From IMG/VR virus record IMGVR_UViG_3300046694_000215, positions 1 through 48,727 of that record: a DNA stretch of 48,727 nucleotides; one strand, given 5' to 3'. The first letter of the stretch is position 1. The number at the start of each line of letters is the position of its first letter. The notes beneath the pieces are model-generated. The model worked only from the letters and a program-made list of their open reading frames with translations, did not search any database and was not told the origin of the DNA. Positions 1-48,727 of the stretch are shown piece after piece. The position numbers were made by a program, and so were the translations under genes. The stretch comes from a virus.

Positions 1-127
1 CGCTCGCCAATCAACAAGCCGCCGAGTCAAAAGTCTCGGCTATCGAAACGCAGTTCAACGCAGAGGTATCGCAGCATGCGAAAGATGCTCTCGATTATCG
101 CGCTCGCCTTGCTTCCGGCACTGAGCG
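1..127. repeat. Terminal direct repeat, left copy (circular overlap)
   Basis: These 127 bases are identical to the last 127 bases of the window (48601-48727). Rz and Rz1 both read in frame through the join (48600 is a multiple of 3), so the sequence closes into a circle of 48,600 bp. The length 127 is a common assembler k-mer size, so I read this as an assembly overlap rather than a biological terminal repeat. Confidence 0.95.
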
Positions 128-341
128 CGTGTCAGTCCGCGTCACCCATTGTTCTCCCGCAGGCGAAAGCGCCAGCACCGCCGCAAGCGCTGATGGTGGC
201 GCCGCCCGAGCAGACCTCGCTCCAGCGGTTGCAAGCGGCCTTGCAGAAGTAGCGGGCGCCGATCAGGGCGAGATTGACAAGCTACGTGCGCTCCAATCGT
301 ATGTTCGCGAGATGCAGGCGCGCGGGTACATCGAGCCGTAA
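1..341 (+). CDS. Rz: Rz-like i-spanin, C-terminal part (gene continues from 48438)
   Basis: This is the C-terminal part of the inner-membrane spanin. Joined across the circle to the ATG at 48438 it gives 167 residues: an N-terminal membrane segment, then a long charged helical periplasmic domain, as in Rz proteins. Spanins disrupt the outer membrane in the last step of Gram-negative lysis. The open frame starting with GTG at 129 is an internal fragment of this gene, not a separate gene. The outer-membrane partner Rz1 is nested in another frame. The gene ends just before the repeat array upstream of parA. Confidence 0.88.
   Translation, partial: LANQQAAESKVSAIETQFNAEVSQHAKDALDYRARLASGTERVSVRVTHCSPAGESASTAASADGGAARADLAPAVASGLAEVAGADQGEIDKLRALQSYVREMQARGYIEP
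76..252 (+). CDS. Rz1: Rz1-like o-spanin lipoprotein nested inside Rz
   Basis: A 58-residue ORF lies wholly inside Rz in a different frame. It begins MRKMLSIIALALLPALSAC: a short signal peptide ending in a lipobox (LSAC) with the acylated cysteine at residue 19. A proline/alanine-rich stretch follows (APAPPQA, VAPPEQ), typical of Rz1. It should be anchored to the inner face of the outer membrane and pair with Rz to form the spanin complex. Full nesting of Rz1 in Rz is known from lambda and from Burkholderia phages. Its first 52 bases recur at 48676-48727 because of the circular overlap. Confidence 0.9.
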   Translation: MRKMLSIIALALLPALSACQSASPIVLPQAKAPAPPQALMVAPPEQTSLQRLQAALQK

Positions 342-344
342 TCC

Positions 345-412
345 CGTATGGACGTATGGACGTATTGATAGCCTGATGGGTGCCTGTACGTATTGATGTA
401 TGGACGTATGGG
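345..412. repeat. Two arrays of three 8-bp direct repeats, putative parS/operator
   Basis: Three tandem octamers lie at 345-368 (CGTATGGA, CGTATGGA, CGTATTGA). A 20-bp spacer (369-388) follows, then three more at 389-412 (CGTATTGA, TGTATGGA, CGTATGGG). The consensus is CGTATKGA. GGTGCC (379-384) and GGCACC (411-416) form an inverted repeat around the second array. The arrays sit just upstream of the parA promoter. Ribbon-helix-helix partition proteins commonly bind tandem 7-9 bp repeats, and type Ib systems place the centromere upstream of parA, so this is a good candidate for parS and autoregulation. Confidence 0.7.
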
Positions 413-428
413 CACCTTCGCGCATCAC

Positions 429-457
429 TTGAAGTTCGTGCGCCTCTCGGCTACCCT
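429..457 (+). promoter_or_regulatory. Putative parA promoter
   Basis: TTGAAG (429-434), a 17-bp spacer and TACCCT (452-457) make a plausible but weak sigma70 promoter 17 bp downstream of the octamer arrays. The RBS GGGAGAG follows just before the parA ATG. Confidence 0.45.
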
Positions 458-483
458 TCCGGGAAACACAACCGGGAGAGCGC

Positions 484-1134
484 ATGACCATCATTGCAGT
501 CGTGATGCAGAAGGGCGGGGTGGGCAAGACTACGGTCGCAACCAATGTCGCCGGTACGCTTGCCATGCAGGGCGGCGCCGTGCGCCTGTACGATGCGAAC
601 CCGCTTCAGAGCAGCGCGTATCAATGGGGGCAGGTCCGCGTCGATGCAGGCGTGCCACAGAACCTTAGCGTCGTGCGGGCTGAACGCAACTACGGGCACG
701 CGGTCATCGCTGACGCGCCGAATTTCGATCACATCGTCATCGACTGCCCGCCGAGCCTGGGAATAGAGAGCGAGGTCGCCGCGGCGGTCGCTGAGGTCAT
801 CTTGATTCCGCTCGCGATAGGGCAGTTCGACGCGTGGAGTCTCGCGCAGACGGGACAACTCATTCGCAGGAGGAAGGCGCTTCCGACGCCGGTTCGCGTG
901 ATCGCCTTTGTGAATGGCGTTCCGCACTACATCAAATCGGAACTCGAAGAGTCGATTGACCTGATTAAAGACATGAGCGAAGAGTTCGAGTTAGGGCCGA
1001 CGCTTATCGACCGCGCTGCGTATCGAAGGGCGGCGAAACTCGGTCTCTCGGTGATGGAGTTGCCGCAGGAATACCGCGATGGCAAAGCGATAGACGAATT
1101 CGGAACGCTGATGGCGGGGGTGTTCAATGGCTAA
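484..1134 (+). CDS. parA: ParA-type partition ATPase
   Basis: This 216-residue P-loop ATPase of the MinD/ParA superfamily has the deviant Walker A motif KGGVGKTT at residues 10-17. DANP follows at 37-40 and the Walker B-like IVIDCPP at 84-90. The length fits small ParA proteins lacking an N-terminal DNA-binding domain (type Ib, ParF/Soj-like). These ATPases bind non-specific nucleoid DNA and position plasmid copies together with a centromere-binding partner. The start is preceded by GGGAGAG. The stop overlaps the start of the RHH partner by 8 bp. With no integrase seen, it implies maintenance of the prophage as a low-copy plasmid. Confidence 0.9.
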   Translation: MTIIAVVMQKGGVGKTTVATNVAGTLAMQGGAVRLYDANPLQSSAYQWGQVRVDAGVPQNLSVVRAERNYGHAVIADAPNFDHIVIDCPPSLGIESEVAAAVAEVILIPLAIGQFDAWSLAQTGQLIRRRKALPTPVRVIAFVNGVPHYIKSELEESIDLIKDMSEEFELGPTLIDRAAYRRAAKLGLSVMELPQEYRDGKAIDEFGTLMAGVFNG

Positions 1135-1405
1135 TCCGCCACTCAATCGCAGCATGGTCGATGCCTTTGTCAGTGCGCCGCCAGAAGCCGCGCCGAAGCC
1201 TGCGAACGTCGCGACCGTGCGCGAGGCAAGGCCGATGTTTCGCGAGCGCGAGGCGACGCAGAAAATGACGGTCAACATGCCGAAAGACTTGTACGAAGAA
1301 TTGCGCGCGTACATGAAACTGACTGATGTGCCGATGTCCGATGTCCTGGTCGAAGGCGCGCGCCGCGAGCTTGCGCGGCTCAGGAAGCAGGGCGGGACAG
1401 AGTAG
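1127..1405 (+). CDS. Ribbon-helix-helix partition partner (ParB/ParG-like)
   Basis: This 92-residue protein has a disordered, proline/alanine-rich N-terminus (about 1-40). A likely RHH fold covers residues 46-88: the strand KMTVNMP, then helices around DLYEELRAYMKL and SDVLVEGARRELARL. It overlaps parA by 8 bp and is surely co-translated with it. Small RHH proteins downstream of type Ib parA genes bind the centromere and stimulate ParA ATPase through a flexible N-terminus. The octamer arrays at 345-412 are the obvious candidate target. Function is inferred from fold and context. Confidence 0.72.
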   Translation: MANPPLNRSMVDAFVSAPPEAAPKPANVATVREARPMFREREATQKMTVNMPKDLYEELRAYMKLTDVPMSDVLVEGARRELARLRKQGGTE

Positions 1406-1640
1406 GCGAGCGGTCATCCCCGCATGGATAACTCACCCGCCCACACCGCAAGGGTGTGGACGGCCGCTGCGCGGTTCGTGAGTTACCCACACTCGAACGC
1501 TGACGCGCCGCTGCGCGGCTTGCCCTGGTGAGAAAGAAAGGCAACGTCAGAACCGAGCGGCGATGGAACGTAAACCAACATAAAGAAGAGACTGCCGATC
1601 GGGTCGCGCAAACCGTTGTAAACGCTAGACTTTCGCGTCA

Positions 1641-1686
1641 GGATACCCCGACACACATGTCGGGATACCCCGACAGCAAAGTCGGG
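1641..1686. repeat. Tandem hairpins built on GGATACCCCGACA repeats
   Basis: Two copies of GGATACCCCGACA start at 1641 and 1663. In the first, CCCGACA pairs with TGTCGGG (1647-1653 with 1658-1664, loop CACA). In the second, CCCGAC pairs with GTCGGG (1669-1674 with 1681-1686). Two adjacent, phased hairpin repeats are good candidate initiator sites or single-strand origin elements. Confidence 0.6.
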
Positions 1687-1728
1687 TTGTGCCGACTCTA
1701 TGAGCGTGCGTCGACCGCAATTTGCCGC

Positions 1729-1757
1729 TTGTCGTTCGCAATTTGCGACCGTAGAAT
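1729..1757 (+). promoter_or_regulatory. Putative rep promoter with operator-like decamer in the spacer
   Basis: TTGTCG (1729-1734), a 17-bp spacer and TAGAAT (1752-1757) form a fair sigma70 promoter about 25 bp before the rep ATG. The second CGCAATTTGC copy (1737-1746) fills the spacer and the first (1716-1725) lies just upstream, an arrangement suited to repression by Rep or by one of the RHH proteins. Confidence 0.55.
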
Positions 1758-1781
1758 CGCACAAAAGGAACGGGAGGCGCA

Positions 1782-2309
1782 ATGAGCGACACGGCAAAGC
1801 TTCCGAAAAACCTCGCGACAGAAGCGGCGGGGCTTCGAGATATGGGCGGCTGGCTACAGGTCGAGAAGAAAACGCTCCGATCAATCACGCAACTGTCGGT
1901 GAAATATCCGGTTGCCGCCGGCATGCTGCACTTACTCGCGAGCAAGATGAATCGCACGAATGCCGTCGTCATGAGCAAAAGGGCGATCGCCGAAGAACTT
2001 GGCGTCGTCGAGCGCAGCGTCGAGCGCGCCGTGAACGTGCTGCGCGATGGTCTATGGGTTCAGGTCGTGAAGGTCGGCACTCAGAACGCCTACGTCATCA
2101 ATTCGCGCGTCTACTGGCAAGGCGAGCGCGGCAAGCGGTTTGCGAACTTTTACGCGGCTGTTTCCGTCACCGAGAGTGAGCAGGAGAAAGGCGCGGTCGA
2201 CGATCAGACGCCATTGCATCAGATTCCGGTCGCCGGTCCTGACGAGCGGATCATCGTCGGAAATGAAGAGATTGACCCGCCCGACCAACAGGAGATGTTC
2301 TTGCCATGA
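1782..2309 (+). CDS. RepL-like winged-helix replication initiator
   Basis: This 175-residue protein has a winged-helix core. A helix-turn-helix lies around residues 66-90 (KRAIAEELGVVERSVERAV) and a wing around 91-111 (WVQVVKVGTQNAYVINSRVYW). The tail is acidic and proline-rich. The pattern resembles RepL-type plasmid initiators: a helical N-terminus, then wHTH, then a strand pair ending near a tryptophan. It follows a repeat- and hairpin-rich control region and has a good RBS (GGGAGG). A transcriptional regulator of the parA operon is an alternative. Confidence 0.65.
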   Translation: MSDTAKLPKNLATEAAGLRDMGGWLQVEKKTLRSITQLSVKYPVAAGMLHLLASKMNRTNAVVMSKRAIAEELGVVERSVERAVNVLRDGLWVQVVKVGTQNAYVINSRVYWQGERGKRFANFYAAVSVTESEQEKGAVDDQTPLHQIPVAGPDERIIVGNEEIDPPDQQEMFLP

Positions 2310-2527
2310 CGATCAGGCAGGGAGTGAAGGCGCCCGACAACACGGTTCCGACGCAAATCCGAATCGACAAATCTCAGCTAAGAGTCTTGAAAATTCTTGC
2401 CGCGCTCCACAACACCACAATTTCAGGCATTGTGCGCGAATGTCTTGGCCGCTATATCGACGAGCACGGTCAGTCAGACGCCACGAAGGATGCGCTTTCC
2501 AATCTCGCCGGCAGGCCCGAAAAATAG
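2306..2527 (+). CDS. Small RHH protein (CopG/Arc-like), possible copy-number regulator
   Basis: A 73-residue protein overlapping the rep stop by ATGA. It matches the RHH pattern: TQIRIDKSQLRVLKILAAL then TTISGIVRECLGRYIDEHG. It is therefore a likely dimeric DNA-binding protein. Coupling to rep suggests control of rep transcription or copy number, as CopG does on rolling-circle plasmids; that role is inferred. It is the second RHH protein of the plasmid module and could also bind the octamer arrays. It ends convergently with the minus-strand early operon. Confidence 0.65.
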   Translation: MTIRQGVKAPDNTVPTQIRIDKSQLRVLKILAALHNTTISGIVRECLGRYIDEHGQSDATKDALSNLAGRPEK

Positions 2528-2545
2528 TTGATAATTCGCCTTATG

Positions 2546-2743
2546 TCAAGCGGCATTCTTCTGATGGCTCAGCCAAAGTTGCCGCGCGCGCTCCGCGAGC
2601 CGGAACGCCGCGCTGACCTGCTTCGCGCTCGCCGGCGCCCCGTTCGGGAACCGGAACGACTTTTGCGCCAGTTTGCCGGCCTCGTCGATGGCGCGCGCCG
2701 CGTAGAGTTTCAGCGCGTCGCCGATAATGTCGTGATCGGTCAT
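2546..2743 (-). CDS. Hypothetical small helical protein
   Basis: 65 residues, basic and mostly helical (AARAIDEAGKLAQKSF, AFRLAERARQLWL). I chose the ATG at 2743 because it overlaps the stop of the upstream gene as ATGA; the longer frame to 2824 would run deep into that gene. It is the last gene of the leftward early operon. No family recognised. Confidence 0.55.
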   Translation of the reverse strand: MTDHDIIGDALKLYAARAIDEAGKLAQKSFRFPNGAPASAKQVSAAFRLAERARQLWLSHQKNAA

Positions 2744-3174
2744 GTTGTCTTTGCGTCTCGTTCTAAAATCAGCAATCCGCTTTTGGTTCGGCCGCATCGA
2801 CGCCAGCCGGCGGCGATAAAGCAAAATCCAGGGTTCGTTGAGCGGACCTTTCCCGTATTGACGAAGGTGTAATGCCTGCTATTAGGCCAGAGGCAATCAG
2901 CAATCGAATCCGCCTGCTGTATGAGTTCCGAGCTTCGGTGCGCTGATTCGTTGCGGAAAACGGAGCAGCTGATACCTTGCTGCCCGCTGTCGTCAACGAA
3001 CTTTCGCCAGACAAAACATGCGTCACCGGCTTCGGTTCGCAACACGACTTTTTCGCCTGGGCCGACGAACAGCTTTCGCTCGCGTCCGTCTGCGTATCGA
3101 TATGCTGAGTAATGTCGTTCATACAGTTCTAGGCAATCTCTGTCGCCGTCTTTTGTTAGCCACCAAAGCGGCAT
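2740..3174 (-). CDS. Conserved phage protein of unknown function
   Basis: 144 residues, rich in Trp, Cys and Arg, beginning MPLWWLTKDGDRDCLELYER. Blocks such as GDACFVWRKF, AHRSSELI and CGRTKSGL look like a conserved phage hypothetical family that I recall without a function. The ATG at 3174 forms TGATG with the stop of the 23-residue peptide gene upstream; a GTG at 3177 is an alternative. The 3' end overlaps the next gene by 4 bp, so the cluster is translationally coupled. Confidence 0.75.
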   Translation of the reverse strand: MPLWWLTKDGDRDCLELYERHYSAYRYADGRERKLFVGPGEKVVLRTEAGDACFVWRKFVDDSGQQGISCSVFRNESAHRSSELIQQADSIADCLWPNSRHYTFVNTGKVRSTNPGFCFIAAGWRRCGRTKSGLLILERDAKTT

Positions 3175-3245
3175 CACCTGTGCGCGCTGCGGTTGAAAAT
3201 CACGATGAGACCGACCAAGGCGACATAGCAGAGCGCAAATATCAT
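3174..3245 (-). CDS. 23-residue membrane micropeptide
   Basis: This tiny ORF encodes MIFALCYVALVGLIVIFNRS followed by AHR: one hydrophobic segment with a basic C-terminal tail. Its ATG overlaps the TGA of the upstream gene (ATGA), and its own TGA shares a base with the next ATG (TGATG). It therefore sits perfectly in a chain of coupled genes. That and the clean transmembrane profile argue for a real gene. Function unknown. Confidence 0.55.
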   Translation of the reverse strand: MIFALCYVALVGLIVIFNRSAHR

Positions 3246-3646
3246 TGCATCACCCGGATCGAGACCGCGCGTTGCTGGAAACTCTCATTGCTCGCGCGCC
3301 CGGTCATCGCGTTCCCGCCGAACTCCGGCGCCGCGTACCCTTCGCCGCGCGTAGCCTCGGCAGCGCCACGAAATCGCCGCAGGTTCGATTCATACCCGGT
3401 CAGGTCGCCCCAACTGTGCGACGGGCAAATCTGCGGCACTGCGCTCGCCTTCGTGCTCTTCGGCGCGAACTTGACGTAAGTCAGCATGTTCCCGTTCCAA
3501 ATATCGCCGCGGCTCGTGAGCAGTTGCAGAGCGTCGTTCACGAGCTTCGCGTCGACGTCGGGGAACTCTCGATAGAACGATGCGCGCGAGTACGCCTGAC
3601 CTTCGCGCATGAAATCCAAAATCTGTTGCGTGCTGATCGACTTCAC
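3242..3646 (-). CDS. Hypothetical protein with possible N-terminal winged helix
   Basis: 134 residues. The N-terminal 55 look like a small winged helix (STQQILDFMREGQAYSRASF, then KLVNDALQLLTSRGDIWNG). The rest is low-complexity, Arg/Gly/Ala-rich and probably disordered. The start overlaps the Ref-like gene stop by 4 bp. DNA binding is only a guess. Confidence 0.65.
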   Translation of the reverse strand: MKSISTQQILDFMREGQAYSRASFYREFPDVDAKLVNDALQLLTSRGDIWNGNMLTYVKFAPKSTKASAVPQICPSHSWGDLTGYESNLRRFRGAAEATRGEGYAAPEFGGNAMTGRASNESFQQRAVSIRVMQ

Positions 3647-3975
3647 TGATAGACCCTCTCTTTTGGCGGCACGTGCTTTTCGAGCGCGCGCTGTGTTTCT
3701 TCGATCAATTCCTGCTCGCTGAACCCGTACATCGCTTCGAAGGCTTCGGCATTCAGACCGTGAACGCCTTCGTGCGGGTCAACGTGGTGCGTGTGGCACA
3801 AGGGAAGCGTTCGATAGTTCGATGCCTTCCCCCACCCTCCGCGGCCGTGTATCTGGTGATGAACAAGCGCCTGCATCCCGTCGACGTCGTATCCCAGGCG
3901 CCGGCACACGCAACACCCGCGCGCCGCGACAAAGCCCATATATCGCCGTTCGGCTGCCGGTGTTGCCTTGCTCAA
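3643..3975 (-). CDS. Ref-like (RecA-dependent nuclease family) HNH protein
   Basis: 110 residues carrying the zinc/HNH pattern CCVC (21-24), VHHQIHGRGGWGKAS (38-52) and LPLCHTHH (57-64), then a helical C-terminus. This matches the short Ref/RecA-dependent nuclease family, related to phage P1 Ref, which cuts DNA at RecA-made displacement loops and enhances recombination. Its place beside NinB, ERF and SSB suits a recombination role. A general HNH endonuclease is the alternative. Overlaps both neighbours by 4 bp. Confidence 0.72.
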   Translation of the reverse strand: MSKATPAAERRYMGFVAARGCCVCRRLGYDVDGMQALVHHQIHGRGGWGKASNYRTLPLCHTHHVDPHEGVHGLNAEAFEAMYGFSEQELIEETQRALEKHVPPKERVYQ

Positions 3976-4532
3976 GCTGCAACCTCGGCGCCGAACAAAT
4001 CCCGCTCACGCTCGATAGCCGGCCGGACGACAATCCCCAAGCTAGAGAGCGGCGTTAAATCGACGTTGAAGCCGAAGGCGACGGAGCCGTGACTTGCCGC
4101 CTCCTGGCGCCCGTTGTCTCGCAGAACGCCGAACCGCAAACGCGCCTGAAAGAAAATGAACGTCTCGGCTTCCTGCATCGCTCGCTGGACGATTCGCGTC
4201 TCTGTGTGAGATGGAATCAACAAAACTACCCGCGACCCGCCCTTCGCCGTCTCGATGCACTTTTCGACCCACCTATTTCGCGCTTCGCCGTAGGGCGGAT
4301 TGCAAAACACCGTTTCCGTATCCCATTCAGCAGCGCACCCGTCAATCGGGAGGTGGTAAAACTTCGCCGCACGCGTCGGGTTGTCCGGCTCTGTGCAAGG
4401 GTCTAGCCCGATTCCTCCGAGAAGCGCCCGTATCGGTTCCAAGACATATTCCGGCGTCAACATCGCTTGCCGCGCGTGACTGTCGGGGCGCCGACGTTTT
4501 TCGTTATCGAACCTGTTTTTAGCGATGCTCAC
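3972..4532 (-). CDS. Phage DNA N6-adenine methyltransferase (Dam-like)
   Basis: 186 residues. The catalytic CNPPYG motif is at 77-82, and an upstream LDPCTEPDN block (43-51) probably serves AdoMet binding. This is the arrangement of short phage-type N6-adenine methyltransferases. It would methylate phage DNA, protecting it from host restriction or marking origins. The start is GTG at 4532 with GGAG about 9 nt upstream; no ATG fits better. Just upstream is the 4563-4596 site that carries the phage's operator-like motif. Confidence 0.82.
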   Translation of the reverse strand: MSIAKNRFDNEKRRRPDSHARQAMLTPEYVLEPIRALLGGIGLDPCTEPDNPTRAAKFYHLPIDGCAAEWDTETVFCNPPYGEARNRWVEKCIETAKGGSRVVLLIPSHTETRIVQRAMQEAETFIFFQARLRFGVLRDNGRQEAASHGSVAFGFNVDLTPLSSLGIVVRPAIERERDLFGAEVAA

Positions 4533-4562
4533 CCTGTTTTCTCCGCTACCTCGATGTGATTC

Positions 4563-4596
4563 ATCATACAGGCTTTGCTCTCATAAAGGTAGTATT
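4563..4596 (-). promoter_or_regulatory. Leftward promoter-like element with operator motif at the -35 position
   Basis: TATGAT (minus strand, 4563-4568) is a good -10. At 18 bp upstream there is no TTGACA but AGGTAG on the plus strand (4587-4592), part of CTCTC-ATAA-AGGTAGTATT at 4578-4596. The same motif with the same 18-bp spacing to a -10 recurs at 12342-12375. The missing -35 suggests an activator-dependent promoter for the methyltransferase and downstream genes. Confidence 0.45.
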
Positions 4597-4609
4597 TCTG
4601 AACGAATTT

Positions 4610-5005
4610 TTAGACCTGGGCCATCAGCGAAGCGAACGGATTGAACTCGCGCGAGGCATTCGCTCGGGCGCGCTTCAACGTCTCTTCGGTAATCTGGCGG
4701 GACATTTCCGCGGTCATCTCCGGCTCTTTTCGTCCGGTGAAGCTCGGAGGGTTCCCGCGCGGCTGCGGCGGTGTTTCGCCTTGCCCGAATGCGTACACCT
4801 TCGCCGGCTGACCGCACGCCGGCACGCGCCAGTCGCAGACGTAAATCCGGCCGTCGCGCTGCGCGAGCAGCAGGCATTCGCGCGCGCTTGTCTCGCCGAT
4901 CTTGAGCGCTTCCGCAATCTCGACTTTGGTTTTGCGCCCTTCCTGCACGAGATACGCGAGGATTCGGCGGTAGTTGTTGCTTCGCTTTTCTAGTGGGACT
5001 GCCAT
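4610..5005 (-). CDS. Winged-helix DNA-binding protein
   Basis: 131 residues. The first 60 form a wHTH: YRRILAYLVQEGRKTKVEIA, then the recognition helix region GETSARECLLLAQRDGRIY and a wing. The rest is proline-rich linker plus a helical tail (MSRQITEETLKRARANAS). Probably a regulator or replication accessory protein. It overlaps the NinB gene by 16 bp. Confidence 0.65.
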   Translation of the reverse strand: MAVPLEKRSNNYRRILAYLVQEGRKTKVEIAEALKIGETSARECLLLAQRDGRIYVCDWRVPACGQPAKVYAFGQGETPPQPRGNPPSFTGRKEPEMTAEMSRQITEETLKRARANASREFNPFASLMAQV

Positions 5006-5391
5006 GATTCATATCCTTTCGGTGCTGAAATTCGAACCCCTTGCTCCGCGCAGAACGCCAGAATCAATTCGATCAGGTCCGAGAACATTTTTTTGCTGAA
5101 AACCCGCGTCGACAACCCGCAGACGACAAACCCGCCATCGAGGCCCGGAACGACCTGTTGCTTGCGAAGCGCGGCCGTAAAGACGTCTTTCCAAGATTCC
5201 TTCGACAGATATTGACCGTGCCAACATACCGCGCGCGAGACTTCGGTCAGCAGGGGCCATAGGAGCGCGTTCTGCTCGGTCGTGCGGGTCGGCGGCTTCA
5301 GTGTCATCGCCCATCCATCGGGAGCGTCGACAAACGCCTGCGCGGCCCGCTGGCGCGTCGCATCGTTGAGAATTACGGCGACCTCATCCAT
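4990..5391 (-). CDS. ninB: NinB-like recombination protein (lambda Orf family)
   Basis: 133 residues from the ATG at 5391. It matches the NinB pattern: a TLKPPTRTTEQNALLW block (30-45) and YLSKESWKDVFTAAL (61-75), then GLDGGFVV and a late EQGVRISAP segment. Lambda Orf/NinB is a recombination mediator that binds SSB and ssDNA and can substitute for RecFOR. With ERF, SSB and VRR-NUC here it makes a recombination module. The longer frame to 5424 was rejected because the MDEVA start agrees with the family N-terminus. Confidence 0.82.
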   Translation of the reverse strand: MDEVAVILNDATRQRAAQAFVDAPDGWAMTLKPPTRTTEQNALLWPLLTEVSRAVCWHGQYLSKESWKDVFTAALRKQQVVPGLDGGFVVCGLSTRVFSKKMFSDLIELILAFCAEQGVRISAPKGYESWQSH

Positions 5392-5779
5392 AGGTGCGAT
5401 GCTCCCCGAGCGCGAGATATGCAATTAGCTCCTGGCGCGCTTCGTCAAATCCTCGGCACACCGCGACGTAATAGCCTTCGGCCTTCAGTTCGCGGATCAT
5501 GTCTTTCTGCGCTTCGCTGAGTGCGCCGCCCTTCTGGCGCTTCAGTTCGATGTACATGCCGCAGTAGATGCCGCACGCCTTCGCGATGATGATGTCAGGC
5601 ACGCCGGCGGTGACGCCTTCGCGCTTCAGCCGCACCGCGGTTCGAAGTGAGCGCTTCGAGCCGTTCGGGCAGTGATACGCGAGAAGCTTCGGGAACGCTG
5701 CTCTGACCCAGGTGAAAAACATTTGCTGCTCCGTCGATTCGGTCGGAACATGCTCTACGCCGCGCTTCGCTTCCTTCAT
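5384..5779 (-). CDS. VRR-NUC domain nuclease
   Basis: 131 residues. The compact PD-(D/E)XK fold shows GVTAGVPDII (PD at 61-62) and MYIELK (E78 and K80), followed by GGALSEAQKDMIRELKAEGY and a closing strand-helix. This is the usual phage stand-alone VRR-NUC, thought to cut branched DNA such as Holliday junctions or recombination intermediates. The ATG at 5779 overlaps the upstream stop as ATGA. The frame continues far upstream of that ATG without conserved sequence, so I reject the longer start. Confidence 0.85.
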   Translation of the reverse strand: MKEAKRGVEHVPTESTEQQMFFTWVRAAFPKLLAYHCPNGSKRSLRTAVRLKREGVTAGVPDIIIAKACGIYCGMYIELKRQKGGALSEAQKDMIRELKAEGYYVAVCRGFDEARQELIAYLALGEHRTYG

Positions 5780-5964
5780 AAACGCTTGTCGCTCCTGATG
5801 TATTCGTTCAACTCGCGGCGGGCTATCGTTGCCGCTGCTTCGCCGTGCGCTTCCCTGACCCGCTCGACGAGCGCCTTCGCCTTCGAGTAATAGCCCTGGC
5901 GCCCGTCTTTCGCTGCCTCGCGGAAGCGCTGCCATGCCTCCGCGCGTTGCTGCTCATGCTGCAT
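5776..5964 (-). CDS. Hypothetical small coiled-coil protein
   Basis: 62 residues, highly charged and helical (AEAWQRFREAAKDGRQGYYS, then KALVERVREAHGEAAATIAR). It overlaps the preceding gene by 11 bp and the VRR-NUC gene by 4 bp, so it belongs to the coupled operon. No family recognised. Confidence 0.65.
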   Translation of the reverse strand: MQHEQQRAEAWQRFREAAKDGRQGYYSKAKALVERVREAHGEAAATIARRELNEYIRSDKRL

Positions 5965-6526
5965 TTCCCATCGCCCGCGCGTTCAAGTACGCTGTCTGGG
6001 CTTCCTCAAACGCATCTTCTTCGCCGTCGATCAAGGCTTGGTCCATCGCCTTTTTCAATTCGCCAACGGTCTTGATCGGTGACGTCTTCAGCGGCGTTTG
6101 CTCGCCACTCAATTCCAGTAACCGCTTGACCGACATATAGCGCATGTTCGTAAGCAGCCCTACGCCATCTACGAATCTCCGATAGCCGTTTTTTTCAACG
6201 ACGATTTCGCTCGGATCGATATGAATGGGCGGAAGGTCCAAGGTAATCACCCTGTGCCCCGCAACCGTCACGAACCCTTGGCCTTTTTTTATCGCGTTTT
6301 CCACCGCATCAACTAGCACCTGCTGGGCCGCACCGGATAGTGTATCGAGCGCCTCATTAATATCGTCGTAATTTGCCGAATCATCGTCAGGGAGTTTTGA
6401 GATGAACTCGCGCATGGCCGACGTCATAGTTTGCCCCGCGCGAATGCAGTGCAGTTTGAACTTTTCAATTTCGTCGGCGCTCAGGTTAAAACTGAGCCGA
6501 TATGTCTCTTCTTTTCGTCGCAGCAT
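5954..6526 (-). CDS. Hypothetical protein with RHH/helical N-terminus
   Basis: 190 residues. The N-terminus (ETYRLSFNLSADEIEKFKLH) then QTMTSAMREFISKL has the strand-helix-helix look of an RHH or anti-sigma-like dimerisation domain. The middle is beta-rich and the C-terminus helical and acidic. Possibly a DNA-binding or regulatory protein; I do not recognise the family. Confidence 0.6.
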   Translation of the reverse strand: MLRRKEETYRLSFNLSADEIEKFKLHCIRAGQTMTSAMREFISKLPDDDSANYDDINEALDTLSGAAQQVLVDAVENAIKKGQGFVTVAGHRVITLDLPPIHIDPSEIVVEKNGYRRFVDGVGLLTNMRYMSVKRLLELSGEQTPLKTSPIKTVGELKKAMDQALIDGEEDAFEEAQTAYLNARAMGNAA

Positions 6527-6533
6527 GTCGCCC

Positions 6534-7316
6534 TCACTTCAGCGGATAGGCTTCACTCGAAACTGCGCGAACTACACTCAGCGGGCGCTCATTCATGAAC
6601 GCGCTAATCGCTCGCTGTGAGCGCAGAAAGAGATCGCGAAACTCTTCCGCCGTGCGACCCACCCCCGACCCAGACAGAAACAGGTTTCGTATGGCGACCG
6701 CGGCAAGGTCGGTGTCAGAGGTGCAAAGTCCGCTCGATGCAATCTCGCAGAATCGCTTCAGGCGGTCATGATCGCCCTCGCAGTACCATGCGCGCCCGAC
6801 TGCGCCAAGGAGCATTTGATTGTTGACACGCGCAATCTTCGGAAAGTTGGCGGCGGCGAAATTGGTCGCCTCGCTGTGCTTTTCCAGAACCCGCAACTTC
6901 TCTGCGTTCGACCAAGGCGCTTTGGTAACTTGCCCGGTTTCGATTGTGCGAGAAATGGCGAAGTGCTTTGCGGTTGCCTTCAGGTCGATGCCGGCGATTT
7001 TCGCGCTGTCAACCACCGAGCGCGGCAGACCTTCGCCGCCCTTCAGGAAGTCGACACGATTCGCGCCGCGACGAACATAGAACGATTGCGAGATGCCAGA
7101 AAGTTCGATCGCTTTGAGTCGGTGCTGGCCGTCCGCCAGTTCGCCATCAGCATAGAACACGATCATCGAATGCCCCGGAACCCAATCGCCGGTCTGCATA
7201 TCGCCCATATAGCGGCGCACTACTTCCATGCGCAGTCGGCGGTTCGTGTTATTCGCTTCGAGGTAGTGCGAGGCGATTTGCGGGGTGATGACTTCGAGCT
7301 TCATGTTGGTGTTCAT
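6534..7316 (-). CDS. DGQHR (ParB/sulfiredoxin-fold) domain protein
   Basis: 260 residues. N-terminal ParB-like fold: YMGDMQTGDWVPGHSMIVF, then the signature ELADGQHRLKAI (59-70) with DGQHR at 62-66. The rest is helical, as in phage DGQHR proteins. The fold is shared with ParB CTPases and sulfiredoxin, and DGQHR members are thought to bind nucleotide or act on DNA; the exact activity here is unknown. It is unlikely to be the partition ParB, lying 5 kb away on the opposite strand among replication genes. Confidence 0.78.
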   Translation of the reverse strand: MNTNMKLEVITPQIASHYLEANNTNRRLRMEVVRRYMGDMQTGDWVPGHSMIVFYADGELADGQHRLKAIELSGISQSFYVRRGANRVDFLKGGEGLPRSVVDSAKIAGIDLKATAKHFAISRTIETGQVTKAPWSNAEKLRVLEKHSEATNFAAANFPKIARVNNQMLLGAVGRAWYCEGDHDRLKRFCEIASSGLCTSDTDLAAVAIRNLFLSGSGVGRTAEEFRDLFLRSQRAISAFMNERPLSVVRAVSSEAYPLK

Positions 7317-7352
7317 TTGTTCGTCCGGCAGTGAAAAGTGAGTTTGTAATTG

Positions 7353-8171
7353 TTAGAACGGCAGCGCGTCGGCGGTTTCAAGCTCGAACGCCGGCGCTTC
7401 GACGATCGGGCGGAACGTCATGCGCCGATACGCGTTGCGCGTCGCGTTCACGTCGTCGAGACAGTAATCCGCGACCGCTTGAATCTGCCCTTGCTGGATC
7501 AACGGCCAGACGTCGGCGCCGCACAATCCATCAGTCTTACCCGCAATGCCGAGCGCTTTGCACAGGTTGTCGAGCGAAATGTTATTGCGCGAATCCCAAC
7601 GAACCATCGTGTCGAAAATGTGATCGGACCAAGGCGCCGCGCCGAACGGGATGAACGCGGGCGGCTTGATGCCGAGAATCACCGCGCGTTTGTAAATAAA
7701 CGGCAGGTCGAACCCGGCGAGGTTGTGACCGACGAACACCGGATGACGCATGAGCGCGGGCGCGTAGAGTTCGGCGAGCGTCGTGAAAAAGTCGCTGATA
7801 AGCCGCATCTCGTCGGCGATGTCGAGCGAGGCGGCTTGATAGACCATCGCCGGCGCATCGTCAACCGCGAAGCCGATCACCGCAATCTGACCTCGCGCGC
7901 CGTCGAACGACGTTTTGGCGAGCGTGTTTTGCGCCGTCTCTTCGAGCTTTTCATCGCGGAAACGCTCAACCCACATTTCGAGCGCGCGGGCCTTCGACGT
8001 GAACTTGATTTGATCGGCGTCCGTCATGCCGAGTTCGGCGCAGGCTTTTTCCTTCGTCATGTCTGACGGCGCTTTGAAGTTCTCGCGCAGGTCGGCGCGG
8101 ATTTCTTCGAGCAGCGCCGGGTCTTGCGCTGGAATCGTCTCGATGTCGACCACAATCTCTAGTTGGCTCAT
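7353..8171 (-). CDS. 3'-5' exonuclease, DnaQ/PolB-like
   Basis: 272 residues with all DEDD-type motifs: VVDIETIP (Exo I, D9 and E11), GHNLAGFDLPF (Exo II, 148-158) and YCLDDVNATRN (Exo III, 236-246). It matches the stand-alone exonucleases related to the PolB proofreading domain. It may process ends for ERF-mediated annealing or proofread for the host polymerase; no phage polymerase is present. It has its own promoter (8247-8275) with a terminator-like hairpin in the leader. Confidence 0.85.
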   Translation of the reverse strand: MSQLEIVVDIETIPAQDPALLEEIRADLRENFKAPSDMTKEKACAELGMTDADQIKFTSKARALEMWVERFRDEKLEETAQNTLAKTSFDGARGQIAVIGFAVDDAPAMVYQAASLDIADEMRLISDFFTTLAELYAPALMRHPVFVGHNLAGFDLPFIYKRAVILGIKPPAFIPFGAAPWSDHIFDTMVRWDSRNNISLDNLCKALGIAGKTDGLCGADVWPLIQQGQIQAVADYCLDDVNATRNAYRRMTFRPIVEAPAFELETADALPF

Positions 8172-8200
8172 GGCATCTCGTCCGGGTAGTTGTTTTGGGT

Positions 8201-8227
8201 AAAAAGAGAACGCCGCTAAAGGCGCTC
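8201..8227 (-). terminator. Minus-strand intrinsic terminator/attenuator in the exonuclease leader
   Basis: Read leftward, GAGCGCC pairs with GGCGTTC (8227-8221 with 8214-8208, one G-U pair) around a six-base loop, followed by TCTTTTT. It ends the operon upstream. It also lies only about 15-30 nt downstream of the predicted start of transcripts from 8247-8275, so it could attenuate the exonuclease mRNA. Confidence 0.55.
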
Positions 8228-8246
8228 CCTGTTTGACGACGTTGAT

Positions 8247-8275
8247 AGAATACCGCGCAGGTGCGATACCGTCAA
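8247..8275 (-). promoter_or_regulatory. Leftward promoter of the exonuclease gene
   Basis: Minus strand TTGACG (8275-8270), 17-bp spacer, TATTCT (8252-8247). The spacer reads ATCGCACCTGCGCGG, a weak version of the ATCTC...GGTA motif found in the other small promoters. The -35 overlaps the stop of the preceding gene. Confidence 0.6.
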
Positions 8276-8493
8276 GCGGAGATGCGAGCGTTTTTCAAGA
8301 TCAGTTCGTCGCCGATCTGAATGCAGCGCTCGTCGGTGACGGTTTCGAGCAAGGTCATCGACAGGCGTTGCACATGCAGCGCGAGTCCGACGCTCTCTTT
8401 GCTGACGCCGCTCGTCAACGACTGGTCGAGCTTGTGCAGCGCTGCGCGCAGTTCGATCAGGGCTTCGGCGGAATTCTTTGTTTGTTCGGTCAT
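8272..8493 (-). CDS. Hypothetical helical protein
   Basis: 73 residues, predicted mostly helical (SAEALIELRAALHKLDQSL). The ATG overlaps the DUF551-like gene stop by 4 bp. The 3' end coincides with the -35 of the next promoter. Family not recognised. Confidence 0.6.
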   Translation of the reverse strand: MTEQTKNSAEALIELRAALHKLDQSLTSGVSKESVGLALHVQRLSMTLLETVTDERCIQIGDELILKNARISA

Positions 8494-8699
8494 TTCGTTC
8501 TCTTTTTAAGTGGCATCCAGTGCGTAATGTTCATCATCGGCGCATAGTCGGAGTCATCCCAAGTTTGCGCGGCAAGATGAAAGCCGCACTCTTTTACTGT
8601 TCCGCCTGCGGTTTTCGCGGTCACGTAGACCTTCGTTCTTAAGAAATCCCCATCTCGCGGCATCGGCAGCCGATCGTCGACGCTAATCCAGTCCGTCAT
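8490..8699 (-). CDS. DUF551-like protein
   Basis: 69 residues with the DUF551 hallmarks: an N-terminal WISVDDRLP and a C-terminal NITHWMPL, with a short beta-rich middle. DUF551 proteins are common in phages and prophages near metabolism genes; their role is unknown. It starts 1 bp after the dUTPase stop. Confidence 0.8.
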   Translation of the reverse strand: MTDWISVDDRLPMPRDGDFLRTKVYVTAKTAGGTVKECGFHLAAQTWDDSDYAPMMNITHWMPLKKRTK

Positions 8700-8700
8700 G

Positions 8701-9132
8701 TCAATTTCCTGTCGAGCCGAAGCCGCCGGCGCCGCGCGCGGTGCTGCTGAGTTCGTCGACCTCTTCGATTTGCACGACCGGCAGCGCGACGATCATTGCT
8801 TGCGCGATGCGATCGCCTGGGTAGAACCCTGTCGAGCGTGCGATAGAGTCGGCGCGCAGCTTGACCGCGACGGCTCCGCGGTAATCGCTGTCGATTACCC
8901 CGACGCAATTCGAAAGCCGAATATCGTTTTTGAAGCCGTGCCCGCTACGGCTGTACACGAGCATGACGTGACCGGGCGGAACCTCGAACGCAAGCCCGGT
9001 TTCGAATTCCCGGCTGTCGTCGCCGAACACAATTCCGCCGTCGAGCGCGTGCAGGTCAAAGCACGCCGCGCCTTCGGTCGCGAACTTCGGGATAATTGCG
9101 CGCCCGTCGAGGCGCTTGATTTTCAGTTTCAT
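8701..9132 (-). CDS. dut: dUTP diphosphatase (trimeric dUTPase)
   Basis: 143 residues with all five dUTPase motifs in order: GAACFDLHA (21-29), SRSGHG (61-66), NCVGVIDSDYRG (75-86), GDRIAQ (106-111) and the glycine-rich RGAGGFGSTG (133-142). It hydrolyses dUTP to dUMP, keeping uracil out of phage DNA and feeding dTMP synthesis. The length is normal for the homotrimeric family. It has its own promoter at 9163-9193. Confidence 0.95.
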   Translation of the reverse strand: MKLKIKRLDGRAIIPKFATEGAACFDLHALDGGIVFGDDSREFETGLAFEVPPGHVMLVYSRSGHGFKNDIRLSNCVGVIDSDYRGAVAVKLRADSIARSTGFYPGDRIAQAMIVALPVVQIEEVDELSSTARGAGGFGSTGN

Positions 9133-9162
9133 TACTCTCTCCGTTGACTACCTTCGCAGCGA

Positions 9163-9193
9163 ATCATATCGCAAAGGTAGCATTAACAGTCAA
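9163..9193 (-). promoter_or_regulatory. Leftward dut promoter with shared motifs
   Basis: Minus strand TTGACT (9193-9188), 19-bp spacer, TATGAT (9168-9163); the spacer is long by one or two bases. The plus strand carries AAAGGTAG (9173-9180). The -35 lies in AACAG-N15-CTGTT (9185-9209), the upstream inverted repeat also found at three other promoters. Confidence 0.55.
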
Positions 9194-9651
9194 ATGAATT
9201 GCCACTGTTGCACTTCCGCAACCAAAGCGTGCGTTTCGTCGTGATGCGGCTTGCACAACCAGACGACATCGAGCGGCGCGCTGTAATCCGGGTGATGCCC
9301 TTCGACTTCTGTCGAGCCACAAATCAGGCATGGCGCTTTGTGAAGCCGCCTATCTCTGATGGCATTGTTCACCATTACTCGCGCCCGGTTCCGCTCCGGG
9401 TAAGCCTCAAAGTAGCGCCGATTTGCGGCGGCATGCGACGCCCGATAGGCGCCCGTTTCCTGATATGCCTCGCGCGCGGCTACTCGGTGCGGCAAACTGG
9501 CGCGCGCCCGGTCGAATGCGCGGTAACGCTCGATGTTTGCCGTGCGGTTCGCCTTGACTGCTGCCTTGCGGCACTCTTTGCATGAGTTGTCGTTGGCGTA
9601 GAAGGCGTCTAGCGCCTTCTCCACCCCGCATTTTTTGCAGGTTTTCGTCAT
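9190..9651 (-). CDS. HNH endonuclease-like zinc protein
   Basis: 153 residues. An N-terminal zinc knuckle (CKKC at 5-8, CKEC at 24-27) is followed by an Arg-rich helical spacer and a C-terminal HNH-like core: CLICGS (108-113), GHHPDYSAPLD (118-128) and WLCKPHHDETH (131-141). The layout resembles free-standing HNH endonucleases between phage genes. It could be a homing-type nuclease inserted between dut and ssb, or a recombination nuclease. It ends at the dut promoter. Confidence 0.72.
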   Translation of the reverse strand: MTKTCKKCGVEKALDAFYANDNSCKECRKAAVKANRTANIERYRAFDRARASLPHRVAAREAYQETGAYRASHAAANRRYFEAYPERNRARVMVNNAIRDRRLHKAPCLICGSTEVEGHHPDYSAPLDVVWLCKPHHDETHALVAEVQQWQFI

Positions 9652-9653
9652 GC

Positions 9654-10115
9654 CTAGAACGGGATTTGATCGTCGTCGTCATCGAACCCGCCGCTCGGCG
9701 CGCTCGGTTGCTGGCGCGCGGGCGCGTTGCGCTGCTGACGCGGGGCGCCGGTGCTCGGGTTGCTGCGCTGCTGCTCGCCTTCCTGGCGCGATCCGAGCAT
9801 TTGCAGTTGGTCGACGCGCAGTTCGACCGCGTATTTCTCCGTGCCGTCTTGCGCCGTCCATTTGCGCGTTTGCAACTTGCCCTCGACGAGCACCGACGAA
9901 CCCTTGCGCAGATATTCGGCGGCGACTTCAGCGAGGCGCTTGAACGCCACGCAGCGAAACCATTCTGTCCGCTCTTGTTGCGCGCCGCTGCTGTCTTTCC
10001 ACTTCTCGGAAACCGCGACGCTGAAGTTCGTCACGGCGTCGCCGTTGTTCAAATACCGCGCTTCCGGGTCGTTCCCCAGGTTTCCGACAACGATCACTTT
10101 TTGGTAGCTTGCCAT
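9654..10115 (-). CDS. ssb: Single-stranded DNA-binding protein
   Basis: 153 residues. The N-terminal OB fold is bacterial SSB-type ([20 protein letters not shown], then [10 protein letters not shown] and [17 protein letters not shown]). A glutamine/proline-rich linker follows, and the acidic tip DDDDDQIPF recruits partner proteins. It coats ssDNA during replication and ERF-mediated annealing. Confidence 0.95.
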
Positions 10116-10170
10116 TTCAATTCCTTTCGCTGGTTGGTGAGTGGCGCGCGCGGGGCGCGCCGGGTATCAA

Positions 10171-10806
10171 TTACGCTTCCGCGGGTTCGGGTTGCTCGGT
10201 CGCCTTCGTGTGCGCGTCGATGACTTCCTGTTTCGCGAGCTTGAACTGTTCGAACGCGTCGGCATCGTTCAGTTCGGCCGCATGCGTGCGCGCTGCGTTG
10301 AATGCCGCCTTGAGCGCGTCGCCAGTCTTGGCGCCCTTGATCGCGGCGACGTGGCGCTTGACGTCGGCCGGCTTCATGGCTTGCGGCTTCTGTTCCTGCT
10401 GCGCGCGCTGCCCGACGCCTGATGCGGCGTTGCCGTCGTCGTCATCTTGATACAGCCCCGTAATCGCGGCGAGCGAGTAGCGGCGCATGTAGGTGATTGC
10501 GGAGCCGACGCCTTGCGGATCGGCCTTTTGCAGCGGCGTGACCGCCGTCGACTCGATCCATTCGCCCGACTCATGAATGAGGCGCGTCGTCAGGTGCAGC
10601 TTGCCGTCGTCGGACGGCGCCGGGGATTGGATGAAAAAGATTCCAGCGTCGTTCAGCGGTCCCTTCACTGCGTCGATCACGGCCGGCAGGTCGGCATATG
10701 TATTCTTGAAATGCGGGTTCTTCGCATCTTTCGTGGCGAACGTGATCGCCTTCTGTGCCGCGAGCAATGCCGGCGCGATTTTGCTGATGCTGTCACTCGT
10801 TTTCAT
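10171..10806 (-). CDS. erf: ERF-family single-strand annealing protein
   Basis: 211 residues. The conserved ERF core covers about residues 10-115, with NPHFKNTYADLPAVIDAV (30-47), a long strand block, and GVGSAITYMRRYSLAAITGL (99-118) followed by the acidic DDDDGN. The C-terminal half is a variable helical domain. ERF proteins form rings that anneal complementary ssDNA, as P22 Erf does when circularising the genome. The start lies inside the end of the 30-residue ORF upstream. Confidence 0.9.
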   Translation of the reverse strand: MKTSDSISKIAPALLAAQKAITFATKDAKNPHFKNTYADLPAVIDAVKGPLNDAGIFFIQSPAPSDDGKLHLTTRLIHESGEWIESTAVTPLQKADPQGVGSAITYMRRYSLAAITGLYQDDDDGNAASGVGQRAQQEQKPQAMKPADVKRHVAAIKGAKTGDALKAAFNAARTHAAELNDADAFEQFKLAKQEVIDAHTKATEQPEPAEA

Positions 10807-10885
10807 TTTTCTCTCCGATGGTTTCGAGATATTGCTGTTCCTGCTCTTCGAGGTATTGCTGCACTTCGCGATCGTCGTCGGTCAT
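10793..10885 (-). CDS. 30-residue acidic peptide ORF
   Basis: A 30-residue acidic, helical peptide beginning MTDDDREVQQYLEEQEQQYL. It starts at ATG 10885 after an AAGGA sequence and overlaps the erf start by 14 bp. Its ATG overlaps the stop of the 28-residue membrane peptide (ATGA). The chain of overlaps and a good RBS support it; function unknown. Confidence 0.5.
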   Translation of the reverse strand: MTDDDREVQQYLEEQEQQYLETIGEKNENE

Positions 10886-10968
10886 GGCGCAATTCCTTTC
10901 GCCGCCATGTACCCGAGAAAAAGCCCGAAGGCGATCGCGACGGTCCAATCGAACGCGCGGGCGGTCAT
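10882..10968 (-). CDS. 28-residue membrane micropeptide
   Basis: Encodes MTARAFDWTVAIAFGLFLGY followed by MAAKGIAP: one transmembrane-like segment and a short basic tail. Its ATG overlaps the TGA of the upstream gene and its TGA overlaps the ATG of the downstream peptide (both ATGA). It is the second tiny membrane peptide embedded in this operon. Function unknown. Confidence 0.52.
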   Translation of the reverse strand: MTARAFDWTVAIAFGLFLGYMAAKGIAP

Positions 10969-11189
10969 GCCGACACCTTTGCGGACGATTCGACAAGTTG
11001 CTGAAGGGCTTGGATTTGGCGCTCGACTTCTGCGGCGCGATCTTGCTGGCACTTCAGATGCGCGTAATCAACGCTGCGCGTGAGACCGTTTTCGATCAAA
11101 CGCTTCGCGACTTCTACGCACGCCTCGGCGCTGTTGCGCGCGGCTTCGATGAGTTCTTTGAACTGCGGGGGGATTTGGGCTTGGCTCAT
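10965..11189 (-). CDS. Hypothetical coiled-coil protein
   Basis: 74 residues, nearly all helical (FKELIEAARNSAEACVEVAK; AAEVERQIQALQQLVESSAK). It is the first gene behind the promoter at 11241-11268 and is coupled to two micropeptides and erf. It may be an accessory to recombination or a regulator; family not recognised. Confidence 0.62.
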   Translation of the reverse strand: MSQAQIPPQFKELIEAARNSAEACVEVAKRLIENGLTRSVDYAHLKCQQDRAAEVERQIQALQQLVESSAKVSA

Positions 11190-11240
11190 GATCGTGTTTC
11201 CTTTCGCTGGTTTGTCGTGTGTTCGTTGCTGCTGAGATGA

Positions 11241-11268
11241 ATCATATCACTCGGAGAGGTAGTGTCAA
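11241..11268 (-). promoter_or_regulatory. Leftward promoter upstream of the erf/ssb cluster
   Basis: Minus strand TTGACA (11268-11263), 16-bp spacer, TATGAT (11246-11241). The spacer, read leftward, contains CTACCTCTCCGAGTG, carrying CTCTC and GGTAG parts of the shared operator-like motif. Confidence 0.65.
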
Positions 11269-11294
11269 GCACTTTATCTCCGAGAGAGATGGAA

Positions 11295-11900
11295 TTATCT
11301 CGGCACAAATCCGAGTTCGCCGAAACGCTCTTTCAGCGCCGCGTGCGCGGTCACTTCGAGAGAGTGCACGGCGCGTGCGACCTTCTGCGCGAGGCGGTCG
11401 ACGGACGATTTTCCGACGCTCAAGCGCTCGCCGATCTGGCGCGTCGTTTCCATGTACGACTCGCCGTGAACGAATTCGCGCTCTATCACGGCTTCCAGTA
11501 GGTCACCTTTCGCGTGAAGGTGTGTCAGGTGCAGTTTGAGCAGCGCGAGCGCGTGCGCGTGCTTCTGATCGGCGTCGCCGGCCTTCGCGGCACTCCACCG
11601 GCGCCCCTCGTATCGGCGCAGCGTGCCAGGGTCGCGGTGATAGCGTGCGACGATCGCGGCGCGCTCGATGGCGCTCAGGGTCGAGTCGAGCGCTTGCATC
11701 GCCCAGGCGGCGTCGGTGATGCGGTCGGACCATTCGACCTTATCGACGACGGTCGAGCGCGCGACGGACTCGGAATAGCCAGGTACTTTTACGGCCTCGA
11801 TCAGTGCGAGCGTTTCGAAAATGCTTTCGAGCGCTCTATGTACGCTTGCAAAGGGCTGAACTCGCCGCACCGATGTCGCATTACCCGTTCCTTCGCGCAT
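11295..11900 (-). CDS. Hypothetical protein with sigma-like/HTH C-terminus
   Basis: 201 residues from ATG 11900 (AGGGG 7 nt upstream; an in-frame TTG two codons earlier is possible). A predicted HTH covers roughly residues 150-185 (YMETTRQIGERLSVGKSSVD then RLAQKVARAV). The helical DAAWAMQALDSTLSAIERAA block lies in the middle. It may be an early or late transcription regulator, possibly antiterminator- or sigma-like, but I cannot assign a family. It overlaps the next gene upstream by 100 bp. Confidence 0.6.
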   Translation of the reverse strand: MREGTGNATSVRRVQPFASVHRALESIFETLALIEAVKVPGYSESVARSTVVDKVEWSDRITDAAWAMQALDSTLSAIERAAIVARYHRDPGTLRRYEGRRWSAAKAGDADQKHAHALALLKLHLTHLHAKGDLLEAVIEREFVHGESYMETTRQIGERLSVGKSSVDRLAQKVARAVHSLEVTAHAALKERFGELGFVPR

Positions 11901-12028
11901 ATCCAATCCCCTAACAATTCCGTTTTACCGATCGACCACACGCAATGTTTGCACTGTGGATTCCGTTCCTCGCGCTCGATCAGGATCACAAGCGGATCGC
12001 GCGTATCGCCGCGCCTCTCCCATGTCAT
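11801..12028 (-). CDS. Small putative zinc-binding protein
   Basis: 75 residues from ATG 12028. Four cysteines are spaced as CKHC, WICAKE and HRC, suggesting a structural zinc site; an ILIEREERNP strand-turn precedes them. The ATG overlaps the upstream gene stop by 4 bp. The 3' third overlaps the following gene by 100 bp in another frame, unusually long even for this compact genome, so one of the two ends may be mis-called. Confidence 0.5.
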   Translation of the reverse strand: MTWERRGDTRDPLVILIEREERNPQCKHCVWSIGKTELLGDWICAKERVMRHRCGEFSPLQAYIERSKAFSKRSH

Positions 12029-12309
12029 GAAAACAGGTCCGGCGCGCTCGCGACGAGCTTGCATGTGCGCCGCGTGATCGGGTCTTTGATCCTGTCGCCC
12101 GGCTCGACGACGGCGCCAGTCGCGAGCAGTTCATTCACGCGGCCGGTGACGGATTGAATCGGCAGGCGCAGCGCGCGCGAGATGGCGTTACGCGTGACGC
12201 CGGCCGGGTAGATCGTCCGCAGAAAGCGCGCGACGGCGATGCGCTGTCGGTCGGCCTTGCCTTCGGCTTGGTGCTCGTCGAGAGCTTGCGCGCTGGTCGA
12301 TGCGATCAT
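12025..12309 (-). CDS. Winged-helix DNA-binding protein
   Basis: 94 residues. A wHTH spans about residues 25-75: RFLRTIYPAGVTRNAISRAL, then the recognition helix LPIQSVTGRVNELLATGAVV and a wing. The end is LVASAPDLFS. It probably regulates transcription or helps replication. Directly upstream is a -10 at 12342-12347 and the operator-like motif at 12359-12375. Confidence 0.7.
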   Translation of the reverse strand: MIASTSAQALDEHQAEGKADRQRIAVARFLRTIYPAGVTRNAISRALRLPIQSVTGRVNELLATGAVVEPGDRIKDPITRRTCKLVASAPDLFS

Positions 12310-12315
12310 GGGCGT

Positions 12316-12990
12316 CTATGCCGGTTGAATATCCTGCGGAGATTTTAGCCGTTTAACGCTCTCAAAGGTAGTATTTCCAGACAAATATTTTGTCGCTTCG
12401 GTGAGTGCAATGCGTTGCGTGTCGGACCCGCCGAGCAGCACGAGTTGCGCCTTTCTGGCGTCGCCAATGAGCACCGGCGGCGCAACGGGATACCCCTGGC
12501 GCGCGTTGTAATCCTCCGGTGCGCCGATGAGCTTCGACGGATAGGGCGGAACCTCGCCGCGCATCTTGTAGCCACGATAACGGGTCACGAACTCGTTCTG
12601 CGTGAACGGGTATTGCTCGACGTCGACGCGGCACAGCTTGACCCACCCGCCCATATCCTCGACGACCCGGTGAATCAGCGGATCGTCGAACACGACCGAA
12701 TACTGATCGCCGCGCGTGCGAATCGCGTAATCGACCGTCGACCATGCGAGGTTCGCCGAATCCTTCGTCGACCCTTGCAGCATTTTCACGATGTCGGCGG
12801 GCTTCGGGCACCACTGGCCCGAATCAGGGTTCATTGCGTGCTGACCTAGTGCGCGCTCGACCGCGGCAACGTCGAACGGCGCCATTGCCTGAGTCCAAAC
12901 GGTTAGCGCGAACTCGGAAAAATCCTGACGGTAGAACGCATGCACGTCCGCCAGCACTGCGGCAAGGCGAAGTTGGTCATTCTGTTTCAT
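12316..12990 (-). CDS. DUF6475-like phage replication accessory protein
   Basis: 224 residues from ATG 12990, just inside the upstream gene. It matches the DUF6475 pattern as I recall it: RLAAVLADVHAFYRQDFSEF, PDSGQWCPKPADIVKMLQG, then QYSVVFDDPLIHRVVEDMGG followed by WVKLC. These proteins lie next to DUF1376 replication proteins in many proteobacterial phages. A role in helicase loading or initiation is inferred from position. The C-terminal codons contain the regulatory site at 12359-12375. Confidence 0.72.
   Translation of the reverse strand: MKQNDQLRLAAVLADVHAFYRQDFSEFALTVWTQAMAPFDVAAVERALGQHAMNPDSGQWCPKPADIVKMLQGSTKDSANLAWSTVDYAIRTRGDQYSVVFDDPLIHRVVEDMGGWVKLCRVDVEQYPFTQNEFVTRYRGYKMRGEVPPYPSKLIGAPEDYNARQGYPVAPPVLIGDARKAQLVLLGGSDTQRIALTEATKYLSGNTTFESVKRLKSPQDIQPA
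12342..12375 (-). promoter_or_regulatory. Leftward promoter-like element with operator motif inside a gene end
   Basis: TAAAAT (minus, 12347-12342) is a good -10. At 18 bp upstream lies AGGTAG on the plus strand (12366-12371), inside CTCTC-AA-AGGTAGTATT (12359-12375). The geometry equals that at 4563-4596. It lies within the 3' codons of the DUF6475-like gene and would drive the wHTH gene at 12309. Confidence 0.45.
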
Positions 12991-13849
12991 CGCTATTCCC
13001 CTTTGCGGCCTCTTCGGCCTGTAGACGCGCTGCGAATCGCTCGACAACGGCGCGGTTGTTGCGTTCGAGTTGTTCCTGCTTGCTCACGTACCCGCCCGAC
13101 TGGCGCGGCCCCGCTGTGCGCTGAACCTGTTGCGCAAGGTCATGGGCGCTCGGGCGCTCGCCCGACTGCTCGTTCGCCAACCAAGCCGCTTTGAAGCCGG
13201 CATAGCTGCGTTGTGCGCTGAAGCGAATCGCGTCGTTCAGCGAAACCCCGGCTTTCAATGCCTCGCTCTCGGCAAGTTGCATCGCGCTCAACGTGTTCGC
13301 CTGACCCTTCTGCTTGCGCACTGCAAGCCAGTCGTTGACGTTTTGTTCGTCAACACCCTTGTCGACAAGGTATTTGCGGGCATTGAAGCGCGGCACGCGC
13401 TTATTCTCCGAAGGAGAATCTTCTTCTGGTTCTTGGTTAGTGGTTAGTGGTTTATGGTTAGTGGTTAAGGTTATTTTCGGTTCGCTTTCGCTATCGCTTG
13501 GGTTTCCATTAGAAACCATCTGGGTTTTCTTCGGCCTCCCGCCTCGCTTTCCGTTCTCTCGGTTGGCGTCCGCCTTCGCGCTGTACTGCGCTAGCTCCGA
13601 CTCGCAGCGCTTGTGCATCCACCCGTTTTCGGTCTCTTGAAAGAACTCGCGCAGCACGATTTCGACGGCGTTTTGCTCATCTTGGGTTCTGGCGCATAAC
13701 CGACGAAAAACCAGTTGGGTTTCTTTCGGGAGCGGCTTTTCGTCGAGATAGTAGAGGTCGAGCAGTTGCCGATAGGCGCCGTGTTCGATCAGCGTCAAAT
13801 GCGCTGTCGCCGCCTTGTAATCGCCGATGTGATGTTTGTAGTAGTTCAC
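12977..13849 (-). CDS. DUF1376 (YdaU-like) replication protein
   Basis: 290 residues from a GTG that overlaps the upstream TGA (GTGA). The DUF1376 domain fills residues 1-90: YYKHHIGDYKAATAHLTLIE, then HGAYRQLLDLYYLDEKPLP. A basic, repetitive linker follows (GKRGGRPKK, then LTTNHKPLTTNQEPEE), and the C-terminal domain carries FKAAWLANEQSG. DUF1376 proteins act as phage replication initiators or helicase loaders, like lambda O. The linker is encoded by TTAGTGGTT-type repeats that could double as an origin. Confidence 0.82.
   Translation of the reverse strand: MNYYKHHIGDYKAATAHLTLIEHGAYRQLLDLYYLDEKPLPKETQLVFRRLCARTQDEQNAVEIVLREFFQETENGWMHKRCESELAQYSAKADANRENGKRGGRPKKTQMVSNGNPSDSESEPKITLTTNHKPLTTNQEPEEDSPSENKRVPRFNARKYLVDKGVDEQNVNDWLAVRKQKGQANTLSAMQLAESEALKAGVSLNDAIRFSAQRSYAGFKAAWLANEQSGERPSAHDLAQQVQRTAGPRQSGGYVSKQEQLERNNRAVVERFAARLQAEEAAKGNSDETE
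13434..13473. repeat. GGTTAGTGGTT-type repeats inside the DUF1376 gene
   Basis: TTAGTGGTT occurs three times, interrupted by TTATGG. The repeats encode the linker LTTNHKPLTTNQ. AT-rich repeats inside a replication-initiator gene resemble the layout of the lambda origin inside gene O. Confidence 0.5.
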
Positions 13850-14184
13850 GCGACCGCCCTTGCCGCTTCGAACTCCTGGCGCTCCATTTCTTCTTGGTGC
13901 TCGCGGTAGTTGATCGCGTTGCACAGCGTGTCGAGGTCGACGGCGACGCCGAGCGACATGAAAATGCCGTACTGAAGCACGCGCGCGCTGGCATACGAGA
14001 GGTTCTTTTGCCCGATGCGAACCATCTCGAATCCCCGATAGCTCACGCCCGCGGCTTCGCAAATCGCGCTCATGACACGCGTCCCTGCCTGCTTCCACAC
14101 GCGGTGAGCGGTCAGCGCCGGAAGCGCTCGAATCTGCGCGTCGAACTCCGATGGAACGCCATACATGTTCTTTTGGGATTGCAT
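13846..14184 (-). CDS. Cro/CII-like early regulator
   Basis: 112 residues, first gene of the leftward early operon, transcribed divergently from the CI-like gene. A helix-turn-helix is likely around residues 38-65 (MSAICEAAGVSYRGFEMVRI then GQKNLSYAS). The tail is charged and helical (YREHQEEMERQEFEAARAVA). Position and size suit Cro or a CII-like activator. Its promoter at 14216-14244 is embedded in three AGAGAG repeats. Confidence 0.62.
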   Translation of the reverse strand: MQSQKNMYGVPSEFDAQIRALPALTAHRVWKQAGTRVMSAICEAAGVSYRGFEMVRIGQKNLSYASARVLQYGIFMSLGVAVDLDTLCNAINYREHQEEMERQEFEAARAVA

Positions 14185-14211
14185 TTGTCACCTCTCTCCG
14201 GTAGTCGATGT

Positions 14212-14258
14212 AGAGAGTATAGCCACCCGAAAGAGAGTATGCAAGCGCTGAGAGAGAT
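14212..14258. promoter_or_regulatory. Operator triplet: three AGAGAG(T/A)T repeats
   Basis: AGAGAGTAT at 14212-14220 and 14232-14240, and AGAGAGAT at 14251-14258, are spaced 20 and 19 bp apart, on one face of the helix. They overlap the -10, the spacer and the region upstream of the -35 of the leftward early promoter. The layout is like the tripartite operators of lambdoid phages. Related GAGAG/CTCTC sequences occur at most of the small promoters elsewhere in this genome. Confidence 0.65.
14216..14244 (-). promoter_or_regulatory. Leftward early promoter
   Basis: Minus strand TTGCAT (14244-14239), 17-bp spacer, TATACT (14221-14216): a strong sigma70 promoter for the Cro-like gene and the replication operon. 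It is overlapped by two AGAGAGTAT repeats. Confidence 0.75.
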
Positions 14259-14310
14259 TTAAACAGGCATTTGTATTACCTTCCTAGAGGGATTTTACGA
14301 ATTGAAAAAG

Positions 14311-14339
14311 TTGCACATGCAGCACCGGCATGATATGTT
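14311..14339 (+). promoter_or_regulatory. Rightward promoter of the CI-like gene
   Basis: TTGCAC (14311-14316), 17-bp spacer, TATGTT (14334-14339). The predicted transcript starts about 40 nt before the CI-like ATG. CCCTCTC follows just downstream and could be an operator half-site. Confidence 0.55.
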
Positions 14340-14380
14340 CCCTCTCATCTGACCGAAAAATAATATCTACCGGAGTTTGT

Positions 14381-14809
14381 ATGGACATCAACGCTATACG
14401 GTTCGCCAACTTCAAAGCTCTGTTCGAGCAGTTCAAAGACATCACCCGCAGAGATGACCCAGGGGCGCCCGAAAAAGGTATGTTGAAGGCGTTCGGCGCT
14501 CGCTTAGGTATTCGTGAGGCATACATGTCGCACATCAACACCGAATACAAGGCAATCGGCCCCAAGACGGCCCGCCAGATCGAAGAGGCGCTAAAGCTCC
14601 CGCATGGCTGGATGGATCAGCAGCACGACGCGAAGCGCGCGCCCGAGCCGGCGCCCACCCAGGATGACGCCGATCATTCCGCGCTCGCGAATCCCACTGA
14701 CGCCGAAGAATTAGAGTTTCTTGAAACAGCGATCGACTTCTATCGGCGCGACCCGCTCGCCGCGCAATCGGCGATCATGCGGGCCATGCGTGCCAAATTG
14801 CACCGCTAA
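14381..14809 (+). CDS. CI-like HTH transcription regulator
   Basis: 142 residues. A Cro/C1-type HTH occupies about residues 10-85: RFANFKALFEQFKDI, then MLKAFGARLGIREAYMSHIN and KTARQIEEALKLPHGWMD. The C-terminus is a short acidic helical domain (ADHSALANPTDAEELEFLE) with no S24 peptidase motif, so SOS self-cleavage is unlikely. Divergent from the early operon across an operator-rich gap, it is the best candidate for the lysogeny repressor. A different sensing mode or an antirepressor would be needed for induction. RBS CGGAG lies 6 nt before the ATG. Confidence 0.7.
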   Translation: MDINAIRFANFKALFEQFKDITRRDDPGAPEKGMLKAFGARLGIREAYMSHINTEYKAIGPKTARQIEEALKLPHGWMDQQHDAKRAPEPAPTQDDADHSALANPTDAEELEFLETAIDFYRRDPLAAQSAIMRAMRAKLHR

Positions 14810-14860
14810 ACAGAGAATAGACAGACGAAAGACAGGGCGGTAAATCTTTCCGCAGCACCG

Positions 14861-14878
14861 TAACAAACTGTTATTTTT
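14861..14878 (+). terminator. Weak intrinsic terminator after the CI-like gene
   Basis: TAACA (14861-14865) pairs with TGTTA (14869-14873) around a 3-base loop, followed by TTTTT. The stem is short and AT-rich, so efficiency is uncertain. Confidence 0.35.
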
Positions 14879-14892
14879 CTCGCATCATTTCC

Positions 14893-14921
14893 TTGTCATA
14901 CCGATCACCCAAAGGTATGAT
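14893..14921 (+). promoter_or_regulatory. Rightward promoter with AAAGGTA motif
   Basis: TTGTCA (14893-14898), 17-bp spacer, TATGAT (14916-14921). The spacer reads ATCACCCAAAGG and runs into the -10, giving AAAGGTATGATT, very like the other motif-bearing promoters. It drives the 53-residue gene at 14968. Confidence 0.65.
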
Positions 14922-14967
14922 TTGTTCTGTCGGCGGCGGCGCCGATAAGACCCCAAGGAACAAGAAA

Positions 14968-15129
14968 ATGTTGAGCGAGCAAAACAGAGCAGTAAAGGGC
15001 CAATTGACGGATGGCGCGCTGATCGAGGCGCCGCGCATGATGACCGAAAGCGAATTCATCGCGGCGTTCAGCACGCTGAGTCTTGAAGAGCGTCGCGAGT
15101 TCATTCGTTGCAACTGCGCAACACATTAA
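14968..15129 (+). CDS. Hypothetical small acidic protein
   Basis: 53 residues from ATG 14968 (AAGGAA upstream), ending with FSTLSLEERREFIRCNCATH. Predicted helical. It has its own motif-bearing promoter beside the repressor gene, so it may be a lysogeny accessory. Family unknown. Confidence 0.6.
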   Translation: MLSEQNRAVKGQLTDGALIEAPRMMTESEFIAAFSTLSLEERREFIRCNCATH

Positions 15130-15149
15130 TTCGTTCGGAGATGTTTCAT

Positions 15150-15190
15150 CTCTCAAAGGTATTGACGGAGGCGGGACACTGGGCTACAAT
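15150..15190 (+). promoter_or_regulatory. Strong rightward promoter preceded by operator motif
   Basis: TTGACG (15162-15167), 17-bp spacer, TACAAT (15185-15190): one of the best promoters in the window. CTCTC-AA-AGGTA (15150-15161) abuts the -35. Transcription would start near 15197. No ORF with an RBS follows, so the product is probably RNA. Confidence 0.7.
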
Positions 15191-15196
15191 TTTGTC

Positions 15197-15276
15197 ATGT
15201 TGAAGTAATCCGTACCGAATCTCTCCGGTAGTACTTGAAGGGGCGTCAGCTTAACGGTTGGCGCCCCTTTCTTTTT
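15197..15276 (+). ncRNA. Putative short terminated RNA (about 80 nt)
   Basis: A transcript from the promoter at 15162-15190 would meet an intrinsic terminator at 15240-15276 after about 80 nt. It encodes nothing (ATG-TTG-AAG-stop only). It contains a hairpin TACCG/CGGTA (15213-15217 with 15226-15230) whose loop and 3' arm reproduce the CTCTC-CGGTAGTA operator-like sequence, then the terminator stem. Position between repressor and accessory region recalls short immunity or decoy RNAs, but the role is inference. Confidence 0.55.
15240..15276 (+). terminator. Intrinsic terminator of the short RNA
   Basis: GGGGCGTCA (15240-15248) pairs with TGGCGCCCC (15259-15267, one G-U pair) around a ten-base loop, followed by TTTCTTTTT. 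Confidence 0.8.
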
Positions 15277-15610
15277 GCCGGTCGCGACACAAGTCCCGAG
15301 TCCACATCGGGCCGACTGATCGGCGTAACCGATCCCTTCGGGTCTCGCGCTTTGTCTGGTGCGCAATGCTCCGCTGTCACCTCTCTCGCGGCCCTCTCCC
15401 CTCGCGGCGGTGATGAGGCGCGAGACCCGAAGGAAATAGGCAAGTGCACCCTTTCCCCGAAGGGCGGCGCGAACAAATGCGCGATCGCGCGAACTGCATC
15501 ACACGACGTCGAACGACGAGAAGCCGGCCAACGGGCCGGCGCCAAGGATCACGGTGAATCTGCGGCATGTAACGGTCGGAAGCCCGTCCAGGTTGACGGG
15601 CACGCCGAAT
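15277..15610. other. 334-bp gene-free region dense in hairpins, candidate structured RNA
   Basis: No gene is convincing here. Stems: ATCGG-GCCGA/TCGGC-CCGAT (306-315 with 320-333 of the 15.3-kb line, GTAA bulge); a perfect 16-bp inverted repeat CCTTCGGGTCTCGCGC (15335-15350) with 15418-15433, enclosing TCACC/GGTGA (15377-15381 with 15409-15413); the palindrome GCGCGATCGCGC (15479-15490); GCCGGCC/GGCCGGC with an AACG loop (15523-15540); GCCCGTC/GACGGGC (15582-15601). CCCGAAGGG at 15456-15464 can also pair with 15334-15342, giving an alternative fold. It could be a structured RNA, an origin or packaging element, or a decayed insert. Confidence 0.55.
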
Positions 15611-15949
15611 TTATCCGAGCGCCTTTTTCGCGCGCGCCTGTAGCGTGCGGATCGCTTCGGGATGGTTGGCGAGGTCATCGCCCCATGAAACGAGCGCCCT
15701 TGCGATTGCGTGAAACTCGCGCGCATTCGCTAGTGCGTTCCGCTTGTCGATGGATCGCTGCGACACCTTGCGCGGCTTGCGCTCGATGCTCGCGAGCGCA
15801 TCGGAAAGTTCTGCCGAGCCTCGTGCTTCGAGCGCGTCGACGTAATGCTCTTTCGGGTTCCTGGCGTAGTCGCCGGGCGCCCCGATCACCTTGCGGTGAA
15901 GCTCGACGAGAATGTGTTTCGGGAGCTTGTCGAGTTGCGGGCGGTTCAT
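15611..15949 (-). CDS. Hypothetical basic helical protein
   Basis: 112 residues, predicted helical and basic (LDKLPKHILVELHRKVIG; ALASIERKPRKVSQRSIDKR; AIRTLQARAKKALG). Its ATG shares one base with the stop of the upstream 42-residue gene (TGATG). Part of the two-gene unit behind the promoter at 16112-16141. No family recognised. Confidence 0.65.
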   Translation of the reverse strand: MNRPQLDKLPKHILVELHRKVIGAPGDYARNPKEHYVDALEARGSAELSDALASIERKPRKVSQRSIDKRNALANAREFHAIARALVSWGDDLANHPEAIRTLQARAKKALG

Positions 15950-16077
15950 CAGTAGTCGTCCATGCGGGCAAAGTGTCGATCGGCTTGCGCTTCGTCGCGT
16001 GCGGCGCGGCGCTCTTCGTCTGTCATCTCTTCTTCGTCGTAGTTGTCGGCTTCGAAGTCGTCATAGTAGCGCAGCAT
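15949..16077 (-). CDS. 42-residue acidic protein
   Basis: Very acidic small protein (MLRYYDDFEADNYDEEEMTD then EERRAARDEAQADRHFARMD). It starts 35 nt downstream of a clear -10 (16112-16117) and is coupled to the next gene. Acidic micro-proteins of this type in phages may mimic DNA or bind host proteins, but nothing specific is visible. Confidence 0.6.
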   Translation of the reverse strand: MLRYYDDFEADNYDEEEMTDEERRAARDEAQADRHFARMDDY

Positions 16078-16111
16078 TTTCGGTCCCTCGCGGTGTTGAT
16101 CCAGTGAGTGA

Positions 16112-16141
16112 ATCATACCGCGCAGAGATTGCAACAGTCAA
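16112..16141 (-). promoter_or_regulatory. Leftward promoter with both shared motifs
   Basis: Minus strand TTGACT (16141-16136), 18-bp spacer, TATGAT (16117-16112). The spacer contains ATCTCTGCGCGGTA. The -35 lies in AACAG-N16-CTGTG (16133-16158). Confidence 0.68.
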
Positions 16142-16190
16142 TAAAATATCTCGCTGTGATCGAATAGGGCAAACCCGATGAAAAATGCGC

Positions 16191-16220
16191 TTCTAAACTA
16201 TCTCGAAGGTGTGATACGAT
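16191..16220 (+). promoter_or_regulatory. Rightward promoter of the 16306 operon
   Basis: TTCTAA (16191-16196), 18-bp spacer containing ATCTCGAAGGTG, TACGAT (16215-16220). The -35 is weak; the spacer has the shared motif. Confidence 0.45.
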
Positions 16221-16305
16221 ATGCTCTGCATCTCGCGGGGTATTCGACGACTGGCGCCGTGCCATTCGGGCATGCCTTGCATCTCACACCTTGCAAGGGG
16301 CTTAG

Positions 16306-16677
16306 ATGACTCCAGGAACATGCGCGCGAATCCTTCACGAAGTCGTTCGACAGTGGCACGTCGACACCGGCCGGCACAGTGAGCCCGCCTGGGCGGATCA
16401 CACGATGCAATACCGGGCCGCGATGACGGGTCTCGTGAAGCGCGTCATGACTGGTGAATCTGACCCGCTCGAAGTCGCTCGCGCGCTCGGGCCGGCAAGC
16501 CGCATCGCTGAACACGTTCTGCTCGCGATCGCGCCCACGAAGGATGACGAAGAGCCGGGCGGCGAACCTGACCGCAAACCGGCATACGACGAAAAGTATC
16601 TGCAACGCGAGGCGCCGCATATCCGCGAGGCGAAAGCGCCCGGCGAGTGCGTGACGATCACAGGGGCCGCGGCATGA
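16306..16677 (+). CDS. Hypothetical protein
   Basis: 123 residues. The N-terminal two thirds are helical (ARILHEVVRQWHVDTGRHSE; YRAAMTGLVKRVMTGESDPL; ARALGPASRIAEHVLLAIAP); the C-terminus is charged and probably disordered. RBS AAGGGG lies before the ATG. It heads a rightward group of coupled small genes. No family recognised. Confidence 0.62.
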   Translation: MTPGTCARILHEVVRQWHVDTGRHSEPAWADHTMQYRAAMTGLVKRVMTGESDPLEVARALGPASRIAEHVLLAIAPTKDDEEPGGEPDRKPAYDEKYLQREAPHIREAKAPGECVTITGAAA

Positions 16678-16820
16678 AAGCCATTCGAATTCGCCGCACG
16701 TCGGTCGTGCTGCATCACGCGAAAGAGCTTGCGATCGGCCTCGTGCTCGGCGCGTCGTGGGTTTTCGGAGGCGTCGGCATCGCGTCGCTTCTGCTGATGG
16801 CGATCCAGGCGTTTCGATAA
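16674..16820 (+). CDS. Small membrane protein (48 aa)
   Basis: 48 residues: a basic N-terminus (KAIRIRRTSVVLHHAK) followed by one long hydrophobic segment (ELAIGLVLGASWVFGGVGIA, then SLLLMAI). The ATG overlaps the upstream stop as ATGA. Likely an inner-membrane protein; possibly exclusion-related given the accessory locus, but that is speculation. Confidence 0.58.
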   Translation: MKAIRIRRTSVVLHHAKELAIGLVLGASWVFGGVGIASLLLMAIQAFR

Positions 16821-16825
16821 CGATC

Positions 16826-16966
16826 ATGGGAAGGGGCGCGGAGCGTGATTTGCGCGAGCGGCGCGCTAACGCCCCGCCGAAGACAGCGCACACAGCGATC
16901 CCCCGTATCGGCGATAAGGTCGCGCGCCGCTCTGCGTTCCCTTCCCTACCTTCGGAGATGAGATGA
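16826..16966 (+). CDS. Small basic hypothetical protein
   Basis: 46 residues from ATG 16826, Arg/Ala-rich (MGRGAERDLRERRANAPPK), probably disordered. Its stop overlaps the next ATG by 4 bp, which supports it, but the composition is poor. Low confidence. Confidence 0.4.
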   Translation: MGRGAERDLRERRANAPPKTAHTAIPRIGDKVARRSAFPSLPSEMR

Positions 16967-17151
16967 AAAAGACGGATTGGTATTCGGGCGATGTGAAGCC
17001 TGTGCGCAAGGGGCTGTACGAGCGCAAATACAGTGTTGCTCAAGCAATGCTCGACTACTGGGACGGGCAGCGGTGGCGATATGGTCAACGAGACATGGCG
17101 GCGTTGAATCAGCATCGTGCCTGGCGCGGCCTGACGGCTCCGTCGAAGTAA
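16963..17151 (+). CDS. Small hypothetical protein, Trp/Tyr-rich
   Basis: 62 residues. It has a recognisable phage-style pattern (TDWYSGDVKPVRKGLYERKY; MLDYWDGQRWRYG; NQHRAWRGLT) with spaced Trp and Tyr residues and a beta-rich look, seen in many small phage proteins. RBS GGAGATGAG. Function unknown. Confidence 0.65.
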   Translation: MKKTDWYSGDVKPVRKGLYERKYSVAQAMLDYWDGQRWRYGQRDMAALNQHRAWRGLTAPSK

Positions 17152-17304
17152 AGGCTTCGGCCTTCACGCATGGCTGCTGTACGCCTGAATTACCAGGCTT
17201 CGCGATGGAGTGACGTCTCCGCAGCGGCCAGTCGTGAGGGTCGGCCATACAACGAACCCGCGCATGCCGGTTCGCTCGATGGGCAGAAACCGACTCTCGC
17301 CAAT

Positions 17305-17330
17305 GAGAAAAGCCCCTTTCGGGGCTTGGT
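17305..17330 (-). terminator. Leftward intrinsic terminator
   Basis: AAGCCCC/GGGGCTT (17310-17316 with 17321-17327). Read leftward it is followed by TTTTCTC and lies directly after the stop of the 17331-17471 gene. About 180 bp of otherwise featureless sequence (17152-17330) separates it from the rightward gene before it. Confidence 0.75.
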
Positions 17331-17471
17331 TTAGGCGCGAACAACTCGCGTTTCGTACCCTTCTAGAGTTGCCGCTGCGTTACGAGCGCGGCGTTCGGTG
17401 CTGAAGTTTCCGAGATGGGAGTCAACCCATGCGCCAGCGTTGAGGATCGAGAGGTATTGAACTTTGAACAT
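17331..17471 (-). CDS. 46-residue protein of a small strand-helix-strand family
   Basis: 46 residues: an N-terminal strand (FKVQYLSILNAGAWVDSHLG), then STERRARNAAATLEG (helix) and ETRVVRA (strand). The order strand, [ST]-x-E-x-x-AR helix, strand is shared with the 48-residue protein at 18973-19119 and the 45-residue protein at 21353-21490, so these may be a small paralogous set. It is a single-gene unit with its own promoter (17503-17531) and terminator (17305-17330). Confidence 0.65.
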   Translation of the reverse strand: MFKVQYLSILNAGAWVDSHLGNFSTERRARNAAATLEGYETRVVRA

Positions 17472-17502
17472 TTGCGGCTCCGGTTGCGTTGTCGATGTGT
17501 GA

Positions 17503-17531
17503 ATACTACCCGCGCGAGATTTAACAGTCAA
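17503..17531 (-). promoter_or_regulatory. Leftward promoter with both shared motifs
   Basis: Minus strand TTGACT (17531-17526), 17-bp spacer, TAGTAT (17508-17503). The spacer carries ATCTCGCGCGGG leading into TAGTATT. The -35 sits inside AACAG-N16-CTGTT (17523-17548). Confidence 0.72.
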
Positions 17532-17559
17532 CAACTATTTTCGCTGTTCGGAGAAAGAG

Positions 17560-17844
17560 ATGATGGACGAAGCCGGGTTCTCGATGCTGGTCGACACGAC
17601 GAGCGAACCGCGTTGCATGAGTGCCGAGCGCTCGATGTGCGGCGCGTGCCGTCCTGACTGGCAGCAGCGCGTGATCGACGAGAAAGCCGAACTCGACGCG
17701 CGGATCGGCAAGCTCTGCGATTTCTTCGGCAGCGGCGCATATCGCGACCTGGGCGACATCGACCGTCACTTGCTCGGCGTTCAGTTGAGCCATATGCGGG
17801 ACTACGCGCATATCCTCGGGATGCGCATTGCGAGGTTTGGATGA
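17560..17844 (+). CDS. Phage helical protein (crAss001_48-like pattern)
   Basis: 94 residues. After a Cys-containing N-terminus (RCMSAERSMCGACRPDWQQR) comes a two-helix pattern: IDEKAELDARIGKLCDFFGS, then LLGVQLSHMRDYAHILGMRI. The spacing E..EL..rI.KL..F...L..QL..M..Y...L..RI is widespread in phage small-protein families (crAss001_48-related by recall). Function unknown. RBS GGAGAAAGAG. First of a run of six overlapping rightward genes. Confidence 0.68.
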   Translation: MMDEAGFSMLVDTTSEPRCMSAERSMCGACRPDWQQRVIDEKAELDARIGKLCDFFGSGAYRDLGDIDRHLLGVQLSHMRDYAHILGMRIARFG

Positions 17845-18017
17845 TTGCGATCGGATTTTTCCTGCTGTGCGTCGTGGCGCTGATGATGGTATTCGACCGC
17901 GGATTCAGCGGCGATGTGCCGGAATGGTATGCGGCGATCGGCGTCATCTCCTTTGCTGGTGGCGTCCTCTCGATTGCTGCGGGCGTTGCGATGGTTCTAT
18001 GGCGGGTGATGCCGTGA
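17841..18017 (+). CDS. Two-helix membrane protein
   Basis: 58 residues with two hydrophobic segments (IAIGFFLLCVVALMMVF; AIGVISFAGGVLSIAAGVAM) separated by a short charged loop (DRGFSGDVPEW). ATGA overlap with the upstream gene and GTGA overlap with the next. Holin-like topology, but far from the lysis genes; an exclusion or accessory membrane protein is equally likely. Confidence 0.6.
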   Translation: MIAIGFFLLCVVALMMVFDRGFSGDVPEWYAAIGVISFAGGVLSIAAGVAMVLWRVMP

Positions 18018-18232
18018 ACAGCTACACCGTTTCGAGAACGACGCTGACGATCGGCGGTATGGGTGTTGGTGTGGCGCTGTCTCGGGTACTCACGCAGAGC
18101 GGCGAGGCTGTAGAAGTCGTGAGTGACGGCAGGCAGCGGATATACGACGCGCTCGCGCCATGCGTGCGCCGCGAGCCACGCAGGCGCACCGCGCAATGGA
18201 AACAGGAAGCGAGGCGCTATGGACGACGCTGA
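18014..18232 (+). CDS. Hypothetical small protein, GTG start
   Basis: 72 residues from a GTG overlapping the upstream TGA. It has a hydrophobic N-terminal third (TLTIGGMGVGVALSRVLTQS) and a very basic C-terminus. It looks like a weak membrane-associated protein; overlap on both sides is the main support. Confidence 0.45.
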   Translation: MNSYTVSRTTLTIGGMGVGVALSRVLTQSGEAVEVVSDGRQRIYDALAPCVRREPRRRTAQWKQEARRYGRR

Positions 18233-18398
18233 AGTGCTGATGAAGCCCGCGACAACGCTCGATGACGTGCTGAAAGAGGTGCGGGAACTGCGCGAAGAGG
18301 TGAAGGCGATGCGAAATTACCCGATCGTGATTCGACCGCATCCGCTCGACGCGCTAGGCAGTGTGGGCGGAAAGATCACATTTGGTAATGCGGGATGA
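18219..18398 (+). CDS. Small coiled-coil protein
   Basis: 59 residues with a strong heptad stretch (TLDDVLKEVRELREEVKAMR) followed by a beta-rich tail (VIRPHPLDALGSVGGKITFG). Overlaps the preceding gene by 14 bp and the next by 4 bp. Function unknown. Confidence 0.55.
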   Translation: MDDAEVLMKPATTLDDVLKEVRELREEVKAMRNYPIVIRPHPLDALGSVGGKITFGNAG

Positions 18399-18535
18399 CG
18401 GTTCTCGATTTGATTCGCGCCGCGAAGGCGATGCCTGTCACGCAAGAGAGAATCGACGCGATGCTTGAAGTCGTAAGGGAATGTGAGGCGCGCTACGCGG
18501 AAAGCGAAGCAAGACGCGAGTATCGGGGAGATTGA
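18395..18535 (+). CDS. Small helical hypothetical protein
   Basis: 46 residues (MTVLDLIRAAKAMPVTQERI then DAMLEVVRECEARYAESEAR). Start overlaps the upstream stop as ATGA; its TGA shares a base with the next ATG (TGATG). Function unknown. Confidence 0.5.
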   Translation: MTVLDLIRAAKAMPVTQERIDAMLEVVRECEARYAESEARREYRGD

Positions 18536-18690
18536 TGAACGACGCGCTGCGCAACGCGATTCGCTACAAGGTCACTAATTACCCGCGCGCGCCCGCGAAA
18601 CAGCCGCATGACGCGCGCGAGGTCCGCTGTTGGTACTGCTCGCGCCCGCACTTGGTCGGGGCGCGCTGCTGCGATCCTCGTGCGGTTTAG
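18535..18690 (+). CDS. Small zinc-ribbon-like protein
   Basis: 51 residues. A basic N-terminus precedes CWYCSRPHLVGARCCDPRAV, a compact Cys cluster (CxxC then CC) suggesting a zinc knuckle. Last of the coupled rightward genes; its stop overlaps the end of the convergent minus gene at 18687. Function unknown. Confidence 0.55.
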   Translation: MNDALRNAIRYKVTNYPRAPAKQPHDAREVRCWYCSRPHLVGARCCDPRAV

Positions 18691-18809
18691 CGGTACAAAT
18701 GTTCGCGCAGGCGCTTGTATTCTTGCCAGTCGAGCGCGATGAAGCCGCTTCGGCGCGCCCAATCGCAATATTTGCCGTATCGCTGGATCATGAGTTGAAG
18801 GTTCATCAT
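18687..18809 (-). CDS. 40-residue hypothetical protein
   Basis: 40 residues (MMNLQLMIQRYGKYCDWARR then SGFIALDWQEYKRLREHLYR), rich in aromatic and basic residues. The ATG overlaps the stop of the upstream gene (ATGA). Looks like a compact helical protein; no family recognised. Confidence 0.55.
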   Translation of the reverse strand: MMNLQLMIQRYGKYCDWARRSGFIALDWQEYKRLREHLYR

Positions 18810-18961
18810 TTGCTCCAATGCTTGATGTATCGGAACGCGTCAAGGGCGGCGAACCCTTGCGCGCGAAGGTGGCGGTAGTACGCGAGGCGCTCGGATTGCT
18901 TCTGCTCGAACTTCGCTTCGGGCGACTCGTCCAGCCAGTAGTTGATGTCTGCGCGGTTCAT
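18806..18961 (-). CDS. 51-residue hypothetical protein
   Basis: 51 residues (MNRADINYWLDESPEAKFEQ then KQSERLAYYRHLRAQGFAAL), helical and charged, ending RYIKHWSK. It follows the 48-residue gene by 11 bp and is coupled to the 40-residue gene, all apparently served by the promoter at 19164-19192. Confidence 0.58.
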   Translation of the reverse strand: MNRADINYWLDESPEAKFEQKQSERLAYYRHLRAQGFAALDAFRYIKHWSK

Positions 18962-18972
18962 GGCGGACTCGC

Positions 18973-19119
18973 TTAGATCGCTGCGACCGACACAACAGCC
19001 GTCGATTCGCCGAAAGCCAGTTCCATCTCTTCGCATGCCGTGTCGCGAGCTTCGGCCGCGCTGCGCGCCTTCACGATGATGTCGAAACCGCATGCGAACG
19101 TGACGTTGAATTTGCTCAT
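18973..19119 (-). CDS. 48-residue protein of the small strand-helix-strand family
   Basis: 48 residues: strand (FNVTFACGFDIIVKARS), helix AAEARDTACEEMEL, strand (TAVVSVAAI). The strand, AEAR-type helix, strand order resembles the proteins at 17331-17471 and 21353-21490. First gene behind a motif-bearing promoter. RBS GGAGAG. Confidence 0.62.
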   Translation of the reverse strand: MSKFNVTFACGFDIIVKARSAAEARDTACEEMELAFGESTAVVSVAAI

Positions 19120-19163
19120 TTTGCTCTCTCCGGTTTCTGCGCTGCGGTCAGCGCGTGAGACAA

Positions 19164-19192
19164 ATACTCTCACGGAGAGATGACACAGTCAA
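19164..19192 (-). promoter_or_regulatory. Leftward promoter with palindromic CTCTC-ACG-GAGAG
   Basis: Minus strand TTGACT (19192-19187), 17-bp spacer, GAGTAT (19169-19164). The spacer contains the 13-bp palindrome CTCTCACGGAGAG (19167-19179), the clearest symmetric form of the shared motif. The -35 lies in CACAG-N16-CTGTT (19184-19209). Confidence 0.7.
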
Positions 19193-19207
19193 CAAGTATT
19201 TTCGCTG

Positions 19208-19561
19208 TTAGTTCAGCATCGCGCCGGTACGCGCATCCCATAGCTGAATCTTTCGGATTCGGTGACAGTCGTCGCCGACGCAGATGCCGGGAATGTTCTC
19301 CATTTGCCCGAGCGACTTGCCGCTCGTCGGCCGCGCCCACTTCTCGTAACCGGGCGATTTGGCGAACTCGTCGAACTTCTGCTGCTGCGTGATCTGCTCG
19401 GGCGTCAAGCACGTATGTGCGGATCGGTCGAACGTCCCAGGTGCGCACGCCTTCGTGTTCAAGCTCCCGCTGATGAACATTGGCCCGACCTGATTCGGGT
19501 TGTCGTATGCCTGCGCGCTGATCGACGAAACGGCGAGAACTGCGGCGATTATCGTTTTCAT
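19208..19561 (-). CDS. Predicted secreted Cys-containing protein
   Basis: 117 residues. A signal peptide is clear: KTIIAAVLAVSSISAQAYDN with a likely AQA cleavage site after residue 18. The mature part is small with four cysteines (KACAPGTFD; HTCLTP; ICVGDDCHR) that could form two disulfides. A phage-encoded periplasmic protein outside the lysis genes is a good candidate moron, for example superinfection exclusion or host modification; no family recognised. RBS CGAGAGAGA. Confidence 0.68.
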   Translation of the reverse strand: MKTIIAAVLAVSSISAQAYDNPNQVGPMFISGSLNTKACAPGTFDRSAHTCLTPEQITQQQKFDEFAKSPGYEKWARPTSGKSLGQMENIPGICVGDDCHRIRKIQLWDARTGAMLN

Positions 19562-19593
19562 GGTCTCTCTCGTGATGCCCTGGCGGGCGTGAG

Positions 19594-19749
19594 ATGCGAT
19601 TTTACGACGGGGAAAACCGGATGATCTACGTTTTCGCGCTGCCTTGCGTTGCGCTGCTCGCATTCGCGCTGCCGAGAATCGAGCGCAGGCTGCGCAAACG
19701 GCCCGCCATCCGGTCGGATGACGAGCACGCGAGGGAAAGTATCGGCTAG
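19594..19749 (+). CDS. Small membrane protein (51 aa)
   Basis: 51 residues from ATG 19594, or 42 from ATG 19621 in the same frame (GGGGAAAACC before it). It has one hydrophobic stretch (MIYVFALPCVALLAFALP) and a basic, then acidic tail. It lies between two minus genes and overlaps the next minus stop. Plausible but not certain. Confidence 0.45.
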   Translation: MRFYDGENRMIYVFALPCVALLAFALPRIERRLRKRPAIRSDDEHARESIG

Positions 19750-20027
19750 GCTCCGAACGCCTCGCTGACGGCCTGCCATTTCGTCGGCGTCGATGTCGGC
19801 GCGCATGTCGCCTCTTCGGCGCGCATCGCCTTCCAGCGTTCGAGCGAGTCAATCACGTCCTGCACATCGCGCTCGATGCCCTTGTGACCGCGACCGCCGG
19901 CGACGAGAAGTTTTTTCGTCGCGTGTTGCAGGCACGGATCGACGACGCCGAACAGGTCGAGCACGCGATAGACGTCGATCGACTCGAACGGGCACGGCTT
20001 GAAATAGTGGTTATGCGGTTGGTTCAC
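19746..20027 (-). CDS. Conserved phage protein, DUF3310-like pattern
   Basis: 93 residues. The opening HNHYFKPCPFESIDVYRVLD, then QHATKKLLVAGGRGHKGIER and VQDVIDSLERW, fits a conserved phage family related to DUF3310/SaV-like proteins (a small all-helical protein with an N-terminal HY motif). Function unknown, proposed nucleotide-related in relatives. Overlaps the next upstream gene by 4 bp. Confidence 0.7.
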   Translation of the reverse strand: MNQPHNHYFKPCPFESIDVYRVLDLFGVVDPCLQHATKKLLVAGGRGHKGIERDVQDVIDSLERWKAMRAEEATCAPTSTPTKWQAVSEAFGA

Positions 20028-21205
20028 GGCTTCTCCTTGTTCGCGGCTAGGATTGCGCGGGCGTAGTTTGTAAAGCGTGCGTCGATACGGTCATAGTCGA
20101 TCCCGAAATTATCGACGGCGATTTCCCGCATACGCTCATCCGTCAGCGCCGCATCCTTCCCGGCGTCCGCACGCTCCTGACTCGCGGGGGTCGCGACGAA
20201 CAGATTTACTTTGCTGTCGCCTAGCGCTTCGCCGCTGATGCCTTGCTCGCGAAGCGAATTGAACACTCCAATCATGTGATCTTTCATGTCCTGCTTGGCT
20301 CGCCACAACTGAACGCAGCGAATCAACATCAACTGATTCATCGCATTGCGCGAAGCTCGATCAGCGGCATGATCGGACTCGGGCGTAGGTTCGTATTCTT
20401 CATCGTCGTGGGACGAAATCGCGGCTTTAGCATCTTCGAAGCCGCATCTATACGCGTCGCTCATCGAACCTGTCACTTCGATTTCTGCGTCGTTGACTTC
20501 CTGCGCCCATTTCTTCAGCGCCTCTTCCCGCTCCGTATCCTTCCTGACGTCCGCACGCCGCTCGTCGCGCAACTCTGCGATGAACCTGTTTGCTTCGGTG
20601 TAGCGTTTCGCCATATCGTTGTAAAGGCGCTCCCAATCGATCGCCCCCGCTGTGTCGGCGTCCGCACGCTCAGGCGTAGGGGCGGCGTCAGCGTAGACAA
20701 GAGCGCGCCCGTTATGACGCATTGCCACGGGTTTGCTTCGCGTGATCGTGATGCCGGAATATTCGCCGCCTACAATGTCTGGAATAACCCACGCCACCGG
20801 CTGCGCCTCACGCGGTGCGCACTCGGCAGCGTCGATCTGAGCGTCACGCTTCCCTTTCGCCATACCGTCGAGATAGCCGCGCTGATATGCGGATTCGTTC
20901 GAATCACGCGGTGCGCACTCGGCTTGCGGGGCGTCTATAGTCACGCCGGGGTTTCCTTGCAGATCGGTTGCGCCTGATCCAACGACCGGAAACACATACG
21001 CCACCGCCTCACCCTTGCCGCCATCGGCGCGGGACGACAGCGCTGCTCGGGCTTGCCATGCCGTCCACCACGCCGAAACAGTCAGGTCTTTGTACCAAAG
21101 GTGCGGATGGTCACGCTCCAGCATGTGTTCGCGCCCAGACGCGGAAACCCACGCCTCGAACGCTTCCCGATCCCCATCGTCTGCCGCGCGTTTGTTGTCT
21201 GTCAT
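20024..21205 (-). CDS. Large accessory hypothetical protein (Ead/Ea22-like type)
   Basis: 393 residues. The N-terminus EAFEAWVSASGREHM and SAWWTAWQARAAL is typical of multi-domain phage accessory proteins in the Ead/Ea22-like class. Short similar segments recur (AECAPRDSNESAYQRGYLDG and AAECAPREAQPVAW), pointing to internal duplication. The middle is coiled coil and the end helical. Such proteins vary greatly between phages. Function unknown. Confidence 0.65.
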   Translation of the reverse strand: MTDNKRAADDGDREAFEAWVSASGREHMLERDHPHLWYKDLTVSAWWTAWQARAALSSRADGGKGEAVAYVFPVVGSGATDLQGNPGVTIDAPQAECAPRDSNESAYQRGYLDGMAKGKRDAQIDAAECAPREAQPVAWVIPDIVGGEYSGITITRSKPVAMRHNGRALVYADAAPTPERADADTAGAIDWERLYNDMAKRYTEANRFIAELRDERRADVRKDTEREEALKKWAQEVNDAEIEVTGSMSDAYRCGFEDAKAAISSHDDEEYEPTPESDHAADRASRNAMNQLMLIRCVQLWRAKQDMKDHMIGVFNSLREQGISGEALGDSKVNLFVATPASQERADAGKDAALTDERMREIAVDNFGIDYDRIDARFTNYARAILAANKEKP

Positions 21206-21351
21206 TTCCGCTCCCTAGTCTGTGCGATCAGTTGATCGCTCGGAATCTGCGTCATCAGCGCGGCGAGTTCAAGCGCCCCGCTCTCGGTTTTCTGCATCAG
21301 CGTCGCGACAAGCGCGGCGCCCCGGTAAATCCACCACTTCACATAGGGCAC
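21202..21351 (-). CDS. Small hypothetical protein, GTG start
   Basis: 49 residues from GTG 21351 (MPYVKWWIYRGAALVATLMQ then KTESGALELAALMTQIPSDQ). The N-terminal half is amphipathic or membrane-proximal. The TGA directly precedes the next ATG, and the start is next to the stop of the 45-residue gene. Supported mainly by tight packing. Confidence 0.5.
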   Translation of the reverse strand: MPYVKWWIYRGAALVATLMQKTESGALELAALMTQIPSDQLIAQTRERK

Positions 21352-21352
21352 G

Positions 21353-21490
21353 TCAGACCTCGAACGTGACCGGCACGGCGATTTTCAGCGCGCGTGCGTT
21401 GAGTCCGGCGCGGGCTTCGGCTTCGGTCTCGTACCAGTCCGCGTGACCGCCGGGAAAAATGTTCACGTAGACGGTTCTCGTCGTTTTCAC
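21353..21490 (-). CDS. 45-residue protein of the small strand-helix-strand family
   Basis: 45 residues from GTG 21490, with GAGAGG upstream: strand TRTVYVNIFPGGHADWY, helix ETEAEARAGLNARAL, strand KIAVPVTFEV. The layout matches the proteins at 17331-17471 and 18973-19119. First gene behind the promoter at 21526-21553. Function unknown. Confidence 0.62.
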   Translation of the reverse strand: MKTTRTVYVNIFPGGHADWYETEAEARAGLNARALKIAVPVTFEV

Positions 21491-21498
21491 TTCGTATC

Positions 21499-21553
21499 CT
21501 CTCGTTCGGGTTGTGCTGTTCTGAAATACTACCTGAACGAGAGCATATGTCAA
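21499..21553 (-). promoter_or_regulatory. Leftward promoter and 9-bp inverted operator beside the terminase gene
   Basis: Minus strand TTGACA (21553-21548), 16-bp spacer CTCTCGTTCAGG-containing, TAGTAT (21531-21526). CTCTCGTTC (21499-21507) and GAACGAGAG (21535-21543) form a perfect 9-bp inverted repeat. The site lies between the divergent 45-residue gene and the late operon, so it could control both. The inner copy of the repeat also provides the RBS of the 45-residue gene. Confidence 0.68.
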
Positions 21554-21564
21554 CAGGAGATTCA

Positions 21565-22134
21565 ATGAAGCGCGCGCAATGCAAGGCGTTCGCGCGCTCC
21601 ACTGGCGCGCAGTGCCAAGCGAAGGCGGTCCCCGGTAAAACCGTCTGCCGCATTCACGGCGGCGCATCGGACGGGGCGCCCAAAGAGAACCAACACGCCA
21701 CGAAACACGGCATTTACGGGAAGTTCCTGACCGACGAGGAAAAAGGCGACTTCGACGCGGTGACGGCGCGCATCGGCACGCTTGACGCGGAAATCACGCT
21801 GCTGCGGTTCCGCATGCGCCGGGCGCTCGATGCAGAGGCGAAGGCGTTCGAGAGCGACAAAGACGGCCTCGAAGTCGTGCAGCGTCACGATCGCGAGGCG
21901 TCCGAGTTCGGCCCAGGCGATGAAACGGTGCGCAAGCGCGTCGATTACGGCGAGCACGTCGAGCGGATCGCGCGGCGCGTGGAATCGCTCGAACGCACGC
22001 GCGCCGAACTGGCGAAGCTCGCGCGCGAGAACCCTGACGCCGACGACTCGCCGGTGACGGAAATCGCCGTTCACGTCGTAACGGCTGAAAACGTGCACCT
22101 GTACCGGGACGAAGGCAATGACGAAGAGGCTTAA
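21565..22134 (+). CDS. Terminase small subunit-like protein
   Basis: 189 residues from ATG 21565 (AGGAG upstream). The N-terminus has the Cys/His and HGG pattern of phage packaging small subunits: RSTGAQCQAKAVPGKTVCRI, HGGASDGAPKENQHA and KHGIYG. A long helical coiled-coil centre follows. Small terminase recognises the packaging site and regulates the large subunit. It directly precedes the large subunit, overlapping by 17 bp. Confidence 0.78.
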   Translation: MKRAQCKAFARSTGAQCQAKAVPGKTVCRIHGGASDGAPKENQHATKHGIYGKFLTDEEKGDFDAVTARIGTLDAEITLLRFRMRRALDAEAKAFESDKDGLEVVQRHDREASEFGPGDETVRKRVDYGEHVERIARRVESLERTRAELAKLARENPDADDSPVTEIAVHVVTAENVHLYRDEGNDEEA

Positions 22135-23440
22135 TCTCGTCATGACCGCGCCGCAGTCCGAGTTTTTCATGATGGAGGAAAAGTATTGCGCCTTCGTCGC
22201 GGGCTTCGGAACTGGCAAGTCGGAAACGATGGCGAACTGCGCGGTGCGCGACGCCATGCACTCGTCGTCGGCGATGGTCGCTCTCTACGAGCCGACATAC
22301 GACTTGATTCGCCTCATCATGGCGCCGCGTATGGAGGAAAAGCTTTCCGAAATCGGCGTTCGGTACAAGTACAACAAGACCGAGAACATCATCTACACGT
22401 CGTCGAGCGGCATCGGCGACTTCGTGTTGCGCACGCTCGAAAACCCGGCGCGGATCGTCGGTTATGAGAGCTACCGCGCGCACGTCGACGAACTCGATGT
22501 GCTGCCCGAAGATAAGGCGCGGCTCGCGTGGCAAAAGATCATCGCGCGAAATCGTCAGCGCGTGCGCGTGAAGCAGGCTGACGGCAAGTGGAAAAAGATG
22601 CTCAACCGCGTGAGCGCTTACACGACGCCGGAAGGGTTCAAATTCACTTACAAGACGTGGAAAAAAGACCCGAAGAACGGCTATCGGATGCTGCAAGCGG
22701 CGACCGCCTCGAACCCATTCCTGCCTGATGACTACATTCAGGGCTTGATGGATTCATACCCGCCGCAGTTGATCGCGGCGTATCTGCGCGGCGAGTTCGT
22801 CAACCTGACGCAAGGCACGGTCTATTTGTGCTTCGACCGCGCGCAGAGCGTGAAGCCATGCCCGTATAACCCGGCGCTGCCGCTTCACATCGGCATGGAC
22901 TTCAACGTCAACCCAATGAGCGCGAGCGTTCACCAGGAGCAGCCGAACGGCGAAATCTGGTGCGTCGGCGAGTTCACTGAGATGACGAGCAACACGCACG
23001 ACCTCGCGGACAAGATCGCGGCGCGCTACGGGCGCCCGTCGTTCGACCCGACAAAGCCGGACCTCTCGCACATCACGATCTATCCCGACCCGGCCGGCAC
23101 GCAGCAGAAAACGAGCGCGCAGGGCAAGACGGACATTTCGATTCTGCGCGAAAAGGGATTCCGCGTCATTCACATGAACGCGCACCCGCTCATTCGCGAC
23201 CGCATTAACTACGTGAACGGCTGGCTGCTCAACGCGAACCGCGTGCGGCGCTATTTCGTCGACCCGTCGTGCGAGAACGTCATCCAGTGCTTCGAGCAGC
23301 TTGTGTATGACCCGAACACCGGGCAACCCGAGAAGAAGAGCGGCGCGGATCACATGCCCGATTCGGTCGGTTACTACCTCTGGACAAAACACGTTTGGAT
23401 ACCGGCGCAACGCCATCAATCCGAGCACATGAACCGATAA
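22118..23440 (+). CDS. terL: Terminase large subunit
   Basis: 440 residues. Walker A GFGTGKS (29-35) and Walker B HVDELD (122-127) mark the packaging ATPase. The C-terminal nuclease domain begins around HIGMDFNVNPMSASV, with later acidic residues (TIYPDPAG). It cuts concatemers and pumps DNA into the prohead. Overlaps the small subunit. Confidence 0.93.
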   Translation: MTKRLNLVMTAPQSEFFMMEEKYCAFVAGFGTGKSETMANCAVRDAMHSSSAMVALYEPTYDLIRLIMAPRMEEKLSEIGVRYKYNKTENIIYTSSSGIGDFVLRTLENPARIVGYESYRAHVDELDVLPEDKARLAWQKIIARNRQRVRVKQADGKWKKMLNRVSAYTTPEGFKFTYKTWKKDPKNGYRMLQAATASNPFLPDDYIQGLMDSYPPQLIAAYLRGEFVNLTQGTVYLCFDRAQSVKPCPYNPALPLHIGMDFNVNPMSASVHQEQPNGEIWCVGEFTEMTSNTHDLADKIAARYGRPSFDPTKPDLSHITIYPDPAGTQQKTSAQGKTDISILREKGFRVIHMNAHPLIRDRINYVNGWLLNANRVRRYFVDPSCENVIQCFEQLVYDPNTGQPEKKSGADHMPDSVGYYLWTKHVWIPAQRHQSEHMNR

Positions 23441-23443
23441 AAC

Positions 23444-24211
23444 ATGACTCATGACTTGCGCCTGGGCGATTGCCTTCAGGTGATGGAAACGCTCGCGCCG
23501 GCGTCGGTCGATCTGATTCTGTGCGATTTGCCCTACGGAACGACGCGCAACAAATGGGATTCGGTGATTCCTCTCGATGCACTGTGGTCGCATTACAGCC
23601 GGATTGCAAAGCCGAATGCGGCGATTGTGCTGACTGCGCAGGCGCCTTTTGACAAGGTGCTTGGCGCGTCTAACGTCTCAGCTCTCCGCTATGAATGGAT
23701 TTGGCGAAAAGAGGCGGGAACCGGATTTCTGAACGCGAAGCGCGCGCCGCTGAAAGACCATGAAAACGTGCTCGTGTTCTATCGCGATCCGCCGACGTAC
23801 AACCCACAGATGCGGACCGGATTCAAGCCGTACAAGTGCGCGCAGGGTAAGACAAAGAGCGCGAACTACGGCGCGCAATCTGGTGCGGTGACAGAAAGCA
23901 ACGGCGAACGCTACCCGCTGACCGTGCTCGATTTCCCTCGCGACAAGGGCAAGGTTCACCCCACGCAGAAGCCCGTCGCACTCATGGAGTACCTGATTCG
24001 CACGTACACGAACGAAGGCGACACGGTGCTTGATAACTGCATGGGGTCCGGCACAACCGGCGTCGCATGCGCCAACACCGGCCGCAAGTTCATCGGCATC
24101 GAGCGCGATCCCGGCTATTTCGACATCGCGCGCAAGCGCATCGAGGCTGCACATGAAAATCAAGACCTATTCGACCTTGCTTCAAATGGAGCATTACGAA
24201 CCGGAACATGA
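23444..24211 (+). CDS. DNA methyltransferase (N4-cytosine/N6-adenine type)
   Basis: 255 residues. The catalytic DLPYG (28-32) comes before the AdoMet block DNCMGSGTTG (197-206), with HPTQKP (172-177): the class-beta order of N4/N6 methyltransferases. It lies between terL and portal, a common place for phage morons that protect DNA during packaging. Together with the Dam-like enzyme the phage encodes two DNA methyltransferases. The specificity cannot be read from sequence. Confidence 0.9.
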   Translation: MTHDLRLGDCLQVMETLAPASVDLILCDLPYGTTRNKWDSVIPLDALWSHYSRIAKPNAAIVLTAQAPFDKVLGASNVSALRYEWIWRKEAGTGFLNAKRAPLKDHENVLVFYRDPPTYNPQMRTGFKPYKCAQGKTKSANYGAQSGAVTESNGERYPLTVLDFPRDKGKVHPTQKPVALMEYLIRTYTNEGDTVLDNCMGSGTTGVACANTGRKFIGIERDPGYFDIARKRIEAAHENQDLFDLASNGALRTGT

Positions 24212-24332
24212 GCCGCGGCTGTTCGAAGCGGTGTTCGAGCAAACGGGCTTCGACACGGTTTCCGCGGTCATGACGCGCGTTCCTGATGGCGTGATCGGCT
24301 CGACCCATCTCACACAATACCGGATTCACTGA
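24153..24332 (+). CDS. Small hypothetical protein between methyltransferase and portal
   Basis: 59 residues from ATG 24153 (GAGG upstream), with EPEHEPRLFEAVFEQTGFDT and a tail THLTQYRIH. It overlaps the methyltransferase end by 59 bp in another frame, and its TGA shares a base with the portal ATG. Possibly a moron; family not recognised. Confidence 0.5.
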   Translation: MKIKTYSTLLQMEHYEPEHEPRLFEAVFEQTGFDTVSAVMTRVPDGVIGSTHLTQYRIH

Positions 24333-25810
24333 TGTGGCAAACCCTCAAAGAGCGGCACACGAAAGATAAAGATTTGCCCGATCGAGCGCACCTGATCGGA
24401 TGCCTGACGGCGATTCTCGACGGCACACAATACGAAGTGCTGCCCTACTCGTTTCACACCGAGAAGAACGAATCCGAAGAGTACATTCCGCTGCGCGATC
24501 GCCGGCCATCAGTGCGTTACGCGCTCTGCTCGTCGGTCGTCGATGATTCGGTCGGCCTGCTGTTTTCCGAAGAGCATTTTCCGAAGGTCACGAGCGAGAA
24601 CGCCGACGCGGCAGAATCGCTCGAAGCGATCGCGAAGGATTGTCACCTGAACGAGACCATGATCGACGCGGCGACGCGCGGCGCGGTCGGCTCGGTCGCG
24701 GTGCTGATGCGCGTGCTGAAAAATCGGCTGTTCTTCGACGCGCTGAACACGCAATACCTCACGCCGGTGTGGCAAGACGACGCGCCCGACACGCTCGCGA
24801 AAGTCGTCGAACTGTACAAAACGAAGGGTCGCGCGCTGAAGGCGCTCGGCTATCCGATCGGCGACGACGATCTTGCGAAAGATTACTGGTTCCGGCGCGA
24901 ATGGGATCAAAGCGCCGAATCATGGTTCGTCCCGATGCCGGTCGCGAAGGAAAGCGACCCGGAAGCGATGACGCGCGACGCCGGCCGCTCGGTCTCGCAC
25001 GCGCTCGGCTTCGTGCCTATCGTCTGGATTCGCAACCTCCCAGGCGGCGACGACATCGACGGCAAATGCACCTTCGCGAAGGCGATCGACACGAACATCG
25101 AACTCGATTACCTGCTCTCGCAAGGCGGGCGCGCGCTGAAGTACGCGAGCGACCCGACGCTGATGATCAAAGAGCCGGCAACAGGTCAAGGCGGCTCGCT
25201 CGTCAAGGGCGCCGGCAACGCGATCACGGTCGGCGCTGACGGCGACGCGAAGTTGCTCGAAATGAGCGGCGACGGCACGAACGCGCTGCTCGAATACGTG
25301 CGCCTCGCGCGACAGGTTGCGCTCGAATCCATTCACGGCAACAAGGCCGACGCCGACAAGATCGCCGCCGCGCAGTCGGGCCGCGCGATGGAACTCATGA
25401 ATCAGGCGCTTATCTGGCTCGCCGACAAGCTGCGCATCTCCTACGGCGAAAAGGGCTTGCTGCAACTCTATCGCATGATCGCGAAGGCGTCGCAGAAAGC
25501 CGCATTGGTCGACTCGAACGGCGAGAAGATTCCCGCCATCGCGACCGACAAGCCGTTTGTTTTGAAGTGGCCGGAGTGGTATGCCCCGACATTCGCCGAC
25601 AAGACGAACGAAGCGAGCACCCTCGGCGCGCTGACGCAAGGCGGCTTGCTCTCTCGCGAAACCGCAACGACATCAATCGCCGAGCAGTATGACGTCGAAG
25701 ATGTTCCCGCCGAACTCGCCCGCATCAAATCCGAGACCGCCGACGCGGATGCTCGGGAAGTGGCGAAAGCGGCGGCGCTAAAACCTGTTCCCGACAACGA
25801 AGGGAACTGA
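24332..25810 (+). CDS. Portal protein
   Basis: 492 residues between terminase and scaffold, where the portal is expected. It has an early DRAHLIGCLTAILDGTQYEV region, a central SMS-type core (FVPIVWIRNLPGGDDIDGK) and C-terminal long helices (IAAAQSGRAMELMNQALIWL). Length fits portal (dodecameric DNA entry ring). The assignment rests on position and overall pattern more than on one motif. Confidence 0.78.
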   Translation: MWQTLKERHTKDKDLPDRAHLIGCLTAILDGTQYEVLPYSFHTEKNESEEYIPLRDRRPSVRYALCSSVVDDSVGLLFSEEHFPKVTSENADAAESLEAIAKDCHLNETMIDAATRGAVGSVAVLMRVLKNRLFFDALNTQYLTPVWQDDAPDTLAKVVELYKTKGRALKALGYPIGDDDLAKDYWFRREWDQSAESWFVPMPVAKESDPEAMTRDAGRSVSHALGFVPIVWIRNLPGGDDIDGKCTFAKAIDTNIELDYLLSQGGRALKYASDPTLMIKEPATGQGGSLVKGAGNAITVGADGDAKLLEMSGDGTNALLEYVRLARQVALESIHGNKADADKIAAAQSGRAMELMNQALIWLADKLRISYGEKGLLQLYRMIAKASQKAALVDSNGEKIPAIATDKPFVLKWPEWYAPTFADKTNEASTLGALTQGGLLSRETATTSIAEQYDVEDVPAELARIKSETADADAREVAKAAALKPVPDNEGN

Positions 25811-25835
25811 TCGCGCAGATGCGCAACACCGAACG

Positions 25836-25858
25836 GCCCGCTCGATGCGGGCTTTTTT
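25836..25858 (+). terminator. Intrinsic terminator after portal
   Basis: GCCCGC/GCGGGC (25836-25841 with 25847-25852), loop TCGAT, then TTTTTT. Confidence 0.85.
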
Positions 25859-25876
25859 CATTTTTAGGGCGGGCAG

Positions 25877-26479
25877 ATGCCCGAATCCACACACATGCGA
25901 ATCTCGAACCTCCTTTCCTTCCTGCTCGGCTTCTCCGCAACGTTCCGCCTCGGCGTCGAAGGTGACGACAACCCCGGCGGCAACGCACCGGACAACCGGC
26001 CGGCGCCGAAAGAGTCATTTTCCCGCGAGTACGTGAGCGAACTGCGCGAAGAAAACAAGTCGTGGCGGCTGAAGATCAGCGAGCGCGACACCGAACTCTC
26101 GACGCTCAAAGCGAAGGTCGCGGAACTCGAAACCGGCAGCAAAGACGCGCTCACGAAGGCCGAACAAGCCGCGAACGATCGCGTGCTGCGCGCCGAACTG
26201 AAAGCGGTCGCTGCGAAGCACGGCGTCGTCGACGTGAACGACGCGCTGAAGGTGCTCGACCTCGCCGGCGTGAAGCTCGACGAGAAAGGCGACCTCATCG
26301 GCGCCGACGAACTGTTCGACGCCGCGAAGAAGGCGAAACCGTACCTCTTCGCCGCAGTGAGCACGTCGAGCACGAGCAAGACGCCGCCCGCCGGCGCCCC
26401 GAAGCCGGTCGATGTTCGCACCGCAGACGCGAAGGATTACGAGGCACAGAAAGCGGCGTACCTGAAGGCGTCGCGCTAA
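25877..26479 (+). CDS. Capsid scaffolding protein
   Basis: 200 residues, highly charged. A coiled-coil core (YVSELREENKSWRLKISERD; LKAKVAELETGSKDALTK) is followed by a proline-rich linker and a C-terminal AKDYEAQKAAYLKASR helix that probably binds capsid subunits. It lies directly before the major capsid gene. No protease domain is visible, so head maturation may not need proteolysis. ATG 25895 is an alternative start. Confidence 0.78.
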   Translation: MPESTHMRISNLLSFLLGFSATFRLGVEGDDNPGGNAPDNRPAPKESFSREYVSELREENKSWRLKISERDTELSTLKAKVAELETGSKDALTKAEQAANDRVLRAELKAVAAKHGVVDVNDALKVLDLAGVKLDEKGDLIGADELFDAAKKAKPYLFAAVSTSSTSKTPPAGAPKPVDVRTADAKDYEAQKAAYLKASR

Positions 26480-26511
26480 CCCGCCCGAACCGAGCAGTAA
26501 CCCATCCAACG

Positions 26512-26537
26512 AAGCCCGCCACTGTGCGGGCTTTTTG
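26512..26537 (+). terminator. Intrinsic terminator after scaffold
   Basis: GCCCGC/GCGGGC (26514-26519 with 26526-26531) followed by TTTTT. Confidence 0.82.
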
Positions 26538-26555
26538 CTTTTAAGGACGCATCAC

Positions 26556-27866
26556 ATGCCGATCAGCAATTTCCCCGCCGCTCTTCAACCGGCGATTCAG
26601 CAAGGTTTCCTGGCTCGCGAATTCCAATCTGGCCTCGAATCGCAAATCACCTACCGCGCCGTCGCCGATCGCGAGAAGTTCGCGAACGCGGTCGGTGAAA
26701 CGATCACCAAGACCCGCCGCGGCCTGAAGGCGCCCGTTACGGCTCCGCTGAACCCGGCCGGCAACACGAACCTCGACAACGGTCTCACGCCGTCCGGCTG
26801 GACCATCGAGCAGTACACGCTCGGCATCGATATGTACGGCGACACGATGGACCTGAACATGGTGACGACTCGCGTCGGCATCGCGTCGCAGTTCCTCCAG
26901 AACGCGCATGTGAACGGCGTTCAGGCGATGCAATCGCTCGACCGCCTCGCGCGTAACAAGCTGTTCGGCGCATACCTGTCGGGCAACACCCGCGTTCGCA
27001 CGACCCTCGGTGCTCCGGCGGCGACGGTTGCTGTCGACGACGTGCGCGGCTTCCAGTATGTGAGCGCAAACGGCGTTCTGGTCCCGGTCTCGGGCACGAA
27101 CACGCTGACGGTCGTTTTCGCGAACGGCAATAGCTACACGCTGACCGGCGTCGCTGTCGACGGCTCGAACGTGTCGACCGCACCGCAAGGCGTGAGCGGA
27201 ACGCTTACGTTCTCGGGCAACGTGTCGGTTGCCGACGCAACGGTCGGCAACTCGGTCATCGCTGCAAACGCCGCATCGGTTCTGCGTCCGAACAGCAAGC
27301 TCTCGACGTCCGCAATCGTCGGGACCGACCTGCTCACGATGCAAGACCTGCTCGCCGGCGTGACGGTGCTGCGCAACAACCGCGTGCCGACGATCGGCGG
27401 CCTGTACAACTTCTACGCCGACAACGCGCAGTTGAAAGGTCTGTTCAAAGACCAAGATTTCAAGCTGCTCTATCAAGGTCAGTACGGCTCGACCGAATTC
27501 AAGACCGGCCAAGTCATCGAAATCATGGGTCTGCGAATCATCCCGACGACCGAAGCCCCGCAGCAATCGCTGGCCGGCGTGAACGTGCACCGCGGGATCA
27601 TGTGCGGTCAAGGCGCGCTGATCGAAGGCGATTACGAGGCGATTTCGAACAACGACATCGGCGACGACAACGCGCTCATTGAAATGCTCGACGGCGTTGC
27701 AATGGTCACGCGCGAACCGCTCGACCGCCTGCAACAGATCATCGCGCAGTCGTGGTACTGGATCGGCGGCTTTGCGGTTCCGACCGACATCACCGCGAAC
27801 CAAAACATCATCCCGACCGCGACGAACAGCTACTACAAGCGCGCTGTCGTGATCGAATCGGCCTAA
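26556..27866 (+). CDS. Major capsid protein with beta-rich insertion
   Basis: 436 residues from ATG 26556. HK97-like framework: N-terminal arm, LDRLARNKLFGAYLSG spine helix region, and C-terminal VNVHRGIMCGQGALIEGDYE. Residues about 158-244 (FQYVSANGVLVPVSGTN; FANGNSYTLTGVAVDGS; VSGTLTFSGNVSVADA) look like an inserted beta-barrel or Ig-like surface domain, as in P22-type I-domains. The RBS (TTTAAGGACG) lies directly behind a terminator. Strong codon bias suits high expression. Confidence 0.88.
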   Translation: MPISNFPAALQPAIQQGFLAREFQSGLESQITYRAVADREKFANAVGETITKTRRGLKAPVTAPLNPAGNTNLDNGLTPSGWTIEQYTLGIDMYGDTMDLNMVTTRVGIASQFLQNAHVNGVQAMQSLDRLARNKLFGAYLSGNTRVRTTLGAPAATVAVDDVRGFQYVSANGVLVPVSGTNTLTVVFANGNSYTLTGVAVDGSNVSTAPQGVSGTLTFSGNVSVADATVGNSVIAANAASVLRPNSKLSTSAIVGTDLLTMQDLLAGVTVLRNNRVPTIGGLYNFYADNAQLKGLFKDQDFKLLYQGQYGSTEFKTGQVIEIMGLRIIPTTEAPQQSLAGVNVHRGIMCGQGALIEGDYEAISNNDIGDDNALIEMLDGVAMVTREPLDRLQQIIAQSWYWIGGFAVPTDITANQNIIPTATNSYYKRAVVIESA

Positions 27867-27874
27867 TCGGTCAT

Positions 27875-27896
27875 GGGGCGCTTCGGCGCCCCTTTT
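27875..27896 (+). terminator. Intrinsic terminator after major capsid gene
   Basis: GGGGCGC/GCGCCCC closed by a TTCG tetraloop (27875-27892), then TTTT. Very stable. Confidence 0.85.
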
Positions 27897-27908
27897 CACG
27901 AGGTAATC

Positions 27909-28184
27909 ATGAGTGACGCAACCGCGCCAGACGGCGCACAGGCGCCTCTCGCGACCTCGGATGCACCGATAGACGCACCGAAGGTCACGAAGCCCGCCAA
28001 GGCGGCAAAGAATGCGCCCGCGCTCCCGGATTCGGTGACGCTCGCGGCGCCTCACGGCTTTTACGACGAAGCCGGCGACCTGCAAGCATGGCTCGCGGGC
28101 GAAGTCGTGACGGCGAAAGCCGAAATCAAACTACTGATCGAGCGCGGCGCGCGCTTGCTCGGCATCAATGGAGAGCAAGGCTAA
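27909..28184 (+). CDS. Hypothetical structural protein
   Basis: 91 residues from ATG 27909. A disordered Ala/Pro/Lys N-terminus precedes a small folded end (HGFYDEAGDLQAWLAGEVVT; AEIKLLIERGARLLGI). Between capsid and head-completion genes it may be a head decoration or neck protein. Its TAA shares a base with the next ATG (TAATG). Confidence 0.62.
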   Translation: MSDATAPDGAQAPLATSDAPIDAPKVTKPAKAAKNAPALPDSVTLAAPHGFYDEAGDLQAWLAGEVVTAKAEIKLLIERGARLLGINGEQG

Positions 28185-28567
28185 TGCTCACCGACGCTCA
28201 ACGGGTCGATGTTCGGCGCTTCTGCGGCTTTCCGCTCTTCGGCGGGCAACCCGTTCAGGCGTTCGGGCATCGCTTTTATCAGCAGTACGGCACGCTCGAA
28301 TTTCGCATGTCGAACATGCAAGACGCCGAAGAGTCGGTTGTCGTCAATTACCTGACGCAACTCACCGCGCTCGAAACGGCGATCTACGGCACGAGCGACA
28401 ACCTCGATACCGACGTCGCCGCGGTATGGACGCACAACAAAAACGAGCAGCGCGACCGCGAAGCACTGTTCGACTCGACGCGCCGACGGCTGTGCGCGTT
28501 CTTCGGCATCCCGCCCGGCCCGGCGTTCGACGTCACCGGCGGCGCATCTATCACGCTGGTGGTCTGA
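28184..28567 (+). CDS. Head completion/connector-like protein
   Basis: 127 residues, helical (LTDAQRVDVRRFCGFPLFGG; VVNYLTQLTALETAIYGTSD; RREALFD-type end). Size and position match head-tail adaptor proteins that extend the portal. Overlaps neighbours by one base on each side (TAATG, TGATG). Confidence 0.68.
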   Translation: MLTDAQRVDVRRFCGFPLFGGQPVQAFGHRFYQQYGTLEFRMSNMQDAEESVVVNYLTQLTALETAIYGTSDNLDTDVAAVWTHNKNEQRDREALFDSTRRRLCAFFGIPPGPAFDVTGGASITLVV

Positions 28568-29211
28568 TGGACGGCGCCAAAGCACAAGCCCAGGTCTACA
28601 AGGGATATGCGCAGGTCGCGAAGCGCCTCGGCAACGCCTTCACGCTCTACCGGCCGACTTCTGCTGATATGAGCGCCGCGACGATCGTTGCGACAAGCTT
28701 TCTCGCGAGCCTGAACGCCGAAGATATGACCTATCGGCGCCCGAACAAATACGGCAAGCCGACATGGTTCGCCGTGATGGACGGTCGCGTGACGCAGGTC
28801 GGCGATTACCTCATCGGCGATACCGGGAAATTCTTCGTCGCCGCTCAACAGCCGCTTTTGCCGATTCTCGTCGTCGAGTGCAATCGCACGGTCAATATCA
28901 CGCGCCCGCAGGTTCAAACCGCATACGGCGCCGTCACCGACTACGAAGGCACGACCGCGGCGAACGAAACGCCGCTGATGACCGGCTGGCCGGCTTCGGT
29001 GCTGCAAGGCACGAAGGGCGAGAAAGGCGGCGTCGCGCTGCCCGGCGACGTTCGCGATGCGTGGTGGGCGGTGCTGCTCCCGGCGGTTCCTGGCGTCATC
29101 CTGCGCGCCGGCGACCTGATCGCCGACGAACTCGGACGTCGCTACATCGTGTCGAGCGCGGAACTTAGCGACCTCGGGTGGCGAATTACATGCCAACAGG
29201 GGCAGACATGA
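28567..29211 (+). CDS. Neck/tail completion-like structural protein
   Basis: 214 residues, beta-rich with YRRPNKYGKPTWFAVMDGRV, GDYLIGDTGKFFVAAQQPLL and GDLIADELGRRYIVSSAELS. The C-terminal part looks like a small barrel as in phage stopper or neck proteins. Function inferred from place between head completion and sheath genes. Confidence 0.65.
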   Translation: MDGAKAQAQVYKGYAQVAKRLGNAFTLYRPTSADMSAATIVATSFLASLNAEDMTYRRPNKYGKPTWFAVMDGRVTQVGDYLIGDTGKFFVAAQQPLLPILVVECNRTVNITRPQVQTAYGAVTDYEGTTAANETPLMTGWPASVLQGTKGEKGGVALPGDVRDAWWAVLLPAVPGVILRAGDLIADELGRRYIVSSAELSDLGWRITCQQGQT

Positions 29212-30044
29212 GCGACCTATCTGATGTGCAGAATGTTCTCGTCGGGCTGATTGCCGGCTGGCTCTACCCGAGCGGCACGAACAACCCTTCGGCGGTCGGC
29301 TTTCCTGTGCGCGTGGGCGCCGGTTGGCCGACAGCCGCAACGCTCGATTCCGACCTCGCGGCCGGCGTCGCGCATGTGTCGATCTACGCAACCGCGACCG
29401 AGCGCAAAACGACCCGCTACATGCAGGGCTGGCAACCGCTCGCGACCTTCGCGCCGACGATCACGCTCGCGAAGGCGGGCAGCGTCGTAACAGTCGGCGG
29501 CGCAATGCCTGTTCCGTTCTCGGCGCAAAACCTCGCGGTATTCGTCGGCAACTCGCCGTATTCCTACGCGGTGCAGCCGACCGACACGCTGACGAGTATC
29601 GCCGCCGCGCTCGCCGCGGTCATCGCGCAGGACTATCCCGGCACGACAAGCTCGGGCGCGAACATCACTCTGCCCGCGAATGCAGCGCTCGGCGCGCTGC
29701 GAACGGGCGGCACCGGAACCGCGATCAAGGTCATCAAAAACCAAGACCGCATGTTCCAAATCACGCTTTGGTGCAGCACGCCGGCGCAACGCACGGCGCT
29801 CGTCAACGTGATCGACCCGAATCTCGCCGACCTCGTGTTTCTCGCGATGCCCGATGGCTTCAACGCGCGAATCATCTACGCGGACAGCCCGCAGCAGGAC
29901 ATCGGCGAGAAAGCGCGGCTCTTTCGTCGTGACCTTCGGTATCGCGTCGACTACTCGACGACGAAGGTCATCAATGCGCCGCAAGTCATTGTCGGCGACC
30001 TCAACATCGTGACCGATGCAGGCGCCGTTCTAAAACCCGTCTAG
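29208..30044 (+). CDS. Virion structural protein, tail terminator-like position
   Basis: 278 residues. The segment LTLAKAGSVVTVGG then FVGNSPYSYAVQPTDTLTSI and ITLPANAAL looks like a LysM-like or beta insert. The end is VDYSTTKVINAPQVIVGDLN. Position just before the sheath suits a tail terminator or neck protein. Overlaps the previous gene by ATGA. Confidence 0.62.
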   Translation: MSDLSDVQNVLVGLIAGWLYPSGTNNPSAVGFPVRVGAGWPTAATLDSDLAAGVAHVSIYATATERKTTRYMQGWQPLATFAPTITLAKAGSVVTVGGAMPVPFSAQNLAVFVGNSPYSYAVQPTDTLTSIAAALAAVIAQDYPGTTSSGANITLPANAALGALRTGGTGTAIKVIKNQDRMFQITLWCSTPAQRTALVNVIDPNLADLVFLAMPDGFNARIIYADSPQQDIGEKARLFRRDLRYRVDYSTTKVINAPQVIVGDLNIVTDAGAVLKPV

Positions 30045-30058
30045 GAACCCTCTCCCAC

Positions 30059-30226
30059 ATGGCAAAGCAAGACGACGCGCCGACGTTCGATTACGAACTC
30101 GTCGTGCTGCATCAATTCGGCTTCACCGAGCGCGGAACGCGCATCAGTGACGCAGCCGAAATTCAGAAGGTGATCGACGAAGGTCACGCCGACAAATGCG
30201 TGAAGGTCGCGAAGGAGGCTAAATAA
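30059..30226 (+). CDS. Small structural-region protein
   Basis: 55 residues (FDYELVVLHQFGFTERGTRI then AAEIQKVIDEGHADKCVKVA). It lies between the neck and sheath genes and its TAA shares a base with the sheath ATG (TAATG). Small proteins at this position occur in many myophages; the role is unclear. Confidence 0.7.
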   Translation: MAKQDDAPTFDYELVVLHQFGFTERGTRISDAAEIQKVIDEGHADKCVKVAKEAK

Positions 30227-31776
30227 TGCCGATTTATCAAGCGGGTAGTTTGAATTTTTCGGCGCTCTCGGCTCCCGGCGTTTATCTGTCGATCCAAGCG
30301 CCGCCGCTCATCATCAACGGCGTCCCGTCGAACATTCTCGGCGCGGTCGGTATCGGCTCCTGGGGGCCGGTGAATGCGCCGGTGCTCGTCGGCTCGCCGA
30401 ATGACGTGACGCAATGGCTCGGCTCGCCGATGGTGCGCAAATACGACCTCGCAACCGCAATGGGCGTGTTTTTCCTGCAAGGCGCGACCGCCGTTCAATA
30501 CGTGCGCGTCACTGACGGCACCGACGTCGCGGCGACCGGCAAGCTGATGGACACCGCAGCAACGCCGGCGATCGGCGCGAACCTGACGGCGTTCTACACC
30601 GGCACGCGCGGCAACTCGATCACCGCGGCGATGACCGCTGGCACGAAGGCGAGCACGTTCAAGCTGACGATTTCGCTTCCGGGCGTTCAATCCGAAGTGT
30701 TCGACAACATCGCCGGCTCGGGCGCTACGCTCTGGGCGGCAGTCGTCAACGCGGTAAATAACGGTCAGTCGAACGTTCGCGGCCCGTCGCAACTCGTCGT
30801 CGCAACCGCCGGCCCGGCAACCGCCGCGCCGAATATCGTGTCGACGGCAACGTTCGCATCCGGCACAGACGGCACGACGACGCTCACCGACGCGCTGCTC
30901 GTCGGCGTCGATGGCAACGCGGGCACGCGCAAAGGCATGTATTGCTTGCGCGGCACCGGCGCGCAGGTCGGTTGCTTGGTCGATCACTCGGACCTCACCG
31001 CCGCGTCGACGGTGCTCGCGTTTGCTCTCTCCGAAGGCATCTATTTCGGCTTGCAGGGCGCGCCGAGTGCGAATTACACGACGGTCTCGACCGCGCTCAA
31101 CACGGCCGGCGCCGATGGTTACGGCGTCAAGGTGTTCGTCGGCGATTGGATCACGTATTACGACGCGACGAACAGCCAGAACCGCTTGCTCGGGCCGGCT
31201 ACGTTTTGGGCGGGCAAGCAAGCCGCGCTGTCGCCGGAACAGTCGAGCTTGAACAAGCCGCTCTACGGCATCGTCGGCACGCAGCGCACCGCGCAAAACC
31301 TGCCCTACACGAGCGCGGAAATCGGTGCGATCAATCAAGCGCGTCTCGACGTGATCGGCAACCCGTCGCCGGGCGGCAATTACTACGCGACGCAGACGGG
31401 CGGCAACGCATCGAGCACGGCGGGCCAGGACGGCGACAACTACACCCGCATGACGAATTACCTCGCGCTCACGCTCGCGGCGGCATTCGGCACGGTGATC
31501 GGTCGCAATCAGACGGTCGACCTTCGCAATGAGGTCAAGTCGGCGATGCAAGCGTTCCTGTCGAACCTCTGGCGCCTCGACATGATCGGCGACGTCAACA
31601 ACCCGACGCAAGCGCCGTTCTCGGTGCAGATCGACAAGGCGAACAACCCCGATTCGGCAGTCGCGAACGGGTACATGCAAGCCGACGTCAAGGTGAAATA
31701 CCTGTCGGTCGTGCTGTTCTTCGTCATCAACCTGCAAGGCGGTCAGACGGTGCAAATCCAGTCGAGCGTTCAGTAA
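30226..31776 (+). CDS. Contractile tail sheath protein
   Basis: 516 residues. The N-terminal APGVYLSIQAPPLIINGVPS and VGIGSWGPVNAPVLVGS with GVFFLQGATAVQYVRVTDG are sheath hallmarks (strand, then a glycine-rich loop, then YVRV). The C-terminus FSVQIDKANNPDSAVANGYM and VKYLSVVLFFVINLQGGQTV forms the interlocking sheath mesh. It shows the phage is a myovirus. Confidence 0.92.
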   Translation: MPIYQAGSLNFSALSAPGVYLSIQAPPLIINGVPSNILGAVGIGSWGPVNAPVLVGSPNDVTQWLGSPMVRKYDLATAMGVFFLQGATAVQYVRVTDGTDVAATGKLMDTAATPAIGANLTAFYTGTRGNSITAAMTAGTKASTFKLTISLPGVQSEVFDNIAGSGATLWAAVVNAVNNGQSNVRGPSQLVVATAGPATAAPNIVSTATFASGTDGTTTLTDALLVGVDGNAGTRKGMYCLRGTGAQVGCLVDHSDLTAASTVLAFALSEGIYFGLQGAPSANYTTVSTALNTAGADGYGVKVFVGDWITYYDATNSQNRLLGPATFWAGKQAALSPEQSSLNKPLYGIVGTQRTAQNLPYTSAEIGAINQARLDVIGNPSPGGNYYATQTGGNASSTAGQDGDNYTRMTNYLALTLAAAFGTVIGRNQTVDLRNEVKSAMQAFLSNLWRLDMIGDVNNPTQAPFSVQIDKANNPDSAVANGYMQADVKVKYLSVVLFFVINLQGGQTVQIQSSVQ

Positions 31777-31782
31777 AACCCG

Positions 31783-31805
31783 GCCCGCATCGCGCGGGCT
31801 TTTTC
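31783..31805 (+). terminator. Intrinsic terminator after sheath
   Basis: GCCCGC/GCGGGC (31783-31788 with 31794-31799), then TTTTTC. Confidence 0.85.
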
Positions 31806-31819
31806 TTTGAGGCTCAAAT

Positions 31820-32248
31820 ATGCCGCTCAACGGCTTTACTATCGGTCGCGACCTCTCGGTGAATATCCAGACGCCGGCCGGTGCCCTGAATCTCGCGCTG
31901 ATTACGAAGTTCACCGCGAAACCCGACATCACCGACATCAAGGTGAAGGGTCTCGACGGCCGCACGCGTCACCTTCGGTTCCCTGACGGCTGGTCCGGCT
32001 CGTTCGAAGTCGAGCGCCAGGATTCGACGCTCGACGACTATTTCGCGAGTGAAGAGGCGAACTATTACGCCGGCCTCGACCTCGCGCCGTCGACCATCAC
32101 CGAAACGATCACCGAAGCAAGCGGCGTCGTGTCGCAATACCAGTTCGTCGGCGTGATTTTCAAGCTCGACGATGCCGGCGACTGGGAAGGCGACAAGACC
32201 GTGAAGCAAAAGCTTTCGTTTGTTGCAGAACAGCGCATCAAGCTCTAA
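31820..32248 (+). CDS. Tail tube protein
   Basis: 142 residues, all-beta, following the sheath gene: FTIGRDLSVNIQTPAGALNL, ITKFTAKPDITDIKVKGLDG and SGSFEVERQDSTLDDYFAS. Length and position match the inner tube subunit that stacks in hexameric rings. Confidence 0.88.
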   Translation: MPLNGFTIGRDLSVNIQTPAGALNLALITKFTAKPDITDIKVKGLDGRTRHLRFPDGWSGSFEVERQDSTLDDYFASEEANYYAGLDLAPSTITETITEASGVVSQYQFVGVIFKLDDAGDWEGDKTVKQKLSFVAEQRIKL

Positions 32249-32264
32249 TCCACAAGGAACATAA

Positions 32265-32654
32265 ATGACGACAGTCAACGTCCGAAAGAAAGCAGCGGCA
32301 CACGCCGAAACCCCTTCGAATGAACTCGTGAAAAAGGCCGCTGAAGCGGTCACGATCGACACGCCGAACGGCTTGACGGTGACGCTGAAGAAACCGGGCG
32401 TGCTGTCGCAGTTCCGGCTCGTCAAGATTCTCGGCGAAGCGGCGAAAAATCAGGTCTACGTCGGCATGGTGATTCCGATCACCTTCGTGACCTCGATCAA
32501 CGGCGTCGCGGTCAACTACCCGAACAGCGAGCGCGAAATCGAAGCGGTGATTACGCGTCTCGACGAGGACGGCGTGACCGCGGTCATGCAAGCCGTCGCG
32601 GATAACTTCGGCGGCGAATCGCCCGACGAGCAGAAGGCCGAAGTAAAAAACTAG
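32265..32654 (+). CDS. Tail assembly chaperone, zero-frame product
   Basis: 129 residues between the tail tube and tape-measure genes, where the G-type tail assembly chaperone is found. It contains VTIDTPNGLTVTLKKPGVLS and NYPNSEREIEAVITRL and ends KAEVKN just before TAG. The last sense codons form the slippery heptamer A-AAA-AAC (32645-32651), so a fraction of ribosomes should make the longer GT-type protein. Confidence 0.85.
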   Translation: MTTVNVRKKAAAHAETPSNELVKKAAEAVTIDTPNGLTVTLKKPGVLSQFRLVKILGEAAKNQVYVGMVIPITFVTSINGVAVNYPNSEREIEAVITRLDEDGVTAVMQAVADNFGGESPDEQKAEVKN

Positions 32655-32824
32655 CGCGCTCCGTTGCAGTTCGCGAAGCGCTTTGGCTAGTTCGAAATGG
32701 CGTGCCGTTCGACGTTGCGTTTTCTATTGACGACGTGACGCGGACGGCTTTTTCTATCGTGTTCTCGGAGTTCGAAGGCAATAAATTCAACTTCGAGCGC
32801 ATGGAATTCGTCGAGAAAGAATAA
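32265..32824 (+). CDS. Tail assembly chaperone, -1 frameshift fusion (GT-type)
   Basis: A -1 slip at A-AAA-AAC (32645-32651) in correct zero-frame register joins the 129-residue protein to a 57-residue extension ending at TAA 32822-32824, giving about 186 residues. The extension reads sensibly (VREALWLVRNGVPFDVAFSI; TAFSIVFSEFEGNKFNFERM) and fills the gap exactly to the next ATG (TAATG). Most tailed phages use such a shift to make two chaperone forms in a fixed ratio for tape-measure assembly. Confidence 0.85.
32645..32651 (+). promoter_or_regulatory. -1 programmed ribosomal frameshift site
   Basis: The heptamer A-AAA-AAC is positioned X-XXY-YYZ relative to the zero frame and is followed immediately by a TAG stop. 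Confidence 0.85.
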
Positions 32825-33315
32825 TGCGCACTTTCAACAGTCTCGGCTCATTCGCGGCTCACTTGCTCTCGCGCGATGCGGCTGTCGCGTTTGCAATGCA
32901 ATCGGGGCTTGAAGCAGTCGCACGACGCGTGCGCGACACCGCGCGCGAAGAACTCGGGCACTATCAGCCGGCAATCGGCCACTTTGACGCATGGTCGGAA
33001 CTCGCGGACGCGACGAAAGAGGATCGCGTTCGCCAGGGCTTCACAGAAAACGACCCGCTGCTGCGATCGGGCGAATTGCGCCAGTCAATCAAGGCGACGC
33101 ACAGCCACACCGAAGCAGTAATCGGCTCCGAATCCGATGTTGCGGTCTATCAGGAACTCGGGACCAACAAAATACCGCCCCGCCCTTTCCTCGGGCCGGC
33201 GGTGCTGCACAACGAGGAATGGATAAAGCGCCTACTCGGGCGCGCGTTCGTCTCCGGCTTTCTCGGCGAAGGCGTCGACGTGAGCACGCAAATGACGTCT
33301 CGCGAAATCAGCTAA
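32824..33315 (+). CDS. Phage virion morphogenesis (HK97 gp10/gpS-like) protein
   Basis: 163 residues. Pattern of the tail completion family: EAVARRVRDTAREELGHYQP, DPLLRSGELRQSIKATHSHT, then VAVYQELGTNKIPPRPFLGP. The ending PPRPFLGPA is the family signature. It usually acts in tail completion or joining. It lies after the chaperone, an unusual place, as it is more often before the sheath/tube genes. Confidence 0.82.
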   Translation: MRTFNSLGSFAAHLLSRDAAVAFAMQSGLEAVARRVRDTAREELGHYQPAIGHFDAWSELADATKEDRVRQGFTENDPLLRSGELRQSIKATHSHTEAVIGSESDVAVYQELGTNKIPPRPFLGPAVLHNEEWIKRLLGRAFVSGFLGEGVDVSTQMTSREIS

Positions 33316-33517
33316 ACGCCTTCGCGGCGACATACGCCATCACGAACAGCAGCGCGAACGCCGGCGGCACGATCACCGCGAGCGCGACAGCGGCGGCGGC
33401 ACGTTTCGCCAGGGTCGGCGCGCTTCGCGCATCGACGCGCCGCACGTTCGGGTATTGGACGAATGAGAACCGATCCGCCGCGAATTCATGGAGTCGAAAC
33501 CTATAGGATTTTCTCAT
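33308..33517 (-). CDS. Minus-strand membrane protein gene inside the tail operon
   Basis: 69 residues from ATG 33517 (AAAGG upstream). A basic N-terminus (MRKSYRFRLHEFAADRFSFV) is followed by a hydrophobic C-terminal segment (AAAAVALAVIVPPAFALLFV). It fills the only 200-bp gap of the tail region, in the opposite direction. Its start codon overlaps the divergent tape-measure start (CATG). It is a likely moron, perhaps expressed from the prophage. Confidence 0.62.
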   Translation of the reverse strand: MRKSYRFRLHEFAADRFSFVQYPNVRRVDARSAPTLAKRAAAAVALAVIVPPAFALLFVMAYVAAKAFS

Positions 33518-35351
33518 GTATGAAGCCTTTAAAATTGGCGTGCGCATCTCGCTCGTCAATGGAGTATCGCACGGCTTAATGCAGATGGCGCGTGAGTTTT
33601 CGCACGTTGAAAGCACGGTTCAGCGCTTGCAGCGTTCGATCAAGAATATGAGCGGCGCCAGCAAAGCAATGTTCGGCGGCACGCTCGCGATCGGCCTCGG
33701 CGTGTCGATTGGCGCATCACTTAAGCCCGCAATTGATGCGGCGTCGAAGTGGGAGAAGGCCAAGGCTAATTTTAGCTTGTTCGGCATGGACGGCAAGCAG
33801 AATCAGGAGGCGTTCGAGTTCGCGAAGAACATGAACATCGCCGGCTCGTCGTATGTCGACAACCTCAAAAAGATGACGGAAGCGCAGGGTGTGTTTCGCG
33901 AATCCGGTCTGAAAGGGAGCGCGGCGCTCGAAGGCGCGAAGCTCGCCGCTCCGATGCTCTCGAAGCTCGCCGTGTTGTCGAAGGCGAGCGGCAAGGAAAT
34001 GTCGCACGCCGACGAGATGAACTTTTTGCGCGCGATCGAAGAAACGGGCGGCTTGCACAGCGCGGCAGAATTCAACCGACGCGGCGACCTGTATTACCGC
34101 ATGGTCAACTCGTCGCAGGGCAATATCAAGTACGAAGATTTGCGCGCGTTCTTCGCGCGGGGCGGCGTCTCTGCGCTCAATCTCACCGACTCCGGCCTCT
34201 CGAAGCTTGAACCTATCATGGGTTCGATGAAAGGTACGTCAGCCGGTACGGCGCTGATGACGGCATACAACCGCCTGAACGGCAATATCAAGTTGCCGAA
34301 TCAGATCGTGCACGAACTCATCAACTCGGGTTTGTGGAACGGGCAGAACGTCAAGTTCAACCCGCATGGCGGCGTCGCCAACATTCAGTCGAAGGGATTG
34401 CTTGCGGGCGCTGAATTGCTTCAGCAAGACCCGGCCGAATGGTTTCAAAAGTTCGTGCGCCCCATGTACGACAAGATGGGCCTCAAGACGCAGGCCGACC
34501 GCGACAATTACAACGTCAAGTTGTTCGGCCGCACTGGCGGCATGCTGTACTCGCAGATCGACCGCAATAGCGGAACGCTGTCGAACTCTGTCGACGCGGT
34601 GAGGAAGCAAAAGGGCATCAATTCGGCGTATGACACGCTGATGAACACGTTCGACGGAAAGAAGCAAACCGCCGCCGCATCGTGGGAAAAGATTCTGACG
34701 AACATCGGCGAACACGTTCTGCCGATCGTGAACCGCGGCATGGATGCGTTCAACAAGGTTTTGGGCGGCATCGAGTCGTTCACAAAGAATAATCCCGGTC
34801 TCGTGAAGGCGATAGCCGTCGCGGCGGCGCTCTTCGCCGTGCTACTCGTCGTCGGCGGCGCTGTCGCGATCGTGGGCGGAACGCTCGTGATGCTTGCGGG
34901 CGTCATCGGCGGCGCACTGACCGCCGGCATCGCTGCGGCGATGGTCGTGATTCCAGTCGTCGCGGGTCTTATCGTCGGCTTTTGGGGTGACATCAAAAGC
35001 GGGTTCACGTCGTTCGCCTCATATGTCGTCGAGATGGTCTCGGGTATGTGGGCGAAAGTGAAGTCGTTCCTTCCCGATTTTCTGGTCGGCGCCAGCAAGC
35101 CTGGCAATTCACCGGCTGCGGCGACGCCGGATTCTGCGCCGGATAGCCCGAAGGCCGCGAGCCCGACTGACTCTCACGTAAGGACCGCGGCCGATTCGAA
35201 GGCGGGCGGCAAGCATGGCGACGTCTATCTCGACTCGAAGAAGGTTGGTCAAGTTCTGTCTAAGCAAATGGCGAAAGACGCGAGCGCGCCGGGCAATTCG
35301 AACACCTTCGACTTCACGTTCGGACAAGCGTCCGCAGGGATGGCTTACTAA
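33516..35351 (+). CDS. Tail tape-measure protein
   Basis: 611 residues. N-terminal helical part (YEAFKIGVRISLVNGVSHGL; VESTVQRLQRSIKNMSGASK), central globular segment, then a strongly hydrophobic stretch (IAVAAALFAVLLVVGGAVAI, MLAGVIGGALTAGIAAAMVV) as tape measures have, and a disordered Ala/Pro/Ser C-terminus. It sets tail length and lies right after the chaperone region. A length of 611 suggests a short to moderate tail. Confidence 0.88.
   Translation: MYEAFKIGVRISLVNGVSHGLMQMAREFSHVESTVQRLQRSIKNMSGASKAMFGGTLAIGLGVSIGASLKPAIDAASKWEKAKANFSLFGMDGKQNQEAFEFAKNMNIAGSSYVDNLKKMTEAQGVFRESGLKGSAALEGAKLAAPMLSKLAVLSKASGKEMSHADEMNFLRAIEETGGLHSAAEFNRRGDLYYRMVNSSQGNIKYEDLRAFFARGGVSALNLTDSGLSKLEPIMGSMKGTSAGTALMTAYNRLNGNIKLPNQIVHELINSGLWNGQNVKFNPHGGVANIQSKGLLAGAELLQQDPAEWFQKFVRPMYDKMGLKTQADRDNYNVKLFGRTGGMLYSQIDRNSGTLSNSVDAVRKQKGINSAYDTLMNTFDGKKQTAAASWEKILTNIGEHVLPIVNRGMDAFNKVLGGIESFTKNNPGLVKAIAVAAALFAVLLVVGGAVAIVGGTLVMLAGVIGGALTAGIAAAMVVIPVVAGLIVGFWGDIKSGFTSFASYVVEMVSGMWAKVKSFLPDFLVGASKPGNSPAAATPDSAPDSPKAASPTDSHVRTAADSKAGGKHGDVYLDSKKVGQVLSKQMAKDASAPGNSNTFDFTFGQASAGMAY
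33531..33559 (-). promoter_or_regulatory. Possible leftward promoter of the antisense membrane gene
   Basis: Minus strand TTGACG (33559-33554), 17-bp spacer, AATTTT (33536-33531). The -35 is good, the -10 poor. It lies within the first codons of the tape-measure gene. Confidence 0.35.
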
Positions 35352-36304
35352 TGGCGACCGTTCTCACCCTGGGCGATTTCGTATTCACTGAGTACGAAAT
35401 CCCCGAGCACATCAACGTTCGGTCGCGGCATCAGGCGATCGTTCACCGGCTGGTCGGCGGCGCTCGGCAGGTCGACATGCTCGGCGCCGATCACGCGCCG
35501 CTCGACTGGTCCGGCTGGCTCGTCGGCACGACGGCGCTCGACCGCGCGCTCACGCTGAAGTCGATGCACGACGACGGCTTGCCGCTCACGCTGTCATGGT
35601 CGGAATTTCTGTACAAAGTCGTCATCACCGAGTTCGAGGCGGACTATCAGCGCGACTATCAGATTCCTTACCGCATCTCATGCACGGTCGTTCAAGACTA
35701 TCTGAACGATGACGGCGGCGGCGCCGTGCCGACTGTCGACGACCTGATGAGCGGCGACCTCGCGACCGCGAACACGCTCGCGGCGGGCTTTCCTTCGCTT
35801 GCCGCGCCGATGGCGTCGCTCAATTCGGCAATCAGCACGGTTTCGTCGTTCGCAAGCGCGGCGAAAAGCACGCTCAACAGTGTTTTGCAACCGCTCAACG
35901 CCGTTCGATCGCAGGTTCAAGTTCTGATTTCGTCGACTGAAAACACGCTGATGAGCGTGACGACCCTCGGCGGCATTCTGCCGAATAACCCGCTCTCGAC
36001 GAACGTCGCGAAACTCAGCACGCAGATTAACGCGATGACGAACTCGGCGGCGCTCGTGCAACTGAATAGCGTGCTCGGGCGCATGGGTTCGAACATCGGG
36101 CAAATCAACAGCGGCGTGAAAACCGTTCAAGTCTCCGGCGGCTCGCTCTTTGACCTCGCGTCGAAGTTCTACGGCAAGGTGAGCGGGTGGACGGCGTTGC
36201 AGAAGGCGAACCCGCAACTCGGCAGCGACACGAACATCAGCGGCAATCAGACAATCACGGTCCCGCCGTACACCGACGATTCAGGAGGGATTCTAAGTGC
36301 CTAA
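35351..36304 (+). CDS. Baseplate/tail protein with C-terminal LysM-like domain
   Basis: 317 residues. The N-terminal 120 are beta-rich (LTLGDFVFTEYEIPEHINVR; RYRISCTVV-like core), resembling tail/DNA-circularisation type proteins. The helical Ala/Ser-rich middle leads to a LysM-like end: SLFDLASKFYGKVSGWTALQ then ANPQLG and TITVPPY. Such proteins join tube, hub and baseplate. Overlaps the next gene by 8 bp. Confidence 0.75.
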   Translation: MATVLTLGDFVFTEYEIPEHINVRSRHQAIVHRLVGGARQVDMLGADHAPLDWSGWLVGTTALDRALTLKSMHDDGLPLTLSWSEFLYKVVITEFEADYQRDYQIPYRISCTVVQDYLNDDGGGAVPTVDDLMSGDLATANTLAAGFPSLAAPMASLNSAISTVSSFASAAKSTLNSVLQPLNAVRSQVQVLISSTENTLMSVTTLGGILPNNPLSTNVAKLSTQINAMTNSAALVQLNSVLGRMGSNIGQINSGVKTVQVSGGSLFDLASKFYGKVSGWTALQKANPQLGSDTNISGNQTITVPPYTDDSGGILSA

Positions 36305-37427
36305 CACCGCACAGACGGTGCGCGGCGCGGTGAAGTTGGCGACGAAGGGTGGAACTCTTTCGCCGATTAAGGGTTGGGTGGCGTTCGAAGTTGACAACAA
36401 CAACTTTCTGAGCGCCGACACCTTTTCGGTCACGTTCGCCGCGAACAAGTTGCCGGCCGATCGCAGTCTTGCATGGATCACGAATCAGACCGAACTTTTC
36501 GTCGAGATATTCGCGGGCGTTCCCGCTGATGGCTCGAACTGGACCGCCGAAGAACTGACCTCGCTCATTTACGGGCAGGTTGATACGCTCGAATACGATC
36601 CAGTCGCCGGAACGGTTCACATATCCGGCCGCGACCTCACGCGCGTTTTCATCGACGCCAAGACGACGGAAAAATGGCAGAACAAAACCGCATCGCAGAT
36701 TGCGCAAATCCTCGCGCAGCGGCACGGCATGACCGCCAAGGTCACGGCGACAAAGACGCTCGCCGGCAAGTTTTACGAAATAGATCACGAGAAGATGACC
36801 GCGGCGCGCACCGAATGGGATTTGCTCTGCGAACTCGCGCGCAACGAACAGTTTTACGTTTGGGTGAGCGGTCAAACACTCAACTTTCACCCGAAGCCTG
36901 ATCCGGCGAGTGTCACGCCGTTTCGCGTCACGTGGACGCCGCCCGATGGCGAAACCGGCTACTCGCGCAGCAACGTCGAATCGCTCAAGCTCGAACGCGC
37001 GCTGACGGTATCGAAAGGAATCGTCGTCGTCGTGCGATCGTGGAATGACGCCGCGCAAAAGACGTTCACGACGACATATCCGCCGAGCAAGCAAACGACG
37101 GTCAAGCCCGGTGCGTCGCAGGTCGGCAGCGGATCGCAAACCTACTATTACAGCGTCCCGAATCTGACGCAGGAAAAGGTATTGCAGTTCGCGCAAGCGA
37201 AGTACGCGCAAATCATCCAGCACGAGATGCGATGCGAGTTCACGATTCCCGCCGCCGGAAACGACGCGCTGACGGTCGCGAGCCTCGTTCAACTCGTCGG
37301 CACTGGCACGAAGTTCGATCAGACGTACTACCCCGATTCGCTGCGGCGCGCGCTGAGTTTTGACAGCGGATACACGCTGACCGTCAGCGCAAAGAACCAT
37401 TCACCCGACACTCAGGAGCTTACGTGA
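36297..37427 (+). CDS. Baseplate hub protein (gpD-like)
   Basis: 376 residues from a GTG with AGGAGG nearby. Pattern of the P2 gpD/T4 gp27 hub class: VYGQVDTLEYDPVAGTVHIS-type beta block, SGRDLTRVFIDAKTTEKW, TEWDLLCELARNEQFYVWV and LKLERALTVSKGIVVVVRSW. The hub forms the trimer above the spike and starts tail tube polymerisation. Confidence 0.82.
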   Translation: MPNTAQTVRGAVKLATKGGTLSPIKGWVAFEVDNNNFLSADTFSVTFAANKLPADRSLAWITNQTELFVEIFAGVPADGSNWTAEELTSLIYGQVDTLEYDPVAGTVHISGRDLTRVFIDAKTTEKWQNKTASQIAQILAQRHGMTAKVTATKTLAGKFYEIDHEKMTAARTEWDLLCELARNEQFYVWVSGQTLNFHPKPDPASVTPFRVTWTPPDGETGYSRSNVESLKLERALTVSKGIVVVVRSWNDAAQKTFTTTYPPSKQTTVKPGASQVGSGSQTYYYSVPNLTQEKVLQFAQAKYAQIIQHEMRCEFTIPAAGNDALTVASLVQLVGTGTKFDQTYYPDSLRRALSFDSGYTLTVSAKNHSPDTQELT

Positions 37428-37428
37428 T

Positions 37429-38061
37429 ATGGGGCGCCATTTAGCTAACGCGATGAGTCAGCGCGCGGCGCTCGCGATGCTCGACCTTTCGAAGCCGCTG
37501 ACCGGAATCGTCACGTCATACGACCCGGCGAAGCACGCGGTAAAGGTCACGATACAGCCCGAAGGCGTTGAGGTTGCAGGCTGGATTCCGCTTGGCGCGA
37601 TCGGCGTCGGCAACGGCTTCGGAATCGTGTGCGGCCCGAGCTTGGGCGATATGGTGCAGGTCGCGTTCAGTGAAGCGAACCCGGCCGCGCCGCGCATCCT
37701 CGGGCGGTTCTTCTCGAACGTGAATGTGCCGCCGGCGGTCCCTTCTGGCGACACGTACATCGTCCACAAAAGCGGGAGCGCGCTGAAGTTCAACGGTGAC
37801 GGCACGATTACCGTCGCCGCGACGTCGAGCATCACCTACACGGCGACGCAACATCACTTCGTCGGCCCGGTGCAGATGGATCACACGCTGAACGTCAATC
37901 AGAACGTCACGAGCAAGGCCGACATTCAAGACAACACCGCGTCGAACTCGCACACGATGTCGCAAATGCGCGCGATCTACAACTCGCACACGCACCCGGT
38001 TACGGGCGTTCAATCCGGCGGGTCGACTGTCACATCGAACGCGCCGACTCAGCAGGAGTAA
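37429..38061 (+). CDS. Baseplate spike protein (gpV-like)
   Basis: 210 residues. An N-terminal OB-like domain (GIVTSYDPAKHAVKVTIQPE; GIVCGPSLGDMVQVAFSEAN; PRILGRFF) is followed by repeated strands of a trimeric beta-helix. At the C-terminus YNSHTHPVTG (184-193) provides the H-x-H metal site (H187, H189) that caps P2 gpV-type membrane-piercing spikes with an iron ion. Confidence 0.9.
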   Translation: MGRHLANAMSQRAALAMLDLSKPLTGIVTSYDPAKHAVKVTIQPEGVEVAGWIPLGAIGVGNGFGIVCGPSLGDMVQVAFSEANPAAPRILGRFFSNVNVPPAVPSGDTYIVHKSGSALKFNGDGTITVAATSSITYTATQHHFVGPVQMDHTLNVNQNVTSKADIQDNTASNSHTMSQMRAIYNSHTHPVTGVQSGGSTVTSNAPTQQE

Positions 38062-38065
38062 GCGC

Positions 38066-38467
38066 ATGTCCGATATTTATCATTTCTGGTCGAACGACTT
38101 GAACGTGTCGCCGAGCGGCGATCTATTACTCGCCGACTCGACCGACACGACGCAGCAGCAAATTCTCCGCGCGCTTCTCACCAATCCCGCCCTATCTGAT
38201 CGCGCCGGCAACCCGCTCGCAACCGCTGATTACTCGGATCATCCGGCATTCGGCGCGGGCCTGCCGCGGCGCGTCGGCTCGACGCTCAATGTCGCGGAGC
38301 TACGCGCCATCATTCGCGGCGTCGTCGTCTCGTTTCCAGGTGTCGCGCGCAATCCCTCGCCAGTGATCGACGTTCTGCCTTTCAACGACGGCGCGACGAT
38401 CAATATCCAGTACGCGGACCTGATCACCGGCACGACTGAAACCCTCTCCTTCGACATCAATCAATGA
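38066..38467 (+). CDS. Baseplate wedge protein (gpW/gp25-like)
   Basis: 133 residues. Pattern of the gp25/gpW wedge: DIYHFWSNDLNVSPSGDLLL, the ALLTNPALSDRAGNPL block with HPAFGAGLPRRVG, and a late VLPFNDGATINIQY. It joins the sheath and tube initiator and is followed by the J protein, as in P2-like baseplates. Confidence 0.85.
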   Translation: MSDIYHFWSNDLNVSPSGDLLLADSTDTTQQQILRALLTNPALSDRAGNPLATADYSDHPAFGAGLPRRVGSTLNVAELRAIIRGVVVSFPGVARNPSPVIDVLPFNDGATINIQYADLITGTTETLSFDINQ

Positions 38468-39615
38468 GCGTCAACACCCAATCATTCACGCAAATCTTGA
38501 CCGGGTTCGCGACGACTGTGCAGGGCGCCGCCTCGTCGCTCGTGAACTTCGTTATCGGCTCGGTTCTCCGCGCCATCGGCGAGGGTACGGCATGGGTCGC
38601 GCTCTGGCTCCAAGGTCTCATTCTGAGTGCGATCGCACTCACCCGCGCGGCGACGTCGAACGGTGCGGACCTCGACACATGGTTCGCGCAGTACGGATTC
38701 ACGCGGCTCGCGCCGACAGCGGCAAGCGGTCAGGTCACGTTCTCGCGCTTCACGACGACGCAGCAAGCGGTCGTGCCTGTCGGGTCGATCGTTCAGACTG
38801 GCGACGGGTCGCAGCAGTATCAAGTCGTCGTCGACACGACGAACGCTGCCTATAGCGCGACGCTCGGCGGCTTCGTGATCGCGGCCGGCTCGGCGTCTGT
38901 TACGTGCTCGGTTGTGAGCATCACCGCCGGCTCGAACTCGCTGAGTCTGCCGGATTCCTCGGGCAACGTGAGCGCGGGCGCCATCAGCGCGCTTTACCAG
39001 TCGATTCCATTCGTCGACACGGTGACGAATGCGCTCGCCTTCGTGAACGGAGTCGACGCGGAAACGGACGCCGCTGCGCGCATTCGCTTCGTCGGATACC
39101 TCGCATCACTCGCGCGAGCAACGAAAGCGGCAATCGGCGCGGCAATCACGGCGCTCGGCTCGAACTTCACCTATTCGATCACCGAGAACCAGACGAAGGC
39201 CGGCGTTACACAGATGGGGTATTTCTTCGTCGTCGTCGATGACGGAACCGGCGCCCCAGGCTCGACCGTGCTCTCGGCGGTTTATAACGCGGTCGATGCG
39301 GTGCGCCCCTTCACTTCGACGTTCGGCGTATTCGCTCCGACAGTCGTCAACGCGACGGTTGTGATGACGCTGAAAACGACGTCGACAGGAGTTGACCATT
39401 CGACGACGTGCTCGCTCGTGCAAACGGCGCTTCTCTCGTATATCAACACGCTCCCGCTCGGCGCGACGCTCCCTTACTTCAAGCTCGGGCAGATCGCCAT
39501 CGACGCATCGAGCGACGTTCTCAGCGTGCTCACGCTCACGGTGAACGGCGCAACGGTTGATTTGGCAGCGACGAATCAGCAGGTCATCAAATCGACTTCC
39601 GTATCGGTGAGCTAA
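38464..39615 (+). CDS. Baseplate J-like protein
   Basis: 383 residues. N-terminal helical start, then ATSNGADLDTWFAQYGFTRL, a beta-rich centre, and INGVDAETDAAARIRF-type block: the segment FVNGVDAETDAAARIRFVGY and AIGAAITALGSNFT are the J/gp47 signature. It forms the baseplate wedge ring. Overlaps gpW by 4 bp and the next gene by 1. Confidence 0.9.
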   Translation: MSVNTQSFTQILTGFATTVQGAASSLVNFVIGSVLRAIGEGTAWVALWLQGLILSAIALTRAATSNGADLDTWFAQYGFTRLAPTAASGQVTFSRFTTTQQAVVPVGSIVQTGDGSQQYQVVVDTTNAAYSATLGGFVIAAGSASVTCSVVSITAGSNSLSLPDSSGNVSAGAISALYQSIPFVDTVTNALAFVNGVDAETDAAARIRFVGYLASLARATKAAIGAAITALGSNFTYSITENQTKAGVTQMGYFFVVVDDGTGAPGSTVLSAVYNAVDAVRPFTSTFGVFAPTVVNATVVMTLKTTSTGVDHSTTCSLVQTALLSYINTLPLGATLPYFKLGQIAIDASSDVLSVLTLTVNGATVDLAATNQQVIKSTSVSVS

Positions 39616-40343
39616 TGGCGACAGGAGACCAAGCGGATTTCTTCGCGCGCATCAAGGCGCGCATGCCGAGCGGTTGGTTCGGGACCGATTCGCCGATTCT
39701 CGATGCTCTGCTCGGCGGTATCGCATCGGCGTTCGTCGCAGTGTATGCGGCTTATCAATACCTGCTTGCGCAAACCCGGCTTCAGACGTCGACCGATGGT
39801 TGGCTCGACATTTCAGCCGCCGACTACTTCGGCGAGAACGGATTGCGGCGCTTGCCGAACGAGACCGACGCGAATTATCGGACGCGGATCAAAATCAACA
39901 TCGTGCGCGAGCGCGGCACACGCGCGGCGATCACGAAGATTTTGACCGACCTCACCGGGCGCGCGCCGACGATCGTCGAGCCGACCCGGCCGCAGGATAC
40001 GGGCGCCTATGGCTTCGCGCTCGGCTACGGCGTCGCCGGCGCATACGGCTCTCTGCTGCTCAACTATCAAGCCTTCGTCACCGCGTACCGTCCGGCCGGC
40101 TCCGGCCTTCCGTATATCCAAGGCTACGGCACATCACCCGGCGGATACGCGACGCCATCGCGCGCAGCTTACGCAAACATCGGCGACATGACGACCGGCG
40201 TCACCGATGCGGCGATCTATGCCGCGATCGCTTCCGTTCTGCCGGCCGCGACGATCGCATGGGTTGCCATCTCAAACGGCCCCGGCGCACTGCCGAGTTA
40301 TCTCGATTCAACATTCGCGCTAGACAGTTCCAGCTTGTTCTAG
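39615..40343 (+). CDS. Tail/baseplate protein (gpI-like position)
   Basis: 242 residues. The N-terminus (FFARIKARMPSGWFGTDSPI; VYAAYQYLLAQTRLQTSTDG; WLDISAADYFGENGLRR) resembles baseplate-fibre connecting proteins. The C-terminal half is Gly/Tyr/Ala-rich with tandem YGxxxGGYATPS-type segments. It should link the baseplate to the fibres coded next. Confidence 0.78.
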   Translation: MATGDQADFFARIKARMPSGWFGTDSPILDALLGGIASAFVAVYAAYQYLLAQTRLQTSTDGWLDISAADYFGENGLRRLPNETDANYRTRIKINIVRERGTRAAITKILTDLTGRAPTIVEPTRPQDTGAYGFALGYGVAGAYGSLLLNYQAFVTAYRPAGSGLPYIQGYGTSPGGYATPSRAAYANIGDMTTGVTDAAIYAAIASVLPAATIAWVAISNGPGALPSYLDSTFALDSSSLF

Positions 40344-40364
40344 TCGATCTTTCGATGGGTACAT

Positions 40365-42068
40365 ATGTCGAATTTCACAAGCGGCCAAATTTTAACGGCC
40401 TCGCAGCTTAACTCCGCGTTTGCGGGAAAGATGGATGCGACAAGCCTTGCGCTCTCCGCTACTCCCGAGAAATACGGCGCGGTCGGCGACGGGGTAACTG
40501 ATGACTATATCGCCATCACTTCCGCGCTCACATCGGGCGCTTCGGTCGTATGGCTCAACCCAGGCAAGACGTATCGCATCGCGACTGGGATCGTCGTTCC
40601 CGCCCAGGTAACGCTAGCGTCTTTTGGGATGGGTCCGACTCGCGCAGGATACGGCGCAAAAATCATCGCGGATTTGAGTGTTCCGATTGCCGTCACGCTT
40701 GGTGGCACGAACGGCAACAACGATAGCGCCTGCCTGCGTGGCGTCGTCGTCACGCGCGCGACAGGTACGCCGCCGGCGGGCACTATTGGCGTCCAAGTTC
40801 AAAACACTTATGGCTCGATCATAGAGGACGTCTACAGCGTCAGCCATGCAGTCGGATATTGCTTCAAAGGAAACGGGGTCTCGGCAGGAATTAATGCATG
40901 GTGCAACCGGATTTATACCGGAGGCATCAACGATTCTCATATCGTTGTTGATTCATGGCCGGAGGTTCGTTTCTCGCAAAGCCGATTCGGGATGGGCGTC
41001 GGCGACTACGCATGCAATTCGTATATCCGGGTTCAGGGCGGGTCGACGGTCAACTCGGCGAACGGACCTAACACGATATTCATTACGAACTGCCATTTCA
41101 ATTTGCGCGGCGGATCGTATATCGCAAACTCGTTCATCAATTTCGCCAACCAACTTTCAGGCTCGATTTCCGATACCGGCGAAATTCATATCAATAACGT
41201 ACACGTCGAAACGTGTACGGCTGGCATCACATCTGACTCGACGTGGACGCTCGTCAAGCGCGTCAACATCAGCAATCTGAACTGGAACACTGGTGGCACG
41301 TCGCAGTTCATCGCGCTCGATCCGGCAACGCAGGTTTCTGAATGGCTCATTAGTAACAGCCTTATTTTTGGCAATATCACGCTTGCTCCTACGCTCTCAA
41401 TTCAGAGTTTCATCATGAGCAACGTGAAGGCGTTCGCCGGAAGCATTACGGGCGCGAGCGGATCGAACGTCACATTGAGCAACAGCCAATTTACGCAGGG
41501 GCTTACCCTGGCGGGCGCGTTCGATTATCTGAGCGCCGACGTGCAATGCATTCAGAATTCGACGCTTACTAACACCGCGACGATTGCAAAGGGCGGTCAA
41601 GTTAAGGTGAACGGCGCAACCAATGTCCCGCGGGTCTTGGCACAGTCGGCGGTCGCGGCGAGCGTCACCGGGACAACGACAGAAACCGTTCTGGCGACGG
41701 TCCCTATACCGGCCGGCGCTATCGGCAAGAACGGCTCTCTCCGCGTGACAGCATTGTGGCGCGCGGGCGCTAACAATGCAAACGTGAAGTCGGTCATCTA
41801 TCGTTATGGCGGCGCCGCCATCACGTCGACGGGGGTGACATCAACACTCACATATCAAGATCAGCGCGTGATGTTTAATCGCGGCGCGCAGAACTCTCAA
41901 GTCACCTATAACGGGGCGGCAGGATATGGGGCAGGCTCTTCAGTTGGCACGATCACAACTGCGGTTGATTCGAGCGTAGCTCAAAACCTAACGCTTTGCG
42001 TGGCGCTCGCAAGCGCGACTGACACAGTGTATTTGGAGGCGTTTCTTGTTGAGGTAATCAACCCATGA
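40365..42068 (+). CDS. Tail fibre/spike with pectate-lyase-type beta-helix
   Basis: 567 residues. A short N-terminal attachment segment is followed by YGAVGDGVTDDYIAITSAL (37-55), the hallmark of the pectate-lyase-like beta-helix. The long body of stacked strands is rich in N and T. The C-terminal 140 residues (VPIPAGAIGKNGSLRVTALW) resemble a capping or receptor-binding domain. It may bind or degrade surface polysaccharide. Codon use is less GC-rich than in its neighbours (more AT at third positions), suggesting a separate origin. Confidence 0.85.
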   Translation: MSNFTSGQILTASQLNSAFAGKMDATSLALSATPEKYGAVGDGVTDDYIAITSALTSGASVVWLNPGKTYRIATGIVVPAQVTLASFGMGPTRAGYGAKIIADLSVPIAVTLGGTNGNNDSACLRGVVVTRATGTPPAGTIGVQVQNTYGSIIEDVYSVSHAVGYCFKGNGVSAGINAWCNRIYTGGINDSHIVVDSWPEVRFSQSRFGMGVGDYACNSYIRVQGGSTVNSANGPNTIFITNCHFNLRGGSYIANSFINFANQLSGSISDTGEIHINNVHVETCTAGITSDSTWTLVKRVNISNLNWNTGGTSQFIALDPATQVSEWLISNSLIFGNITLAPTLSIQSFIMSNVKAFAGSITGASGSNVTLSNSQFTQGLTLAGAFDYLSADVQCIQNSTLTNTATIAKGGQVKVNGATNVPRVLAQSAVAASVTGTTTETVLATVPIPAGAIGKNGSLRVTALWRAGANNANVKSVIYRYGGAAITSTGVTSTLTYQDQRVMFNRGAQNSQVTYNGAAGYGAGSSVGTITTAVDSSVAQNLTLCVALASATDTVYLEAFLVEVINP

Positions 42069-42105
42069 AATTCCTCGACGAATAATCCCGCCGACACGCA
42101 TCACC

Positions 42106-42129
42106 AAGCCCGCCGCGAGCGGGCTTTTT
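42106..42129 (+). terminator. Intrinsic terminator after spike gene
   Basis: AAGCCCGC/GCGGGCTT (42106-42113 with 42119-42126) followed by further T. The RBS TTTTGGAG of the next gene starts at once. Confidence 0.85.
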
Positions 42130-42145
42130 CTTTTGGAGATTCACT

Positions 42146-43573
42146 TTGGATCGTCAGATTGTTTATCCCGGCGCGGTTCCGCTTGAAACCGACCTCCTGA
42201 ACACGAACAAAAATGCGATGTTCGCGCTCGGGCAGTTGTGCCAAGACGCATTCGGCCAAGGCGTGACCGGCCCATTCTTCACCGGCCTCGCGTGCGTTCC
42301 GAACACGCCGGCGGCGATGAATGTCATCGTGCAACCGGGCGCGGTGTATGCGCAGGCGGCGCTCGATGCGACGGCTTACTCGTCGCTTGCAGCCGATTCG
42401 ACCGTGACGATGAAGCAAGGCATTCTCAAGGCGGCGCAGACCTTCGCGACGCCAGCGCCGACGACTTCCGGGCAGTCGATCGTCTATCTGATTTCCGCAT
42501 CGTTCCTCGAAGCCGATACGAGCGCGACCGTGCTTCCGTATTACAACGCGTCGAACCCGGCGCAAGCGTACAGCGGCCCGAACAACCTCGGCACGTCGCA
42601 AAACACGCTGCGTCAGGACACGGTTCAATTGACGCTCACGACGGGCGTGCCGGCGACGACCGGCTCGCAAGTGACGCCGGCAACGCCTAACGGTCAAACT
42701 GCGCTCTACACGATCACGGTCGCATATGGCGCATCGACGGTCGTCGCCGGAAACATCGCGAAGGTTTCTAGTTCTGCGTTCTTCCCTGGCTTCGTGCGAC
42801 AGGATGGATCGACGCCGTTCACGGCGGCTCAATCGGGCGTGACGCCTGCGCAGTTCGACAGCAGCACGAAGCTTGCGACGATGGCGGCGCTGTGGCAGCG
42901 CGGCGTTGCATTTGGTTCGCAAGTAGTCTTGAATGGAGCGACTTCGCTAACTGCCGCGCTTCATGCTGGCCGCGAATGCACTATCACGGCGGCGTCAGCG
43001 CAAACTCTGCCGCTCGCTTCGACATGCCCGGCTGGCACTGTTATTCATTTTTGCAGTCAGGTTAATGGCGCGTCTGTGGTTCGGAGCGGGTCGGATAGCA
43101 TGTCTATGACGCCAAGTTCGACAAATAATACGCTCAATCTTAACGATACGCTAACGCTGATGAGTGACGGCAATAGCACTTGGCTTGGCGTTGGCGGGTC
43201 TGTTCAGTTTAAGGCGTCTGTATCATTTGCGACTCTGACCCCGGTCGTCCAAACATACACAGGCTCATGGTCGGCGAGTTATTCAAATAACGTGAATGTT
43301 TCTGCGACGGCGCCGTGCGCTGGAACAGTTTACGCCTTTGGATCGCTAAATTTGGCTGCTGCGGGAACCGCGGGCACACTTGCCACGACCCTGTATATCA
43401 ACGGGTCGGCAGTCTCAAACGATAGCACCCTGCTTCCTCAGTGGCATCAGGGTGTTGCGTCCGTCACGCGCGGACAGTCGATCGCCGTGCAGTATGCGGC
43501 GGCGGCTAGCGCAGGATTCTCGCCGACTACCGCCGCCACTATCCGGGTTGGTCTCCTGTTCATTCCGTCCTAA
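42146..43573 (+). CDS. Tail fibre/collar-like protein, TTG start
   Basis: 475 residues from TTG 42146 (GGAG 8 nt upstream); no nearby ATG fits. N-terminal domain: RQIVYPGAVPLETDLLNTNK and MNVIVQPGAVYAQAALDATA. The C-terminal 130 residues are beta-rich with SWSASYSNNVNVSATAP. From about 42950 the base composition becomes more AT-rich, as if the receptor-binding half were exchanged. Likely a second fibre or receptor-binding protein. Confidence 0.8.
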   Translation: MDRQIVYPGAVPLETDLLNTNKNAMFALGQLCQDAFGQGVTGPFFTGLACVPNTPAAMNVIVQPGAVYAQAALDATAYSSLAADSTVTMKQGILKAAQTFATPAPTTSGQSIVYLISASFLEADTSATVLPYYNASNPAQAYSGPNNLGTSQNTLRQDTVQLTLTTGVPATTGSQVTPATPNGQTALYTITVAYGASTVVAGNIAKVSSSAFFPGFVRQDGSTPFTAAQSGVTPAQFDSSTKLATMAALWQRGVAFGSQVVLNGATSLTAALHAGRECTITAASAQTLPLASTCPAGTVIHFCSQVNGASVVRSGSDSMSMTPSSTNNTLNLNDTLTLMSDGNSTWLGVGGSVQFKASVSFATLTPVVQTYTGSWSASYSNNVNVSATAPCAGTVYAFGSLNLAAAGTAGTLATTLYINGSAVSNDSTLLPQWHQGVASVTRGQSIAVQYAAAASAGFSPTTAATIRVGLLFIPS

Positions 43574-43592
43574 TTTTATTGGATAGTCAAAC

Positions 43593-44144
43593 ATGCGTTA
43601 TTACTTCCTTGTTGATGCGGGCGGCGCCATTATTGGAACTGGCTGCACACCGGACGGCACATTCCCGAATGGCGCTATCGAGTGCGATCAGCAGCAAAAC
43701 CAGAATCCGCACGGTTATTCGATCATTGGCGGCGAGGTGATTGAAACGCCGCCTTCGGGCGCCGAACTGCTCGCCGCAGCGCAAGCCGCAAAGATCGCCG
43801 AACTGTCGGCCGCGTGCAAAGCCTCGATCGTCTCTGGCTTCACATCGAGCGCGCTCGGCGCCGCGTACACATACCCGGCAAAGGACACCGATCAGCAAAA
43901 CCTCGCGTCGAGCGTAATCGACTCGCTGTTGGCTAACGGTGCGGCTGGATGGGTTACGCCGTTCTGGTGCGCTGATGCCTCGGGCGATTGGGAATTCCGC
44001 GCGCACACCGCCGCGCAGATTCAGAAGGTCGGTCAAGACGCGAAAGCCGCTGTTCTCGCTGCGATGGCGAAGAATCAAACGCTCGCCGGACAAGTCGCTG
44101 CGGCGGCAACGGTCGACGCGGTGAATGCGATCGCCTGGGGATAA
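43593..44144 (+). CDS. Tail fibre assembly-like protein with DUF4376
   Basis: 183 residues. The N-terminus (RYYFLVDAGGAIIGTGCTPD) is typical of fibre-associated proteins. The C-terminal 105 match DUF4376: KASIVSGFTSSALGAAYTYP, DTDQQNLASSVIDSLLANG, and WEFRAHTAAQIQKVGQDAKA. It probably helps fibre trimerisation or caps the fibre tip. Confidence 0.8.
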   Translation: MRYYFLVDAGGAIIGTGCTPDGTFPNGAIECDQQQNQNPHGYSIIGGEVIETPPSGAELLAAAQAAKIAELSAACKASIVSGFTSSALGAAYTYPAKDTDQQNLASSVIDSLLANGAAGWVTPFWCADASGDWEFRAHTAAQIQKVGQDAKAAVLAAMAKNQTLAGQVAAAATVDAVNAIAWG

Positions 44145-44147
44145 GCG

Positions 44148-44375
44148 ATGCTCTCGCGATGGTTCTGGAATGTGCTGATCGCGCTCGATCAACTCGTCAA
44201 CGCGCTCGCCTTCGGTGATCCTGACGAAACGATTTCTTCGAGATCCGCGAAAGCCATGCAGGAGGGTAAGCGATGGGGCTGCGTGCTCTGCCGCTTGCTG
44301 AATTTCGTGCAGGCGAATCATTGCCTCCGGTCGCTCGAACCTGATGAGGGAGCGCGCGCAGTCATACCCGACTGA
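44148..44375 (+). CDS. Conserved small Cys-containing phage protein
   Basis: 75 residues (MLSRWFWNVLIALDQLVNAL then DPDETISSRSAKAM and WGCVLCRLLNFVQANHCLRS). The GDPDETISSR block and CxxC...HC pattern recur in a small protein commonly found beside phage lysis genes; role unknown. An N-terminal amphipathic or membrane helix is likely. Confidence 0.72.
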   Translation: MLSRWFWNVLIALDQLVNALAFGDPDETISSRSAKAMQEGKRWGCVLCRLLNFVQANHCLRSLEPDEGARAVIPD

Positions 44376-44387
44376 CGCATCACACAC

Positions 44388-44410
44388 AAGCCGCCTTCGG
44401 GCGGCTTTTT
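44388..44410 (+). terminator. Intrinsic terminator before the lysis genes
   Basis: AAGCCGCC/GGCGGCTT with TTCG loop (44388-44407), then TTT. Confidence 0.85.
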
Positions 44411-44423
44411 CTTTGGATGACCG

Positions 44424-44690
44424 ATGGATTTTCATATTGTCAGCGAATGGGCGGGGCAGATTGTCACAGCGTTCGCCGTTCTGCTCTTTTGGGCTTATCG
44501 CAGTCTCAACTCACGCATCGGCGACGCTGAAAAAGCCAATGCGAAATTGGCGCTCCATGTCGCCGAAGAATACGTATCGGTGAAGCGGTTCGACGCCTAT
44601 ATTGAGCGGTTCGATAAAGCCGTCGACACGATTTTCCAGAAGCTAGACAGCATGAGCGACAAGCTCGACCGGAAGGCGGATCGCACATGA
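44424..44690 (+). CDS. Membrane-anchored coiled-coil protein (possible holin/antiholin)
   Basis: 88 residues: one N-terminal transmembrane helix (GQIVTAFAVLLFWAYRSL) and a charged coiled coil (VKRFDAYIERFDKAVDTIFQ). Just before the endolysin with a 4-bp overlap. Single-span proteins of this kind resemble XhlA-like or class III holins or antiholins. The second holin candidate is at 45825. Confidence 0.68.
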   Translation: MDFHIVSEWAGQIVTAFAVLLFWAYRSLNSRIGDAEKANAKLALHVAEEYVSVKRFDAYIERFDKAVDTIFQKLDSMSDKLDRKADRT

Positions 44691-45334
44691 ACATCACGCC
44701 GGCCCTACTCGAAAACGCATGCCAGTCGATGACGGTGAACGCGGCCAAATTCGCCGCACCGCTGACCGCCGCATGCGAGCGCTACTCGATCAACACGCCG
44801 CAACGCCTCGCGGCATTTCTCGCTCAGATCGGCCATGAATCCGGCTCGCTCGGCGCGACGTCCGAATCGTTCAATTACGCGATCCCCGCGCTGATGGCGA
44901 CGTTCCCGCGCGTGATGACGTATGCGGTCGCGGTGAAGTACGGCCGGCAGCCGAACGAGAAAGCCGTGCCGCTCGACCGTCAGCAGCAGATCGCGAACAT
45001 GGTCTACGCGAACAAGTACGGCAACGGCAACGCGGCGAGCGGTGACGGCTGGCGATACCGCGGCTCGGGCCTCGTGCAAACGACGTTCAAAGCGAACTTC
45101 GCGGACGCGGCGAAAGACATCGGAATCGACATCGTTGCGAATCCCGACCTCGTGCGCACCGATGCAAATGTCGCTGCGCTCGTCGCCGGCTTCTACTGGA
45201 TCAATCACGGCTTGAACGCGCTCGCGGACGCCGGCGAGTTTGATGCAATTTCGAGGCGCATCAATCCTGCGATGGTCGGCGCCGATCAGCGGCGCGCACG
45301 GTGGGCGAAGGCGAAAGCCGCGCTCGGCATCTAA
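44687..45334 (+). CDS. Endolysin, GH19 chitinase-like lysozyme
   Basis: 215 residues. GH19 fold: LAAFLAQIGHESGSLGATSE with the catalytic Glu at 51 and a second acid near 60, YANKYGNGNAASGDGWRYRG then SGLVQTT, and FYWINHGLNALAD. It should cleave the peptidoglycan glycan chain. No signal peptide or SAR helix is visible, so a holin is needed for release. Confidence 0.9.
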   Translation: MNITPALLENACQSMTVNAAKFAAPLTAACERYSINTPQRLAAFLAQIGHESGSLGATSESFNYAIPALMATFPRVMTYAVAVKYGRQPNEKAVPLDRQQQIANMVYANKYGNGNAASGDGWRYRGSGLVQTTFKANFADAAKDIGIDIVANPDLVRTDANVAALVAGFYWINHGLNALADAGEFDAISRRINPAMVGADQRRARWAKAKAALGI

Positions 45335-45341
45335 CGCAACT

Positions 45342-45364
45342 GCCCGCCTCGCGCGGGCTTTTTT
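45342..45364 (+). terminator. Intrinsic terminator after endolysin
   Basis: GCCCGC/GCGGGC (45342-45347 with 45353-45358) then TTTTTT. The T-tract abuts the ATG of the next gene. Confidence 0.85.
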
Positions 45365-45832
45365 ATGCCTATCACGAAAGAACACGAACTCAAAGAAACG
45401 CTGACCGTCGACGTAATCACGCCGGCGCATGAGGCGCGCACGACTACGCGATTGTTCGAATTGTCGAAAAAGCAACTGATGAAGCGCGAAGAGCCGCCGC
45501 GCTGCTGGATATGCCGGCGCACTGCCGATGAAGTCGGCCCGCTCGAAGCGCATCACGCAGGTATTGAGCGGTCATTCGCAGAGGGTGAAATCGATTGGGA
45601 AATCGTGAAACAGGATTTCCCGCATTACGACTGGGCGCACTTCGACCCAGCGAACCCTTACGCCTTCGTCGACGACATGGAGGCGCAGGGAATTCTTCTG
45701 TGCAAGGTGCACCACACCGGCAAGGGAACAGGCATACACACCATTCCCGAACCTCTCTGGCGCCTACAGCGCTACCTCAAAGACGGCGTTCAATTCACTC
45801 CGACCGAAACCATCCATCACGACCATGTTTAA
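45365..45832 (+). CDS. HNH-type nuclease-like protein in lysis cassette
   Basis: 155 residues. A Cys/His core CWICRRTADEVGPLEAHHAG (about 47-66) and LLCKVHHTGKGTGIHTIPEP (about 115-134) resembles an HNH or zinc-His fold. The ATG at 45365 follows the terminator T-tract with no room for a Shine-Dalgarno sequence; a later ATG at 45479 would cut off the N-terminus and also lacks one. It could be a homing-like intruder or packaging-associated nuclease. Confidence 0.68.
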   Translation: MPITKEHELKETLTVDVITPAHEARTTTRLFELSKKQLMKREEPPRCWICRRTADEVGPLEAHHAGIERSFAEGEIDWEIVKQDFPHYDWAHFDPANPYAFVDDMEAQGILLCKVHHTGKGTGIHTIPEPLWRLQRYLKDGVQFTPTETIHHDHV

Positions 45833-46034
45833 AAAACTGCTCGAAGCCGTGACGGGCGCGGACAACCTGACGATCGAGCCCGCATACCTATGGTCGGCGG
45901 CGGCTGTCGTCATCGGCCTCGGTCTCGAAATCTTTTCCGTCGTCGCGGGCAAGCCCTTCGATATGCAGGCATACGGCATTGGCGCCGGCGCGCTGCTCAC
46001 CGGCCTCGGCATGTCGGCCAAGTTCGGCAAGTAA
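45825..46034 (+). CDS. Putative holin (two transmembrane helices)
   Basis: 69 residues: an N-terminal amphipathic start (MFKKLLEAVTGADNLTIEP), TM1 AYLWSAAAVVIGLGLEIFSV, a short loop, TM2 AYGIGAGALLTGLGMSA and a basic end (KFGK). Size and topology fit class II holins, which make the lesions that release endolysin. Overlaps the HNH gene by 8 bp. Confidence 0.75.
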   Translation: MFKKLLEAVTGADNLTIEPAYLWSAAAVVIGLGLEIFSVVAGKPFDMQAYGIGAGALLTGLGMSAKFGK

Positions 46035-46057
46035 TCCCCTCCCCTATCGCATCAATC

Positions 46058-46080
46058 GCCCGCCTCGTGCGGGCTTTTTG
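46058..46080 (+). terminator. Intrinsic terminator after holin
   Basis: GCCCGC/GCGGGC (46058-46063 with 46069-46074) then TTTTT. The next RBS TTTTGGAG follows directly. Confidence 0.85.
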
Positions 46081-46093
46081 TTTTGGAGAAGCA

Positions 46094-46486
46094 ATGACGA
46101 TTGGTTTGTCTGCAACCGCGCGCAATGCGCGACTCGACGCGATCACGACGCAAGCCGGCGCGAACGCGCTCATCAAGTTCTATAACGGCACGCGCCCGGC
46201 GACCGGCGGCACGGCGACGACATTGCTCGCGACCGTGACGTGCGGCGCGACGCTCGCGCCAGGGTCGAGCGGCGGCGTTCTCACCTTCAGCGCAACGACG
46301 GCCGGAACCGCTGTCGCGACCGGCACCGCGACATGGGCGCGGCTCACGACTTCGGGCGGAACGTTCGTCGCCGACATGGACGTCGGCACGGCTAGCCCGG
46401 CTGAGATTGTCATGGCGACGACTTCGATCGTCAGCGGCGCGTCGGTCAGCGTCACGTCGGGCACGCTCACCGAAGGCAACGCATAA
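46094..46486 (+). CDS. Virion-associated beta-rich protein
   Basis: 130 residues, rich in Ala, Thr, Gly (ARLDAITTQAGANALIKFYN; GSSGGVLTFSATTAGTAVAT). The N-terminus ANALIKFYNGTRPATGG looks like a known phage structural small-protein type. It precedes the adhesin and may join or support it. Confidence 0.68.
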   Translation: MTIGLSATARNARLDAITTQAGANALIKFYNGTRPATGGTATTLLATVTCGATLAPGSSGGVLTFSATTAGTAVATGTATWARLTTSGGTFVADMDVGTASPAEIVMATTSIVSGASVSVTSGTLTEGNA

Positions 46487-46498
46487 CGGGGGTCGCAC

Positions 46499-48121
46499 AT
46501 GGCGGCGACCGTTGTCGTTATAACGAGCGGTACAAGTTGGACGGTCCCGGCCGACTGCTCCGGCACGCTCGACCTCGTTGAAGTTTGGGGCGCCGGCGGC
46601 AGCGGAAACGCTGACTCGCCGAACGGATCGGCGGGCGGCGGCTCTGGCGGCTATTCGAGCAGCAGCGCTCTCGCCGGCTACGCGCCGGGCGCATCAATCC
46701 CGCTCGGCCTCGGCGTTGGTGGGGCGTCATCCTCAACGGGAACCGGCGTCGGCTTCTCCGGAACGGGTTCCTGGTTCAACGGATCGTCGGTCGCTTCGTC
46801 TGTCGTGTCGGCCAACGGCGGAACCGGCGCGGCGAGCGGAGCATCGGCCGGCGGCGCAGGCGCGACGACTACCGGCGCCAACGGCACAACGAAGCGCGCG
46901 GGTTCTGCTGGCGGGGCCGGGCGCAATGCCGCAAACGGCGGCGGCGGCGGCGGCGGTGGCGCCCCCGGTCCCGATGGCGCTGGCGCGGTCGGCGCCACTC
47001 CAACAACGAGTGCGGGCGGTGCGGGCGGCGCAGGCGACGCCACTCTCGGCGGCGCAAAGGGTACGGCGGGCGCGAGCACCGGAACCGGAAACGGGGGCGC
47101 CGGCGCGGCGAACGCAAACGGCGGCGGCGGTGGCGGCGGTGGTGGTGGCGGCGGCACTGGCGCCGGTGCGGGCGGCAACAATGGCGGCGACGGCGGCTTT
47201 CCTGGCGGCGGTTCTGGCGGCGGCGGTTGGGGTTCGAGTTACAGCGGCACGGCGGCAGGCGGTCAAATCCGCATCACCTACACGCCGGCGGCGGCGCCTA
47301 GCGGCGCGATCGCAGGCACGCTCTCGGGCGTCACCGGCGCATTCGTCGGCGTCGAGTCGCAATCGGGCGCGCTGTCGGGTTCGCTCGCCGGCGTGAGCGG
47401 TTCGCTCTCCGGCGCGCAGACATTCACCGGCACTCTCGGCGGGTCATTGTCGGGCGTCTCGGGCGCGATCGCGGCGGCTCAATCGGTTCCGTCGACCATT
47501 TCGGCGTCGCTCTCCGGCGTCTCCGGCGCGCTCGCGGGCGCGGAATCAATTCCCGGCTCAGTCTCCGGCTCGCTCGCGGGCGCCTCCGGCGCGGTCTCGG
47601 CGAAACAGGCGATCGGCGCGGCGCTCGGCGGCTCACTGGCGGGCGTCGGCGGATCGTTCGTTGCGGCGACCTTCACCGGCGCCGGCGGCGCCCTCTCCGG
47701 CTCCCTGGTTGGCGTATCGGGCGCTTTCTCGGCTGCGGTCACGCTCAATCCATCGGGCGCACTCTCCGGCTCGCTCGCCGGCGTCTCCGGCGGCATATCT
47801 GCGGCGATCAGCATCAGCGGCGCCGCGAGCGGCACGCTCTCGGGCGTTTCTGGCGCCCTCTCGGCGCTCTCCTATGCTAACCCTTCGGCGGTCATCGGCG
47901 GGGCGCTGGCGGGCGTCTCCGCGCGAATCATCGCGGCTTCCATCGACACGAGCACGACGGACCCGATTCGCTTGACGGTTCCGCGCGAAATCCGCTCGGC
48001 GCAGGTCGCCTCCGAGTCGCGGCGCGTCGCTGCGCGGCCCGAAGTGCGGTCGGCATCCATCGGCGCCGAATCGCGTCGCTTCGTCGTTCCCGCTGAATCC
48101 CGCAAGTTCATCGCACGTTAA
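46499..48121 (+). CDS. Polyglycine adhesin with tandem repeat region
   Basis: 540 residues in three parts. (1) Residues 1-265: WTVPADCSGTLDLVEVWGAG, then a glycine-rich domain with runs of Gly and the closing QIRITYTP, like the glycine-rich receptor-binding domains of phage adhesins (polyglycine-II type). (2) About 268-484: ten copies of a 21-23 residue repeat with core LSGSLAGVSGA. (3) A C-terminal basic tail with SRR-type repeats (AESRRFVVPAESRKF). A receptor-binding or fibre-tip role is likely. Confidence 0.78.
   Translation: MAATVVVITSGTSWTVPADCSGTLDLVEVWGAGGSGNADSPNGSAGGGSGGYSSSSALAGYAPGASIPLGLGVGGASSSTGTGVGFSGTGSWFNGSSVASSVVSANGGTGAASGASAGGAGATTTGANGTTKRAGSAGGAGRNAANGGGGGGGGAPGPDGAGAVGATPTTSAGGAGGAGDATLGGAKGTAGASTGTGNGGAGAANANGGGGGGGGGGGGTGAGAGGNNGGDGGFPGGGSGGGGWGSSYSGTAAGGQIRITYTPAAAPSGAIAGTLSGVTGAFVGVESQSGALSGSLAGVSGSLSGAQTFTGTLGGSLSGVSGAIAAAQSVPSTISASLSGVSGALAGAESIPGSVSGSLAGASGAVSAKQAIGAALGGSLAGVGGSFVAATFTGAGGALSGSLVGVSGAFSAAVTLNPSGALSGSLAGVSGGISAAISISGAASGTLSGVSGALSALSYANPSAVIGGALAGVSARIIAASIDTSTTDPIRLTVPREIRSAQVASESRRVAARPEVRSASIGAESRRFVVPAESRKFIAR
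47300..47950 (+). repeat. Ten coding tandem repeats (about 63-69 bp each)
   Basis: Imperfect repeats encode G-x-LSGSL-x-GVSGA-x-x-AA-x followed by 4-7 variable residues. The core codons use CTCTCCGG and GGCGTCTC-type sequences, making recombination or slippage likely. The regular spacing suggests a beta-solenoid shaft. Confidence 0.75.
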
Positions 48122-48132
48122 AAGGGTCTCAT

Positions 48133-48441
48133 ATGGGCTTTGCCTCTCCGCTGCCGCCGAAAGCTCCGGCGGCGGTTCTCGATTATCAAATGGACTGGTC
48201 TAGCTGGCTCGCGGCCGGCGAGACCATTTCGAGCGTCGTCGTGTCGGCTGACTCGGGTCTGACGGTCAATCCGGCCGGCAGGGCGACGAGCGTCACCGCT
48301 GGCGTCGTGACGTTCTGGCTCGGCGGCGGCACGTCGGGCACATACGCCGTCACGGTCACCGTCACAACAAGTTCGCGCGTCGATAGCCGGACGATTCAAG
48401 TCGCGGTCGGCCCGCGCGTCATCCTGGGGGTTTCTCAATGA
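48133..48441 (+). CDS. Phage fibre-tail adaptor (Gp77-like) protein
   Basis: 102 residues. KAPAAVLDYQMDWSSWLAAG, ISSVVVSADSGLTVNPAG and FWLGGGTSGTYAVTVTVTTS match the small Ig-like fibre-tail adaptor family as I recall it. It lies between the adhesin and Rz, and its stop overlaps the Rz ATG (ATGA). Confidence 0.75.
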   Translation: MGFASPLPPKAPAAVLDYQMDWSSWLAAGETISSVVVSADSGLTVNPAGRATSVTAGVVTFWLGGGTSGTYAVTVTVTTSSRVDSRTIQVAVGPRVILGVSQ

Positions 48442-48727
48442 TCGCAGCGCTCGCTTTGCACTGGCGCGCGGCGCTCGTCGCGCTCTTTGCTGCCGCGCTG
48501 TGTGCGCTCGGCTGGCATCTCGGCGCGGCGCACGTCTCCGCGCAATGGTCCGCTGAAAAGGCGGCAACCGCGCAGGCTACGTCGAAAGCGCTCGCCGCGG
48601 CGCTCGCCAATCAACAAGCCGCCGAGTCAAAAGTCTCGGCTATCGAAACGCAGTTCAACGCAGAGGTATCGCAGCATGCGAAAGATGCTCTCGATTATCG
48701 CGCTCGCCTTGCTTCCGGCACTGAGCG
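48438..48727 (+). CDS. Rz: Rz-like i-spanin, N-terminal part (continues at 1)
   Basis: Start ATG 48438 overlaps the upstream TGA. It encodes an N-terminal hydrophobic segment (IAALALHWRAALVALFAAAL then CALGWHLG) and a charged helix, cut by the contig end. Joined at the circular overlap it continues in frame to the TAA at 339-341. A partial copy of Rz1 starts at 48676. Confidence 0.88.
   Translation, partial: MIAALALHWRAALVALFAAALCALGWHLGAAHVSAQWSAEKAATAQATSKALAAALANQQAAESKVSAIETQFNAEVSQHAKDALDYRARLASGTE
48601..48727. repeat. Terminal direct repeat, right copy
   Basis: Identical to 1-127; evidence for a circular molecule of 48,600 bp. Confidence 0.95.

Follow-up and report, generated by a model that had tools for sequence, protein, structure and literature searches.

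A covarying structured RNA in the immunity region of environmental ParA-bearing phages

Genome and locus organization

The window, by which we mean the whole stretch of 48,727 nucleotides analysed here, is the 48.7-kb IMG/VR record IMGVR_UViG_3300046694_000215. Its terminal 127 bases (48601-48727) are a direct repeat of positions 1-127, so the record represents a closed or complete genome, some 48.6 kb long. Among its genes are those for terminase, portal, major head, tail sheath and tape measure proteins. It also has a ParA-like partition gene (484-1131), which recurs with 75-98% identity in 7 of 15 searched records, and contains no match to the tyrosine integrase family. Given the ParA gene, the tail genes and the lack of an integrase match, the phage is probably a phage-plasmid with a contractile tail, and the related group looks alike. 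ARAGORN found no tRNA in the window, and PADLOC found no defence proteins near the RNA locus. The features of the locus are as follows.

13846-14184, minus strand: 112-aa gene without family match, the first in the divergent (lytic/replication) operon
14330-14809, plus strand: gene for a CI-like repressor (PHROG transcriptional repressor, 4.9e-9), located upstream of the RNA locus
14968-15126, plus strand: small gene downstream of the repressor gene
15162-15190, plus strand: sigma-70-like promoter TTGACG-17-TACAAT, kept in all homologues as TTGAC[AGC] / TA[CT]AAT
15197-15276, plus strand: predicted 80-nt sRNA, composed of a hairpin exposing UCUCUC (anti-Shine-Dalgarno loop) followed by a terminator hairpin (15237-15270) and a U tract
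15286-15601, plus strand: structured RNA with 12 helices and 77 consensus pairs (RNAalifold, 14 homologues; the extent is the reach of the conserved helices)
15611-15949, minus strand: 112-aa gene facing the RNA, which it adjoins in the 17 loci recovered with it

The plus strand thus reads, in order, repressor, small gene, promoter, predicted sRNA with its strong terminator, and structured RNA, after which comes the minus-strand gene 15611-15949. On one side the RNA region is limited by the terminator (15237-15275), on the other by the minus-strand gene, whose stop codon lies at 15611. The repressor, which is 29-34% identical to CI-like repressors of Pseudomonas phages, points away from the divergent minus-strand operon, and the RNA locus lies in the immunity region; in that operon, a DUF1376/primosomal replication gene comes after 13846-14184. 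The facing 112-aa protein is conserved across relatives (67-92% identity) and matches no Pfam or PHROG family above chance; it is a possible partner of the RNA.

The fold of the predicted sRNA is strong (z -5.16, reached by 0 of 200 shuffles), and its architecture is maintained in relatives. In all homologues its 5' end (15197-15208) reads ATG NNN NNG TAR (ATGTTGAAGTAA, ATGTCGCGGTAA, ATGTTCAAGTAG), which is possibly a leaderless three-codon frame, or a chance pattern. Candidate repressor operators were also observed, namely a dyad, AGAGATGTTTCATCTCT, at 15145-15161, directly preceding the promoter of the sRNA, and several copies of a ATACTCTCT motif at the divergent promoter near 14210-14240.

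Covariation of the conserved fold

The region between the terminator and the facing gene had been proposed from the single sequence as a candidate new structured RNA. Folded by itself, the plus strand reaches -149.4 kcal/mol (z -2.66, matched by 1 of 100 dinucleotide shuffles), and the minus strand is less clearly separated from its shuffles (z -1.64). The original prediction also held that the region is far denser in structure than other gaps of the genome. This did not hold up in a G+C-corrected energy ranking made against all windows of the genome rather than the gaps alone, since, of 286 other windows of 334 bases, 35 equal or surpass the plus strand in folding and 17 equal or surpass the minus strand. 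A single sequence is therefore insufficient as proof of a structured RNA here; by folding energy alone the region does not stand out in this genome, and the existence of the RNA rests on covariation.

The alignment used for the fold comprises 14 distinct sequences that are 66-99% identical. In the RNAalifold consensus, 22 of the 77 pairs show changes on both sides. Paired cells amount to 97.3%, as compared to 91.7% in shuffled alignments, cells changed on both sides number 74 versus 23, and the covariation score is 0.249 versus 0.138; for each of the three measures, none of 500 shuffles reaches the observed value. As a control, partners slid by 1-3 columns pair in just 34-43% of cells. The structure was derived from the same alignment, so that the percentage of paired cells is biased upward, but this bias does not account for the two-sided changes. 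The helices, all on the plus strand, are as follows.

15295-15311: H1, hairpin CCCGA/UCGGG after the invariant ACACAAGUC (15287-15295); two of five pairs compensatory (C-G/G-C and C-G/U-A/A-U)
15312-15317 with 15574-15579: H2, long-range closing stem CCGACU/GGUCGG; 98.8% of cells paired
15318-15334: H3, hairpin GAUCGG-CGUAA-CCGAUC with an invariant CGUAA loop; three pairs with changes on both sides
15335-15433: H4, the 16-bp inverted repeat around a branched loop with H5 (15357-15373), H6 (15376-15414) and H7 (15388-15403)
15444-15470: H8/H9, stem-loop containing the arm 15456-15464; four of the five inner pairs (H9) covary
15479-15490 and 15523-15540: H10 and H11, hairpins; 99-100% of cells paired, three pairs with changes on both sides
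15582-15601: H12, 3'-terminal hairpin GCCCG/CGGGC; pairs never vary

The helices differ in how severely the alignment tests them. H2 is nearly invariant and hence weakly tested, with one pair varying between U-A and U-G and one broken cell. H3 alternates between G-C and A-U at two positions and between C-G and U-A at a third, and one G-C/G-U change fits the plus strand only. In H4, one position is U-A in eight sequences, C-G in five and G-C in one, and two others covary. The pairs of H9 occur as A-U, U-A, U-G and G-C. Taken together, we consider it very likely (a probability of about 95%) that 15286-15601 encodes a conserved, previously uncatalogued folded RNA, as the original prediction had suggested; the two-sided changes in the 14 homologues, the absence of a conserved protein frame and the lack of an Rfam match all bear it out.

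The perfect 16-bp inverted repeat (15335-15350 with 15418-15433) on which that prediction drew is present exactly in the sequence and corresponds to H4. A 9-bp segment was further said to compete for one of its arms. The literal match exists (15334-15342 with 15456-15464), but it is confined to part of one clade and is lost in the L020-L029, L030 and L061/L062 sequences. Switching by alternative pairing is thus not borne out: hairpin H9, which would have to open, covaries by itself, and the 9-bp competitor is not kept. A riboswitch was rejected in the same way, because the competing helix is not conserved and the next genes (15611-16134) lie on the opposite strand, leaving no cis gene downstream. 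Another long-range match, 15320-15331 with 15597-15608, is not conserved in the homologue alignment and was discarded.

Strand and coding potential

Read on the plus strand, the paired columns contain 113 G-U cells and 4 C-A cells, whereas a fold of the minus strand would need the opposite. When RNAalifold was run on the minus strand, pairs broke at exactly the G-U positions. The abundance of G-U with almost no C-A shows that the folded molecule is the plus-strand RNA, opposite in strand to the facing gene, and rules out a minus-strand RNA.

No frame in the 5' domain shows protein-like substitution; in all six, non-synonymous changes outnumber synonymous ones about threefold. Which open frame is the longest differs from phage to phage, and an indel in L061/L062 breaks the apparent minus-strand frame; a small minus-strand protein was ruled out by the substitution pattern together with this indel. 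The stretch had been described as gene-free, and indeed it holds no conserved reading frame. The pattern named beforehand as contrary to an RNA, lack of covariation together with a conserved frame, was looked for and not seen.

Distribution among viral genomes

The structured RNA also occurs in 18 other IMG/VR viral records, each time between the same two features. Whether started from the facing gene, the repressor, their alignment or, on viral contigs, DNA patterns, the homologue searches converged on the same 18 contigs, in all of which a covariance model scores the RNA at 131-171 bits in the same location; in the window the model matches 15286-15433 with 164 bits. The RNA is missing from L031 and L033, which carry a less closely related repressor and have no relative of the 112-aa gene. 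At blastn sensitivity, neither 50,697 phage records nor 72,556 plasmid records gave a match, and Rfam gave none at the gathering threshold and, with E allowed up to 10, just scores at chance level that stayed far short of the gathering cut-offs. Within the viral, phage and plasmid collections searched, the RNA family is restricted to one group of environmental phages (soil phages) bearing ParA, and it is uncatalogued in Rfam.

Two partial matches were seen besides these. An exact 18-mer of hairpin H3, GATCGGTTACGCCGATCA, occurs in eight other viral contigs (L008-L015) that do not have the rest of the RNA. A second, weak match to the RNA model (28 bits) lies at L017:6697-6839 on the plus strand, about 1.7 kb downstream of the RNA in that contig, and is probably compositional.

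Complementarity to the ribosome-binding site of the divergent operon

In the window, both the structured RNA and the sRNA contain a segment complementary to the leader of the gene that opens the divergent operon.

14186-14205, minus strand: ACUACCGGAGAGAGGUGACA, proposed antisense target, the Shine-Dalgarno region right before the ATG at 14184
15220-15232, plus strand: sRNA segment UCUCUCCGGUAGU, complementary to this ribosome-binding site (RBS; target copy 14193-14205), an exact 13-nt repeat in the window
15375-15387, plus strand: UGUCACCUCUCUC in the branched loop of the structured RNA, 13 nt complementary to the RBS of the 13846-14184 gene

The plus-strand copy of the target leader (14186-14205) reads TGTCACCTCTCTCCGGTAGT. 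The segment of the structured RNA equals its first 13 letters and that of the sRNA its last 13, with a six-base overlap, and the two are jointly complementary to the whole Shine-Dalgarno region of 20 bases. For 15375-15387, none of 200 shuffles gave a match longer than 9 nt, against the 13 nt observed, and the duplex energy of -31.2 kcal/mol is reached by none of 500 shuffles; the segment ranks best or second best among 307 sites of the structured RNA. In the window and in L016, L017, L018 and L019, 15375-15390 is the best or nearly best site for the phage's own RBS (-24 to -31 kcal/mol, reached by 0-3 of 500 shuffles), and L016-L019 retain the segment with G-U pairs where the target has changed. 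Part of the segment is paired inside the RNA, in H6. The sRNA-RBS duplex is matched by 1 of 300 shuffles in the window, by 0-9 of 300 in the window's clade and by 0-1 of 300 in L030 and L061; the pairing is weak in L022, L032, L023 and L062.

The L020-L029 clade has the structured RNA without RBS complementarity, shuffles being equal or better in 200-395 of 500 cases, and in L030, L061 and L062 the complementarity of the structured RNA is marginal. Since the fold is kept where the RBS complementarity is absent, antisense pairing alone cannot be the conserved function, and the conserved fold must have some more general role.

Possible function of the RNA

Antisense repression in the window's clade is, judged from the sequences, a good hypothesis. 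As to the locus as a whole, we tentatively propose, at odds clearly below even, a c4-like antisense immunity or copy-control locus in which the structured RNA is made by read-through. The transcription unit would start at the promoter 15162-15190, with the structured RNA as its distal part. The majority of transcripts would end at the terminator at 15275, yielding the 80-nt sRNA, and read-through would produce a long form carrying the structured RNA. A strong terminator does intervene between this promoter and the structured RNA, and the read-through origin is inferred solely from our finding no other promoter between the two. In the window's clade, both RNAs would repress, by antisense pairing, the gene at the head of the divergent lytic/replication operon. 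The sRNA would cover the 5' half and the structured RNA the 3' half of the 20-nt Shine-Dalgarno stretch, thereby blocking translation of that gene. They may back up the CI-like repressor and help to set plasmid-prophage immunity or copy number, like the c4 RNA of P1. Such control would be useful to a plasmid-like prophage, which the ParA gene and the missing tyrosine-integrase match both fit. The remaining fold may present and stabilize the antisense segment, or bind a protein.

With a substantial chance, if still short of even, the RNA is instead an independent noncoding RNA that acts through its fold (protein-binding, ribosome-binding or self-assembling, as with GOLLD, ROOL and OLE), the complementarity being a local accident or a late addition. 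Every homologue keeps the fold and not every one the antisense segment, the invariant single-stranded ACACAAGUC and the CGUAA loop resemble binding sites, and the long closing stem and many helices fit such a molecule. However, the GOLLD, ROOL and OLE models are unmatched, and a 13-nt complementarity located precisely at the RBS of the operon is hard to obtain by chance.

It is rather unlikely that the element acts in cis within an mRNA, as a structured 3' UTR either of the plus-strand repressor/sRNA transcript or of the minus-strand operon ending at 15611. It does lie directly after the stop codon that ends the minus-strand gene and after the terminator of the unit on the plus strand, and H12, which abuts the minus-strand gene and never varies, may instead be part of the 3' UTR of that gene. 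The G-U pattern, though, excludes minus as the folded strand, on the plus strand the terminator precedes the element, and a covarying fold of 320 nt far exceeds the needs of a 3' UTR.

A role as DNA, such as a single-strand origin, recombination site or packaging site, is highly improbable: the inverted repeat is perfect and the genome replicates as a circle or concatemer, but twenty pairs use G-U on the plus strand with almost no C-A, the mark of RNA pairing, and the record has no tyrosine-integrase match and a long multi-helix fold. A hidden small protein on one strand is scarcely credible, as open frames do exist (for example 15246-15545 on the minus strand) but the six frames change mostly non-synonymously, the longest frame is not constant and the L061/L062 indel interrupts the apparent minus-strand frame.

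Returning to the antisense locus, a more far-reaching version of it is doubtful, although we consider it worth stating. It would be a new class of phage immunity locus, in which two RNAs arise from one promoter by way of a leaky or regulated terminator: a short sRNA directed against the Shine-Dalgarno sequence and a long, folded one, together tiling the RBS of the lytic operon. In every member, the fold of the long RNA would also serve another conserved function (protein or ribosome binding).

Comparison with known RNA classes

Several known classes were tried and rejected. A tRNA, tmRNA or T-arm was considered for H1, as some homologues read GAGUUCAAAUC; H1 is out of T-arm register, its loop varies among homologues (GUCCACA, GUUCAAA, GUCAACA), and ARAGORN reports none. 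A retron ncRNA was dismissed because the whole record has no RVT_1 (reverse transcriptase) match, with positive controls. The low-scoring hits to BjrC68 (15210-15276; 20.3 bits against a gathering cut-off of 39) and ctRNA_p42d (18.7 bits against 50) were probably caught by the terminator hairpin.

The c4 antisense RNA of P1, P7 and their relatives has loops complementary to an RBS and blocks translation (PMC12197685). Like c4 (RF01695), the locus described here places a predicted small RNA in the immunity region of a probable plasmid-like prophage; strong complementarity to the RBS of a lytic-side gene is seen in the window's clade and is weak or lacking elsewhere. Unlike c4, it gives no match to Rfam RF01695 at the gathering threshold or at E up to 10, its proposed target is the first gene of a divergent operon about 1 kb away rather than a downstream antirepressor, its two RNA segments are separated by a terminator, and a 320-nt structured RNA is added. 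The sar RNA of P22 and the OOP RNA of lambda are terminator-ended sRNAs of 68-77 nt near the immunity region that repress a phage developmental gene (PMC12197685). The sRNA predicted here, at 80 nt, is likewise terminator-ended and near the immunity region; in contrast to OOP, which is encoded opposite its target, it is encoded apart from its proposed target and is followed by a large folded RNA.

GOLLD and ROOL are large ornate phage or prophage RNAs of unknown function that were recognised by covariation (PMC12286853), and the structured RNA resembles them in kind, as a phage RNA known by covariation. It differs from them in size (about 320 nt, as compared to 659 to over 800 nt), in context (no tRNA in the window, where theirs is often near tRNA islands) and in lacking any sequence or model match; the Rfam models of GOLLD, ROOL and OLE all failed to match. 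With no model match, it is not assigned to c4, GOLLD or ROOL.

The locus thus holds a family of strongly covarying structured RNAs that is new to Rfam and, at the sensitivities used, to the phage and plasmid collections searched. Should the antisense model be true, the locus would provide a second design of immunity based on RNA, alongside c4, sar and OOP; should the model be false, the RNA would be another ornate phage RNA, whose size of about 320 nt is convenient for structure determination.
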